Assembly (NCBI GenBank): GCA_022925895.1
Contig: JAKSYS010000219.1
Span: 1 to 64,000 of the forward strand
DNA length: 64,000 nucleotides
From: Fragilaria crotonensis
Taxonomy: Eukaryota > Bacillariophyta > Fragilariophyceae > Fragilariales > Fragilariaceae
Direction of reading: 5' to 3'
Under the pieces are notes generated by a model. It was not told the origin of the DNA. It made no database searches and saw only the letters and a program-made list of their open reading frames with translations. Shown one piece after another: positions 1 through 64,000 of this stretch. The position numbers and the translations under genes are program-made. Within the stretch, counting starts at the first letter, position 1; each line of letters opens with the position of its first letter.

Positions 1-393
1 GTAGACTGTAGACTATAGTCTGTAATCTGTAAGCCGGTAGCATTGCAGCCTACAGTACTGTAGTATGGGCACAGACAGCGAGCTCTGTGTTAGTACTGGA
101 GTACTGTCGTTTCACCAGAATAGAGTCGGGGCTCGGGGTACAAGTACTGGAGTACTGTAATACTGAAATCCACTCAACCCAGTGCAGATAAGAAGCATTC
201 AGAGAGCTCGGAGCGGATTATCATACAAACCAGGTACTCCAGTACTATGACAAACGTACTTGGGACAGTACAGTTGCTTGTACTCAACAGTTCTCTCATC
301 CATCCGCAGTGGGTGACACCAATGCCATATGCCATCACTGTCGTCGTCATCATCGTCATCATGATGTTCTTGTTGTCATCGTTCGTTCTTCCC
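1..393. other. Upstream spacer with AGTACT-rich motifs
   Basis: No gene is supported here. The spacer carries repeated AGTACTGGAGTACT-type motifs (about 92-105 and 142-156) and the related form GTACTCCAGTAC near 233. An in-frame ATG at 247 precedes the START-like gene, but the ATG at 394 starts a much better signal peptide, so I treat 247-393 as leader. Confidence 0.5.
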
Positions 394-1697
394 ATGGCAG
401 TGAGGCGATGCATTGTCATTACCTTTCTGGTGCTCTTTCCCACTCTCTTGCACTCTATCGACCCATCGGAGGATAGTCGCATTGCGGAAAGTGGAAGCCA
501 AAGTACCACTACGGATAGTGCTGGTAGTAGTAGCGATAACGGCGCCAATTTGTTGGCGTCAGATCATCATCAACAACAACAACAGCAGCAACAACAATGC
601 TTACAATTACAAATGACATGGCCACCAATTGGCACTTTTCAATTGAATGACGGCGCACTTGATGTGTTGAAATATGGTAATCCATATGAGGTATGTGTTG
701 CACTATATCATTCTGTCCTTCATGTTTACTTCAGTACCACAGTACTCAACAGCACGATCATAATTAATAGACGGTAGTTTCAATTGGAAACAATCATGGA
801 GAAAATGAGGAACAAAAACAACATCTCAACATGGTGGTTCAAGATGTTCAAGCGCCACCGAGTATCATTTGGGAACATATAGTGGATTATTTTGACTCGT
901 ACTCGACCGATGAACTCCATGATGATGCCAAGGATACGATTGTTGAATCCACATCCAACAATGGCAGTCAAACCATGTTTACACGTCTACGTCTCAAAAA
1001 CAATATGGATGCAGATTCACTTTCCGATACACTATTTCTCCAACATTCCTACAATCCAACTCTGGGTTCGTTAATTTCTTGGTCGGTGATTGATCTCGAG
1101 GCACAACAGCAACTGCAAGAAGAAGATGAACCCAACTCGAATGCAGCAACTACCATTCATGTTCCATCTTCCTACACGTACTGTGGATACTGGTATGTTG
1201 TAGCAGTTCCACAGACACCACCAACAATACCCTTGACTCGTGTCCATCACAGTGTCCATGTTGGCATTGCACCGGGGAATGAAAATAAAGAACAAACTGC
1301 AAACGAAGAAGAAGAACAACAACAAATGGCCGTTGCGCAGTACCTATCATCGCACAAGGCCTCAATTGAAACTATGGAATGGGTCAAGACACGATCGGAA
1401 GAGAAACATGGCAACGATGAGGGTATGAAGCAAGAAACATTGGTTGACACCAGCAGTGTCATTCATGATTCTGACGACGGCGTTAGTCATAGTGACAACG
1501 ATATCAAAGTCCATGAAAATGACGAGACATGTGATTCTGCTCCGACTGAGTATAGCGAACCAACTAATGACGCAACAACAAAAACCGCACCGGCAGACAT
1601 TGAAATTACAAAGCAAGTTGGTCTGACAAGGTATGCCATGTTGGCATCGATTGTTGTACTTTCGCTGTACAATGTTCATTTGTACTTTTCACAATGA
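394..1697 (+). CDS. START-like (polyketide cyclase/COQ10-type) protein with signal peptide and C-terminal TM
   Basis: Two exons, 394-690 and 771-1697, give about 407 residues. The 80-bp intron has a GTATGT donor at 691 and an AG at 769-770, and both exons are in phase 0. Residues 1-20 form a signal peptide (MAVRR then a hydrophobic run). A serine-rich linker and a nine-residue polyQ (60-68) follow. Exon 2 opens a START-like fold: from residue 120, VVQDVQAPPSIIWEHIVDY matches the first strand and helix of cyclase/COQ10-type lipid-binding domains. The middle-to-C-terminal part is acidic and low complexity, and the last 21 residues form a TM segment. This suggests a membrane-anchored lumenal or secreted lipid-binding protein; the ligand is unknown. 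ATGs at 247 and 322 are alternative starts. The family call rests on motif resemblance. Confidence 0.6.
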
Positions 1698-1991
1698 TGA
1701 TTAATATCACAACATGTCAAGTTCTGCTTCTATCGGGGTCTCAAGCATGCGAGGTAATGCCAAGTCAAGTATTATTACCTTGAGTTCTGCAATTTTCGCA
1801 CGTTTGGACACGACGTTGATCTGCCACGGTACCAATGATGACTTTCTCCTCTCTGCGCTTCCGTCAAAGTTGGATTTTCAGAGAACGGATCACACTCCCA
1901 AAAATGCTGCAATGTACATCTCGTTTTCCTGGATCAACAATCGTTGCAATGGTCAAATGTTCAGAACGAGAGAAAGAAAGAGTGGTGCACA

Positions 1992-3637
1992 TTACACAAC
2001 CAGCAAGCTGTGCGATTCTTCCACATCTGCCATTTCCACACCATCCTCACGCATGTCGTCATCTCGTCGATCGGCAACAGAACGCCGCAGGGGTGCTTGG
2101 AATCCTCGAAAGTAAATGTACGTAACGATAGTCACAAGCATCAAAAGAACAACATCGCCTCGCACCGTGCTGGCCAAGATTGGTATCGATGTCAGTACGT
2201 TGTAGTTTCGCCGCGACGCGCGTTCGGCCAACGGCACCAAAAGGGCAAAAAACAAATTTCCACCAATCTGTTGGATACTTTCAACTGCAGTTTCGTCTCC
2301 CGGATATGTCACGTCGACTGCCAATTCAGCATTGATGGGTTGAATGGGACCTGCAAAAAATCCAAGCCCCAACATGGCCAGTACTACCAACGCGGGAGAC
2401 GGTCCGAAGGCATCGCTGCGCCATCCCAATGGGATGATGCAGATACACGAAATAATCAAACATGCAATTGTGACGCTCTTGTACTCCTTGGTTCTGTCAA
2501 CATAGCTTCCAAGAAGAATACCCCCGAGCACAATGGCAAACTCAAAACCTGCCCCCGTCAATGCCACGTGCAATTTATCCGTCATTCCAGCGTTATCCAT
2601 TATTTGGTCAATGAATGCCTGTAAACAAATACGCGTGACAATTTAGTGTGAGAATAAGATCGACCGCGGCGAGTTATGGCTTTGCAGTCACCGAAAATAT
2701 CCATGAGCAAAGCACTCACCCCGACAATGTTGGTAATGGCAATCGAACAAATAAATGCTGCAAGTGGCCTTGAAAAGCCCGGAGTCTTGAAAAATTTGAC
2801 GACCGATAGTCGAAAGGGCGGTTCTCGTCGATTTGATATTCTCTTCTTCCATTCCGACGTTGATGGAGCCACTTCTGGTTCTTCCTGGTACTGCAGCACG
2901 GTCCCGAGGAACAGTACAGTTGAGCAAATGGACATGAGACCAAAGTAATTGGATAGTCCAATGGTGGAGGTTGCCATGGCGCCTCCGACTATAAATGCGG
3001 TGGCGATACCAACTTGATTGAAATTGAGAGCCACGGCTGTGGACGTGGCACGTTCGCTGGACGCAAACCACTGCGCCGACAGTAGGGGTGGAGTGCACTG
3101 AAAGAAAGGCTGGGCAACAGCAACCAGAATGGTTCCAATCACAACATTTTCAATGGGCTCAAGTTTCGTATCCCACAGATTCCAACCTGATCGGAACCAA
3201 CAACCAACGCACATGAGTCCGGCTGATGTCCGAAGGGAGGCCTTCATGCCGAATTTGGCCACCAGGTCGGTGACGCAAAAGCAACTGGCAACGTTGACAA
3301 AAAGGAACAAATCAATAAGCGATGCCGATGAATAGCCTTCGTAGTATTTCTCAAAGGCCTCCGGAGCAGCTGCCAAGGAGAAACATACCCAATCTGACAA
3401 AAGTGCCAATAAACTTAGATACGCGAGTTGGATCCAACGCTGAAAAAATACTCTGGGAAGCTTCTGGATATTTGTCCCATCATTGCTTAACAGTGAAGCG
3501 TCTAGAGACTGATCGGTCAAGTCATGATTCGACGCTGGAGTCAGTGACGTTGACGCCATGTTGGCCGATTGGGCTGCTCCTGCAGAGTGAGATATTCTGT
3601 TGCTCGTGGTTCGGCTCAATACCATTCGCACCACCAA
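1992..3637 (-). CDS. Major facilitator superfamily transporter, FLVCR/SLC49-like
   Basis: Two exons on the minus strand: exon 1 3637-2720 and exon 2 2618-1992. They are split by a 101-bp intron (2719-2619, donor GTGAGT, acceptor ACAG) with phase 0 on both sides, giving 514 residues. Exon 1 holds the N-terminal six-helix half. Segments such as FFQCTPPLLSAQWFASSERA and NQVGIATAFIVGG align with the FLVCR1/2 and DIRC2-type (SLC49) signature of a small-residue helix 4 and an NQLG-like helix 5. The splice restores NIVGAFID, matching the family's start of helix 7. Exon 2 carries the remaining helices. The family moves heme, choline or related small molecules; the substrate here is unknown. The two ORFs have no good alternative join. 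Confidence 0.85.
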
Positions 3638-4856
3638 CCGTACTGCAGTACTGAAGCACTGGAGTACGAACTCTCAAGTAGAAATGTACAGTACTAAGCA
3701 CTGAAATACCGTCAAGTTCGAATCTCTCTCAACAACAAATTTCGTTGCAACACTTTTCGCTTGTCCTGCTCTCTTGTATAGTACTCTGTGCACTGTACTT
3801 CGTGCTTTGCGCTGACTTCCAACTGCAAACTTATGAAAGGCTGAGGAATTGCAAATGCGAGATGTTCAGAGTCAGGAGAAGATAAATGCAAGAGGGTATG
3901 TGAAGGGAAATGGTATCAAAGTCTCTGCTCTCTGCAGGCTGCGCGTGACCTTTTTTCGGCGTTTTTGCTCCGTAGTATTTTTGGGTTGGGTTCGTTTTCG
4001 CTTTTAGTGTATGTCCTACTGACATTCACATCGTCAGGTCATTCATGCTTCTTGTGATAGGATGCTTGCCGTCTGCTTTTTCGATTTCTACGTATGACTA
4101 TGTACAAAATTATACTACACAGTACTGGAGTATCTACCGGTAAATAACACATTACTGTAGTACCACCTTCACATTAGGACCCATACGGATGTAGCAGTAT
4201 CGTTAAACACAGTGTACACTTACTCGTGTACTCCGAGTATTGGAGAGCAAGTACGAGCCCAATGAATCCGCTGAAAAACGTTTACTGTTGCGTCTCGAGA
4301 CAAAGTATGCAGAGTGTGGAAGTCTAAAGAAGGCGTGTACCTGCACTGTGTACGACAGGTTGTGCACGCGTACCGCCCAAACGCGGATCCCAAATCCAAA
4401 GGTAACCCAAAAAGCAACACTCTATGAAGTCCTTTCCCTATAAACATCACATCGAAACAGAGCAGTACAATACCAGGAAACAAACACCAACTTCCTGAGT
4501 CTCAAACCACCAGGCCATACCTTCATAAGGTACTAGAAAGCAAGAAGAAGTTCATGTCGACCCTGGTAACTTACTTACCGTGTACGTTCCTCTCGTAACA
4601 ACATATTATGCTACCTAATATAGAAAGCTGACTCCTTTGATGGCAACGCGCTGAAGTCTTGCTACAAGCGTTAGCGTCGAACGGAAACACAGTTGTTCAA
4701 TAGGGAACTATGTACTCAGATTAAATGTAAATAAAAAATGAAGAAACCCAACTATCACGCAGCGCGTCAAATCAGAAGTAACGCTTGATCTGTCAGAACA
4801 AATCATTCGCACAATGGTGCCAAACAAGGCATTGCCATATTTTCCAATACCACCGT
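3638..4856. other. Intergenic spacer, no gene seen
   Basis: The MFS promoter side (3638-3800) is dense in GTACTG/CAGTAC motifs, as is 4110-4240. From about 4690 onward the sequence matches the 3' flanks of the other family A copies (compare 9080, 11100 and 15095), so the repeated unit begins near 4690. Short ORFs in between show no family resemblance. Confidence 0.6.
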
Positions 4857-5747
4857 TTATACAAGATTGAGCAGTGCGGCCTTCTCGTTGACGGTACCCA
4901 CATCTCTGGAATTCTCGACATCTACTTCATCGACAACAGCGATTGCTACTGCCATTCCAGATTGCTGTTCACCAAGGACCGCATGAACATCATCTCGCAC
5001 CCCTTCAACTTGCGCCAATGGTGACTCCTTCATGACGCGCAGCTTACGGCTCTGGTACACGTCGTCCTCTACATCACTTGTTTGGGAATTGGAAATGCAC
5101 CATGCAACCTCCTCGTCATCGACTGGCTGCATCCAGAACTGAAACCCAAGACCGACAGTCCAAGCAAGTTTATGCCCGCGTTTCAAGACATGTTTCCGAA
5201 TTGTCTCGACAGTGACACCACGCTGTCCATATTCAGCATTTAGACCTTGTGCTAGGGAAGACCACTTTTGTTCGAATTCCGAGAGGATGTTCATATACTG
5301 GTGTTTGAACGATCGGTTGACCGAGATAATGATGCTGGTCAACAACATGGCCAACACAATGGCCCCCATAACAACAAACCCAGACCAGTTAGGTAAATCT
5401 CCGCGTTCATTCTGAAAACTGCACAGAACGATGAGAACAATGAAGGGCATCACAAACACGAACGAGCCAATCATAGCGCTGGTTCTTGTCATTGGTTGGG
5501 CTAGTGTAGCAAGTGCCGCAGTTCGATCCTTCCAAAGTTGACTGGCGCCGTCGACGGCATGCCTCCACGACTCCAACGCAATTCCAGTTCGCGCGAACTC
5601 AGCGGGGACGTGCGTACGACTGTACGTCCAAGGAACGTCACGTTGAAGCGTCGCCTGCAACGATGTTTGCTCTTCTTCCAGATCATTTCCGTAGTTCTCG
5701 TCCGTGGGTTTCAAGTCGAGCTCGATGTGAAAGGTGTGGTGGGCCAT
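4857..5747 (-). CDS. Family A copy 1 (A1): two-TM protein of unknown function
   Basis: 296 residues from the ATG at 5747, which sits in CACCATGG and is conserved in all four copies. An in-frame ATG 12 codons upstream (5783) also exists. Layout: a hydrophilic N-terminus opening MAHHTFHIELDLKPTDE; a conserved WTYSRTHVPAEFARTG segment (40-56); two adjacent TM helices (about 91-111 and 122-143); the strongly conserved SVNRSF-HQYMN-LSEFEQKW segment just after TM2; and a cytosolic-looking C-terminal domain with GLGFQF-MQPVDDEEVAWC. The tail ends in an acidic-hydrophobic stretch and EKAALLNLV. I do not recognise the family. Divergent to B1 with about 460 bp between starts. Most similar to A2. Confidence 0.7.
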   Translation of the reverse strand: MAHHTFHIELDLKPTDENYGNDLEEEQTSLQATLQRDVPWTYSRTHVPAEFARTGIALESWRHAVDGASQLWKDRTAALATLAQPMTRTSAMIGSFVFVMPFIVLIVLCSFQNERGDLPNWSGFVVMGAIVLAMLLTSIIISVNRSFKHQYMNILSEFEQKWSSLAQGLNAEYGQRGVTVETIRKHVLKRGHKLAWTVGLGFQFWMQPVDDEEVAWCISNSQTSDVEDDVYQSRKLRVMKESPLAQVEGVRDDVHAVLGEQQSGMAVAIAVVDEVDVENSRDVGTVNEKAALLNLV

Positions 5748-6091
5748 GGTGAGAGAAAGAGCTTGGATTCGGTACTGTGTCAATGAATCTGAGGTCTGTC
5801 AAAATGTTTTAGTCACCTCTGTGTTCGTGTTCCAAGTTCAGACAGGGATACGCCAGCGCATGACACAAGTTGCCTCTGCATATTTATGATGGTACCCGGT
5901 AGATCTGTGTAAAAAGAGTACTGTGCATTCTTAAGTCGTGTTTCTACTGTACTCGTACTCCAGTACTGGAGTACTCCAGTCTGCACATCGTGACTGGATA
6001 TATATAATACAATCAGCAGCATCTGAACTCTGCGAACACATTCATATATTCTTTCGAGGGGGGTCCACTATTATTTGCCCCTTTTGTCCCA

Positions 6092-6143
6092 TCGGATTAG
6101 CTTTGAAGATTTAGTGTGAAGTTCTAGTAGCCGAGGGTCGAAT
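6092..6143 (+). promoter_or_regulatory. Conserved element upstream of family B genes (copy 1)
   Basis: TCGGATTAGCTTTGAA, then TTTAGTGTGAAGT and CGAGGGTCG. The block recurs at 10453-10501 and 12840-12890 and lies 70-120 bp before the family B start where B is present. It may be a core promoter or 5' UTR element; this is inferred from conservation alone. Confidence 0.45.
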
Positions 6144-6210
6144 TTAATCATTGTGGCGTATCGATGTTAACTTGAACTCTCACAAGTCGCATTCGGCTTC
6201 TTTCCACAGA

Positions 6211-8275
6211 ATGTTTATTCACACGAATTCGAATGTTGCTGTGAGAAAGGACGAGGATGTGGGGACCAAGACCGTTCCTACCGCGAAGGTATGTTTCGTC
6301 AATTATTTCTTGGCGTCTGGTGCATGATTCTTGCGATATCGATATGCGGGTAGTCATTCGTTGTGTTGTTCTCTACTCAAATCATCTCTTGAAGTTGTAA
6401 TCTAACAATTGTATCTCTATCTTCTGACGCAGACCTCCCCTACTGAGCCTGAAAGTCTAGAAGATATTCCCAAACTCATCGAGATTATGCTGAACGAGGA
6501 GGGTCAGATGAGCGCTGACGCCATCAAGCGCATTTATGAACTTTGCAATGTTAGAAATGCGCAAAACCGTGTCCCTCTGGTATGTAGTGGAAAGTACAAT
6601 GTACTTGTTCCCCTTGCCAAGTCTTTGCTTAGGGCTTATCCCGATAAACATCAACTGGCATGTGCCTCGTTGAACAAACGTTCCAATCCTACCAAGATCA
6701 AGAAGGTCACGGCAGTTGTGCCTGAATGCAAGGTCAACAATCGGACTATGGACCCTGGAGGTCGACGTCATTTGGCTTGTCTCGCTTTGAACAATCTGTC
6801 CATCCCAACCGAGAACAAGTGGGTCATGGCACTCGGGCCTGAATCCGAGACCATCATCGGGGCTCTGTGCGAGGTTATTGCCCAGGATAATGAGGAGTCG
6901 TATTTGTGCTGCGTCTGCCTCATGAATCTCTCCTTCTTGGAGGCCTGTTCCACTACGATTTTGCAACATTCTCCACTCGCCGCGGGCAAGAATGCCAAGA
7001 CCCTTCTTGACAACGAAGCCTCCCTCCTCCGCATTCTTGAGAAACTCCTCAACAATTTTTTATCTGCATCAAAGTCTGAACCATCCAAGTCCAAAGCTGC
7101 ACAGTGGGCTTGTGGATTGATCAAGAACCTTGCCAAGAGCAGGGCGAATGCTACTCTCATTGGGAAAACAGATATTCCAAAGTGTGTCACTGAAATTATC
7201 CGGGTTGCTCTCGCCCATCGTGGTCTTCGATTGGGCTTCTAATTTGATCAAGAAGAATGCGAGGTCTGACGAGAATGCAAATCTGATAAGAGGGATTGAC
7301 TCGCAGAAACGCATGACTGGAGCAACCCTTGCCGCAACTGCTCCTCTTTTAAACATAAAGTCCAACTCCATCGAAGACTTCTCGCTATTTGTTATCCTCC
7401 ACCTTTCTCAGTGGCCAGAGACACACGAAGCGCTTCACAAGGCTGGCGCACTCGAAGTCATCCAACCGCTCATGTCGCAAGGAAATCTTCAAGGCTTGAA
7501 GGCCACCATGGCTTGTGCGTTTCTTGGTGCCGAGTGGTCCGCCTTCCCGGGAGGTGGGATTCCCGCATCCGAAGCAGTCGCAGAGCTCATGGCAAATATT
7601 GTGGAGAAAAAGGACAAGGCCGATGAATACGCACACACCGTCTTTAATCTCTCCACTGCTACCAAGGCATACTGCGCCCTATCCCGAGCCGCCTTGAAGG
7701 CTGACAAGGGCAGTGGAGAGTTCACAAAGGTTCTCGCTGTTCCTTCCGCTCTTGCCTTGCATCTTCGAATCATTTCCGACCTGATTGTTGCCGCCATGGA
7801 AGGTGCCAATACGGGAGAGAAGAACAATGCTCCCGACTCCGTGTCCGCTGAACCCGCACACGACCCAATCGTTCCTGACATTGTTCGTGAGATCATGGAC
7901 CAGCATCAGTCATCGACATTCGGTCACGATCGTGGTACCGATTGTACAGATGATGCAGTTTCAGCAGCGGAATATGCCATTGGGACGATTCACGCCCTTC
8001 TACCTGGGATCCTCCATGGCGTGGAAACTCCTGGTCGCAACGTCCTTCCTACCAAAAAGGCATGGAGTGAGATCAGTTCCATGCTTCTCACCTACGTTGA
8101 AATCTGTAACCCTTGTTCCAGCACCAAGGCGCAGGCGAAAAGTGTTGCTGAGAAAATATCAGGGGCTGCTTCGATTGGAAATTCGTGTCCCATCCTCGAG
8201 ACATCCCACTATCTTTGGACTCAATACCGAAGGTGCGAGGGACAACCATTGGATCAATTCAATTTCACACATTAG
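6211..8275 (+). pseudogene. Family B copy 1 (B1): ARM-like repeat protein, frameshifted
   Basis: Exon 1 is 6211-6288; a 144-bp intron (GTATGT at 6289, CAG ending at 6432) leads to exon 2. Exon 2 reads open to 7242, then the frame changes and a second ORF continues to 8275. Compared with intact B2, B1 lacks 44 bp at about 7204, where an ATTATCCGGG anchor is followed almost directly by CTCTCGCCC. That shifts the frame and ends the first ORF. Both halves otherwise keep long open frames and high identity to B2: the N-terminal half has the helical ARM-like repeats (ALNNLSIPTENKW, WACGLIKNLAK), the C-terminal half the VIQPLM and AEWSAFPGGGIPASEAV segments. The upstream ATG used by B2 is lost, so B1 starts later. 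It is either a recent pseudogene or two truncated proteins. Confidence 0.75.
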
Positions 8276-8529
8276 TAAGACATTCGACTCGTATGAGTAA
8301 AACTGCACGTCTTTCTTTATTTCTTGTCACGTGTTCGTGTGCGCCAGTTCTCGTCGTTTGCGTAGTACTCGATAGTGTGGAGGAGTAGATCGAAATTCTC
8401 TCCACTCACTACAATGCCGACAGGGAGAGCAAGGAACAATACTTTTTTGGCGTTGTGACTTCTGCATAGACGTCACAACACGGGGAATACGAAGGAATTA
8501 TCATGTCGCGAGCATATGAGACTGCATAA

Positions 8530-9080
8530 GCTGTGAGAAAGGACGAGGATGCGGGATCCAAGACCGTTCCTGCCGCAAATGTAGGTTACGTCAATGCTTT
8601 CTTGGTGTCTGGTGCATGATTCTCGCGGTATCGAAGTCATGGTAGTGATTCAATAGTTTTCCAACGAGAAAAGAAATCGTCTCTTTTATGTTCCAGTCTT
8701 ATAATGGTAACTCAATCTTCCGACGCAGACCTCCCCTACTGAACCAGATAGTCTACATGACATTCTCAAATTTTCGTGGAGGATCAGACAAGCGCTGCCG
8801 CCACCATGCGCATTTACGAACTTTGTAATGTTAAAAATTCGCAGAACCATATCCCTCGAGTTTGCAGCGGAAACTGCGATGTACTTGTTCCTCTCATGAA
8901 GTGCTTGATGGGGACAATGAAGATCGACATCAACTGGCTTGTCTCGATCGTCAACTAATCTTCAACTTTTCCATCGCAACCGAGAACAAGCCGGCAGTAA
9001 GGCATGTCCAACACAAGGCTATTCGGGGGCTTTCCTTGCTTTGAACAGTCTTGCCATCCCAAGCGAGAACAAGGAAATAC
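8530..9080 (+). pseudogene. Family B relic (5' part only)
   Basis: The relic keeps the exon 1 tail (8530-8580, RKDEDAGSKTVPAAN-like), a degraded intron (donor GTAGGT at 8581, acceptor CGACGCAG ending at 8728) and the first part of exon 2. That part has an internal deletion near 8770 and several shifts; recognisable pieces include MRIYELCNVKNSQN. It stops at about 9080, in the middle of the ARM-like repeats, where the 3' flank of A2 begins. This is a truncated duplicate joined straight to the next unit. Confidence 0.7.
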
Positions 9081-9229
9081 GCATTCGGATTAAGTGTAAA
9101 TTAACATTTATGAAACCAAACTACCATTCATGCGCAGCAAATTGGAAGTCAAGTTTGACCTGTCAGAGGGTGAATCATTCGCACACTGGTACCCAAGTAG
9201 ACCTTTGGCATGTCATCCAATACCACGGT

Positions 9230-10105
9230 TTATACAAGATGGAGCAGTGCGGCTTTCTCGTTGACTGAACCCATGTCGCTGGAATTCTCGACATCTACTT
9301 CATCGACAACAGCGATTGCCACTGCCACTCCAGATTGCTGATCACCAAGGACCACGTCAACTCCATCGTGTGACAATGGTGTCTCCTTGATGACGCGCAA
9401 CTTACGGTCCTGGTAGGCGTCGTCCTCCACGTCGCTAGTTTGGGAATTGGAAATGCACCAGGCAACCTCCTCGTCATCGACTGGCTGCATCCTGAACTGA
9501 AACCCAAGACCGACAGTCCAAGCAAATCTACGCTGGCGTTTCAAAACATGTTTCCGAACCGTCTCGACTTTAACACCTCGCAGTTCGTATTCTGCGTTGA
9601 GATCTTGTGCTAGGGACGACCACTTTTGTTCGAATTCAGAGAGGACATTCGTATACTGGTGAATGAAAGTCCGATTCACTGAGACAACTACCGCGATCGA
9701 AACAATGAACGACACAATGGCCCCAATGATAACAAACCCAGACCATTCTGGTAAATATCCGGATCTATCCATAGAACTGATCAGAATGGTGAGGGTAATG
9801 AAAGGAATCGAAACCACGAACACAGCAAGCGTTGTGCAGATTCTTTTCGCTGCTTGGGCTGGTGTCGCAAGTGCCACAGTTCGATCCTTCCAAAGTTGAC
9901 TGGCGCTGTCGACTGCTCGCCTCCACAACTCCAATCCAATTCCATTTCGCGCGAACTCCTTAGGGACGTGCATACGACTGTACGTCCACGGGACGTCACG
10001 TTGAAGTATCTCCTGCAACAATGTCTGCTCTTCTTCCAGATCATTTCCGTAGTTCTCGTCCGTGGGTTTCAAGTCAAGCTCGATGTGGAAGGTGTGGTGG
10101 GCCAT
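9230..10105 (-). CDS. Family A copy 2 (A2): two-TM protein
   Basis: 291 residues from the conserved CACCATGG start at 10105 (an upstream in-frame ATG lies at 10141). Layout as in A1: an MAHHTFHIELDLKPTDE opening, WTYSRMHVPKEFARNG, two TM helices (about residues 85-107 and 118-142), SVNRTFIHQYTNVLSEFEQKW, and a C-terminal GLGFQFRMQPVDDEEVAWC domain. The C-terminal loop is five residues shorter than in A1. Its 5' flank is nearly identical to that of A1 for about 200 bp, which makes A1 and A2 the youngest pair. No function is assignable. Confidence 0.7.
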   Translation of the reverse strand: MAHHTFHIELDLKPTDENYGNDLEEEQTLLQEILQRDVPWTYSRMHVPKEFARNGIGLELWRRAVDSASQLWKDRTVALATPAQAAKRICTTLAVFVVSIPFITLTILISSMDRSGYLPEWSGFVIIGAIVSFIVSIAVVVSVNRTFIHQYTNVLSEFEQKWSSLAQDLNAEYELRGVKVETVRKHVLKRQRRFAWTVGLGFQFRMQPVDDEEVAWCISNSQTSDVEDDAYQDRKLRVIKETPLSHDGVDVVLGDQQSGVAVAIAVVDEVDVENSSDMGSVNEKAALLHLV

Positions 10106-10452
10106 GGTGAGAGAAAGAGTTGGGATTCGGTTCTGTGTCAATGAATCTGAGGTCTGTCAAACTGTTTTATTTGTTCATCTCTGAATTCGTGTTCCAAGTT
10201 CAGACAGGGATACGCCAGCGCATGACACAAGTTGCCTCTGCAGAATTATGATGCTACCCGGTAGATCTGTGTAAAAAGAGTACTGGAGTACTGTACATTC
10301 TTTTTTAGTCGTGTTTCTACTGTACTCGTACTCCAGTACTCCAGTCTGAGTGGCACTTCGCGCCTTGATGTGATAACTGGATCAGCATCTGAACAAATAT
10401 TTTTTCGACAGGGAAACGCCGTTTCACATGTAGGTGTTGCCCTTGTGTCTCA

Positions 10453-10501
10453 TCGGATTAGCTTTGAATATTTAGTGTGAAGTCTCTAGCCGAGGGTCGA
10501 A
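10453..10501 (+). promoter_or_regulatory. Orphan copy of the family B upstream element
   Basis: Same block as at 6092 (TCGGATTAGCTTTGAA, TTTAGTGTGAAGT, CGAGGGTCG), divergent to A2 as expected for an A/B unit, but no family B exon follows it. It marks the place where a B gene was lost. Confidence 0.5.
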
Positions 10502-10529
10502 TGGGCACCTTCCATTCCGACTAATATGG

Positions 10530-11000
10530 CATCAAATTTGATGGCGACGCCATCCTTATTAGCGGCACAAGATCCACTCCCAGCAGCAACCTCTGGACCA
10601 TCAACCTAGGTAACCAACAACTACCAAAACACACCGCCAACCCCATCCTCCTCACCCACAGTCCCGCCACCCTTCAAATGCCTTCCTCCGGCCGAGCACC
10701 ACACTTTTTTCCTCTGTCTCTCTTGATACGGCCTCCCATGTGCGACGCCACCCCGTTCCCTCCATCGCTATGTTCAAAGAGGGCAGCTACCTTGCCCAAC
10801 AGTGTGCCGACGTGCGCTCCACCAAAATCTCCACTTCAGTGAGATGCTTTTTGTCAACGATAGCGACAGCAACTTAATCCATAGTGCGGCCATGAAATTA
10901 TAACCAAGCCATCGGCATTCTTGCAGCATACAAACACACGGTCACGCTCTGCCGCAACTCAAAAGACTTGACAACGAAGCTTCTTTGTTACTGCTTTTTT
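10530..11000 (+). pseudogene. Relic: retroelement-like fragment plus a trace of family B
   Basis: One plus frame at 10533-10720 reads FDGDAILISGTRS... LWTINLG, a pattern I associate with the pre-integrase part of diatom Copia-like polyproteins. Stops and frame changes follow. At 10966-10985 the string CTTGACAACGAAGC matches the family B exon (7004 and 13733). The stretch looks like a B gene broken by a retroelement piece and then decayed. Weak evidence. Confidence 0.3.
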
Positions 11001-11278
11001 CATGTCCAGCCGAGATGGTGATTTCTGTCGTGTGGTGCCTTCAGCGGAAGGCACCTCCGTACGAAGAAAACCATTTTATTGCCGGTGCGTCACATGTTGT
11101 GAATACACAACACAACTGTTCAATAGCGAGCTATCCAGTCGGATTAAGTGTAAATTAAAGTTAGTGAAACTCAAATAATAACCATGCGCGTCAAAGCGGG
11201 CATAAAGTTGACCTCTCAGAATGAATCAATTCCATTGAAACCGAAGACGTACTTTGGGATGTCATCCAGTTCCATGGT

Positions 11279-12166
11279 TTAAACGAGATTGAGCAGCGCG
11301 GCTTTCTCGTTGACTCTGCACACATCGCTGGCACTCTCAACATCAGCTTCATCGACAACAGCAATTGCCACTGCCATTCCAGATTGCTCACCCAGGACCA
11401 CGTCGAGCCCATTGCTCATCCCTTCAACTTGCGACAATGGTGACTCCTTGATGACGCGCAGCTTACGTCTCTGGTACACGACGTCCCGCTCGCCGCTAGT
11501 TTGGGAATTGGACATGCACCAGGCAATCTCCTCATCATCAACCGGCTGCATCCTGAACTGAAAACCAAGACCAACAGTCCAACCAAGTCTACGCTCACGT
11601 TTCAATACAGTCGTCCGAATTGTCTTGACAGTAACACCACGCTGGGCGTATTCAGCATTTAGATGTTGTGCTAGGGAAGACCACTTTTGTTCGAATTCCG
11701 AGAGGACGTCCATATACCGGTGAATGAAAGTCCGATTCACTGAGACACGTATCATGAATAAAGCAATACACAACGCAATCGCCAAAATCAAGAAATACCA
11801 TACCCAGTGCGGTGGATATCCATTTTCATCCGAAAAATGAATCAGGATGAAAAGAGTAATGAAAAAAATGCAAGGCATGAAGGTGTCAAGCGTTAAGACG
11901 TTTCTCTTCACTGGTTGGGCCAGTCCAGCAAGCGCCGCAGTTCGATCCTTCCAAAGTTGACTGGCGCTCTCGACGGCACGCCCCCACGACTCCAATCCAA
12001 TTCCGTTTCGCGCGAACTCAGCCGGCACATGCATAGAACTGTACGTCCATGGGACGTCACGTTGAAGCGTCGCCTGCAATGATGTCTGCTCTTCTTCGAG
12101 ATCATTTCCATAACCCTCGTCCGTTGGTTTCAAGTCAAGCTCGATGTGAAAGGTGTGGTGGGCCAT
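11279..12166 (-). CDS. Family A copy 3 (A3): two-TM protein
   Basis: 295 residues from the conserved start at 12166 (an upstream in-frame ATG lies at 12205). It has the same opening, the WTYSSMHVPAEFARNG segment, two TM helices, SVNRTFIHRYMDVLSEFEQKW and the GLGFQFRMQPVDDEEIAWC domain. The two TM helices are the most diverged part relative to A1, A2 and A4, while the flanking soluble segments are conserved; that points to constraint on the soluble parts. Divergent to B2, with about 750 bp between starts. Confidence 0.7.
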   Translation of the reverse strand: MAHHTFHIELDLKPTDEGYGNDLEEEQTSLQATLQRDVPWTYSSMHVPAEFARNGIGLESWGRAVESASQLWKDRTAALAGLAQPVKRNVLTLDTFMPCIFFITLFILIHFSDENGYPPHWVWYFLILAIALCIALFMIRVSVNRTFIHRYMDVLSEFEQKWSSLAQHLNAEYAQRGVTVKTIRTTVLKRERRLGWTVGLGFQFRMQPVDDEEIAWCMSNSQTSGERDVVYQRRKLRVIKESPLSQVEGMSNGLDVVLGEQSGMAVAIAVVDEADVESASDVCRVNEKAALLNLV

Positions 12167-12912
12167 GGTGAGCGAAAGATTCTGTTCGGACTTGACTTGT
12201 GTCAAGCTTTTTCCTTGAAGTTGACGGCCGGACCAAGTCCAAGAATGAACAGCTCATGCTCAGTGCTCAGACAGGGATAGGCCAGCTCGTGATAAAATTT
12301 AGCTGCGTACATGTGTACCATCTACGTATTATTACTTAGTCAGAAATCGTACTCCGAGTACTCCGATAATCTCTTAATCGAGTAATAGAGTGTATGAAGT
12401 ATGGATACTTGTTATTCGCCGCTCGCCGCTTTTAGTATGAATTTAATTAGGGCATCCTGAACGTTTGCATATGTCATGGGGCGTTACTCAATTGGCACGT
12501 CTTATCGACAGGCGTTCAGGGATTGAATGATGCTTTTTGTCAAACATACCCAGACAATTGAAGTACAGAAGTAGTATCTATGATCGTATGTAATCCGAGT
12601 ATACTCCGAGTACGATGCACAGTACCTACCGGTATCGGCACTGTCGGCTCTCGGAATATTCCTCCAGAAATGGTGTGCAAGTCCCGATCATGCCGAACAT
12701 GCATTACTTATTTCTTCCCCCCCCCCGATGCTGATCAACGATTAGTGATAACGGGTTCACATGTAGGTGTTTGTTTGGCTTGTGTCGTCCACGAAAAATG
12801 GTCCGCAGAAAGTTTCCTTGATTTCGTTTGATCCCAGTCTCGGATAAGCTTTGAAGGGTTAAAGTGAAGTCGCTTGCGGCGGAGGGTCGCAATACTTGAG
12901 CAGCCACTCACA
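12167..12912. other. Divergent spacer between A3 and B2
   Basis: The spacer contains the third copy of the family B upstream block (12840-12890), a nine-base C run near 12718 and several GTACTCCGAGTAC variants (12350-12620). No further gene is seen. It probably holds both promoters. Confidence 0.5.
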
Positions 12913-15072
12913 ATGCGCATGCCTGCTTTCCACAGAATGCTTAATCGCGCGAACACGAATCTGATGGTGAGAAAGGACGAGAATGCCGGAATCACGACCT
13001 TTCCTGCAGCAAACGTATGTTTCTTCAATCACTTCTTGGCGCCTGGTGCGCATGATTCCTTACGATATTGAACTGCGGGCTGCGATTCATTGTGTTGATC
13101 TCAACTCGAGTATAGTTTCACAAAGTGAAAAGAAATAATCTCGTCTTGAATTGTGATCTAACGATGATCTCTCTATCTTCCGACGCAGAACTCGCCTTAC
13201 GAGCCGGAAAGCCTAGACGATATGCCCAAACTCATCGAGACTATGCTGTATGAGGAGGGCGAAAAGAGCGCTGCCGCCGCCAAGCGCATTTCCGAACTTT
13301 GCAATGATAAAAACGCGGAGAATCGTGTCCCTCTGGTATGCAGCGGACAGTACGATGTACTTGTTCCCCTCGCCAAGTGTTTGATTAGGGACAATGCAGA
13401 TGAACATCAACTGGCTTGGTTCGCGCGTCATATATTCAACAATTATCCCATCCCAACCGAGAGGAGGTCACTCAGGCATGAAGCCAACGCCACCCTTTGG
13501 GCTTGCGTCGCTTTGACCAACCTATCCATCCCAACCGAGAATAGGTGGGTCATGGCACTCGGGCCTGAATCCGAGATCATCATTGGGACTCTCTCCAAGC
13601 TTATTGCTCAGGATAAGGAGGAGTCATACTTTGGCTGCATGTGCCTCAATAATCTTTCTCTTCTCGAGGCCTGTTCCACCACAATTATGCAACATTCACC
13701 GGTATCCAAGGGCCAGAAGTCCAAGGCCCCTCTTGATAACGAAGCCTCCCTCCTCCGCATTCTTGAGAAAATTCTCAACAATTTTATATCTCCATTGAAG
13801 TCTACCCCTTTTGAGTCCAAAGCTGCACAGTGGGCTTGTGGATTGATCAAGAACCTCGCCAAGAATGGGGAGAATGCTGCTCTCATTGGGAGAACAGATA
13901 TTCCAAAGTGTGTCACTGAAATTATCCGGGCTGCCACGGCTCCTCCTGTCAACTGGACTACCAACATTGTCAAGCAACTCTCGCCCATCGTGGTCTTCGA
14001 TTGGGCTTCTAATTTGATAAAGAAGAATGCGAGGTCTGACGAGAATGCAAATCTTATAAGAGGGATTGACTCGCAGAAACGCATGACTGGAACAACCCTT
14101 GCCGCAACTGCTCCTCTTTTCAACATAAAGTCCAACTCCATCGAAGACTTCTCGCTATTTGTTATCCTCCACCTTTCTCAATGGCCAGAGACACACGAAG
14201 CGCTTCACAAGGCTGGCGCACTCGAAGTCATCCAACCGCTCATGTTATGTGGAAAGCTCCAAGGCTTGAAGGCCACCATGGCTTGTGCGTTTCTGGGCGC
14301 CGAGTGGTCCGCCTTTCCGGGAGGTGGGATTCCCGCATCCGAAGCAGTCGCAGAGCTCATGGTAAATATTGTGGAGAAGAAGGACAAGGCCGATGAATAC
14401 GTACACACCGTGTTTAAGCTCTCCACTGCTACCAAGGCATACTGTGCTCTATCCCGAGCCGCCTGGAAGGCTGACAAGGGCAGTGGAGAGTTCACAAAAG
14501 TTCTCGCTGTTCCTTCCGCTCTTGCCTTGCATCTTCGAATCATTTCTGACCTGATTGCTTCTGCCATGGAAGATGCCGATGCTGGCGGTACGAAGAACAA
14601 TGCGCCCGACTCTGTGTCCGCTGAACCCGCACACGACCCAATCGTTCCTGATATTGTTCGTGAGATCATGGACCAGCATCAGTCATCTACGTTCGGTCAC
14701 GATCGTGGTACCAAGTGTACAGATGATGCAGTGTCATCAGCGGAATATGCCATTGGGACGATCCACGCGCTCCTACCTGGGATTCTCCACGTTGTGGAAC
14801 CTCCTGGGTGCAATGCCCTTCCGACCAAAAAGGCATGGAGTGAAATCAGTACCATGCTTCTCACCTACGTCAAAATCTGTAATCCTTGTTCCAGCGCCCA
14901 AGTGCAGGCGAAGGATGCTGCAGAAAAAATCGCAGGAGCTGCTGCCATTGGAAAATCGTACCCCATCCTCGAGACATCCCACTATCTTTGGACTCAATAC
15001 CGAAGGTGCGACGGACAACCATTGGATCAATTCAACTTGACACATTTCGACCATATTAGTGACAATGTGTAA
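12913..15072 (+). CDS. Family B copy 2 (B2): intact ARM-like repeat protein
   Basis: Exons 12913-13014 and 13189-15072 are split by a 174-bp intron (GTATGT donor, CGACGCAG acceptor, phase 0), giving 661 residues. The short first exon encodes a basic leader. Helical repeats follow: ACVALTNLSIPTENRW, CMCLNNLSLLEAC and AAQWACGLIKNLAKNGEN resemble armadillo/HEAT helices, with the NLS and NLA turns typical of ARM. The C-terminal half (GALEVIQPLM, AEWSAFPGGG, EYAIGTIHALLPGIL) is also helical and ends in LWTQYRRCDGQPLDQFN. No TM or signal peptide is evident, so a cytosolic or nuclear protein-interaction role is likely. It is the only copy with an unbroken frame and the reference for B1. Confidence 0.75.
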
Positions 15073-15256
15073 CAGTAGCGACAAAACGACGCATAGTTGT
15101 TCAAATGGAAACTATGTTCTGAGATTACGTGTATATATTAACATGAATCAAACCCAACAATAACTCATGCGTGTCAAAGTGAAAAGCTAAGTTAGGATTG
15201 TCAGAATGAAACATTCCAACACTGGTACCGAAAAGATGGTCTAATAGTACCACGGT

Positions 15257-16120
15257 TTACACAAGATTGAGCAGTGCAGCCTTCTCGTTGACTGTACCCA
15301 CATCGCTGGAATTCTCAACATCTACTTCATCGACAACAGCGATTGCCACTGCCATTCCAGATTGCTGTTCACCAAGGACCACGTGAACACCATTGCTCAT
15401 CCCTTCAACTTGCGACAATTGGGACTCCTTGATGACGCGCAACATGCGGCTCTGGTAAACGTCGTCCTCTACATCACTAGTTTGGGAATTGGAAATGCAC
15501 CATGCAACCTCATCGTCATCGACCGGCTGTATCCTGAACTGAAAGCCAAGACCGATAGTCCAAGCAAGTTTATGCCCGCGTTTCAAAACATGTTTCCGAA
15601 TTGTCTTCACAGAAACACCACGCTGTCCGTATTCAGCATTAAGATCTCGTGCTAGGAAAGACCACTTTTGTTCGAACTCCGCGAGGACATTCATATACTG
15701 GTGAATGAAGGACCGATTCACTGAGACAAGCATTATGCTCAACACAATGATCCCAAAGATGATAAACCACACCCCGATATCAGGATCTCCGTTTGAATTC
15801 AAGAACAAAAGCGCAATGACAATGAGCAACACAGTGGTAAACCGATTACGGGATTGTTTCGTCGCGGTATGGGAGACTGCAGCAAGCGCCGCAGTTCGCT
15901 CCTTCCAGAGTTGACTGGCGCCTTCGACGGCTCGGCTCCACGACTCCAGCCCAATTCCAGTTCGCGCGAACTCAGCCGGCACGTGCATGGAACTGTACGT
16001 CCATGGGACGTCACGTTGAAGCGTCGCCTGCAATGATGTCTGCTCTTCTTCCAGATCACTTCCCAATGTCTTGTCCGTAGGTTTCAAGTCAAGCTCGATG
16101 CGGAAGGTGTGGTTGGCCAT
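15257..16120 (-). CDS. Family A copy 4 (A4): two-TM protein
   Basis: 287 residues from the conserved start at 16120 (an upstream in-frame ATG lies at 16162). It opens MANHTFRIELDLKPTDK, then WTYSSMHVPAEFARTG. The first TM region is shortened relative to the other copies, TM2 leads into SVNRSFIHQYMNVLAEFEQKW, and the GLGFQFRIQPVDDDEVAWC domain is intact. Convergent with B2, with 184 bp between stops. No downstream B copy is found, so this is the right edge of the array. Confidence 0.7.
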   Translation of the reverse strand: MANHTFRIELDLKPTDKTLGSDLEEEQTSLQATLQRDVPWTYSSMHVPAEFARTGIGLESWSRAVEGASQLWKERTAALAAVSHTATKQSRNRFTTVLLIVIALLFLNSNGDPDIGVWFIIFGIIVLSIMLVSVNRSFIHQYMNVLAEFEQKWSFLARDLNAEYGQRGVSVKTIRKHVLKRGHKLAWTIGLGFQFRIQPVDDDEVAWCISNSQTSDVEDDVYQSRMLRVIKESQLSQVEGMSNGVHVVLGEQQSGMAVAIAVVDEVDVENSSDVGTVNEKAALLNLV

Positions 16121-16765
16121 GGTGAGAGAAAGAGTTTGGATACTGTTCGGTTTTGTGTGCAAAACGACTAAGTTCTGTCAATTTGTTATCCTTGAAGTTG
16201 AAAATACAGGTGCGACAGTGATGATGTACTCTGTTGGTGTCTATATATGAGAATATGAGAGCCAGGAGCACACGCTCACATACCGAGGAGGCAGATAGGC
16301 CATCGCGTGATAAATGATAATAAACGATAGCCAATTTAAGAATCATCATTTGTATTCTCATATGTATATATTCATATCATACGTACGCCGGTACTAAAAA
16401 AAACCTCGGAGTACCAGGTACGAGTACAGTACAGCGAATACGCCCTATACTGCTGGTTGCTGGTACTGGTACATACTTCGAAACTGCGGTAGAAATGTAC
16501 TCCGGAATCCGGAATAATACGGTACTGCGTAATGGGTAATGGGGCTGGACAATTCGCACAACAAAGCAGCAGACACTGGAGTCTTGAGTCTGTACGTCTG
16601 TACATATACAGACACGTATGTAACATTACAATCGGTGAGTACGTCACTTTTAGTCCGAAGATAGTCAACTCTGAGAGGTATCCACACTGAAGCCACAGAC
16701 GCAGAAACATCTATCAACTATAGCCAACACTCGGCACCGCGCTGTGTTTTGTTGAAAGCAGTGAC
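16121..16765. other. Spacer, no gene seen
   Basis: AT-rich stretches near 16230-16380 and GTAC-rich motifs at 16380-16520 between A4 and the SDR gene. Probably holds the promoters of both. Confidence 0.5.
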
Positions 16766-17782
16766 ATGACGAGGACGATGAATCATCTCAATGTTCGATT
16801 AGTCGTATTATGGCTAGCCTGCATCTCTATTCCATGCTTGGGATGGAATCCTTCAACTATTGGTCGTACCAGCAAGGTCTCAAGTGAAACAAAAATGCAA
16901 ATGAGCTCAGAAACCGGATTCGTCAATAGCGACGCCAACAACAGCAAAGGCGGAGTCCTGCAAGTCACGGTCGTCGGTGGCACTGGATTTGTCGGATCCC
17001 GAGTCTGTCAAATCCTCACAGCACAGGGAGTATCGGTTCGCAGCATTTCCAAGTCGGGCACAGTTCCAAAATGGTGTCGAGATGAGGAATGGTCCTCCCA
17101 AGTGACATGGTCTGCCGTTGATCTCTTGGACGCGACGCCGTCGGCCATTGATGAGGCCATGGGAAACCAACCGGATGCTGTCGTCTCGTGTGTCGGAGTG
17201 ATTGGCACGGATCCCGAAGTTTTGAAGAAGGGCAATGGCGATGCCAACGTGGCTGCCTTTGAAAGTGCCAAACGCTTGGGAGCGAAACGCGCGGCGTTCA
17301 TCTCGGTTTCGTCCGAACTTCTGGCGTGTCGCGAAGACTTTTTGCCAGAATTTATGGGATCCTACTTTGATGGAAAGGAAGCGGCAGAAAAAGCCGCTGC
17401 GGATGCCGTTGGACCAGATTCTCTCACCATCCTCAAGCCAACATTTGTGTACGGTGGCAACTCCTTTGGAATCAACCCACCACGAGTCACATCGGACTAC
17501 GGAGCCATTATTGATCAATTGCTATCCCTGCCTCCAATCCAAATCTGTGCTGATTTGTTACCGGGCATGGTCAAGGTTGCCTTGCGACCACCCGTGTCGG
17601 TGGATACCCTTGCCGGTGCCTGTGCCGCAGCCGCCACGGGGACGCTTGTGCCGCCGGACGGTGGTACTGGTCCACTCACTCTCGATGGCACCAAGGCAAT
17701 CAATGCCGTGATGAAAGTACCACCGTCCACCGGACTCACTGACGCGATTGTGAAGGAATTCAATTGGATCATGGACACGTAA
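16766..17782 (+). CDS. Atypical SDR / NAD(P)-binding Rossmann protein, probably plastid-targeted
   Basis: 338 residues, intronless. Residues 10-26 form a secretory signal core ending CLG, followed by W27 and a Ser/Thr-rich, acid-poor stretch. This fits the bipartite presequence of diatom plastid proteins, which have an aromatic or Leu residue at +1. VTVVGGTGFVGSR (67-79) is the dinucleotide-binding glycine motif, and Y200-x3-K204 is placed like the SDR active-site pair. The overall pattern resembles the atypical SDRs related to NDUFA9 that in plants and algae occur in plastids and plastoglobules. The C-terminal PPVSVDTLAGACAAAA segment fits that group. The substrate is not predictable. Transcribed away from A4. 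Confidence 0.8.
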   Translation: MTRTMNHLNVRLVVLWLACISIPCLGWNPSTIGRTSKVSSETKMQMSSETGFVNSDANNSKGGVLQVTVVGGTGFVGSRVCQILTAQGVSVRSISKSGTVPKWCRDEEWSSQVTWSAVDLLDATPSAIDEAMGNQPDAVVSCVGVIGTDPEVLKKGNGDANVAAFESAKRLGAKRAAFISVSSELLACREDFLPEFMGSYFDGKEAAEKAAADAVGPDSLTILKPTFVYGGNSFGINPPRVTSDYGAIIDQLLSLPPIQICADLLPGMVKVALRPPVSVDTLAGACAAAATGTLVPPDGGTGPLTLDGTKAINAVMKVPPSTGLTDAIVKEFNWIMDT

Positions 17783-18091
17783 GGTAAGGTGGCAACATGG
17801 ATGGGAGCGAGACTCAAGGAACAAGCCATGTCCAAGTAGTAGTGCGACCTTCATCGGCACGCGGCACTCTTCATCGCTAGCTTTATTTCTTTTCCGGATA
17901 GAGAACACGAAACAAGACGAGGATAGATCACGTGCATCGGCGTTGCTACTTCCTGCTAGAACTCTGTAATTATCTATTTCTCTAGAGTAGAGGCATGGTA
18001 GTTCGCGTTACTCGAAACCGCAATAAGTGCAACGTGCAGACCTGATTAGGTCGCCATTCATTTCACTTGCTGCTTGCCACTCATTGGCAAC

Positions 18092-18793
18092 TTAAACGAT
18101 GCAAACATTCAGGGCATCAACTTCGCTGATCACCACAGTTTCCTTTGGTGGCGATTGTACCACACTGTTATTGGAACGATCAAAGTCCTCCTCGTCTGCT
18201 GGATTCATCCTGCAGATAAACTCAAGCTCAAAGGTATCGTATGGTGACCTAAACATAGAATATCGAAACAGGTCAAAAGCATATGCTTCGTACTTGGCGT
18301 CCAGGGCCTCTAGTTGGTGTCGGCAATCATCGACAAGCTGACTCGTTGCATCCCGATCCTCGGACATGATTCCTTCAAGTAAGGCTTCGAGATAACGGGT
18401 CAAAGCCTTAAAAGCCAATATAAACCCCCCAGACCATATCAATGAATATGGCAATCCCGTATAAGCATATATGACAATAGCCGTACACATAACAAGAAGA
18501 ACACAAGACAAGTAGGCAAAGAAAAAGATGAAAAAGATCCAGAGTCTCCATTCCCTCCGACTCCACAGAACTTGTCGCTTCTTCCAAAATCCATCACTGA
18601 CAATGTCATATTCTTGTTGCCAATGTGATAAAGGCATTCCTGCTCGCGCGGGCGCTTCTGGCACGGTATTACGACTGTAAGACAAACGCATCGAAGGAGG
18701 AAAAAACAAGGTAGGCCCACACAACCAAATGATTTTCCAAAGAACCGTTGTTGGTTTTGTAAGTTCCAAGGTCACCACAACGTGGTACCTCAT
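18092..18793 (-). CDS. Diverged family A relative (two-TM protein)
   Basis: 233 residues from the ATG at 18793; upstream in-frame ATGs at 18808 and 18889 are alternatives. The start is chosen because MRYHVVVTLELTKPT then lines up with MAHHTFHIELDLKPT of family A. The shared layout continues: YSRNTVPEAPARAGMPLSHW matches WTYSRTHVPAEFARTGIALESW, then two TM helices (about 84-110 and 115-132), a helical segment and a C-terminal domain with FELEFICRMNPADEEDF matching GLGFQFRMQPVDDEEVAW. Identity is low but collinear, so it is probably an old paralogue outside the recent array. Confidence 0.6.
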   Translation of the reverse strand: MRYHVVVTLELTKPTTVLWKIIWLCGPTLFFPPSMRLSYSRNTVPEAPARAGMPLSHWQQEYDIVSDGFWKKRQVLWSRREWRLWIFFIFFFAYLSCVLLVMCTAIVIYAYTGLPYSLIWSGGFILAFKALTRYLEALLEGIMSEDRDATSQLVDDCRHQLEALDAKYEAYAFDLFRYSMFRSPYDTFELEFICRMNPADEEDFDRSNNSVVQSPPKETVVISEVDALNVCIV

Positions 18794-19344
18794 TGTTGTT
18801 TGGTTCATACTGTCGCTTATCGTGAAAAGAGTGATGAGCGTCGTGAAAGTAAGAATCGGTGCGTTTCCGCAACTTGTATGATCATTCATCTTACATGTAT
18901 GACATAGAAAGACATGCAGATGACATATTTAGTTGAGCATATGTTCTTGTATCGTAATTTATATATCATGCATGACGACACACAACTGGATGGCTACGAT
19001 AATAACATTAAAACATACATTTGAGAATATACAACTGTTGCAAATCCTGGATGATGTGTACAGGCAACACTGTGGTACGATAGTACCGTTGGACACTGAA
19101 AGAGGTGACATGCATATCATTCCAGAGCATGGCAACTTTGATCATATGAATTTGATACTTCTTCCTTCTTTGATATATGAATCCTTCGTTATACCTTATA
19201 CCAGATTCATTCAGCGTCTGTACGCCGAACGAGAAAGGGATAGACCATGGGTTTATGGACGTCGATACATCCAGTGTGTACCAGGTACATCGTAAATCAT
19301 AATCTAATTCTAGAGGAGAGGCACGGCTTTTTTATTTCAATTGT
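18794..19344. other. Spacer, no gene seen
   Basis: A 120-codon plus ORF (18933-19295) has no recognisable composition or family signature and is probably chance. Confidence 0.4.
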
Positions 19345-19655
19345 AGTTTGCCATTTGCAACTCATTGACTCCATACTTGTCGCAAACATCCACGGCATAA
19401 ACTTCACAAACAACTGCACTTTGTTTCACTTCCTCTTGGAGCCTTTGTAATTTCATAGGATGGCGATTGTGGCAAACTTTGATTAGAAGGATCAACGTCC
19501 TCCTCCTCGGCTGGGAGCATCCAGCCAACAAATTCAAGCACAAAGGAATTGTATGTTGAAGTACATGACGTTCTTCAAAACATGTCAGTAGCACATTTTC
19601 GGTGTTGCCCAGGGCCTGTCATTCTTGGTGATGGCAATCATCGATAAGCTGTTAT
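19345..19655 (-). pseudogene. Decayed 3' copy of the 18092 gene
   Basis: Nucleotide similarity to the C-terminal half of 18092-18793 is clear. The strings for AACGTCCTCCTCCTCGGCTG, CAGGGCCT and GGCAATCATCGATAAGCTG occur in the same order with matching spacing, but stops and indels break the frame. The similarity ends at about 19655, roughly 80 bp before the Copia 5' LTR, and the rest of the gene is not found beyond the 3' LTR. Confidence 0.65.
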
Positions 19656-19733
19656 ATAGGGAAAGAAAAAAGTTCGAGGTGCCAATAGCGCCCGGACAAG
19701 CAGGGTATGGATTGATTTGAAACCAGATCCCTG

Positions 19734-20058
19734 TGTTGGAAGTATGCAATCTGACCCAATCGCTACCGTCGACTCGAGTAACGGTACGGTGGCAAGGGCG
19801 AATGGAGAAACAGAAATCCATTCACAGACTCACGTCACATGGGCTGACGTAGTAAAAAGAAAGCGCGTCACAAGAGCAATCAAACCAAACCATATGAGTT
19901 TCAAGAGTCGCATTCTCTTGAAATAATCCAGTTAGTAAGCATCAGGGTTTGATTGACTCTTCACGCTTGTTATCAATAGTTTGAACACGCTGCGTTCTTC
20001 ACCATCGCGTTGGGTTTAGGGCCTGTATCGCGTCGCAGTAGAGTTTCACTCTACAACA
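19734..20058 (+). repeat. Copia 5' LTR
   Basis: 325 bp, starting TGTTGGAAGTATG and ending CTCTACAACA. It contains ACGTCA (19832-19837) and TGACGT (19845-19850) as an inverted pair 7 bp apart. Confidence 0.9.
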
Positions 20059-20101
20059 TTATTTCAAGAGAAATACAATTTTCACTACGTATGGAGGATT
20101 C

Positions 20102-20431
20102 CGCATTGACGATCTCATCGCCGAACTACACGCGTTACGGATCCAAGTTGCTCGCCTAGAGACCGAAGTTCACCGCCGCGAGAACAGGATTACGCCTCCC
20201 ACTACCCCTCTGGTAGTAGCCCCTCCGCGGACCCCCGAGTACGCCGTAGGGGACAGAGTACGCATACTCAACAAGGTCAAGAAGCCTGCGACTTGGAACA
20301 ACAGCATAGTGTGGAGCGAGTCCGCCGCAAGACTAGCGACAGTCAGCGAAGTCAGGCCCACTCAGATATTCTTCACCACCGACAACGGAGTGGAGACGTG
20401 GAGAGCCCCTAACAACCTTCGCAAGCTCTGA
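20102..20431 (+). pseudogene. Copia leader ORF: coiled coil plus SH3-like segment
   Basis: An open frame of 109 codons with no ATG of its own; the nearby ATG at 20091 is in another frame, which suggests a one-base shift. The first 30 residues have a heptad pattern (IDDLIAELHALRIQVARLE). The rest, YAVGDRVRILNKVKKPATW to TTDNGVETWRAPNNLRKL, looks like a small beta-barrel of the SH3/KOW type. It lies where diatom Copia elements often carry a short ORF before gag. Role unknown. Confidence 0.5.
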
Positions 20432-20439
20432 GCTCGATC

Positions 20440-21651
20440 ATGAGTAGCTCCATCATTGGTTCCACTGTGACAACCGGCACTGACGCATCCGGGCGTGGGA
20501 GAGGACAGGAAGGATCCTCCCGCAGCGGATCCGGAGGCCGAGGCCGAAATGGAGGACGGGGAGGACGAAACAACCGCCCCAACAGGACGAGGTCCAACCC
20601 CACCGGAACGAGAAGTGGACGAGGGTCTGTTTTAAGGGCAACACCGAAGGAATGAACGGACACGTGTTCGAGTGCTATTTTGAGCAAGGCGACAAGCGCC
20701 AATACGCTCGCACTGTTGAGGCTCTCGAGGGATATGCAAAGAAGAATCTAAAGTTCTCTGAAGACTTTGCCTCCTTGTTTGCTTTTGAGGCATCGGAACC
20801 CGCCATTGAGAAGCCGTCGGACCTTGAACCCGGATACTCTACCACGGACGAAATGATCTGGAAAGAGGAAATCAAGGCGTACGTAAGCCGACTGGGAGTA
20901 CTCAGAGGAAACCTGGCTGCAATATTCGCGGTCGCCCTGGGACAATGCAGTGAGGCTATGAAGGCCAAGCTCAAGTCATTGAAGGAGTTCGAAGCTCGCA
21001 GCAAAGAATGACTGTCACTGGCTCCTCAAGAACATCCTCTCCATAACTCTTCAATTCGACCAGAAGCGAAACGGGTACCTCGCCATCATGGACGCCCACC
21101 AAAACTTCTTAACTTGCAAGCAGACTCAGGAGCAGACGACGGAGGAATACCTCGAGCACTTGACTTTGTGGGCTGACACCATCGAGTACCACGGTGGCAC
21201 TTTTGTGGAGAACTATCATCTCGCCGGGACCCACAACGCGGACGGCACTCCTAGGACCGAGGACGAACGAAGGAGCGCGGCCAGAGATGAAACGCTTGCC
21301 ATGGCTCTCATCAGGGGTGCAGACCCTTCGCGTTTCGGCACCCTCATTGCCGAGTTATCCAACCAATTTGCCCGCGGACGAAACGAGTACCCGACTGATT
21401 TGAACTCAGCGTACAGCCTGCTCGTGAACTATCGCACGCCTACAAACACGAGGCCCAGGAACAGCACCGGAAACGACAACGCTAACAGTCAGCGAACAAG
21501 TCAGACCTCCCCGGCGGCCGAAGAAAGCGCAATGACATTCGCCCAACAGAGCACTCCGGCGGCCGGAAGCCAGGGAGGCCATAACAGCGCCCAGTCATCG
21601 ACGGACCCCGACCGTAACCCCAGCTCCAAACTCCTCCGCCGTCTCAGTTAA
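20440..21651 (+). pseudogene. Copia gag region, frameshifted
   Basis: Three open pieces (20440-20655, 20652-21011, 21088-21651) form one gag when read across single-base shifts near 20630 and 21009. The first is Gly/Arg-rich (RGRNGGRGGRNNR), the second contains NGHVFECYFEQGDKRQY, and the third contains the helical QTTEEYLEHLTLWADTIEYHGG segment and a low-complexity tail. I see no CCHC knuckle. The change into pol at about 21640 is another shift, which could be mutation or an original gag/pol frameshift. Confidence 0.75.
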
Positions 21652-21667
21652 CACCGGCACTACGCTC

Positions 21668-24600
21668 GTGCAGTACGCCGTAATGATGGCGCAGTCCAAC
21701 GCCCAGTCCATTGACCCTAACTGGGTGCTCCTTGACTCCCAGTCCACCATCTCCGTGTTTCGGAACAAAAGCATGCTACACAACATTCGCCGGAGCCCAC
21801 ACGTCCTCCGAGCCATCACGAACGGGGGCTACCAGGATTCGCACATGATTGGGGATTTCCCGAACCTTGGCCCAGTGTGGTATAATAAGGACTCCATTGC
21901 GAACATCCTCTCACTATCGGAAGTTAGGCGAGTGTGCACGGTGACTATGGACACGTCCAAGGAGCCCGCCATGAATGTCCACCGCAAGGACGGCACGATC
22001 ATGAGTTTCATCGAACACCCCTCGGGTTTGTATGTGTACAATGGTAATGATGTGACTAGCGATGCTGTTAATGCGTACACGTTACTCAATACTGTGGCCG
22101 AACACAAAAAGATGTTCTCCCAACGTCAAATCGCGGCCGCCGACGCCGCCCGTGCTTTGTACAGAAAAATCGGACGCCCCGACGAATCCGAATTCCAGTC
22201 CATCCTGCGCGGGAATTTCATCCGGAACTGCCCAGTCACACCGGATGACGCAAGCCGTGCGCTGCTCATCTACGGACCCGACGTCGCGGTGTTGAAAGGC
22301 AAGATGACACGCTCCCGCGCATCCCCACGTGCGCCAACGTTCGAGGCCATCCCCATCCCGGCTCCAATCCTGGAGCATCAACGCAACGTTACTTTGTGCG
22401 TGGATTTTTTCTTTGTCCAGGGTATTGGCTTTCTGCACACCATTTCACGTGGGATCGGTTTCCGCACGGTCGCACCTATCGTGGACCGTTCACACAAGAC
22501 TATTTTAAAAGAACTTTCCACCGTCATCAGCGTTTACCAGGCTCGGGGTCTCGTTGTTCGGGACATTCATGCCGATAACGAATTCGAGTGTATTCGCAAT
22601 GACGTCCGACCAGTTGCCCTCAACATCATCCCTTCGGACAGTCACGTTGGAGAAGTAGAGCGCTCTATCCGCACTATCAAGGATCGTCTTCGATCGGCGG
22701 TCCACGGCCTTCCGTTTAAGCGTTATCCAAAACTAATGATTCGGCATCTGGTATCCGACGCCGTCCGGTGTCTCAACCAATTTCCTCGCAAGAACGGTGT
22801 CTCTGACACCATGAGTCCCGCTACCATTGTGGTCGGCACCGGCACGCCCGATTTCACAGCCATGCGCATTGAGTTTGGGGCATATGCACAAGTATTCGAG
22901 GAGTTTGATCCCACCAACACCCCGCGTGCGCGTTCGCTGGGCGCCATCGCCCTTACCCCCACGGGGAACGCTCAGGGGGACTACTACTTTATGTCGCTTG
23001 CTACGGGTGCACGCATCTCGCGCCACCGTTGGACCGAACTTCCGATCCCCGACACCGCCATTGCCCGCGTCGAAGCCCTCGCCATCGCCGACGGTCAACC
23101 CCTCATTCAAGCCACCGGTTTTGTGGTTGAGTGGCGTCCTGACCATCCTATCGACGACGATGCGTACGATTTCGATTTCCACCCATTCCCTGACCACGCG
23201 GCTGACGATAATCTTGACGTTGATTTTGACCCCATCGATGCCGACGAGCTCGCTGCCCTCGCCGCCCCTGCACACGATCCTGCCCCGCTACCGCCGGTCC
23301 CGGATCAAGGAGCGGTCATGACCGTCGATGTCAACGAGTATGTAGAAGAACCAGAGGAACCTGCCGACGACGCAGAAGATGAGGACGACGCAGAAGACGA
23401 GGACTACACCGGAGACTACACCGATGATGCAGACGAGGACCAGGACCAGGACGATGACCCTGTCGAAGCATACGACCCGAACGAAGCGAACGATGGTGAT
23501 GTCGTAGATCGCGAAATCAGGGGAGAACAACTTTTGGAACCCATCGAGGAGCAGCCTACGGTGCAAGAACAAGAGCCAGAACCAATCGAAACACTCGAAC
23601 CCCATGTAAATCAAGGAGCGGAAGAGATGGCTGAGGCCCAAGGTGCCATGGGCATTCCAAATCCCACGAGTCACCCGTACAACCTACGTCATCGGGGCAC
23701 ATCATCGACCGATTTCCGAGTCGCCATCGACGAACCTCACAACAGCAAGTCCTACTTTCCCCCACGCCACCAGATGCATCAGGTCGGCCACATCAAGATT
23801 AGAGACCCTCACCGTTTTGCTTTCGATTACGTGTTCGCACACATGAGTGCCCTCCTCTTCACACAGATGAGTGCGAAAGCTGCGATCAAGAAACACGGGA
23901 AAGCTGCCGAAGCCGCCCTCATGAGAGAATTTGGGCAACTGGAAGACTTGGACGTATACGAGCCAGTCCATGCAAGGACTCTAACAAAGGAACAACGAAA
24001 GGGTGCCCTGAGGGCCCTTCCTCTCGTCGCGGAAAAGCGCTGCGGGACGTTGAAAGGCAGGACTGTAGCGGACGGTCGACAACAGCGCAATTTATATGAC
24101 AAGTCCGAAACGGCGTCCCCCACTGTCTCAAACGACGGTCTAACACTCACTATTGTTGAGGACGCCTATGAGGGCAGAGACGTTGGAACCGCGGATGTTG
24201 CAGGCGCCTACTTAAAGGCTTACATGAAAGATTTCGTGATCATGAAGTTCACTGGAGAGATGGTTGATATCCTTTGCAAGATGAATCCCAAGTACATTGA
24301 ATACGTGGTGTTGGAGGCGGGTGTACGAACTCTTTACGTGCGTCTCATAAAGGCCATCTATGGATGCGTGCAATCCGCACTTCTCTGGTATGAGCTTTTA
24401 GCGAGACCTTGCAGAAGATGGGTTTCGTGTTGAACCCGTACGATCGGTGCGTCGCGAACTGCGACATCAATGGTAAACAATGCACCATAGCCTGGTACGT
24501 GGACGATACCAAGATATCGCACGTGGATCCGGAGGTTGTGACCATGATAATTAACAAATTGGAGGCTGCGTTTGGGAAAATGACTGTGACTAGAGGCTCA

Positions 24601-25496
24601 TCGCACGTGTTCCTTGGGATGAATATTGAGTACAACAAATCCGAACGAACAGCTAAAATCACAATGAAAGACTATTTGAAAGAAGCCATCATCGAATCGG
24701 GCCTGGCGATCAACAAGACAGCATCCACACCAGCGAGCAAGGAGTTATTTGAGGTGGACGACGCTTCCCCTGCGTTACCGAAGCGGTACGGAGACGTTTT
24801 CACAGCGTCGTGGCTAAACTATTGTACGTCTCCATACGGGCACGAATGGACCTTCTTTTGTCCACCAGTTTCCTCACCACCAGAGTGTCACGAAGCACAC
24901 GACAAGACATGGGCAAGTTGAAGAGACTATTGGAGTATATTAACGGTACTATCGATCTGGAGTACACTGTCGGCGCGGACGACCTGGGACGCATGCGCAC
25001 CTGGGTTGACGCCGCGTACGCCGTGCATGCTGACATGCGTAGCCATACCGGAGGGGTCATTTCTTTCGGAAGGGGCGGCATAGCGTGCAAGTCGAGCAAA
25101 CAAAAGCTTAACACCAAAAGTTCCACTGAAGCAGAGTTCGTGGGTGCGAGCGACTACCTCCCGAACACCATCTGGGTGAAAATGTTCATGGAAGCGCAAG
25201 GATATAAAATCAACGAAAACATTCTTGAGCAGGACAACGAGAGCGCCATAAAGCTGGAAAAGAACGGACGCATTTCTGCGGGGCCAAAATCCAGACACAT
25301 TCACATTCGATACTTCTGGTTGAAGGATCGGCTGAAATCTGAGGACATCTCCGTCCGGCACTGTCCAACGTTGCAAATGCTGGCGGATTTTTTTCACCAA
25401 GCCTCTACAAGGAAACCTTTTCCGACGTTTTCGCGACGTTGTACTTGGACGTTGCCACACCGACACCCTCGCCTCCGTCAACGATGGGTCGTTTGA
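21668..25496 (+). pseudogene. Copia pol: protease, integrase, reverse transcriptase, RNase H; two frameshifts
   Basis: The first ORF (21668-24433, 921 residues) holds the aspartic protease (WVLLDSQSTISVF; DS-type active site near residue 23), the integrase core (TLCVDFFFV... VRDIHADNEFE... VGEVERSIRTIKDRLR, giving D, D and E), a long acidic linker and the first part of RT (TADVAGAYLKA). The frame shifts near 24395 and continues with the YVDD catalytic motif (24496-24507), then shifts again near 24800. RNase H follows, with WVDAAYAVHADMRSHTGG and TKSSTEAEFVGASD. Both shifts look like single-base losses in short runs. The long intact first ORF suggests fairly recent decay. Confidence 0.9.
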
Positions 25497-25502
25497 GGAG
25501 CG

Positions 25503-25826
25503 TGTTGGAAGTATGCAATCTGACCCAATCGCTACCGTCGACTCGAGTAACGGTACGGTGGCAAGGGCGAATGAAGAAAAAGAGATCCATGCACACACTC
25601 ACGTCACATGGGCTGACGTAGTAAAAAGAAAGCGCGTCACGAGAGCAATCAAACCAAATCATATGAGTTTCAAGGGTCGCATTCTCTTGAAATAATCCAG
25701 TTAGTAAGCATCAGAGTTTGATTGACTCTTCACGCTTGTTATCAATAGTTTGAACACGCTGCGTTTTCACCATCGCGTTGGGTTTAGGGCCTGTATCGCG
25801 TCGCAGTAGGGTTTCACTCTACAACA
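25503..25826 (+). repeat. Copia 3' LTR
   Basis: 324 bp; matches the 5' LTR except for roughly ten substitutions and a small indel. The ACGTCA (25601-25606) and TGACGT (25614-25619) pair is unchanged. Confidence 0.9.
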
Positions 25827-26840
25827 CATAGAGTTACACCATTGCTTGGAGCTTGGAGTACAAACATACTCTGAGAACTGAGAAGTATGTACTTCGCGGT
25901 ACGGAGTACTTGTACCCTAATTAAAAAGCGCTCTTTGAGAAGCGTTTCGCATGTGGTGCCAACAACAAGTTCACAAGATGAACCTGCATCACATTCATAT
26001 CTTCCCATGTCACTTCCTCAAAATGTTAAACCAAGGTGGTCCGTGCGCTCCTCTCGCGACAAATAGCCTCAGGAAGTTTATCATCACTCTCAGACCCGAG
26101 ACATGCTCGTACTTGTAAAGCCTAAAAGCAGTTCGGTTGCCAATACTACCTCATGCAAGATCTCGGAGTGCTCTCCAACACGCAAGCGCAAGGTGCCAGG
26201 CGGCTGTCTGGATGTCGCCACGTTCGCCACACAGTATCCAAAGGTAACCTTCGAACAGGTGGGCGCAAGCATCAAGAAGGGAATCGATACGTCCGAGCTC
26301 GCGAATCAACTCGCCTCGGTCTAGTTGGCATAGTCGAAGGCTTCCCGTATTGATCTTGATAAGGGGTAGCCTGCTCGGCGAAGTCCACTATCAGTGCAAC
26401 GACACGCGGCAGATGATCAGTACGATACGCAACCGTGTCGAACGGCTTGATTCCAACAAGTTGCCTCGCCAGCTTCCATAGCATCGTCTGCATACCAACA
26501 GAACCACTCAAGAGCTTAGTCGTCCATCGCCGACTCCCAACTGCGTAACGACGCCATGCAGAAACGACAACGCATCATTGACGGTCAAATTCTTTGCTTC
26601 CCATCGCCAGTGTTCCGGCCTGTTCAAATGTGGTATCTCTTTGTTACTCAAATGCTGTCGTATCGTGATCTTGTGACGTGTGTCAACTTCATCTCAAATC
26701 TGCCTGTTTTGTACTGTGGAGTATTCAGTAGTCGTACTTGGTCGGTCTACATGGAGTAAACGATAGGTGACCATTTAGTCGATATGCTAACTTCACGCCA
26801 ACACTGAAGAGTCGATTTGTAAAGAAGTTTAGATAAGATG
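25827..26840. other. Spacer with unassigned short ORFs
   Basis: A 73-codon plus ORF at 26103-26324 (basic; PGGCLDVATFATQYPKVTF) and an antiparallel 79-codon ORF at 26272-26511 both look less random than usual, but I recognise neither. They may be fragments of one decayed gene. GTAC motifs occur at 25855-25915. Confidence 0.3.
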
Positions 26841-27686
26841 TTATGACGAAAGCAGTTTAACTCGATGATAAATGCTGCCCTGCAGTTGTTGAACAATTAG
26901 CAGGTGCTCTGCTCGCTCCTTTGATCGGGGTGCCACAACCATATCCAATGCCTTTGTAAGTGCGTCGGCGACGTTGATCAGCATTTGAGGCCTTGGTTGC
27001 GACTGAGGCATCAAGACGACAGAGCTTACAGCTTGGAGTGCAACACATGCTGCCGATTGAACGGCAACCGAGCCTGAGTGCATTCTCATCGTTGCAAGAA
27101 TCTGAAGCATTGTTTCCATATTTCTATCATCTTGCAGGTCGCTGCCGTTTCGCACGAAAAGTCTTCCAAGTGAGTTACAACAAACTTCTTGCAGGCATGC
27201 ATGCTCGGGAAAGGCTTTCATTGCCTTGACGATGGTGGCAACACCATCAGCCGAACGGATAACAACACGATAGAAGGCATCGTCAGCGAACTCAGCGAGC
27301 ATTGCGCACTCGTAGTAAGGGATGTCCGCTTCGGATACCGTCGCGGCTCGGGAAGCATCGTCGCATTTCTTGTTCAAATTAGACACCAGCTCTTTCGCTC
27401 CCTTGGCGTTTGATCTCATCGACTTCATAACAATTGCTTTGTGTTTGAATTGCATCGTCTTGTGTGGTACTGCCGTAATCTTTCTGATATTCCAACAGGC
27501 AGTTTTAGTTGTCGAACTACTACGCTCGTGAGAACATGTGGTGCTTGATGACTGTGCAGTTGACGAGCCGAAGGTTACGCCATTTGGCATTGAAGGGGTC
27601 AGCTTGCAAGTCATTTCGTTCAAGTTGTTGTGCCTATGAATTGAAGGTGATGTATGTATGGATCTCCGCAAGCCGATGGCGCTCAA
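26841..27686 (-). CDS. ARM-like repeat protein (diatom lineage family)
   Basis: 281 residues; the start is uncertain, as the ATG at 27614 (MTCKLTPSMPNG) is equally possible. The N-terminal third is Ser/Thr-rich, then ACWNIRKITA. The C-terminal part has helical repeats: DIPYYECAMLAEFADDAFYR, ADGVATIVKAMKAFPEHACLQ, EVCCNSLGRLF, then SVAVQSAACVALQAV. These are the alternating helix signatures of ARM-type repeats that diatoms have in many copies (motifs of the type VVKAM-x-FP and CCxxLGxL). No TM or signal is seen. It belongs to a different branch from family B. It is shorter than multi-repeat ARM proteins and may be a truncated copy. Confidence 0.55.
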   Translation of the reverse strand: MSAIGLRRSIHTSPSIHRHNNLNEMTCKLTPSMPNGVTFGSSTAQSSSTTCSHERSSSTTKTACWNIRKITAVPHKTMQFKHKAIVMKSMRSNAKGAKELVSNLNKKCDDASRAATVSEADIPYYECAMLAEFADDAFYRVVIRSADGVATIVKAMKAFPEHACLQEVCCNSLGRLFVRNGSDLQDDRNMETMLQILATMRMHSGSVAVQSAACVALQAVSSVVLMPQSQPRPQMLINVADALTKALDMVVAPRSKERAEHLLIVQQLQGSIYHRVKLLSS

Positions 27687-28606
27687 TTATATGTCATTCA
27701 GCGCTTTCTGATATTAATGCGATGCACGAGCCGGTTTCCAAAGTAAGTTCGCAATTGTTGCGACGTTGGAGTGTTCGGTTTTGTTGCAAACTGCGACATT
27801 TTAGCGCGCGGATCAATGGGTGATTTTAAGATGGACATTTAGCGGTCATTCGACACGCGTTGTACTTATAAAACAAGGAATACTGGATTTCCTTATCTCG
27901 AAGACATCGATCCAGTTAGGAAGACTTTCACGTAAATTACTATAAAATTAGAAAGAAATCTAAGCTAATGTCCTAGGCGTGTTTCGTAACATGCATATGT
28001 GCTAATTGCCTGACAGTATGTCGTAGAGCGAAGGGAAATGAATCGTGGGATTCGAAAAGCTAGGATGCATTCTACGCCGAAAATGACCCCGAGAATTTCC
28101 AGAAAGACTCAAATGGTCAGATGTCATCATGAGAATCCTTAGATAGACTATATAATGTAAGATATATGATATATTTAATTAATTGCCCGTACGATACATA
28201 CGACACAAAAATGAATTGTTCGGAGTTCGGATGACGAGGATCTCAAATAGCTCACCGTCAGGTTTGGGGGGCATTCGGTGCTGTCGACTTTACTCATTAC
28301 AAGATTAGACCGGGAGTCGCAGGTATAAAATCCATCGATTTTACATGCTGCCTCCCGTACATATGACATACATATGTAATAAAGAAGGATCGACACTTGG
28401 GACTGTTAAGTAAAATCCCCTTTAGACGGATAAACATGCGGGGAAACGGCCAAATGCCGCGGATGAATGACCCCATATGACTGTATCAATAAATAGGCGT
28501 CCTCAGCTGGCACGTAACAGGACACACTCGATGTTTTTCCATGTGCGTTGGCAGTTTTCCCAATTATACACATGTTTAAAACATTGATTTCCGGGTTGCA
28601 CGCAGT
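27687..28606. other. Spacer, no gene seen
   Basis: AT-rich (28140-28200) with short random ORFs only. Confidence 0.5.
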
Positions 28607-28614
28607 GTGGCCAT

Positions 28615-28937
28615 CATCAAAGACGGGAATGTCTGAAAATATCAAACCCATTGATGGATGCCCACGTGAACCCCTACGCTCATGGAAGTACAAGTACCAG
28701 CCCAAACCAACCCTGAACACGCACGCTCTACGCAAACCTACCCAAACGCACCCAAACCCAGTTGTCAGTACCAGGTAAAGGAGTAGATGGTTCTACTACC
28801 GGTAGCAAACATCTACTGGTTTTTTTGCTATGATTGTTGGCCCACCCAGACCCACTCATGAAATCCTGAGCTCACCCAAAACCCACCCTCAACCCAATGG
28901 GTTTGGGTGGGCCGTGAGTTTGAAATTCCCATCTCTG
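28615..28937. mobile_element. hAT-type non-autonomous element (MITE)
   Basis: 323 bp flanked by the exact 8-bp direct repeat GTGGCCAT (28607-28614 and 28938-28945), the size expected for hAT. The right end reads CCCATCTCTG, the complement of CAGAGATGGG, a typical hAT terminus. The left end, CATCAAAGACGGGAAT, matches if a 3-base insertion and two substitutions are allowed. The interior is rich in CCCAAACCC and GGGTTTGGG, which can fold into hairpins. No coding sequence. Confidence 0.7.
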
Positions 28938-28945
28938 GTGGCCAT

Positions 28946-29220
28946 AGACTTGTTTTCGACATCGTCACACACAGAGACCGTTTTGAATGTGCTACGTTTT
29001 TGAACATTGCGAGACAAGAGTCACCCTAATGTGACGTCAAAAAGAGAAGTGAATGTGCTGTTCGTGCCGTAATGTTATTAAAAATTGTAGACCGATCCAT
29101 ACTTTACCGTCAAATCCGTTATTAGCTGTCTTGTCGTTGTTGTTACTATCGCTATGATGATTGACAATCTTCCAATAGTTTAAGGTGCTGATATGTCCTT
29201 TCTCCTGACAACTTTTGGTG
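28946..29220. other. Left flank of the large transposon
   Basis: A 62-codon minus ORF crosses into the terminal inverted repeat and is not convincing. Nothing else is seen. Confidence 0.4.
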
Positions 29221-29246
29221 GCCATCTAAGGGTGCCAAAACCAAGT
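29221..29246 (+). repeat. Left terminal inverted repeat
   Basis: 26 bp, starting GCCATCTAAGGGTGCC; one C/T mismatch to the complement of 41066-41091. Confidence 0.85.
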
Positions 29247-29377
29247 CGGCTCTTGGATATGAAAAACCAATTATCTTTGATATGAGAATTTTTTGTTCAT
29301 AATTTTTACCTAAAATATAGGTAAAAACTTAGGACTAAAGAGCTTGTACATCATGTGTATGAAGCGGGTTTCCTCGT

Positions 29378-29590
29378 ATTCCTGAACTCTGAAATTTATG
29401 TTTCCTGAACTTTTTCATCTCTTGCATAGGAGCTCATACTTTGCATTCCTGAGCTCCAAAATTTCAATTCCTGAATTTCACTGACTCATTTTTACTAACA
29501 CTCGGGTGGGATTCCTGAACTCTTGGACTCTAAATATATGAACTATACCACTTCTTCATTTGTGATCATGAATTTCAATTCCTGAATTAG
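29378..29590 (+). repeat. Left subterminal TTCCTGAACT repeats
   Basis: Six copies of ATTCCTGAACT or close variants at about 29378, 29402, 29445, 29467, 29511 and 29578. The same motif recurs at the right end. Likely transposase binding sites by analogy with CACTA and hAT subterminal repeats. Confidence 0.6.
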
Positions 29591-29800
29591 ATATTCGAAA
29601 AGAAGAAGTTTGCTGTGTAGTGTGTATGAAGTAATCACCTCAGTAGTTCTGAGCTGACATTGTTCATATAATAGATGTTATTGTCGCTCATTTTAACTTT
29701 TGTTGGAGATTAGTTTTAATTGTGCCTATTCGTGTGGCTTTGATGAACCATTCTACTATTCATTACTAAGTGTCTGATCTATTCTAAACTGCCTCCACTT

Positions 29801-31005
29801 TCAATTCACTGTAGACAAGTTCAGGAGCAAGATGACTGGAGTAGTTATCATCCTCCTCATCAGAGTCCTCGTCAAATACATCAATGCACTTGTGTGGGCG
29901 TTTCTTACCCTTGTCATCAAATTGTTTCCTGACCCCCCCCGGCCAGACTCCTTTTTCCTTCTGGACAGAAACATTTTAAGTAGTTCCTGGTTGAATGTTG
30001 GGGTGGTTGATTTCTTTCTATCATTCTTGATGGCCATGTATAATTCATCGTATTTCCTCATTCCCACCTGTGACCAACCACAGCCTCCCCCCATTATCAT
30101 GAGCACCCTTGTTCCTGGAGAATGTGTAAAGTGGTGGCTGCCGAACATGGTATTGCAAAGATTGGTCAGAAGTTAGGATGTGGTTTTTTCATTTCATTTA
30201 GTATCATAGTGTAACTTACGGGTAGGTTGTTGTTGTCCTCATCAGTCCATGTACCAATTCGCTGTTTCCAACAAGTGATAACAAAACAAGTCAGTTTCTT
30301 GTTGTTTGTTCTGTGACAAACCATTCGGATAAACTTACCATTTTCTCTGTCTTAACTAATTCCGCGAACCACCTCTTCCCATAGTTGATCAGGCACAGCA
30401 AAATGAATGCTTCATCACTTATGGACAGGATTTTCTTGCTCCATACTTTTCTGTCAGTTGTTGCACAGTGGTTCTCCATGTTGATAGTGTTATTCCACTT
30501 GCTGCTGCCGACAATGCATGGGGCATAGGTGTCTATGATTTGGGCATAGTAGCAGATATTATCCCTCATCTTGAGGAGGTAACTGGTTTCTTCCTCGCTT
30601 CCACTGTATAGGCTGTGTTCATACGTTCCTAAATTGGAAGTGAATCCTCTGGATGCAAGGTGTTTGATGTTGAATGCAAGTGAGTGTGAGTATGCTCGGG
30701 CTTTGGCAAAGTACACTCACTTCAATTCCTCACCTTTGAATTTCGTTTGCATGTTTTTTATTGCATTGTTCGAAGATCAGTGTGTGTTTTACAACTATTC
30801 TCCGCATCCCAAGCCACCAGTTTTCGGTTCCTCGAATGTTTGTGTGCTTCATGATAAAGCCACAAAGTGTTTTCTCATCTTCACTGAAATGAGAATGATA
30901 GTCTTTTTGATAGAACTTCCAAATAGAGAACACGTGTTTTTTGATGCAAGTCTTGATCACACTGATTTGATTCTCTTCTGTATTTTCCGTCATGCTCATG
31001 TCCAC
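29801..31005 (-). pseudogene. Transposon accessory gene, spliced, unknown function
   Basis: Reading leftward, the N-terminal piece 31005-30730 (NTEENQISVIKTCIKKHVF, DEKTLCGFIMKHTNI, WWLGMR) is broken before the next piece, 30716-30339 (AQIIDTYAPCIVGSSKWN, DRKVWSKKILSISDEAF, LINYGKRWFAEL). A GTAAGT donor follows at 30338. A 42-bp exon (30261-30220, RIGTWTDEDNNNLP) sits between two introns, and the last exon ends at 29801 with GWSQVGMRKYDELY. One G-run shift is needed near 30085. I know this WSKK... DEAFILL... GWSQ-G pattern only as a recurrent diatom protein found near transposases; its role is unknown. Confidence 0.55.
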
Positions 31006-31646
31006 TATGCTGCTTAGCCCTGGAACCGATGATGTTAGTTGGCTGTCACTTGATTTCCGACTTTAATAGTTGAAGGTAGGGATGGTGGATTTCCGTATGC
31101 ATGCTTCTGTCCTAGTTTTGCATCCATTTTCCGTGGCACTTCTTCCTCCTCCTCCTCCTCGTTGTCACTTTGAATCAGATCATTGGGATCTGTGGTCACT
31201 GTTTCACGCCTCTTATGAAGTCTCTCCTTTGTTTCCTAGAGCTGGGCTTTAAGGCAGTCATGCCTGCTGCTGTTTGGTGTGCCATTGATGCCATGGTTGT
31301 ATTTGTGGTGCTTCCTTGTTGTGTGAAAACTTTCCGATTGTGCGCCAAATTTTGAACACTGAAAATCCTGTTTGTGGGATAGTCTTTTTGCCACCATTTG
31401 AATTTCATACCAAGTACCGAGTTGGTATGTAGGTTCTACACATTCATGCAGGGTTTTCAAATTTTGAATTCATACCACACCCCTTCATTCTTTACATACA
31501 CCAAAATGTACCGAAAGTAAATGTACAATTTGAATGCACGCTTTCCGAACTTCTGTTTAGTGAATCTGTGTCCTGTCAATTTCAACACCTCATTTTCACT
31601 TCACTCGTCCTCTTCAAAACCCTTTCTTCAAAACCTTCTCTTCAAA

Positions 31647-34601
31647 ATGTTGTCCTCGTCTGCTTCCTCAAAGGCACCCCTGCTCTTCTGTCAAAACCCC
31701 TTCTGCCTGAATTTCAACAAGAAACCCTTTTCCAATCAAGCAGCATATACACAGCATATTGATAGAAACATCGGGTGTTATAATTTCATTGTGAAGAAAT
31801 CACACCATGCAGCAACACATGGGGCTTCTGCTTCACACCGTCGCCGTCTTCATGAGGATGGGAATATCACATGCACAAGTAACAAGAGGCCTGCCCTTTA
31901 AGGCGACATATGGTGAATGATCCCCACATGGATTTTGATGGCACAGACAACCTTCTGCAGTTTCCGGCTGGCAATGGTGTGGAAGTTGAAAGCACTTCTT
32001 GTGAGGACATCGAGGACTGCAACAAAAGTGATGATTTGTCCATGTTAAGTGATGACCCAAACATTCTTACCTGTACGAATTCTGCACTTGATGAAGATGT
32101 GGAAGCCCCATCATTTCGTTCAAACTTCATGTATACTACCGATCAGAAGTGGACTGTTTCTCTCCTCAAAATCCTGGACCATGCCAATGCACCCGACTAC
32201 ACTTTTGGTCAAGTCCTGGAGGGGCACGCTCTGCATCTGCTGATAATTATTCTTACAACCCAGTGGGTGGACTCTCGCGTGCCAAAAATGTTGATGCCCT
32301 GATCAACTCAGTTCGTAATGGGAAAAGACTGCTTCCCTTTGTACGAAGAGTGGATGTACATCATGGCTCTCCATCAGATGTGATTTGTTTTGACTTCGCT
32401 TCACAGTTGCTAAGTTTGCTGCAAAATCCAAGCATTATGACTGCAGAAAACCTTGCCATCGATATCAATGATCCCTGAAGCCCTACCACAAATTGAAAGG
32501 CAGCAATGTTTTGGGTGAGGCACTGTCCGGGAGTGTCTATCGCAAGGCGTATGATCGATTAATCACAGATCCTCAGAAGCAATTGTTTGTTCCAATCATC
32601 CAATGGATTGATCGTACCTCTGTAACAGGGAATGATCGCTTTTCACTTAAACCCTACATGTTCACTCCAGCCATTTTTACAGAAAAATTCAGAAGGAGTA
32701 TCAAGGCATGGGGCTATCATGGCTTTCTCCCAAAGAGGAAGTCCTCATCAGCTCAGAAGCAGACACTTCGTATGGGCGATGCCATTCGTATCTATCATAA
32801 GGAGCTGGATGCTGTATTGGAGACCTTTCGAAATGTTCACCACAACTGTGTGGTGTTCATTTGCCAATTGGTCCAAAGGGTAGAATCTGTGTCGACATTG
32901 TCACATGTGTGTTGTTCATCATTCAAGATATGCAAGAAGGAGATATGCTGTGTGGTCGGTATGGTGTTCACACCAGTGGAATCCAACGCCCTCATCGGTG
33001 CTGTGATGTCAATTATGATGATCTGAAGAACTGTGATGTCCATTGCAAATACCTGGTAGCCTCGGATATGGGTTTCATTGCCAGGAGTAATGATGATGAT
33101 CTCAGGAAACGATGGTCTCAACATAAACTTGAAAATGCATTTGAACACATTGCCTTTGCTGACCCTGAGCGTGGAATCTTTGGGGCCACTCCTGTGGAGA
33201 CAATGCATGCATTTCGGAAAGGTGTCATCGAAAGTAACAAAACTTATATTGGACAGTCTTCCAGCATCCAAGAAGGCTGCCTTTGATGACCTTGCAATAG
33301 CATTTCACAAGTCTCATCGCCAAACCTACCGAAAGGAGTATCCATCAACAGATTTCAGCAATGGGGTAACAAATTTGACAAAGATAACTGCATCAGAACG
33401 CGTTGGCCTCGTTTTTTTTGTTTGTCATCCTCTTCCAATATGAAGCAGGATGGCAAATGATCCAAACATGTCTTGAGAAAAGAACAACTAAGAAGGTTCC
33501 TGAGGTCCTTGAAGTACTTGAATCTCTCCTTTGTTTCGATGCTTGGCTAAACCAGAGTCATTACTGGGAGACTACAAATCCAGCACATGTTGCAAATGAA
33601 ATGAAGAAACATCAGGATTCCATTCGCAATTTCATGGATATGTGCAAACAGTCCATTCCCTTGAAAGTTGAGGGAAAGGAGGATGACAAGAAAAAGGGTA
33701 AGAAAAAGGGGAACCATCATAAGGAAGGAAGGACAGAAAAGCAATGCCGAGGATGCATGGAAGTTTCCGAAATTCCATGAGTTGTTACACATTGTGGATG
33801 ATATGTCTCGGTTTGGCTCTCCAGTGAACTTTTGTGCACAGCGTCCAGAATCACTTCTAATTCCTGCTGCAAAGCACCCTGGGAGACGGGCACAGAAGCG
33901 AATTGAGGGTTCTGCATATGAACTTCAGGCAGCCCAACGTTTAATGTACTCCTTCATGATCGACACCATACACACGCGCATATGGGAGCAACCAGATGGT
34001 GATGCTGATGTACCCGACAGCCACCATGATGATGAAACAACAAGGAATGGAATCTTTCAGAGCACCGGACAAGCAACATTTGGCTGTGTTTATCGATTCA
34101 AATCGAGTAAACAAATTCAGTACAAAATTGAATGGGACACCAGAACTCACCGTGATTTACTTGCTCTTCCCCTGGAGTTGATTGAGTTTCTTTTTGATTC
34201 CTTTAAGGAATCCGACTCAATAACATTTTGTACTGAATACAAACGAGATGTCCACACCTTTCGATGTCATCCCTGCTATCAGTCCGATGGTCCCATACAT
34301 GACTGGATGATAATTGACTTTGGGGAACATGGGAAGTTTCCCCTGTCGTTTGGCTCTTGTAGTTGTTGTTGACTCACCCGCGGATCCGGACGAGAGATAC
34401 CAACTGGTTGTTCAATCAACAACAGAAGAAATTAAAGAACACGAGTCAACACTGTTGAGGGAGTGGAAGTGGTCTCCAACATACCACCTTGTCTCTGGAA
34501 ACACTGTCGTGGCCCCTTGTTTTGTTATATCCATCTCACACAACAGTTCCACAGTTCTTGAGACAAAACCATATACAGAGTGGGCATCCAAATTCGCTTA
34601 G
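31647..34601 (+). pseudogene. DDE-type transposase, Plavaka/CMC-like, multiply frameshifted
   Basis: Nine overlapping open pieces in changing frames read as one protein. The N-terminus has a C2H2-like finger (C-x4-C... H-x5-C in FCQNPFCLNFNKKPFSNQ...HIDRNIGC). The next conserved segment is TVSLLKILDHANAPDYTFG. The core has LFVPIIQWIDRTSVTGNDRF (first Asp, about 32590-32640), VLFIIQDMQEGDMLCGRYG with HTSGIQR and CC (second Asp, about 32920-33000), FGATPVETMHAFRKGVIE, and near 33780 KFPKFHELLHIVDDMSRFG followed by RPESLLIPAAKHPGRRAQKR (Glu). This D-D-E order and the H-rich C-terminal block fit Plavaka-type transposases. The catalytic assignment is inferred from pattern only. Shifts lie near 31900, 32218, 32476, 32855, 33250, 33415, 33700 and 34345. 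Confidence 0.75.
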
Positions 34602-34705
34602 CTAGCTTGTTGCATCAAAGTACCTAAAGGAAACATGTTGCCATCGTCTGTCCGAGCCCTCACAATCTTTGGACCATCACCATCGGCTCGCTTTCTTGTT
34701 TGAAT

Positions 34706-37700
34706 CTACCCAAAGAGTAAAACTTGCCTTCCTGTTGATGTCTGGGCCATCATAAAAAGAGTTGCCTTCCGAAAGCTCACAAACTCATTCTTCACAGTTG
34801 AGGTTGAGCAGCAATAATCCAAGGCCTCCTTGCAGAGAGGAATTGCAACCACTTCATTTGCATCATACACATACCCACTGTGAATGGTAACTGCATGTGA
34901 ACCATTTCCATCGGATTCATTGAGCACAGCCAATACCATTGTGTCCTTCATTTGTTCTTGAAGGAGTTGCCAATCAAACATGTGTGGTCTCTTCAGAACT
35001 TGTCGGGTGATCCATGTAGGCAGCTGAGTTTCAGCAAACTGTCCCACCTTTCGAATGGCATCAACAGTACCTCCTCTTAGGTGACTTTCACCAAAATGGT
35101 TAATGGATTTGGCAGCATTATCAAATCCAATTGCATATAAAGCACTGGCCAATGACTTTGAAACACAAAGATCTTCACCTTCGGATTGTACAAAGTGGAC
35201 CTGGGGTGCTTCAGGAACCTGCAGCTTGGGATATTCATGCAAATGTGATTCTTTGAAATCGCCCACTGGTATGTCAACAAATCCACACCTCATACGCTTG
35301 ACCTCCTCCAAGAATCCTGTCTTAAATTGTTTCACAAAGTCTTCATCAGTTCGAATGGGCTGTGTTTCTCCATGAAAGATGACCTCCCAGTAACCAGGGG
35401 CCTGTATCTGCTTCATATGTTTACCCCCTGGTGAGTCACTGTTGCTCCTTAAGGACCTTTTCGACTGAGGATCAAACACCCATTGTGTCTGTGGGGGAAC
35501 GTATCGCAGCTTATGTACCTTTTAGTATGAATGAGGATGGTTTCCCCTTCAGGAACAGGTACAAATCCATCCGTGTTTCCAACGTTAATGACATGTTGGA
35601 TTACCCCTTTGCATAATCGGCATCCTTGATCCAGTCTTTGGAAACAGCAATTTTTTCTTCCTTCTTTTCCAACTTTCCTTCTTTTGTCTTAACATTGTAA
35701 ACCAAAAGTGCAACAAAGGTATCTTCACGTGGGTTGTACTTGAGGCCATGCACCATGGCCTCAGTGCCAAATGTCCATTCCAATTCAAATGCCCTTTTGA
35801 ATTTCTTCCTTTCCTTCTTCATAAACTTTATTTCTTTCGTGTACTGCTCTCTGTAATCATCCTTTGTCTTTTTCTTCTTACATCCATCAATTTTTTTGCA
35901 TCTCGGCCCGCTTCTTTTCCACATTCTTCATGTGATCTTTGGTAGAGCTCCAACCCCAGTACAAAAATCTGTCCTCCACGAATTTGTTCATTGCTGCTTC
36001 ATCCCTAAGAAGCACTGGTCGATCTTCACCGTCATCTCCTTTCTTTCGCCACTTTTTTCTAAATTTCTCAACTTCATTGTCTGATACCAATGTTTTGTAC
36101 CTACTTTCTCCGAAAGGTAATTTCGGGCATTCATCAGGTACATGAATGTCTCCATAACCATACGTACGAGGAGGCCCACCTTTCCATACCCTGCTTGCTC
36201 GGGGAAGCTTAGCAGGATCATTCCACCAGGCTTCGTTGAGATCAATATCTTCTTCCTGTTGTTCAGGTCCATCAGCAGATCCAGATGGTTTGAAATCGGC
36301 AACATCCTCCTCTGATGGCAAACTCCGTTCATTGGCATTTGGCAAAACATCCTCCCTGGAAGAAACATCCTCCAACGTAACACTGTCGTCCTCTGTGGCA
36401 TTGGATGGTACTGGCACCCAGGGCCACGTGAAAGTCTGAAGTTCCAACTTCAGACTTCCGTAACAGGGATCCATCAAATGATTTGAATTCTGACGTTTTG
36501 GGACTGTGACGTGTTGAAATTCTGCAATGCGATCAAACAGCAAAAACCACTGTGCTTTCATCGCATGCAAGTAGGAAATGGAAGCCGAATCATCCCTTTT
36601 AAACAGTTTTGTGAATATTCCCTGTGGAAAACAGCAAATGTGCTCCTTCGATTTCACATCAGTTGACATCTGGATTTCCATGCGATCGCGTCTAAACATT
36701 TCGTTGTACGCTGCAACTCCATCTTGAGTCCCAATGATATCTCGGAGAATTATTGCAATTGCAGCTATAATCCCAATCCCACAGCTATGGCCATCTTCTT
36801 GCAGGGGAAGAACATCATTATCCAACACCCTCAATGCAGGGAATGTATTGGTGCCCTTCATTTGCCCAAAAAAAGGTTCGTCCGAACGGACTGAGCCACT
36901 TCATCTTGTTTGGAGTGCTGCTATCATTTGCACTGTTTTTCCTTTGCTCCTGGTAACTGAAGGCAAGGTTCAGGAACCAGACAACACCGACATTGTTTGG
37001 AATTTTTCTCGTGCCGGAGGGATGAAGACTGCAATAGCGAAAAAAACATGTCCGGAGGCATGATACATCATCCGTGGCAGCCACAACGTCTCCAGCATTG
37101 AAAACAAATGTTGCCCCCCAATGATCGTTGCTGAGATTCGTAGGAAACACAATCAACCTTTTCTGCAGAAGCCCTGGATAGAACAACAGGACTTCCTTCA
37201 CAACACGATTCATTTGGTCATCATACTTCTGGTAAAGTTCTTCCTTAGAACTTCCATACCTTTTTTTCACAAGGGCAAGACATTCTGCATGATCGGCTCC
37301 ATTGGCTACCATCAAGTCGTTTTCGTACTTCTTTGCAGATAGATGACGTTGAAGACGCAAAGCAACCTTGAATTACCTGCATGTCGTCAAAGACAGGATT
37401 GCAACTGATGTGTGATACCTGCCATCCCTCATGAGGAGTGAAGTCATCATTTGCAGCTCACGGGTGGCCATCCAAGTTTTCCCACCACTTTTGCTATGAT
37501 CAAGCCTTTCCTGTGATCCCATTTCTCCAAAACCACGCAACTGGTCAGGCAGAACCAGGTCACCAAATGGTGGTGGAAGAAGGTTGTTCAAATAGTCCAG
37601 ACCGGTAAATGCCTCTTCCAGATCTGCATTTGTCAGCAATGCTCCACTTGCAACATCATCTTGAGATCGATTGTTGATGAAGGGTATTGGCACCATACAA

Positions 37701-38913
37701 ATGTTTTTCTGGTGTTGCTACCATCATTCCGTGCACTGACTGTCTCATTGTTGCTCTGCACAATCTCCAAAACATCACTGCTCACGAGGGAAGGGGAACC
37801 ACCACTCGATTTTGCGACTATATTGATCTTGCTTTCTTCCTCTGACTCAACAACAGCACGCGGGGAACCATCATTTCTTGTTGCACTGATCACATCACTG
37901 TTGCTTTCAACAACCTCGACAGCAGCACTGTTAGCAGCACTGTTCAAAAGGGAACCGGAAGAAAGTTTCATCAGAGGGATAATGCAGTGCTCCTCAGACT
38001 CTGGTACAATCCATGCAAATCCACCTGTGGTCTCGTCCATTAAGGTGTCGGCAATTGTCTTGGGAAGAAACTCAATGCCAGTTGTGTCTTGGAGATTGAT
38101 TTGACGGAACCCACAGGCTTGGTAGAATTCCTTTGGCTCGTCATGGGGACACTGCAAGTAGATGTCCACACCATGTAGGCTCTCCTGACATTGTGACAGC
38201 TCACGGTGAGACAATAATAAAAAAGTTGAATGCTTGATGAGCATTACTAACATCAGACGTCCAAACCCTTGCCGTCTCCAGGATGTAAGACCGGATGGCT
38301 TCCGTGATTCAGATTCTGCAATCAACAGCCAAAGCACCAACGACGCACCAACTTCATCTCCAATTCCACTTCGAAATGTAATGCATGCAATAACAACAGA
38401 GTCTTGGCACCCTATGACAGATTTCTTGAAGGGGTCATCTTCTTTCCAAGAGGACGTCCCACAATCATTATTGATGGATCAGAATTCACAGCACGATCGA
38501 TAGAGCTCAAATCAGCTTCTGTAGAATTGAATGATGTGCTGTAGAATTGCCTTGCAGCTTCTGTCGCCCACTTAAACCTTGTCGCCTCAGCTTTGTTTGT
38601 TTGGACACGTGTGGGGTACAACGTAACTACCTTGAATTGCCAAATTTCATTGGAGTCCTCTTTCGTTCTGAGTCATAATCTTGGACAACGGGAGGTCTTG
38701 AAACCAAGAGCTGAACATGTGTAGTGGAAACTCTGAAACAGCACGAGCGGGTGATGATAAAAAGACTCGAACTTGCGATCTGAATTGTTTATTGACCTTT
38801 GTTCCTGGAGGTGGTGTGAATTCATCCATACCATCACGGAACAGGTACGCCTTATCCATAGGGACTCCTCCTTGCTGACGAGAGACAGGGGACAGTGATG
38901 GAACCTCTGCCAT
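34706..38913 (-). pseudogene. Composite transposon gene: GNAT acetyltransferase, Ulp1-like C48 protease and papain-like protease domains
   Basis: Read leftward from the ATG at 38913 (MAEVPSLSPV). A GNAT domain occupies about 38500-38090: VIACITFRSG and SLVLWLLIAES strands, the acetyl-CoA loop WRRQGFGRL and FYQACGFRQI. A spacer follows, then NLLPPPFGDLVLPDQLRGFG (about 37580-37520). Next is a C48/Ulp1-type domain: NLSNDHWGATFVF carries the catalytic His (about 37120), and LPLQEDGHSCGIGIIAAIAI the Gln and Cys (about 36760). A basic helical linker (35900-35600) follows. The C-terminal domain (34706-35479) has DLCVSKSLASALYAIGF with Cys and SHAVTIHSGYVYDANE with His and Asp/Asn, a papain-like (C39-like) layout. 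At least five single-base shifts, some in T or G runs, break it. Convergent with the transposase, with a gap of about 100 bp. Confidence 0.7.
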
Positions 38914-39665
38914 TTTGTTGGTTGAAATATGAATAATCCTCCAACTGGTGTGCGTGTATACAACTCTTGAGCATGCGAACAGACAACTGACAAAAAGAAC
39001 CAATACCGGTAGATCAATCTGGTTTGATTCACTCAAATCAATGAGAATCTCTCAGATGACCGAATATTGGATTCTAGATGACAGATTGCCTTACAAACTC
39101 AATCGAAGCACGCACACAAGACGAAGTACTTATTCCCTCAATTAACAACAAAATGAGAAGCACAACACTTGTCGACAAGGATCCTAATTATGAAAGGAGA
39201 AGAAGAGGAGGATGTGAGATTGAAAGCTGGAAAATACAATCATGTGCAATGACACAACGTCAACAAGAAAGACTGGAGTACAGTACCAGCACAATGTTGT
39301 ACGGAAGCCTCCAAGGTACTGTCGTGGTGCGAACTCGTCCCAGTACTTGACAGTACCATGAGTACAGTACGTAGACAATGGTACAGGCACAACAGGAGTA
39401 CCTCAACAAATCAATCAGTTGCTCACAATGATGGAAACGACGATTCAACACAACATTCTTGTGTTGATAGGACAAAACAATCAAAAACTCACGAACAAGA
39501 ACGACAGTTAAGTGCCCTTGTTAGTGGAAAGGAAGAAGAAGCAAAGGGCAAAGGGGACAAGCACAGAATGAAACATTCAATGCGGTGTTGGGCATGACAC
39601 CAAGTTGTGACATCGACAACCGTACAGCAGGCACAAGGTAGTATTGTAATAAACCGTAGGCCCAC

Positions 39666-40033
39666 CAAGGTACTGTCATACTCCCAGTACTTGATAGCAA
39701 CATGAGTACAGTCGTAGACAACAGTACATGCACAAGGTAGTGTTGTACCGTAGCCTCAAGGTACTGTCGTATTCCCAGTACTTGGCAGTACCATAAGTAC
39801 GGTACGTAGACCACGGTACAGGCGCGACGTAGTGTATTACCGTAGCCTCCAAGGTACTGTCGTACTCCCAGTACTTGGCAGCACCCTAAGTACGGTAGGT
39901 AGACGACTGTACAGGCGCGACGTAGTGTATCACCGTAACCTCAAGGTACTGTCGTGCGAACTCGTCCCAGTACTTGACTGCACCCTGAGCACCGTACGTA
40001 GACAACGGTACTGGCACAACGGGAGTACCTCAA
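39666..40033. repeat. 92-bp tandem repeats, four units
   Basis: Units begin CAAGGTACTGTC at 39666, 39757, 39850 and 39942 (spacings 91, 93 and 92). A fifth, detached unit starts at 39312. Each unit contains CCCAGTACTTG and an ACGTAGAC block. They lie in the right arm of the large transposon. Confidence 0.85.
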
Positions 40034-40880
40034 AACTCATTCGACCATCACCATGATGGAAACATTCAATCAACACAACAATCAACGAAAAAAGCACATT
40101 TGCAGTCTTACCACTTAAGACTGCAATGTCTTGTGGGTGGGAAAGGACGAAGAAGGAGCGAAGATGCCAAATAATGGAGCATCAATGTGGTGTCGGGCAT
40201 GACACCAAGTGGTGGAGTGCTCAACGAACGAAGTGTGAGATGTGACACTTCCCGCAAAAAAAATCACGTACGATTCTACTAAAGACAATACTGTGGCTGA
40301 AAAAGAATTAATTCCTTGTAGAAATATACAGCATGCACTGGTATTGGTGCCAAAGAATTAATCAGTACATACTATCGCCTACAATTCTACGGTTTGTTGT
40401 TGAAAACACAAGATCACGTAGTACGTAGCATAGTGTCATAGGAGTACTCGCATGATACAATACTGTACTAAAAATTATACGCTACCACCATACCGTAGTA
40501 CACAAAACACAGCGCTATAGTAATGAAAGTACCGTACACAGTACCACACTACCATACACACAGACCACGCCGTAGCTACCATACTGTACACCACCGCACC
40601 ATACTAAACGTACTGTAGCAGGCACCGAACACCATGCACCATGCACCAGACACGCCCATAGCTACTTGTACAACGTACAATGTACAGCGTATAACCAACA
40701 ACGAACCATTGCGCTAGTACGACGGTAGTATCAGCTGACAGCACTGTAAAAACCGCTGTATACTGTACACTGTACGGCACAACCAATAGTCCACCCACGA
40801 TACACCATGCTACTCCAGTATTTCGTACAAAACACGTACAGTACTCGGTGTTTTATGTGCATCGAAATAATGAAGAAAAA
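40034..40880. other. Right arm of the transposon, GTAC-rich, no gene
   Basis: Highly repetitive GTAC/TACGT/CCGTAC sequence (40400-40860) with only random ORFs. Confidence 0.6.
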
Positions 40881-41030
40881 GCTCAGGAATAATACTGCAG
40901 TAGTTCAGGAGCAAAAAAATTCTTCATAAAAATGAGGAAACAGCAAATGTCGGAATCCTGAACTAAATAAATAAACCAGAAAAAACTTCAGGAATCCTGA
41001 ACTAAATATGGGAATCCTGAAATTTTTCCA
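40881..41030 (-). repeat. Right subterminal TTCCTGA-type repeats
   Basis: GCTCAGGAAT (40881), GTTCAGGA (40903), GGAATCCTGAACT (about 40952 and 40992) and GGAATCCTGAA (about 41012): mostly the inverse of the left-end motif. The palindromic form TTCAGGAATCCTGAA occurs once. Confidence 0.55.
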
Positions 41031-41065
41031 ATAAATATGATAAAAATTCTTGTATCAACTATGGT

Positions 41066-41091
41066 ACTTAGTTTTGGCACCCTTAGATGGC
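41066..41091 (-). repeat. Right terminal inverted repeat
   Basis: Ends GGCACCCTTAGATGGC, the complement of the left end; followed by the GTG duplication. Confidence 0.85.
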
Positions 41092-41755
41092 GTGAATCTA
41101 TCAGCACCTACTGGCAATAGATTCTGTGTGGACGGCAGTGACAAGTGCACTGATTTTTATGATGACACGACCAAGAATGACAATGACAACAACCCACCAG
41201 TCTGTGCATTGCCCAAGCCAATGCCCAAGATAGCCCATCAAGGTTATGAATGAAAGTGGATTTGTCATCTGTCCATGTGAGCATTGACGAGTACGATGTC
41301 GAAAATGTTGGAACACATGTGACTTAGTGCAGCAACGGTGAGGAAGATGATGTTGATGTCGATGTCGATGTCAATGTCAATGTCAATGTCAATGTCAATG
41401 TCAATGTCAATGTCAATGTCGATGTCAATGTCGATGTCAATGTCGATGTCAATGTCGATGTCGATGTTGATGTCGATGTTGATGTCGATGTCGATGTCAA
41501 TGTCGATGTCAATGTCGATGTCAATGTCGATGTCAATGTCGATGTCAATGTCGATGTCAATGTCAATGTCAATGTCAATGTCGATGTCAATGTCGATGTC
41601 AATGTCAATGTCAATGTCGATGTCAATGTCAATGTCAATGTCAATGTCAATGTCAATGTCGATGTCGATGAGTATGGTGAAGACAATGACACTGGCTTAG
41701 ATGATGATGGCAAAGAGCGATACCACGAAGCTTGTTACAACTCTGTCATTGATTG
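41092..41755 (+). pseudogene. Fragment of an acidic Asn/Asp-Val repeat ORF
   Basis: Downstream of the transposon end, one frame reads VNLSAPTGNRFCVDGSDK... KNDNDNNPPVCALP and stops at 41253. A second frame carries GEEDDVDVDV, about fifty (D/N)V dipeptides and then DEYGEDNDTGLDDDGKERY, stopping at 41755. The acidic composition and low-stop frames suggest an old coding region, perhaps cut by the transposon insertion, but no homologue is recognised. Confidence 0.35.
41346..41670 (+). repeat. Hexamer satellite (RATGTC)n
   Basis: About 54 units of GATGTC or AATGTC with a few GATGTT variants. All six frames are open through it: Met-Ser and Asp/Asn-Val repeats on the + strand and Thr-Leu/Thr-Ser-type repeats on the other strand. 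Confidence 0.95.
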
Positions 41756-44653
41756 AAGAGGATGATGCAGACAATAGAAGCCTTTTTGACGTCATAACCG
41801 GCTTGTACTACATGTACACACATCATCAATTGGGCACCCAAGATGCCAACTTCCTCTGACATCAGGAAGCTTCAGGGATTGGATTTGAATGAGAAATATA
41901 TGCTCAGTAATTGATAGTAGTTGATATCAAGGGTTCAGACTATACTAGTAGCTAGATAGCTATCATCAGTTCAGACCATCATAGTAATCATGTCAATGGA
42001 ACAAAACATGCTGAATGCCAGCAGCATTGTATCGGTAGTGTATGATGCACAGTGCCAATAAACTACTACTTGCATCCAAAGCCAATGTCTAAGATTACAG
42101 TAGAAACAGTGCGTTCACATCTGCGTTTTGATTTCACAGCTTGTTTTTTGGTTAAGATGAGCGGACACACTTGACCTGCAAGCCAGCCAAAATGAGGGAT
42201 ATAATCAAACCTATCGAATGTGTCAGACTCCGTGCTCCAGGTAATGGAATGGTCAAAGAGCTTGTATATGCATATGTGACACATGGATGCGTCTGTTTTC
42301 ATATGATACTAGAAATGATGCGCAAACAAAAGAAATTAAGGAGGTAGCATTGATGGCTGTTATTAGTGAGGTTGGCGTGCGAGCAGCAGGGTCCTCAGCC
42401 TATGCAACACCTTTTTGACTTGGTTGGAGTATCCAATATTACCAGGTAATATAGGTGCTCAAGCAATACATACTATTAATTGTTGATATTTGACCTAAAA
42501 TTATGTTTATTCATCAGCTACCTGTGAACTGATGCTATCACTAACTGAGACCTGAGAACTAATTAAGAAGGTCATAGCAGCATAAGCTACTGTCTACCAC
42601 CTTACAGAGGGCATTTGCACCAGAGATGGGAATACTATTGGGCCCAGCCCACCCTAACCCATCGGGTTAAGGGTGTCCTCAATTCTAATTCTTCAGCAGG
42701 CAAGGTACTGCAACAGCTTGTACACACCTTGCTACCTGCTGGGCATCAAATGTCACACCAAGCTACTCTTGTCAAAGAAGATGCATTTCATCCTACTACT
42801 GCTGCCTGTTGCTACGTTATGATAAGGACAAACTAACGTAAAGCAGCAACCACGTGAAATCATCTGTTGGTACAAGATGAAATCCTCAGTTAGCTATCTT
42901 TCTAACATGCCTTGCCCACGATGGACAAAGAAAGAAATTCGGGTGCACCTCTTTCCTCTTTTCTGTTTGGCAAGATGTAGACAATGCATTGACAGGAGCA
43001 CCCACATTCAAGGATGAAATGGAAACCAGGGATTTTTAGTTCCAAATTGGCACAATTTTCTGGATACCTTTTCTGATCTTTCAAATCAAACCTCCATCTG
43101 TTTTTGCCATCGCTCCCAACTCCAAACACAACAATACATGAACACATACCAATAAACTATGTTGGTGTTGTTCTTTCATGAGGATGTCAGCAGGATCTAG
43201 AGCAACTGCAGACCTCAGGTGCTGCTAGTTGTTCCAACCACTATTGCTAGGACTAATGACTTTTGCCTGGGCCTATAGTCATAACTACTTTGATGCATTC
43301 TTGACCTCATGAGAAAAATGTCATGGTCTGGCACCATTAGCTACATGGGTTGGAGAACATTGATTCGTGGTTACCAGCAGCCAGCTATCCATATTTGTTC
43401 TTAGTGTTGTGTGAGGTTTGTCTAGAAAAACTATAAACACTTCACTTAGTTGTTGTATCCACTCAATGATAAATTGTAATCATCTGCTGCATTGTTGATT
43501 TCAAAAATGAATTTGCAGCCTTTTCATCTCATTGGGTCCTGTTGGAGTATATACCCAGATTTCCAGTGGAAACAACACCGTGTGCATCTGCCTGATGGAT
43601 CATAACTCCTGGAACCATTATTGGCTGATGGCCTCATCCCGAACAAGTGGCAAAACATTGGAAATGTATTCTCCTCATCATGAAAGGTGCAAATGACAAT
43701 ACAAAATTTGGTATGTACGTGACTTCAAAATGCTGACGGTCACTTCAAAACTTCAAAACATGCAGGCCTTGATTCTCAGACAGCAGCCATGATGGACAAA
43801 CTGTTGAGAAACTGTTGAGAAACTGCGAGACCCTCCCAAGTTACAAGTGCACATACTCAGGGGTACAAGGGATGAAACGTGTGGCTCACAGAGCTTGCCT
43901 TGTGAATGTATATGAATCCCAGCATGGGACAATGAACGATTCCTTGTGCAGTGTACTCCATGAGATGAATCTGATACATATCAAATACAAGACTGTCACA
44001 TCAGGGAAATGAAATTGTTGATCCGGATGTATGGGTGGATATCACCAACGTTGGATGTGCGTTGCCAAAAAATCTGCATCAATTTTCAGCTGGGACGAGG
44101 TGCGCAGATCATTTTGGGAGTCCCTTACCATACACCAATTACACATCTACTATAAGCAAGTCCCACTCAGGAATCAGAACATACGCGCCGTGCCGGGGCT
44201 CCCAAGGAAGAGATCGGACAGGTTATGGCTATCTGTGCCATTCGCTCCTAGCCCTGCCAATCATTGACTGTCTGTAGTTTGCTAGTTGCAACAGGTATCA
44301 CGTAGCAGATGGAATGCCGGTGCACTCGGCTATGAACGAATCCATCCGAAGCTGGATATCTTAGTTAAGTTATAGCGAGACCTACTAGGTACGAGAAAGA
44401 TGCTTCAGCAGACGGTTGGCGCTGAGTAAAAACCTGCAAGAATTTGCGGGTGAAGAATGAATGAGATACATTCATTGGAACTTTCGCTTTCCGTTCCAGA
44501 GCGAGAGAAGATGAATTCGTCGAGTCTTCACCGCATCAGTAAGCGGTAAAGTTTGCTGGCACGTCAATGCAACATTGACACGCTCATATCTAGCAGTAGT
44601 ACGTAGGTTGGCAACTGAAAGTAAGATATTCGGCAGGTAGCAGCTGTTTCGTC
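41756..44653. other. Gene-poor stretch, no supported gene
   Basis: 2.9 kb with only short random ORFs. At 42621-42680 a sequence starting CAGAGATGGGAAT matches the right end of the 28.6-kb MITE, in the opposite orientation, for about 60 bp. It looks like a lone hAT terminus. No partner end is found. Confidence 0.5.
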
Positions 44654-45526
44654 TTATGAGAGCGTCACTTCCCAGACTTCTATGTCGTCCACCGAATAAA
44701 CTGGATCAAGGTCACGGGAAGGTATCCTCCGTGTTCGCAACCCCTTGGCTGCTGCTAATTGTCTGAACTTTTCTCCTGGATGATATTCTGAATAGTACCG
44801 ATGCTCATATGACAGGATGGCAACAGCGTCGTCTTTCATGAGTTCCACAAGGGCATCGACGAGGGGATCAATCGGGTAGAGTTTGGGCAAGACGCAGTCG
44901 GATACCAATATCACATCGAATCTTTCCTTCATCTTGCCACTTCCCCACCAGTACTCACAAACTTCTAGAACCTTACTGTCAAGTAAACCTTCATCATGTC
45001 GAGAAGCGTTTTCCAGTTGTTGACATGCATCGATGACATTAGCCTGGGCAAGCGTTACCACATTCTGAATTCCATCCGTGCAAACAACTCTTCGGGCTCC
45101 CAGCACTGCTGCTGCCAAGCTTGTGACACCAGTCCCTGCCCCCAAGTCAATCACAGACTTTTGCCGCACCTTGAGAGGGTACTTTTCCAAATACTTGAGT
45201 AGCACCATGCTGGCCGGCCACACTGTCGCCCCAGTTCCAAATGTTCCTTCAATTTCACCTCGTTGCACTTGCTTGACAGAAAATTGTATTCCTTCCAACA
45301 TGAAAATTGGATAATCTTCTGCCTGAGAGTATCGAGACCTCCACCCGAGACTGGACGATTGCTTCTTGACAAAATCACTCGTGACGCATCGTTTGGTCTT
45401 GGAAGGCGACGCACGTTGATCCAACGCGTCGAAGAATGCTGTCGCAGTGGGATGTGGTCGCCTTCGTTGCAATTGAGTTGTCACCTCTTGAGCCTCCAAC
45501 TCGGGTGATGATGCCATCGGTGGCAC
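44654..45526 (-). CDS. METTL21-type (methyltransferase 16 family) protein lysine methyltransferase
   Basis: 290 residues, intronless (the ATG at 45517 is an alternative start). The class I SAM-binding motif I is VIDLGAGTGV (125-134), preceded by the family's TVWPASMVLLKYLEK substrate-side helix (101-115). Motif post-I is RRVVCTDG, and DVILVSDCVL (204-213) takes the place of the family's D/E-x-x-Y/F motif. The C-terminal strand pair is DIEVWEVTLS. The family methylates lysines on chaperones, elongation factors and similar proteins; the target is unknown. The N-terminal 60 residues are basic and low-order, with no clear targeting signal. Divergent to the HIR-like gene. Confidence 0.8.
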   Translation of the reverse strand: MPPMASSPELEAQEVTTQLQRRRPHPTATAFFDALDQRASPSKTKRCVTSDFVKKQSSSLGWRSRYSQAEDYPIFMLEGIQFSVKQVQRGEIEGTFGTGATVWPASMVLLKYLEKYPLKVRQKSVIDLGAGTGVTSLAAAVLGARRVVCTDGIQNVVTLAQANVIDACQQLENASRHDEGLLDSKVLEVCEYWWGSGKMKERFDVILVSDCVLPKLYPIDPLVDALVELMKDDAVAILSYEHRYYSEYHPGEKFRQLAAAKGLRTRRIPSRDLDPVYSVDDIEVWEVTLS

Positions 45527-46134
45527 TTGTCGTGATCGCCCAATTCGAATGCGGTGATACGTTTCCAGTGATAATGGAACGTGCGTTGTTGTTGTTGCTT
45601 TTTGCTTACGGTATGGTTCTTGTCTGTCATACCAGTACTGTACGAGGTACTTTGTGAACGACGTGCGTCAATACTCTGCCTGATACTGTTATACACCGTA
45701 CAGTAACGGTACCTGGTGCCTGGTACTGTGTACTGTAGTATCATAGGCGCGAGATCATGCGCGACTCGCCAACTACCGGTACTTGCGGTACGGTTGTACG
45801 GTCATACAGTCGCCAGTCGCGCCTCCCCAATGACTCAGCCGTGGGAGATCGATCAGATTCTGTCGGTAACCAAAGGCCACTCTCAACTCAGACGCAGCCT
45901 AGATGACAAATCTTTTAATTCCCACAGAGAAGCTGAACCACAAGGTGTGAGTCTGTGAACAAGTGTAATGTGTACTGTAAGTATGCCAAGGCAAGGCGAG
46001 GTAGATAGTACTATTCTCCAGTACGAGTATATCGAATCTGACAACAGCGAACAGCGGTCTTGTTTCATAATTGAGCTGTTATCAACGAGAAATTGCATTC
46101 CATTTCCTTCTTACATTCATTCTGATTCGATCCG
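45527..46134. promoter_or_regulatory. Divergent promoter region, METTL21-like / HIR-like
   Basis: 608 bp between two divergent starts, rich in GTACTG, CGGTAC and ACCGGTACTT motifs (45630-45800). No TATA box is assignable with confidence. Confidence 0.4.
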
Positions 46135-47229
46135 ATGTGCATCCCATGCCTCTTCACTATCTCCACCGCCGAAGTGGGCGTTATTGAAAGATGGGGAAAG
46201 TATTCCCGTTTGGTGCAACCTGGTCTGAACGTCATCATGTGTCCCATGGAACAAATGGTGGGACGCTTGTCCTTTCGCGTGCAGCAGCTCGATGTTCGGG
46301 TTGAGACCAAGACTCTGGATAATGTTTTCTTGACAGCCGTCGTTTCGGTCCAGTATCAGATTCTCAAGGAAAAGGTCTATGATGGTAAGTTCTGTTGCAT
46401 TCTACCAGTACCATGCGGAGAGCTGCTTGGGCGCAGAACAGTAAAAGCTGAGACGTGGTTCCACCATCCTTCGAGAATATCTCTAAAAATTATGAAAACA
46501 AGCGGTGAATTACTTCTCACGCCATGTCTCTCTCTCTATGATAGCATTCTACGCTCTTACGAATCCGGCACAGCAAATCACTGCTCACGTCTACGACGTG
46601 ATGCGATCCCAGTTGCCCACCCTTGAACTCGATGCCGTCTTTGAAGCCAAGGAAGACCTAGCCCTGGCCGTCAAGAGTCAGCTCTCCGAAACCATGAGTG
46701 CCTTTGGTTATCAGATCCTTCAGACTCTCATTACTGATCTTGATCCTGATCAACGCGTCAAGAATGCCATGAACGAAATCAACTCGGCCAAGCGACTCAA
46801 GTTTGCAGTGGCTGAACGCGCCGAGGGTGATAAGATTTTGCAAGTCAAATCCGCCGAAGCCGAGGCTGAGGCTAAGTACTTGAGCGGTGTTGGTGTTGCC
46901 AAGCAGCGCAAAGCAATTGTGGACGGGTTGAAGAGCAGTATTGTTGATTTTGCGGGCGGTGTCAAAGGATCGAGTACAAAGGAAGTTATGGATTTGCTTC
47001 TCCTGACACAGGTACGTAGTGCGCTATTCATCTTATCTTGTCTACGGCAAACGAAACTGCTTTTGGCGCTGCGCTCACCGCTCTTGTTCTCGTTCAACAG
47101 TATTTCGATATGATCCGCGACGTTGGCCATGCACCACACTGCAGGACTACCTTTGTCCCCTCCAGCAAGAGTTCTGGAGATGAGGTTCGCAACGCCATGC
47201 TTCAAGCAGAATCTTCCAAATTTGTCTAA
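46135..47229 (+). CDS. SPFH/band-7 protein, HIR-like
   Basis: Three exons: 46135-46384, 46545-47011 and 47101-47229. The introns (160 and 89 bp) have GTAAGT and GTACGT donors. The product is 281 residues, the usual size of plant HIR proteins. The first splice (phase 1) restores VYDAFYALTNPAQQI, a near-exact HIR signature. Cys residues at positions 2 and 5 could be acylated for membrane anchoring, as there is no TM helix. The SPFH domain runs from about residue 10 (AEVGVIERWGKYSRLVQPG) to about 190, followed by the Ala/Glu-rich coiled-coil flotillin tail (KSAEAEAEAKYLSG) and YFDMIRDVG. It scaffolds plasma-membrane or organelle microdomains. Convergent with UTP13, with a 95-bp gap. Confidence 0.9.
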
Positions 47230-47324
47230 TGTATTGCTGCACCTATGTATAGCGTATCGATTCCCGTCAAAGCCGTGGGTGACGGTACTGTTTGCGATAT
47301 TAATTTCTAGTAGAGAACGTGTGC

Positions 47325-50300
47325 CTATTCTGCATCGTCATCGTCAGAGGAGTCACTATCTCCAATGGACATGACTTCGATGTCACTGTCGTCATTTGCG
47401 GTCGGTTTACTTAGACCAACGACCGTGCTACCACCAATTTGGATTCTACCATCGAGTTGCTTGGGTGGGAGCACCAGCTTGCTCTTGGATTCCCAGGAGG
47501 CGTACTCCTTCTGAGCCGACCCGTCGTCATCTAGAACACCCATGGAAAAGAGTGTATAGTCCAGAAGGAAGGCATTGGCGTACATGCGATCAAGCCGATC
47601 AAAGTGTCGTTCAGCGTACGGTGTAATGCCGGCGAAGATTTCTGGCACGCCATCCGCAGCCGCCAACGTGTGCACGGGAATAGACGTTACCACCGCCTGA
47701 ACGACAAGCATCGCAATGTGCGAATTGCGAGCCCGCGTGTTCCAGTCGCGACAATACTTGAGGATCTGAGTAATCTTCTCCATGCCCCAGGTTTTGGTGT
47801 GTTGTTGAAGTGTCCGTAAGCCACTCTGGCCCTTTTGTACGTCATTCTCGACGATGGCATTCAACACTTTCAGGACTTGCCGCGGCTTTTCAAGGTCGAG
47901 CGCAATATCCAAAGCCTGTTCGTACTCCTTGTACCGCAGATGGTTGGCCAGCCTTTGTTCTAACATAATGTTCTTCTCATCTGCGGCACGTTTTGTCGCC
48001 TCTTCTTGTTTCGTCGTGTCGCCCCAGACCACAATCTGTGAATCAGCACCACCTGAGACTAACTTTTTGCCATCGGCAGACACATCCAACGCCCACACTT
48101 TATCTTGATGTCCATCCATCGTAGCTTCACACTCATTCGTTCGGATGGTCCAGAGCTTGATGAGGCCGTCAGCCCCAGCACTCACTAATTGAAGTCCTCC
48201 GGTCAGAAATCGGACACGAAGTGCACTCGCAATATGACCCTGAAACGTACGAACGCAGCAGTGATCATTCAACGACCACAGTTTGATGGTCTTATCGCCA
48301 CTTGATGTCGCAACGACCCTGTCGTAGGGAGAGAACTGACAGTCCCACACACCTCGTTTGTGCCCCTTCAACGTTGCTACAAGTGAAAGGTCAGTGGCAT
48401 TCCAAAGTTTGACCAACTTATCTTGAGATCCGGTGGCGACGAGCGAGTCGTTTGGAGCTACCGTAACGATGTTGATATCTTTTTCATGTGCTCGTGCACT
48501 GCAAAACGTCTTTAGCTCAATCGCTTCTTTAGTTTCGTCAAGTACAGAAGACCCTGGCAAATTCCATCGCTTCAAAGTTCGATCTTTGCTAGCTGTAACC
48601 ACGAACGAACCTGCTCCATTAATGGTTGCCTTTCCTGAAACGTCGTATCGACCAATCTTTCGAGAGAGGCCAGTTGCACCAATGGCTTCCGTGTGACCGG
48701 TTGCAAGGCCGATACACTGACAGGTGGACGCCTGCCAAAGTCGCATCGTTTTGTCTTTCCCACACGTGGCAATGTACCGACCGCAGGGACTCACATCCAC
48801 GCATAACACCGTGGCAGTGTGACCATTCAAAATTTCGCATGAAAACGTTCCTAGGTCAAAGAGGCGAACTTGAGCGCTGTTCGTCGCAACGACAGCACGA
48901 GTGCACTCATCATCTCCATTTGGCAGAAGTTTCAAATCCAGGACTTCATCATTGTGGCCTACAATGGTTCGCGTGGACAAAAGTTTCTGATCTTCCGACA
49001 AGGATAAGAACTGAAGATTGTGCTCAGCATCGGCGACAATCAGGTGTGCGTCGCTGACATCATCCTGCGAACGAACGTTCAAAGTGAGGTCCATGTATCC
49101 GCCCTTATCCTCCCCGAACATCTGAGCAGGTGGCTGTTCTGCTATACACTCAAATCCAGAGTGATTGTCGGTGCTCCACCATGCGCTCCAAATTCGCACT
49201 GATCCTTTGCTGCCGGCGGTGGCAACCAAAATGTCGCTCGATTTTGATTTTAAGACCACCATCCCTTCGACCTGCTCGTACAGGGGCTTGGTGTGAATCC
49301 TTTGATGCATCTTTGATGGTCCAGGCGTTGCATCTTTGGATCCCTTTTTCTTGCCTTTTTTCGCCTTCGGGGTGTCCTTGACGGTCGTCAACTTCCACAG
49401 GTTCAGAACTGCGTCACGACCCGCCGAAACAAAGAAGTTGTCGTTATTTGGACTCCAATCCAAGCACGTTACAGACCCCATGTGATCCCTTAAAACCATG
49501 AGATTCTCATCCTTTTCATCACGTAGATTGTGAATTGCAATCGAGCCATCCTCCCGCCCAATGGCGATAATGAGTTGAGTGACATTGTGAGATTTCCACG
49601 CCAACGACGTGACACTTCGCATCCCACCAGACTCGCCACCCTGGTAGGGTCGAAAGACATGTGTTACGAAGGACCCTCGGACATCCCAAATCCGAACGGA
49701 TCCATCGACGGAAGCTGTGGCCACAAAAATGTTGGAGGGATGGAACTTCATCAATGTGACGGGCAGGGTGTGGCCGGATTTAGACCATGTTTTCACCTCT
49801 GTTGGATGCTTCAGAGAGTATTGGCGAATTAACTGATTGCGAGAGCAAGTGATTATCATCTCATCGTTGGAGGAAAGAGCGTAGGCAGTGATGGCATCAC
49901 CATCCATACCTTCGTCGTCGTCGTCTTCCCGAGTTGCAACTGCATCTTGTCGAAGCATCCGAATCTTGGTACCTTTGCGGGCGTCAACCAATGCAAGATC
50001 GCCATCAACGGGCAGAACTAGAAAAGGCGTAACATCATCATCATCATCACCACCATCCCCATTTGTTAATCCCCTTGCTCGACCGTGAGCAATCTTTCCT
50101 CCAGTGTACGTTGGAACATGGGCGGATGTCACAGACCATGATTTCGACAGAGTCACAGCTGCAATCTGCTTTGCGCCTTCATCATCCCCTTGATCTTCTT
50201 GGTGAACTACATCATCGTCATCAATGTCATCTTCGACAACTTGAACGTACTTAATCTCTGTCATGGTCGATGTAGCTGCGTTGTCTGATCGTTGCTGCCA

Positions 50301-50399
50301 ACACAAGGCTTCGTCACGAAATTTTTCAAATGGAGAGCAAACGAGCACACGGGTTTGAGCCTGAGAAAAAGGATTGGCGCTGGAGCTCACGTCGCGCAT
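47325..50399 (-). CDS. UTP13: U3 snoRNP WD40 protein UTP13/TBL3
   Basis: 1024 residues, intronless. The ATG at 50264 (MTEIKYVQVVEDD) is a plausible shorter start. Two WD40 propellers are visible. Repeats end in IRIWD-like strands such as SVRIWDVRG, VLNLWKLTT, TMRLWQAST, LVKLWNATD, TIKLWSLND and LIKLWTIRT. The Utp13 C-terminal helical domain follows (NHLRYKEYEQALDIALDLEKPRQVL to FDRLDRMYANAFLLDYTLF), a combination specific to UTP13/TBL3. It acts in the UTP-B subcomplex of the small-subunit processome in the nucleolus. Compared with yeast and human (about 810 residues) it has an acidic N-terminal extension, an acidic tail and a Lys-rich insert (about 350-370). An LTR element lies 133 bp upstream. 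Confidence 0.92.
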   Translation of the reverse strand: MRDVSSSANPFSQAQTRVLVCSPFEKFRDEALCWQQRSDNAATSTMTEIKYVQVVEDDIDDDDVVHQEDQGDDEGAKQIAAVTLSKSWSVTSAHVPTYTGGKIAHGRARGLTNGDGGDDDDDVTPFLVLPVDGDLALVDARKGTKIRMLRQDAVATREDDDDEGMDGDAITAYALSSNDEMIITCSRNQLIRQYSLKHPTEVKTWSKSGHTLPVTLMKFHPSNIFVATASVDGSVRIWDVRGSFVTHVFRPYQGGESGGMRSVTSLAWKSHNVTQLIIAIGREDGSIAIHNLRDEKDENLMVLRDHMGSVTCLDWSPNNDNFFVSAGRDAVLNLWKLTTVKDTPKAKKGKKKGSKDATPGPSKMHQRIHTKPLYEQVEGMVVLKSKSSDILVATAGSKGSVRIWSAWWSTDNHSGFECIAEQPPAQMFGEDKGGYMDLTLNVRSQDDVSDAHLIVADAEHNLQFLSLSEDQKLLSTRTIVGHNDEVLDLKLLPNGDDECTRAVVATNSAQVRLFDLGTFSCEILNGHTATVLCVDVSPCGRYIATCGKDKTMRLWQASTCQCIGLATGHTEAIGATGLSRKIGRYDVSGKATINGAGSFVVTASKDRTLKRWNLPGSSVLDETKEAIELKTFCSARAHEKDINIVTVAPNDSLVATGSQDKLVKLWNATDLSLVATLKGHKRGVWDCQFSPYDRVVATSSGDKTIKLWSLNDHCCVRTFQGHIASALRVRFLTGGLQLVSAGADGLIKLWTIRTNECEATMDGHQDKVWALDVSADGKKLVSGGADSQIVVWGDTTKQEEATKRAADEKNIMLEQRLANHLRYKEYEQALDIALDLEKPRQVLKVLNAIVENDVQKGQSGLRTLQQHTKTWGMEKITQILKYCRDWNTRARNSHIAMLVVQAVVTSIPVHTLAAADGVPEIFAGITPYAERHFDRLDRMYANAFLLDYTLFSMGVLDDDGSAQKEYASWESKSKLVLPPKQLDGRIQIGGSTVVGLSKPTANDDSDIEVMSIGDSDSSDDDDAE

Positions 50400-50531
50400 C
50401 GCCCACCAGTGAAAGAACCGTGATTGGACAGCAGAATCGTGACTGAATAAAGGTCAAGATGTCTACCGCGCGTATGATAGGTTGATGGTTCGCGCACTGG
50501 GCTCCCTGGGAACTGGGAACTGGGAATGTAC

Positions 50532-51428
50532 TGATAGACTTCCAGTATCGCCCTACATATTTTTACATCTATCCCGATCCCTAACTGACGCCCGTGTGCA
50601 CAGTAAAACGTTACATCCGTGCTCCAGTAACCAGTGCGACACTGCACGACTGGAATCAAAACTCTCGTCGATTCAAATCATGTTCATCTCATCCCATGAG
50701 CATGAACACTCATTTTCAAACGAGACTCAACGCCTCGTATACGGACGACCACACCGCGACACGAAACGACGTCTCCGCGAAACGAGGAGTGTTCCTTATT
50801 GTTCCAAAGGAACACTCCCTTCATTCAGACCTCTCATCTGTTGCCCCTCCTCACTCTTCTCACAATTGTCGAAATAATTCATTTTTAGTGCCACTTACCT
50901 TTTCTGCACATACTGTGAATATCTGCACAATCATGAATGAAATTGACCATGACGAATTTTTACCGCCGGTCGTCAAATTGTCAACCTCACCATACTGTAC
51001 ATATTTCAGTAGTCAGTACGACGGTACTCACTATTACGACAGCACACAACACGGCAATCAGTACAGCAGTACTTTTTGCACATCACTTCCTCTGCCCGGC
51101 CATAGTCCGTGCACGTCTGAGTCTATCGTTACCGTACATAACGATAAACTATTAGACAGTGCCCACTATGACCAAAGCGATATTATTACTAGTCAGTCCC
51201 TCGCACATTTATGTAGCGATAGACCGACAGATAGTATACGTATCGTTGTCTGTAGCGGTAGACAGCATTGTATTGCTGTACCGTTTATAGACACACTAAG
51301 CAGTAGTCAGTGTCGTACTAGACACTTACCTACTGGGGGCGTACCCCGTAACGGTTACGTCCTGGTTCTTAACCCGAACCTTACGCCGACCTGCGCGTCG
51401 ACAGGTTCCGTTAACCCGAACCATATCA
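50532..51428 (+). repeat. 5' LTR of the gag-only element
   Basis: 897 bp, starting TGATAGACTTCC and ending AACCATATCA. An ORF opens at 50594 and runs through the LTR into gag. Confidence 0.9.
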
Positions 51429-51446
51429 TGGTTGCTCGCCAGGCTT
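51429..51446 (+). other. Primer binding site
   Basis: TGGTTGCTCGCCAGG directly after the LTR end. The TGG complements the universal CCA of a tRNA 3' end; the tRNA is not identified. Confidence 0.5.
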
Positions 51447-51691
51447 CTATCCTGGCCGGTCGCCGGGTTCCCTCCCCGGAAACTCCGAGCCTATTCAATT
51501 TAAATTTGGTGCCTAGCACCGATTTAAATTGCTCTAACCTTTGTTCTTTTCCCTTCCAGCTCAACTTTCATACCAGCAGTACATGTTCCTACTGCCTGAG
51601 AATTGAAATTCTCATTCCTTGTGCTCACTTTTTTTTGCAAAACTTGTCTAACCCAACTCACCCTTCATCCTTCAACTTTGCAACTCTCACC

Positions 51692-54600
51692 ATGGTCAAC
51701 CCAGCACTAACCCATTTGCCTCCAACTGAGGCCAACTGCCCACCCTCCCATTGTGTCAAGCCTACGAAACACATGGTGAACTATGTCGCCGCCGACGGCG
51801 ATTTTGCAGCTCCTTTTGATGCAGATGCACTCAAAAATGCTGCCCTACCTTTCAAGAAGCATTCCTTTTCCTATGTTGCAACTACTAACACTTCTTCCAT
51901 TGCTGAATCTAACACCTACAGGCCCAAGAAGAGCCCCAAGCAAGCTCCAGGCCATTTTCAGCGCACCGCAACGGCCCTGACTCCAGAGCAAGAGTCCGCC
52001 GTCATCTCGCGTTTTCTTGAAACCATCGATCAAGAACGCCTCCAAGACACCGACACCAACAACAGAGTTAACTACGCCTGCGAACTCTCCTACGAAGCAG
52101 GATCTACCGATATGGGTCGCTCCCATTCTCTTTCCATCAAACCAGGCGCCATCAACGACAACGCAGCCGCCAAATTCCAAGACAATCAAGACAACAACGC
52201 GCGCAATACCTTCGCTTCCACCATCATCCCGCGCCAAGAAGACCTCCAACTTGCCTCCTACGAAAGGCCTATCAAGAACCAACGTGTCAGATTCAATTTT
52301 AACGTCGAAACCATCAAGATCAAGAACAACAATGAAGTCGCGAAATGCGACTCTTTCAAGATTCCGGCGACGAACGCCGAAGACCTCCACTACGACAAGA
52401 GGGGTATCATCCAAACCGCCTTGAAAAGGCTCTCCAATGCATGTCTCAATCAAAATTCCGACGAATACTCGAGGAGAAATCGTCCGAACAGTGGACTGCA
52501 TCAAAGAATTAGCGCAGAACGTACGTTTTACTACGCCGTGCAAGCGCGAAGCTCGCAAGAGCGATTCTGACGACGACATCACATCAAGCGAAGCCAGAGC
52601 TTCCCACAACATGTCTACTTTCCTTCAGGCACCAAGAATTGGCGGAGAACAAGCAAAAACAGTAATGGCAATAATGGACAAGTTCCATGGCCAAAATTGC
52701 AAATTCTCCTCTGAGTGCCTCTCCAAGTCTCCAGAACTGCTGAATCCACCTACAAGTACTACAATGATGCAGCTTCCTATGAGATTGGAAGAACTTCACA
52801 GAATTTTCTTCCCAACTTTACCTGAGAAGGTCATTCCATTTGTAAGGCACCATAACAAAGCAGTCATACAGCATGACAGCATCCTTATCTTGCCTGTGAC
52901 CCCTCCGGTTACAACTTCCCATCAAACTGTCAGCACTTCAATTGCTACTCAGAATGATGAGAACACCCCCGTCCACGGTGACGCCATCAATGGCCCTGTT
53001 CCGCACGACGGAATTGGTCCGATGTCCGAACGCGATCCCGGAATTGAAAATGCCGTTAACCCCAACTTCAACGACGACATTTCCGATAACGGCCTTGACA
53101 TAGGTAACATGTCATGCGGAATCCGATGGAAACGAACGATGACAGAAATTTTCATCAAGACTCCCCCGGACGAGAAATCGAAATTCCCTACGTCGAATTC
53201 CCCTCCCACGCCGCCCTACACAGACAAGACTCCCGCGGACACCACCTACGAATCTGCGGACATGCTGACGACTACGATTCCAGCACAGCCACAGACTACG
53301 TCCGCCTTCCGCCACCCGCCGGACACCAAGATCTACCGTGACTCAGACATCAAGCACAAGAAAACTACCCAATTCTCAGTCACACTTCCACAATTTTTGA
53401 ACAGAAAGCCTGTAGCTTTTGAAAGCTGCAATCCCTTCAGTTTTCTGTCAATTGCTGAGAACTCTCACAAGTTGCATCCCACCACCGACAGCGCCTCCGA
53501 TTGCCTACTATCTACGACTGCAGGCATCACCAACTTGATCAAGACAATGTCACACAATCCCCCAGAATACCCATACACAAACAAGACACCAGAGACACTC
53601 CTTCATGTCATTCCTGGTGAGTCTAGTTCTGTGTGTTCAAACAATGAAAACAAAGAAAAATCTATTACTTGCAACTCACTTACTCCTCCTGGCCACAGAC
53701 ACAATGATGTGAATGTAGCAACAGAGGATTATTGCAATGTGATAAGATATGAATTGGAAAAACAACAAAGCATTTGCAAACACAATGCCCTTGCTGTTCA
53801 AACTCCCAGATCATTAATTTTACCCAAAAAATCCGAAAACACAGACATCAACAACAAACGCTCCGTCAACCGAAAATGCACCTCCAGAAGGAGCAAATGC
53901 TCACCAAGAAGTGCACCACCCAATGTTTGCAAACACGCCAACTAATTGTGAAACATTTTTTGATGACAATGAGCATGAAAACAATGATGATGATCTGCCT
54001 CAAATTCCCTTAACCTCCCCAGATGCCCTGACATCATCAACCAGAACTGACTTCACATATCCACCGATTGAAGACCTCACAAGGACGCTCCTGAAATATG
54101 CCAAGATTGCAAACCTTCAGGAACTTAGCTTCCCAACTGACCTTCTCTCACGAAGACGACAATTCAATGCCTTCATGGATAACCTCCGAATCATATGCAG
54201 CATATCACCATGGACACGCCAAGTCTTTGACCTTTGGCCGAGACAAATCAATTACTCTCATCCATGTGTTGGTATTGCAATCTTCAATCTGATTTTCACC
54301 AACATCTGTGAGCCCTGCCAGACACACATTATTGACTGTTCCCAGATGCCAGAACAGCCATTCTGACTCTAAGACGTCACTGTGCACCGCTCACCCAAGA
54401 TCACATTGAACGCACGCGAATCCTTCTACTCCATCAAGCAAGGACATCAAGAAGTTGCAACATCCTACTTGAATCGCATTCGGACATTATCGCGCGACTG
54501 TTATCACGCCGGAATCACAAACACCGATGCTGATATAATCAAACGAGCCATTCATGGCGGCAGCAATCACCACTTCTATGCTGCTTCCTACCAACGCTTT

Positions 54601-55398
54601 GATGCCGACATCCGTCGAGCAGAATTACATGACAAAGAACTACCAACATTTGCGGAACTTGAGAGCCACTTATTGAATATTGATGATTCCTGTGGACTTA
54701 CTCTCCCTTCCCAAAACCAACACAATTACAACCAACATGCAAATTCTGCACACCAACCTTCATCAAGTCTGCCTTTTCAACATCAAGGCACAACTTATGA
54801 TGATCTTCCACCACACCAACACCAAGCCTTCACCAGCTCTTCAATGATGCACCCAAATGCAGCCAAAAACAATAACAGGCCACCACATCAAGAAGTTGAA
54901 AATCAAACAAACAATCTGGCCTCTGCACAGCATCCAAGAAGACAAAACAATGACAATGATTGCAGTATTGCAATGCAACAGCCTCAGCCTTTTCAAAAGC
55001 AACATCACAACACAAGACCTCATTTCAGACAAAATTCTTCAAACAATGCAAATCAAAGGCGTCCTCCAGATAATTTCAGCTCACCCAATGCTGCAAATAT
55101 TACATGCTACAATTGTGGACAACTTGGCCACTATGCTAATCGATGCATAACCGTCAACAGATCACAAAACAGCAACCATGGAGGACTCCAAAACACAAAT
55201 CCAAACAATGATGAAACCGCACCCCACAACCAACGTGCGCATTACATCACTGATTCAATTCCATCTCAATCACATGCTTTTCACCATCAAGCATACATTG
55301 CCTCCTGCAATGACCAGGGCAACTTCAACTGCCCAAAACCAGTTACTTCATGGCCTGATATTGACACCCCTGAGCAGATGGCAATCAACAGAGTATAA
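51692..55398 (+). pseudogene. Gag of the LTR element, frameshifted
   Basis: The likely start at 51692 is in CACCATGG (MVNPALTHLPP). The frame is open to 52570, continues in another frame at 52437-53945, again at 53911-54366, and ends at 54382-55398. The recognisable gag helical domain lies at 54050-54690 (QEVATSYLNRIRTLSRDCYHAG, NTDADIIKRAIHGG, ELPTFAELESHLLNID) and needs two close shifts near 54365 and 54412. It is followed by a Gln/Asn/His-rich linker and one CCHC knuckle, CYNCGQLGHYANRC (about 55107-55146). No RT, integrase or protease motif occurs in any frame of the internal region. Confidence 0.8.
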
Positions 55399-55617
55399 CT
55401 CAATGATTTCTAACCATCAGTTCCAATATCTCCATACAGGCCAACAACAAGACACACTACACATCAACTACGCTGAAAACCTTGTGAATCACATTTCACA
55501 GACATTCCCAAAAAAAAAATGCAAGTCTCACCAAAAAAAAACAATCTTCAGATCAAAAGATTCTGTATGTTTCCAAAGCAAATGCTACAACATCAGAAAT
55601 CAACAGAGATTTGATTC

Positions 55618-55625
55618 AAGAGGGG
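55618..55625 (+). other. Polypurine tract
   Basis: AAGAGGGG immediately 5' of the 3' LTR. Confidence 0.7.
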
Positions 55626-56518
55626 TGATAGACTTCCAGTATCGCCCTACATATTTTACATCTATCGATCCTAACTGTCGCCCGTGTGCACAGTAAAACG
55701 TTACATCCGTGCTCCAGTAACCAGTGCGACACTGCACGACTGGAATCAAAACTCTCGTCGATTCAAATCATGTTCATCTCATCCCATGAGCATGAACACT
55801 CATTTTCAAACGAGACTCAACGCCTCGTATACGGACGACCACACCGCGACACGAAACGACGTCTCCGAGAAACGAGGAGTGTTCCTCATTGTTCCAAAGG
55901 AACACTCCCTTCATTCAGACCTCTCATCTGTTGCACCTCCTCACTCTTCTCACAATTGTCGAAATAATTCATTTTTAGTGCCACTTACCTTTTCTGCACA
56001 TACTGTGAATATCTGCACAATCATGAATGAAATTGACCATGACGAATTTTTACCGCCGGTCGTCAAATTGTCAACCTCACCATACTGTACATATTTCAGT
56101 AGTCAGTACGACGGTACTCACTATTACGACAGCACACAACACGGCAATCAGTACAGCAGTACTTTTTGCACATCACTTCCTCTGCCCGGCCATAGTCCGT
56201 GCACGTCTGAGTCTATCGTTACCGTACATAACGATAAACTATTAGACAGTGCCCACTATGACCAAAGCGATATTATTACTAGTCAGTCCCTCGCACATTT
56301 ATGTAGCGATAGACCGACAGATAGTATACGTATCGTTGTCTGTAGCGGTAGACAGCATTGTATTGCTGTACCGTTTATAGACACACTAAGCAGTAGTCAG
56401 TGTCGTACTAGACACTTACCTACTGGGGGCGTACCCCGTAACGGTTACGTCCTGGTTCTTAACCCGAACCTTACGCCGACCTGCGCGTCGACAGGTTCCG
56501 TTAACCCGAACCATATCA
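55626..56518 (+). repeat. 3' LTR of the gag-only element
   Basis: 893 bp; ends CATATCA followed by the TSD TGTAC. Confidence 0.9.
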
Positions 56519-56523
56519 TGTAC

Positions 56524-57261
56524 TGGGGCCTGATCCTGATGAGCAAACCAACATCTAGCTAGCTAGTACTGGAGTAGTGAAATCAAACACTACCGGTACA
56601 GTACCATGAAAAACTACCACGACTCGCACGAATGAGATTCCTCGTCGGAGGCCTCGTAGGAAATGTACTACCAGGTACCTACGTTGTAATCCAGTACACT
56701 CTCTACTTTCCACTATGTACTCCCTCGTATTAGCTATTAGCTAGAGTCGTGAGTAGATACATGTATGCATACGTCAACAGCGGGCTGCCTGGCGCCTTGC
56801 GCATGCTGGGGAGCGAGGCGAATCTTGAGCAATTGGTTCGGCGAGAGCCGAGAGCGAGACGTACTATGTAGTACTTGTACCAGGTACAGTAGTACCTCTA
56901 CTCTCCAGTACGTATGTATGCGTGTTGGAGTGCAACGTGCATCTCAGTATTCAATGCAGCGAGAACAGGAGGGAATTGAGAACACCGGACCGAAGAACAA
57001 AGAGGAATACGGAATACGTGATACAGATGTGCGTACGTGATCCTCCGTACATCATATGCAGTATACCACGATATCCTAGTACTACTATTGTACTGCCACT
57101 GAACGCTGTACTCTAACGTGAGCAGTGGACTGTTCTTATTCAGATGTCATCAATCCCACACACGAATCTCAACTCCCAACTCCCAACTCCCAACTCCCAA
57201 CACATGAGCTTTCCCACAATTTCCATTACAACTCCCTACTCCGGAAACAACAGCAGTAAAC
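56524..57261. other. Spacer before the TLDc gene
   Basis: Contains TAGTACTGGAGTAGTG (about 56570), ACCAGGTAC repeats (56670 and 56880) and a short CAACTCCCAA array (about 57165-57200). No gene. Confidence 0.5.
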
Positions 57262-58767
57262 ATGAGCGACGAGAACGACAATGAGAAGAAACAAGAAGCG
57301 GCTCGAGAGCTCCAATCATCTATTATGAAAAAACGAGCATCTCTGACCGATGCTGAAATAACATTTCTCCGTGCATTGCTACTGGACGATACTGTGCCTA
57401 CAGCTAGCTTGACGCGTGCCTCCAAGAAGCTCAATGATGACATGCTTTTCTCAACTCCATTTGCCGGAACACAAGCTGAGAAACGCCCATCGAGCGTCAG
57501 GCGTACCCAACCCAATCAAATTGGTCTTTGGAGTGCCTTTCGCGACGGTATTCGACCGAAAGCATTGGCACGGAGGGGATCGAGAGTCACAGATTACGAA
57601 ACAGAGGAACAAGCACCTGCACCAAAAGAAGTGAGCGATGAAGATTCGATCCAATCCGATGAAGAAGTTCGACCGGAACGCGAAGACGACCAATCAGAGA
57701 ATTCGTCATTGGCAGATGACGACTTACCTCCAGAGCACTATGATGCGTGGGAAGTCCTGAAGGACGAGTACGCCGCGGACTTCGGTTATGACAACACACC
57801 CACTCAAGTACTTACAGCGCAAGACTTGGATGATGACGATAACAACTACTTCACTATCCTCGGAACCTCGGCCGACGACACTCTTGCACGTCCTCATGTC
57901 CTCTCGCCCCCACTTATGGACTCTCTCATGACGTTCTTGCCGGCAGCCATTAAGAACCAAAATTATTGGCTAAAATACTCTCTTGTTCGCGATGGTGCAT
58001 CTCTTGCGATACTTCGTCGCTACGTCCGAGGTGCTAGGCGAACAATTCTGGCCATTGAAACAACCGACGGCCATGTCTTTGGATCATTCACCAGCACGAA
58101 TTGGAGGTATCAACGACATGGCTTTTATGGAACCGGAGAGTCGTTCTTGTGGCGTATGCGACACAGTCGCAAAACAAAGTGTTCGTCCCTGTATGATCAA
58201 GCCCAGATGGAAAGTGAGATTGATGTCTACTTTTGCACCCATCAAAATGAGATGATTCAATTGAGTACCGACGAAATGATCGCAGTCGGCGGAGGTGAAG
58301 TGGAAAGTGACACTGACTCCTCTGTCGAAGAACGATCTGATCGGTTTGGGTTCGGCCTTTCGATTGATGATTTCATGCTCCACGGAACTTCAAGTCCCTG
58401 CGCCACCTACAAAAACCCCTGCCTCGTGGATGGTGGTTCAAAAGATAAACGCTTCCGCATTGCCAATGTGGAGGTGTGGACGTTAACTCCATGCGCCACG
58501 GTCGATGCCGCGGAGCGCCTCGAAATGTCTCAATTTTGGATTCAGCAGTCGTCTCGCGATATGTCAAGCACCATGTCTCTTCGGTCCGTGGCGGCAGGAT
58601 CCCCCCGTCCCTCACGGTCCCCCCGACCGGGATTTCGAAAGGTGGAGGATTTCGATGCTGATGACTTGTCTCAAGAGTCATTCTATCGACGTGTTGGTGA
58701 AAACGATGAAAGCGAACAGCAACGAGATATATGGCAGTATGCGACAATGATGAATACACACAAGTGA
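57262..58767 (+). CDS. TLDc-domain protein (OXR1/NCOA7-like)
   Basis: 501 residues, intronless. The N-terminal 200 residues are charged and low-order, with helical stretches and acidic runs (EDSIQSDEEVRPE). The TLDc domain spans about 215-430: HVLSPPLMDSLMTFLPAAIK, WLKYSLVRDGASLAILRR, ILAIETTDGHVFGSFTSTNW, the GTGESFLWRM segment and, after an acidic insert (about 340-360), FGFGLSIDDFML and the terminal FRIANVEVWTL strand. The family protects cells against oxidative stress and some members regulate V-ATPase. No TM or signal is seen. The tail is Ser/Pro-rich with SPRPSRSPRP. Convergent with the next gene (89-bp gap). Confidence 0.88.
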   Translation: MSDENDNEKKQEAARELQSSIMKKRASLTDAEITFLRALLLDDTVPTASLTRASKKLNDDMLFSTPFAGTQAEKRPSSVRRTQPNQIGLWSAFRDGIRPKALARRGSRVTDYETEEQAPAPKEVSDEDSIQSDEEVRPEREDDQSENSSLADDDLPPEHYDAWEVLKDEYAADFGYDNTPTQVLTAQDLDDDDNNYFTILGTSADDTLARPHVLSPPLMDSLMTFLPAAIKNQNYWLKYSLVRDGASLAILRRYVRGARRTILAIETTDGHVFGSFTSTNWRYQRHGFYGTGESFLWRMRHSRKTKCSSLYDQAQMESEIDVYFCTHQNEMIQLSTDEMIAVGGGEVESDTDSSVEERSDRFGFGLSIDDFMLHGTSSPCATYKNPCLVDGGSKDKRFRIANVEVWTLTPCATVDAAERLEMSQFWIQQSSRDMSSTMSLRSVAAGSPRPSRSPRPGFRKVEDFDADDLSQESFYRRVGENDESEQQRDIWQYATMMNTHK

Positions 58768-58856
58768 TGAGATCGTGTTCCGTTGAGTGTTGAACAGTAA
58801 ACAAATCTATGAAAATATGGCATGTTAATGTGGTTATCCCCTTCAATGCGTTTGTC

Positions 58857-59361
58857 TCATAACGTAGCTACGGCGGCCACGCGATCTCCAGCGTTGACGT
58901 CTCCGATGACGGCAGAAGGGTAAGTATGGGGTCTGGTGGGGGATACAGCGTTTTGTCGCAGAAAGTGCAATTGCTTTTCTGTCTTTCCCAGTCCACAGAC
59001 GAATGTATCGATGAACGTCTCGTCGGCAACGTAAAAGATTTCGTCTGATGGACATTTTCGACGCGGATTTGGAGGACCCATTTTGATGGAATCGACTACC
59101 TTGTTTCGAGCATGATTTGATCCACATCTGTATCCTGTCCAGTACCGCCGCAAGTCGCTCAACATCGGACGATGACTCCGAGCTGTTGCTGCGGAATTGA
59201 ACGTCGTCCTTCACCCAATCTGGAAGGAGTTTCCAAAGGAGTCTCGCCAAAATCACAGCCACTGCTGCGGATGTTACAGCAGGCAGCATTTCATATGCCA
59301 TTGTTTTGGCAGCCATGAGCTTGGGACCGCCCAACACAAACAGTGCTGGCGGTACTGGCAT
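58857..59361 (-). pseudogene. Small membrane protein with lipase-associated tail, one apparent frameshift
   Basis: The frame from the ATG at 59361 (MPVPPALFVLGG) encodes a TM helix (AVTSAAVAVILARLLWKLL) and a helical segment (VERLAAVLDRIQMWIKS). At about 59112 the sensible reading moves by one base into the frame ending at 58857: KVVDSIKMGPPNPRRKCPSD, then IFYVADETFIDTFVCGLGKT. The tail matches the eroded sequence just after the stop of the class 3 lipase at 62548. In the first frame the last 85 residues are Arg/Ser-rich and look out of frame. No intron fits the junction, so this is a frameshifted gene, or a sequencing error. Confidence 0.5.
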
Positions 59362-59593
59362 TTTTGCTTCAGTATATCGTCGTCACATAGTCACATAACG
59401 CGAATGAATCAGCTACAGCAACACAGGAACGATCGTAGTTGGCATGCACGTGATTAGGGCAACTATCTTTCAGACGACGAGGACAAATGCAAACCAAGTC
59501 CCCATCACACCCGCATATGCCGAAGGACCAAACCTCGCATCAAAGAACATGTTCTTGCTGCAAGGCTGGAGTTAACACGCACCCGCGGAGCGC

Positions 59594-60460
59594 TCATTCC
59601 AGTACTTCTGTTTTCTCCGCTGACACCACATAGTCGAATCCAAATTTGATAGGCCCGTTCACTGTGGCGTCGAAAGCCTGCCTGTCCAACTCATCGAAAA
59701 CCTCCTTCATTGAACTCACTAAAGCTGGTGTCGGGAATGATGCAAACTTGGAGCGTCCAACATTGATTTGTCTGAGGATCGTGCTGTATTTATACAGAAT
59801 CGGAAACTTGTCGGTCTGCTTTAGTTGAAGGTTAGGTGTGCGCATGACTTGTTTCTCGATCCAATCAACAGGATATTCTCTATAACAGCGATGACCTGCA
59901 AGCAGTATGCATGCATCGCGAACTTGGCGAATCTTGCAAATGACGTTCCCGGGTCCTTCGGCTCTGTCTGGGATAGGTTCCAGACCCACAATGTAGATCC
60001 GGCCTCCAGGTTTCAAAAGATGCGCGAGCTTTGGAATAATCTCATCTTGCCGATAAGGAGAGAATCCATCCATTGCGCCGACCAGGTAATCCGCTATTAT
60101 GGTATCGTACTGTGGCTGCGGTAGTTGCAACTCTCCGAACCAGTTTCCAATAATGATATGATTGCCTTCAAGGACGCCTAGCTTCTGAGCTTCTCGCATG
60201 ACATTGTGTTGCATCGTTTTATCAGCTGTAATCGCTGTGAAAGAAGTCATCCCCTTCCCCTGCCCCAACGTAGCAATCCATTGCAATGAATGCGAGCCAG
60301 TTCCTGCATCAAGAACATCGCCAAATGGAATGTCTCCCTGTTGGGCCTCGATGCAATCGAAGAGAACATCACCTTTACCAAATTGCTTCTCTGCCATATT
60401 CGCTGAAGATGATGCTGCGAGTAGAGCCCAGATGTCAAACAAAGCTTTCATAGGCATCAC
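59594..60460 (-). CDS. Class I SAM-dependent methyltransferase
   Basis: 288 residues, intronless. Motif I is DVLDAGTGSH (48-57). YDTIIADYLVGAMDGFSPY is the motif II region, and LAHLLKPGGRIYIVGLEPI is motif III and strand 5. The first 20 residues are mildly hydrophobic (FDIWALLAASSSA), which might be a weak signal, but the short N-terminal Met ladder (M1, M2, M4) leaves the start open. No substrate-specific motif is recognised. The intact frame and canonical motifs make it a real gene. Confidence 0.75.
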   Translation of the reverse strand: MMPMKALFDIWALLAASSSANMAEKQFGKGDVLFDCIEAQQGDIPFGDVLDAGTGSHSLQWIATLGQGKGMTSFTAITADKTMQHNVMREAQKLGVLEGNHIIIGNWFGELQLPQPQYDTIIADYLVGAMDGFSPYRQDEIIPKLAHLLKPGGRIYIVGLEPIPDRAEGPGNVICKIRQVRDACILLAGHRCYREYPVDWIEKQVMRTPNLQLKQTDKFPILYKYSTILRQINVGRSKFASFPTPALVSSMKEVFDELDRQAFDATVNGPIKFGFDYVVSAEKTEVLE

Positions 60461-62454
60461 AAATCCGTTTAGTGTTCAGTGACATGTTCTATTGCATGGT
60501 ACGGTACCATGGTACTATCCTGTCCTGAACAAATCCTGGTCGGATTTATGATTTTTATTCAATGGATTCGGAGAATGAGTCCGTACGAGTAGTACTCCAG
60601 TACACGTACACTACCCCGGTTCTAGTACCGTATGCGAGCATTCCAGATTCCTTACCGAGTCAGTCCTCGGTGCTCAGTGCTTTCATGTCATTGATCCTTG
60701 CCTCCTTTCCGCACTCTCACCTAATCTATGCAACAGATGTGCAGGACGAGGAAAGGCAATGCAAAAGAGAGCCAACAAAACTACTGAGGTGACAGCAAAC
60801 AAACCTGGAGATATTTTTATCTTGGACACAATTGGCCCATATGCTACTAAACTACAGTCATGGGACACCCAACTGCCTAGCGGCAGCACTGGTTCAACTT
60901 GAGGATGAAAAACAAGAAAGTCCTAGGATTTCTATGGTACCAGGATTGATGTTATTTCAAAATTCTTGAATAACTCATTCAACAGATTGAAGGCATCCAG
61001 AAAGCATGTGAATAATGCCAGTCAGTTTGGGGTTTTTGAAAGAGAGAGATTATTGACAAGTTCATGTGGGAGGAACTCAAGAAATGGTTCAATATAGTAT
61101 CTGATTTGGGACAATTGAAGAAACAGCTTGGCATATGGTATGACTGGAAAACTGATGACAATGAATACACCTAGTGGCAAGTATGACAAAAATTGGAATT
61201 GCGTATGGAGTCATTTGTGATGAGTGTTGGAAGGAAATATCAAAGAGGAGGCTGAGACTCCAGGTTATTCAATGAATTTCTGAGTAAGAACAAGGGAGAA
61301 CCAGTGAAAAAGACCAGTTAGCTTCTGTTCAATATTGGAAAGGTTGCACCAGATTTGACAAATGCAGATCAAAAATTTGTGCAACATTTGTGCAATCCAG
61401 GTGAAGAAGACCACTGCTGGTGGAAAGCACCTACAAGATTGCTTGTGGGACTTATCAAGGCAACTATGAAGGTCTCATGCGCAAGAAAGCAAAGGAATGG
61501 AGGCCCAGCCATATCTTTTGCAACTCTGATTATGCAATGAAAAAGATGACAAAAAGAGAGTTTCATCTGGGATACACTCACTTGGTGGTACTTCAGTAAA
61601 TTTGGAAAACCAAGACACAACATGTGGTGATGTTGTAAGAATGGAGGCTGAATGGAATCAGTGGTGCAAATGGTGCTACAATCTAACCAATGAGGAAGAA
61701 TGGACTGAGGTGGAGAACAAGGCATAGAAAGTTACTTTCAAGGAGCAAGAGCAAGATCAAATTGGAAGGACCTTAAGGTCTGACAGGATTGATGAAAGAA
61801 GTCTAAAGTAGTTACAACATTGCAGACTAGGAAAGTAGTATGGGTGTAGAGTTTAGAGTATTGTCAATCTACAACTAGCTGGTGGGGTATCGTGGTACTT
61901 GGCACCGTACTTGTAATACGTAAGTGCAGTAGTGGAGATCAGGAACGTCTCAACGATGCAGGCAACGATATCGCCCAGTGGGGCTCTCCGTCTTCACTCC
62001 GCGTTGTTCCACTTAGTAGTAGTTTCTACTAGGCGGGTGTTGCTAGGGCAGATTGGGACTGGTGGTTGGCGTTTCCAAGACTTGGTCTCGGTTGATTTTT
62101 CCCAAGCACCAACACCAACACACCCGGAGCTTGATTGTTCCTGGGGTGGGCTGGCGGTTAATTGAAGATAAGTTAATCCTATTAGGAATGCGTTGATCGG
62201 CACAACCAGCCTTATTTCTAATTCCGGTTTGGTGCGTCTCCGAGTATGGTCTCGTGTAGGATCCTGCGTGTTTCAATCTCACCTGCCAACTGATGTTGAC
62301 CATTGGCCATCCATTTCCTAGGTAGCTGTGGTTTTGATATTTGCTTCTAGTGGATTTGCAGGTAGAGGCAGTCCTTGCCTTTTGGAGCATGGACTGATTC
62401 GGACTGCTGGCAATGTTCTGACTCCTGCTTACTCCGTTGCATTGCAGACGAAGT
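60461..62454. other. Gene-poor spacer
   Basis: 2.0 kb. 60480-60640 holds GTAC motifs (GTACTCCAGTACACG). 60900-61800 is A/G-rich with many short ORFs; the longest plus frame there (61322-61540, containing EEDHCWWKAPTRLL) looks like a decayed coding piece but is not recognised. Nothing else is supported. Confidence 0.4.
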
Positions 62455-62547
62455 GACATCGATGTACGTCTCGTCCTTGACGCAAAAAGATGGCCTCTAA
62501 TCGGCATATTCGACGCGGCATGTAAAGGACCCATTGATTGGAATCGA
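62455..62547 (-). pseudogene. Eroded C-terminal tail after the lipase stop
   Basis: After the lipase stop the same frame reads SIPINGSFTCRVEYAD, a stop, then FCVKDETYIDV. This lines up with SIKMGPPNPRRKCPSD... FYVADETFID of 58857-59361, including the shared DNA string CGACGCGG. The ancestral lipase probably had this tail and lost it to a new stop. Confidence 0.5.
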
Positions 62548-63987
62548 CTAACTTTCAGCCAACGAATCAATCGCAGCCATGTATGATGCTGTCGTGTGGT
62601 CACCGAGCATTTGGTACCCGTTCATTTCAATCACTCTCAAAGATGGGGTACTTCCGTCAGTTACCAAGCAGTAGTACCGCCGGGATCCGACAATAGAAGG
62701 ATTCTGCAGGTCTTGCTGAGGATTGACGTTCCCTGTCGATTCCAAAAGAAGGACTTTACCAGGAACATACAAATGATCTGGGTCGCGCATTGCTACCTTA
62801 TCCCGTGCCGCAGCCAGGGCGTCGGCAAGATCTTGTTCGGACCAGAACGGCTCACCTTTGTCACCCTTTGAAAGCTGCATCAGTAGAGCTCCAGCAGCTC
62901 GAGGGTTCGACGGTGCCAAGTCTTGCGCAACCAAGACTTCGGACGACACTGTTCTTAGGAATTCCAGGAAAACAGTCAAATTAGCTAGACTGCACCTCGA
63001 AATCAGATCGGATTGATGAACAATGGATGTGACGTAGGTAGACGCCCCAATGGCCGAGTCGTAGTCCAAGACTGGCGGAGGTCCAAATGCGTAGACATGT
63101 AACCGGTCTGCTTGGATCAATTCTGGGTACATAGATCTGAGCATCAAGGCCAACAAGCACCCAGCACTGGCCCCCAAACTGTGGCCAACAATAACAAGCC
63201 GATGATCCCCCCGAACAATCTTTTCTTCGACTATCGGTCGCACTTGCCAGAACAGCCGCCTTGCTGAAATCAGTATCCCCTCGTGACATCGTATTTGTGA
63301 ATCAAGATTCGAAGATCGTCGAAGGAGCGGTCTACCAGGTAAGTGTTTTGAATCGCCGAGGTGTTCATCAAGCTGATTTCCATCTTGTTCAACACATACG
63401 CGTTCGTGACCACTGACTACTTCCACTTCTCCTTCCCATTCGTCGCCGACCCGATCGAATTCTGAGCCAAAACACACTTGATCTACCTCGCGAGCTACTA
63501 CTTCAATTCGAATACTGTTACCAATTCCCTCGCCAGAATCCTCCGCATAGCGATTGGGACCCTCGTAGGATACTGACCTGCCACACGCATCAGTTAGCAG
63601 TTCTTCCAGAGTAGAGGTTCCTCGAATTCCAAGTATCATGGTCGATTTTGGCTGGTCAGGAGAGACATTTGTTGCTGAGTCATCGGCTTGCTCTCCGATG
63701 GCCACGTAATATCCAACAGATCCCGGCCGGGATGGCAAGACACACGTCTTGAGACCAAAGTGCAAGGTCTCCAATTTCGCTTGCAAGTCAGCGGCATCAT
63801 CAATATAGTAAGCCCACGTGGCCAAGTTCGCCATATCTTTCAAGTTTTCAAAGTCAACATCAGCGCTGGCATGGACGAGGTCACCCTCAACCAACGCCGG
63901 CTTATCCCCACCATCCGATGGGTCTGTTTCCTCTTGCCGCAGTAATCTTTGCCTCTGATGCTGCGCCATGAGCTGCCAGTATATCAA
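62548..63987 (-). CDS. Class 3 lipase, sn-1 diacylglycerol-lipase-like, possibly cut by the window edge
   Basis: 479 residues in the window. The ATG at 63987 lies 13 bases from the edge, so the true start may be outside. The alpha/beta-hydrolase features of class 3 lipases are present: GIRGTSTLEELLTDA (120-134, oxyanion-side strand), nucleophile elbow VGHSLGASAG (267-276, Ser270), HVYAFGPPPVLDYD, Asp327 in HQSDLISR and His464 in MLGDHTTASY, completing the Ser-Asp-His triad. A long insert (150-225) precedes the HEGILISARR helix, as in DAGL-like enzymes. No TM helix is seen in the part present. It probably acts on diacylglycerol or galactolipids in lipid turnover. Confidence 0.85.
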   Translation of the reverse strand: MIYWQLMAQHQRQRLLRQEETDPSDGGDKPALVEGDLVHASADVDFENLKDMANLATWAYYIDDAADLQAKLETLHFGLKTCVLPSRPGSVGYYVAIGEQADDSATNVSPDQPKSTMILGIRGTSTLEELLTDACGRSVSYEGPNRYAEDSGEGIGNSIRIEVVAREVDQVCFGSEFDRVGDEWEGEVEVVSGHERVCVEQDGNQLDEHLGDSKHLPGRPLLRRSSNLDSQIRCHEGILISARRLFWQVRPIVEEKIVRGDHRLVIVGHSLGASAGCLLALMLRSMYPELIQADRLHVYAFGPPPVLDYDSAIGASTYVTSIVHQSDLISRCSLANLTVFLEFLRTVSSEVLVAQDLAPSNPRAAGALLMQLSKGDKGEPFWSEQDLADALAAARDKVAMRDPDHLYVPGKVLLLESTGNVNPQQDLQNPSIVGSRRYYCLVTDGSTPSLRVIEMNGYQMLGDHTTASYMAAIDSLAES

Positions 63988-64000
63988 AAATGACGCGTAC

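Follow-up and report, generated by a model that had tools for sequence, protein, structure and literature searches.

The locus examined here raises the question of whether one transposon gene can join an acetyltransferase to two cysteine protease-like domains and, if so, what such a protein might do for the element that carries it. The window, a stretch of 64,000 nucleotides, originates from the diatom Fragilaria crotonensis (contig JAKSYS010000219.1). The first-pass annotation had described a transposon gene on its minus strand, at positions 34706 to 38913, with GNAT, C48 (Ulp1)-like and papain-like domains.

The element and its three genes

The gene was found to lie within a complete Plavaka element with terminal inverted repeats (TIRs) and a target duplication (Table 1), in agreement with its description as a transposon gene. 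The inverted repeats begin CATCTAAGGGTGCC and are flanked by GC/GC, a 2-bp duplication, where 2 or 3 bp is the rule for Plavaka. The termini, CATCT..AGATG, agree in four of five bases with those given for PlavakaB (CATCA..TGATG) in the available passages of PMC12730594. TIR pairs (n = 36) were built from 100 listed matches of the 110 in the genome; all genome counts given here are lower bounds. Among the matches listed, the 2-bp flanks were equal in 31 of the 36 pairs, against approximately 19% by chance, and 16 pairs spanned more than 10 kb, the window element included, 14 of these with equal flanks. A viral element was rejected on the basis of the TIRs and target duplications, and pattern-based scans of viral_contigs (A1, A2) and genome_contigs (A2) confirmed no relatives.

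Table 1. Features of the element, in positions of the window
Feature	Position	Strand	Remarks
Whole transposon, assigned to Plavaka (CMC-type clade)	29223..41089		TIR pair; 11,867 bp
Target-site duplication GC	29221..29222 (left copy); 41090..41091 (right copy)		
Left terminal inverted repeat, CATCTAAGGGTGCCAAAACCAAGT	29223..29246	+	2 matches in window, 0 expected
Third gene of element, broken	29801..31062	-	Frames 29801-30172, 30291-30716, 30730-31062
Plavaka transposase gene, several frames	31521..34372	+	PF18759 match in 32472-33026
Accessory gene, broken here (probable limits)	34598..38913	-	One ORF in other copies
C-terminal cysteine-peptidase-like domain (Gln/Cys/His/Asp)	34733..35416	-	Alignment of copies
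Lysine-rich linker and middle block (MID)	35601..35927	-	Open frame; MID kept in other subfamilies
C48 (Ulp1)-like domain	36661..37552	-	In pieces 37376-37552, 36830-37345, 36661-36888
GNAT acetyltransferase-like domain	38017..38448	-	
Subterminal tandem array	39666..40015		93-bp unit x 3.7; upstream of accessory gene
Right terminal inverted repeat	41066..41089	-	One mismatch

The transposase gene, with which the accessory gene is convergent, matched PF18759 at 35.9 bits in the window and at 48.2 bits in copy L016 (cut-off 26.3). By eye, a C2H2-like N-terminal finger was apparent near 31700, and a C-x2-C (CRAC) was visible in the L016 transposase, the expectation for Plavaka being a DDE domain with C(2)C and H(3-4)H. 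For the third gene, a Pfam search with E values up to 0.1 found nothing; its region is kept in the deletion derivative L020, and weak similarity was found to frames in C314 and C253 (tblastn E 0.001). The element is very probably a Plavaka DNA transposon of the diatom that is young and carries three genes, of which the accessory gene would encode one protein of approximately 1,400-1,700 aa comprising a GNAT domain, a C48-like domain, a basic linker with the middle block and a C-terminal cysteine-peptidase-like domain.

The accessory gene as a single open reading frame

The motifs on which the annotation was based were all present where reported, in collinear frames of the minus strand: WRRQGFGRL and FYQACGFRQI in frame 37633-38478, NDHWG in 36818-37372, LPLQEDGHSCG in 35887-36900, and both DLCVSKSLASAL and SHAVTIHSGYVYDANE in 34706-35521. 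This order is found again at other places throughout the genome and the key residues form invariant alignment columns, so the arrangement is not due to chance. The limits first given for the gene held in part. The ATG at 38913 is probably the start; the frames are broken in the window, comparison with copy L046 places the true stop probably near 34598 and not at 34706, and the element itself extends from 29223 to 41089.

In other copies the domains were not found as separate genes, each with its own start and stop; open frames overlapped instead. Separate genes were accordingly rejected and the claim of a single ORF was upheld. Within the subfamily to which the window copy belongs, L046 has a 907-aa frame that joins the GNAT region to the C48-like one, and L002 has a frame of 616 aa that overlaps that of L046 over 235 aa (97% identity) and continues through the C-terminal domain. 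In the L009/L013 subfamily, the 1,414-aa frame of L009 bridges the break of L013, while the 567-aa frame of L013 bridges that of L009. No fully open whole gene in one frame was present among the listed places, the longest frame being that of 1,414 aa. The linker and MID text of the window appeared by eye almost identical to a stretch within the L002 frame.

Assembly error appears to be the source of many frame breaks. Over 3.7 kb, the window copy departs from the majority of nine copies by 8 substitutions and 13 short indels. Across all nine copies 102 of 132 short indels lie beside base runs, which 57% of places adjoin; the proportion was 13/13 in the window and 11/11 in L003 but 9/16 in L008, so that the link is clear for some copies only. 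Between two copies of 99.96% identity there are three indels that change the frame, all of them single bases in A-runs. The assembly is likely Nanopore-based.

Conserved domains of the predicted protein

The acetyl-CoA loop of GNAT enzymes follows the pattern R/Q-x-x-G-x-G/A. An R-x-x-G-x-G loop was present in eight of nine rows of the alignment, L015 having lost a loop glycine. The domain matched PF00583 in L017 (24.7 bits, cut-off 20.7) and the NAA50 profile at E 7.5e-5; scores were below the cut-off for the window alone (15.7 bits, cut-off 27), and likewise for L014 and L010 (23.4 and 21.2 bits, both below 23.6). Identification of the N-terminal domain as GNAT, as first proposed, is thus well supported by sequence comparison.

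Assignment of the second domain to C48 was borne out in part. The catalytic residues of C48 peptidases occur in the order His, Gln, Cys, and H144, Q252 and C258 are invariant in all nine rows. In these nine members, however, the canonical Asp is not conserved: no Asp or Glu is invariant between H144 and Q252, and for this reason the domain is not filed as a C48 peptidase. Judged by eye, the acid slot reads RYC, i.e. Cys, in 9/9, whereas the C48 proteins that Pfam recognises in this genome (set A4, eight of 18 fetched C48 loci) read YDS in seven cases and VDS in one. Asn152 or Asn199, both invariant, could stand in for the Asp. PF02902 gave weak matches in three of eight members, the best at 17.7 bits and below the cut-off of 20.7; profile-profile comparison yielded P 0.001-0.002 over 25-26 columns, and a PDB profile search with the alignment returned no relevant match. 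The C48-like alignment (A5) scored 30.7 against recognised C48 proteins, above 100 of 100 shuffles, but the signal is modest since the unrelated pair A5 and A3 also reaches 25.6.

For the C-terminal domain, the order of conserved residues stood, and the papain-like fold is a candidate assignment. Papain-like and OTU-like peptidases of clan CA carry Gln, Cys, His and Asn/Asp in that order. Q77, C84, H174, D185 and N187 are invariant in 12/12 rows, and the Gln/Cys/His/Asp set is kept across two lineages at 25-29% identity. Profile searches found no Pfam, NCBIfam or PDB family match, and AF2 models of the window sequence, whole and core, had a low pLDDT (31.6 and 42.6). The references for comparison by hhalign were five of the six papain loci fetched and all five OTU loci fetched, each represented by its longest frame, and neither family gave a significant profile match: P was 0.06 to C1 with the cysteines out of register, 0.10 to OTU with the cysteines in register, and 0.27-0.88 for other pairs. 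Peptidase_C39_2 had no match in the genome and was therefore unusable as a yardstick.

Distribution and selection

The genome search yielded at least 72 loci of the C-terminal domain (merged from 109 places) and 63 GNAT loci (from 112 places, with secondary short pieces and one 40-aa match left out). A GNAT region lies 1.5-6.5 kb upstream on the same strand in 50 of the 72 C-terminal loci. The accessory gene was found within 8-9 kb of 35/39 Plavaka matches of the window's type, against 1/41 of the other type. Conversely, a PF18759 match lies near 32 of the 72 C-terminal loci, in convergent orientation in 31. C314 and C253 carry the accessory gene without an adjoining Plavaka transposase of the window's type. 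In C253 the gene is apparently cut by another Plavaka-type copy; in C314 a DDE_Tnp_4 frame (34.4 bits) lies upstream of the gene, and no element boundary joining the two was found there.

A diverged version of the gene (lineage 2) was located in another transposon type, characterised by a DDE_Tnp_4 transposase and 3-bp duplications. The transposase matched PF13359 in C312 (49.5 bits, cut-off 24.8), in a stretch to which the DNA of C687 and C317 is 67-68% identical. Duplications, read by eye, were CTG/CTG in C317 and CAG/CAG in C312; the TIRs, of 28 nt at 82% (E 1.4 each), are short, and homology between C317 and C687 breaks off at the left end of C317. The C48-like domain of lineage 2 has another residue in place of the catalytic His, according to a weak alignment (P 0.026), and no Gln-Cys motif is apparent there. 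These features, together with the absence of an invariant acid in the nine rows described above, suggest that the C48-like domain may be non-catalytic. A PHD-like Cys/His cluster was also seen by eye in lineage 2.

The accessory gene is under purifying selection between subfamilies. At close and middle distance, dN/dS was 0.05-0.25 for pairs of the GNAT, C48-like and MID regions; the C-terminal domain of L010/L014 gave 0.08. These values are comparable to the 0.11-0.19 of the transposase; dS at middle distance was 1.2-1.7, near saturation, and a distant GNAT pair (L009/L010) gave 0.38 at a dS of 1.9. Very close C-terminal pairs gave 0.37-0.79, indicating little constraint among recent copies. 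CpG transitions were counted to see whether the copies share a decay through cytosine methylation, and provided no firm signal (0.0062 versus 0.0030 per site per copy, nine events in all).

Possible role of the accessory protein

Overall, the best explanation, and one that is on balance probable, is a three-gene Plavaka element with a multidomain anti-silencing accessory protein. The analysis establishes the element, the single ORF, the order of its domains, their conserved residues, purifying selection between subfamilies and the tie to one transposase lineage; each catalytic activity, the targeting and the anti-silencing role of the protein we infer. It is a good possibility, though short of a probable one, that the protein counters silencing, with a role like that of the Ulp1-bearing VANC (KIU) proteins in plant VANDAL MULEs. 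The basic linker and middle block would bring the protein to chromatin at copies of the element. There the GNAT part might transfer acetyl groups to chromatin proteins or to their N-termini, and SUMO or ubiquitin marks that recruit silencing might be stripped by the peptidase-like parts, allowing the transposase gene to stay expressed. Passages on VANC/KIU in PMC13317346 provide a precedent for an anti-silencing role of a transposon accessory protein, while those on Ulp1 cargo still call its function unknown. A further precedent is the capture of TET/JBP by Plavaka and other superfamilies, described in passages of PMC12730594. A bolder and more tentative reading is that a single polypeptide coupling acetylation to two SUMO/ubiquitin-type deconjugations forms a portable anti-silencing module, exchanged in diatoms between the unrelated superfamilies Plavaka and DDE_Tnp_4, with a C-terminal domain that represents a peptidase family absent from Pfam and PDB.

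It is rather unlikely that the protein instead serves transposition itself, by stabilising the transposase or coupling excision to repair through SUMO/ubiquitin removal with GNAT as a helper. Passages of PMC2836005 propose a like role for the Ulp1/OTU domains of Ginger transposases, and retention of the gene beside one transposase lineage (35/39) is consistent with it; the diverged version, however, accompanies an unrelated transposase type, and this favours a role independent of any single transposase chemistry. Less probable again is a scaffold in which the protease-like domains are worn-out SUMO/ubiquitin-binding folds and GNAT alone, or nothing, is catalytic. The lack of a conserved acid between His and Gln in nine C48-like members, the seeming loss of the His in lineage 2 and the missing loop glycine of L015 would fit such a protein, but the C48-like His/Gln/Cys is invariant in 9/9 and the C-terminal Gln/Cys/His/Asp in 12/12 across two lineages. 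It is highly improbable that the locus consists of functionless fragments captured from host genes, or that two or three genes are present: the gene is broken in the window and nowhere fully open among the listed places, yet many breaks look technical (indels at base runs in a likely Nanopore-based assembly), open frames overlap and dN/dS is well below 1 between subfamilies.

Ulp1 cargo has long been known in transposons; the present gene fuses a Ulp1-like domain to an acetyltransferase-like domain and to a second conserved cysteine-peptidase-like one, and this fusion is under selection and accompanies two different transposase types. A selfish element bundling several protein-modifying activities would reveal which host marks need removal, and the role of transposon-borne Ulp1 would become testable in a laboratory diatom. 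The C-terminal domain may add a new peptidase family.

Comparison with known systems

The CryptonF and CryptonS elements of oomycetes are tyrosine recombinase elements for which the available passages of PMC3212892 mention neither GNAT nor a second protease; the likeness lies in C48 cargo in stramenopile transposons. Ginger1, as described in passages of PMC2836005, comprises DDE elements that likewise recruited SUMO/ubiquitin-type cysteine proteases (Ulp1, OTU or Ulp1 with PHD), the PHD domain recalling the PHD-like cluster seen by eye in lineage 2. In Ginger1, however, the protease forms the C-terminus of the transposase itself, the table of that paper lists OTU or Ulp1 but not both together, and the word acetyltransferase occurs nowhere in the paper.

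VANC/KIU of VANDAL, a non-TIR MULE of Arabidopsis, is likewise a DNA-transposon accessory protein, with a Ulp1 domain in some cases, and counteracts the silencing of its own family according to passages of PMC13317346, whereas here the anti-silencing role is inferred. It belongs to another transposon superfamily and host, and those passages mention neither a GNAT nor a second peptidase-like domain in it. The TET/JBP cargo of fungal Plavaka is a DNA dioxygenase and not an acetyltransferase with proteases, its hosts are fungi, and the main text of PMC12730594 does not contain the words Ulp1, acetyltransferase or diatom. In the passages of that paper on these elements it nevertheless resembles the present gene as an accessory anti-silencing candidate in a Plavaka element with 2-3 bp duplications and CATC...GATG ends, and as a cargo shared across several transposon superfamilies.

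The element and its genomic copies

The genome searched comprised 62.1 Mb in 881 contigs, the window (C136) among them. The accessory gene lies within a Plavaka element delimited by an inverted repeat. The terminal sequence gave 110 genome matches with no more than two mismatches and none for the reversed control. Head-to-head pairing of 100 of these 110 matches yielded 36 pairs of terminal inverted repeats (TIRs); among the terminal matches listed, equal 2-bp flanks were present in 31 of the 36 pairs, against approximately 19% expected, and in 14 of the 16 pairs exceeding 10 kb.

Features of the window element and its immediate surroundings
Feature	Position	Strand	Remarks
Inverted repeat	29221-29246 and 41066-41091		26 nt, 96% complementary; marks transposon ends
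Transposon	29223-41089		11,867 bp; GC flank at either end
Left end region	29223-29800		TCCTGAA five times
Third gene	29801-31062	-	No Pfam match
Plavaka transposase gene	32472-33026	+	PF18759, 35.9 bits vs cut-off 26.3
Accessory gene	34598-38913 (probable limits)	-	Convergent with transposase gene
Right end region	38950-41089		TCCTGAA five times
93-bp tandem array	39666-40015		3.7 copies, GTCAAGTACTGGGA-like units; upstream of accessory gene
Long simple repeat	41265-41756		Frames DIDIDID.../TLTLTL...; immediately outside right end
337-aa frame	44654-45667	-	Methyltransferase look (VIDLGAGTG motif); presumably a host gene

TCCTGAA occurs 10 times in the approximately 52 kb outside the element, and its copies in the end regions are subterminal repeats, a feature of CACTA-type elements. 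Shorter elements share the same ends, 14 of the 36 TIR pairs spanning 6.69-6.91 kb among the terminal matches listed. The one short element examined (L020, C658:318560-325380) aligned to the left end and third gene of the window element, to part of its transposase region and to portions of its right end, with nothing over the accessory gene; judged from this alignment, it is a deletion derivative without that gene. Frames weakly resembling the third gene (tblastn E 0.001) were seen downstream of the accessory gene in contigs C314 and C253, where no Plavaka transposase of the window type was found.

A single accessory gene

The first-pass annotation had proposed that one transposon gene joins GNAT, Ulp1-like (C48) and papain-like protease domains. 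The gene is interrupted by frame breaks in the window, and no copy among the matches listed has it complete in one open frame. Overlapping frames from other copies bear out one gene, not three. Within the window's own subfamily, a 907-aa frame (L046, contig C347) carries the GNAT motif, the His region (here DDHW) and LPLQEDGHSCG; a 616-aa frame (L002, contig C157) overlaps it by 235 residues at 97% identity and runs on to DLCVSKSLASAL and SHAVTIHSGYVYDANE. A distant subfamily provides a 1,414-aa frame through GNAT, C48-like domain and middle block (MID) in L009, and a 567-aa frame through MID and C-terminal domain in L013, each bridging the break in the other. GNAT and C48-like domains also share a single frame in L010, L011, L014 and L019, as do MID and the C-terminal domain in L011, L015, L016 and L002.

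Many of the frame breaks look technical in origin. L011 and L012, which may be separate insertions or alternative versions of a single locus (the fetched stretches match nearly throughout), show 99.96% identity across 5.4 kb; each of their three frame-changing indels is a single base in an A-run. In a 3.7-kb comparison with the majority sequence of nine copies, the window copy differs by eight substitutions and 13 short indels; it also shows three gaps of greater length and a single in-frame insertion. All 13 short indels lie beside base runs, compared with 57% of places (P 0.0006); for the nine copies together the figure is 102 of 132, some copies being no better than chance. The published assembly of Fragilaria crotonensis SAG 28.96 is described as derived from Nanopore R9.4.1 reads with Pilon polishing (PMC9476933).

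Domain assignments

The best solved structure for a nine-member GNAT profile was NAA50 (E 7.5e-5), with the acetyl-CoA loop retained in eight of nine rows. Matches to Pfam GNAT families fell under the cut-off in L014 (6.1e-5) and L010 (3.1e-4) and over it in L017 (24.7 vs 20.7 bits).

The claim of a C48-type protease held in part. All nine members carry the His, Gln and Cys, and profile alignment to eight C48 proteins that Pfam recognises in this genome recovered the Gln-Cys motif over 25-26 columns (P 0.001-0.002), scoring 30.7 against 23.0 for the best of 100 column shuffles and 25.6 for an unrelated profile pair. However, PF02902 matched only three of eight members, the best at 17.7 bits against a cut-off of 20.7, and no invariant Asp or Glu was found between His and Gln in the nine aligned members. 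By eye, the catalytic-Asp slot reads RYC in all nine, compared with YDS or VDS in the recognised proteins. The domain is therefore termed C48-like, with any catalytic activity putative. Other multi-copy Ulp1 proteases exceed the Pfam cut-off elsewhere in the genome (L028-L045; 44 places, frames to 1,090 aa) and are probably borne by other transposons; FPGDPR[FY] occurs in eight of their 18 fetched frames.

For the C-terminal domain, Gln77, Cys84, His174, Asp185 and Asn187 are invariant in all 12 sequences, including the diverged lineage 2 (25-29% identity). The residues expected of a cysteine peptidase are present, but a papain-like fold is a weaker candidate than first proposed: there was no credible family match in Pfam, NCBIfam or PDB, and comparison with papain and OTU profiles gave no significant score, the cysteines falling in register in the OTU alignment and out of register in that with papain. 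Single-sequence structure models were too poor for use. The conserved residues are best read as those of a putative clan CA cysteine peptidase.

Spread and selection

The C-terminal domain matched 109 places, merging into 72 loci, with GNAT upstream on the same strand at 50. A PF18759 match lay within 8 kb of at least 32 loci, 31 of these being convergent. This is a lower bound, because some transposases score under the Pfam search; that of L009, 61% identical to the L016 transposase over 408 codons, is absent from the 80 PF18759 matches. The accessory gene was nearby for 35 of the 39 matches on the later part of the profile, where the window's match falls, against one of the remaining 41.

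Nei-Gojobori comparisons of copy pairs gave dN/dS of 0.14-0.25 (close) and 0.16 (middle distance) for GNAT, 0.13-0.25 and 0.12 for the C48-like domain, 0.055 at middle distance for MID and 0.08 for the C-terminal domain of L010/L014; the middle-distance ratios are rough because dS was 1.2-1.7. A distant GNAT pair gave 0.38 at dS 1.9, the remaining distant accessory-gene pairs being saturated in dS, and L009 and L013 are identical in MID and C-terminal domain. Very close C-terminal pairs gave 0.37-0.79, which counts against constraint and is as expected of copies released from selection or bearing errors.

A second transposon carrier

Lineage 2 (contigs C312, C317 and C687) comprises GNAT, an eroded C48-like region whose alignment reached no better than P 0.026, a PHD-like Cys/His cluster (by eye) and the C-terminal domain. 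C312 contains a DDE_Tnp_4 transposase stretch (PF13359, 49.5 bits), to which stretches of C687 and C317 are 67-68% DNA-identical. By eye, the ends read GGACAT at short inverted repeats, with 3-bp duplications of CTG/CTG in C317 and CAG/CAG in C312. C317 and C687 are 98.7-99.3% identical across the element from its left end, the right end in C687 lying at or past the contig end. A 4.4 kb stretch (C317:66447-70855) without counterpart in C687 is either an insertion into the element or a loss from C687. Since all three loci combine these parts with a DDE_Tnp_4 transposase, one gene architecture is borne by two transposase types.

Proposed role and comparison with known systems

VANC proteins, encoded by Arabidopsis VANDAL elements, are described as causing hypomethylation of the family they come from; a subset (KIU) is said to bear a Ulp1 domain whose function is given as unknown (PMC13317346). 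By analogy, the accessory protein might act against silencing, a reading offered tentatively. The main rival, a helper role in transposition such as that proposed for Ginger (PMC2836005), is considered somewhat less likely. Were the protein an anti-silencing factor, the 93-bp array would be a candidate target for VANC-like recognition. No description of GNAT combined with an Ulp1-like domain and a second peptidase was found in the titles and abstract openings of literature on transposon-borne Ulp1, OTU, GNAT, Plavaka or diatoms, where coverage was incomplete and absence is not proof.

PlavakaB elements are reported to have 2-3 bp duplications and CATCA..TGATG termini (Kojima 2025; PMC12730594); the termini of the window element read CATCT..AGATG. 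The occurrence of the accessory gene with two transposase types resembles that of the TET/JBP cargo described in fungi (PMC12730594).
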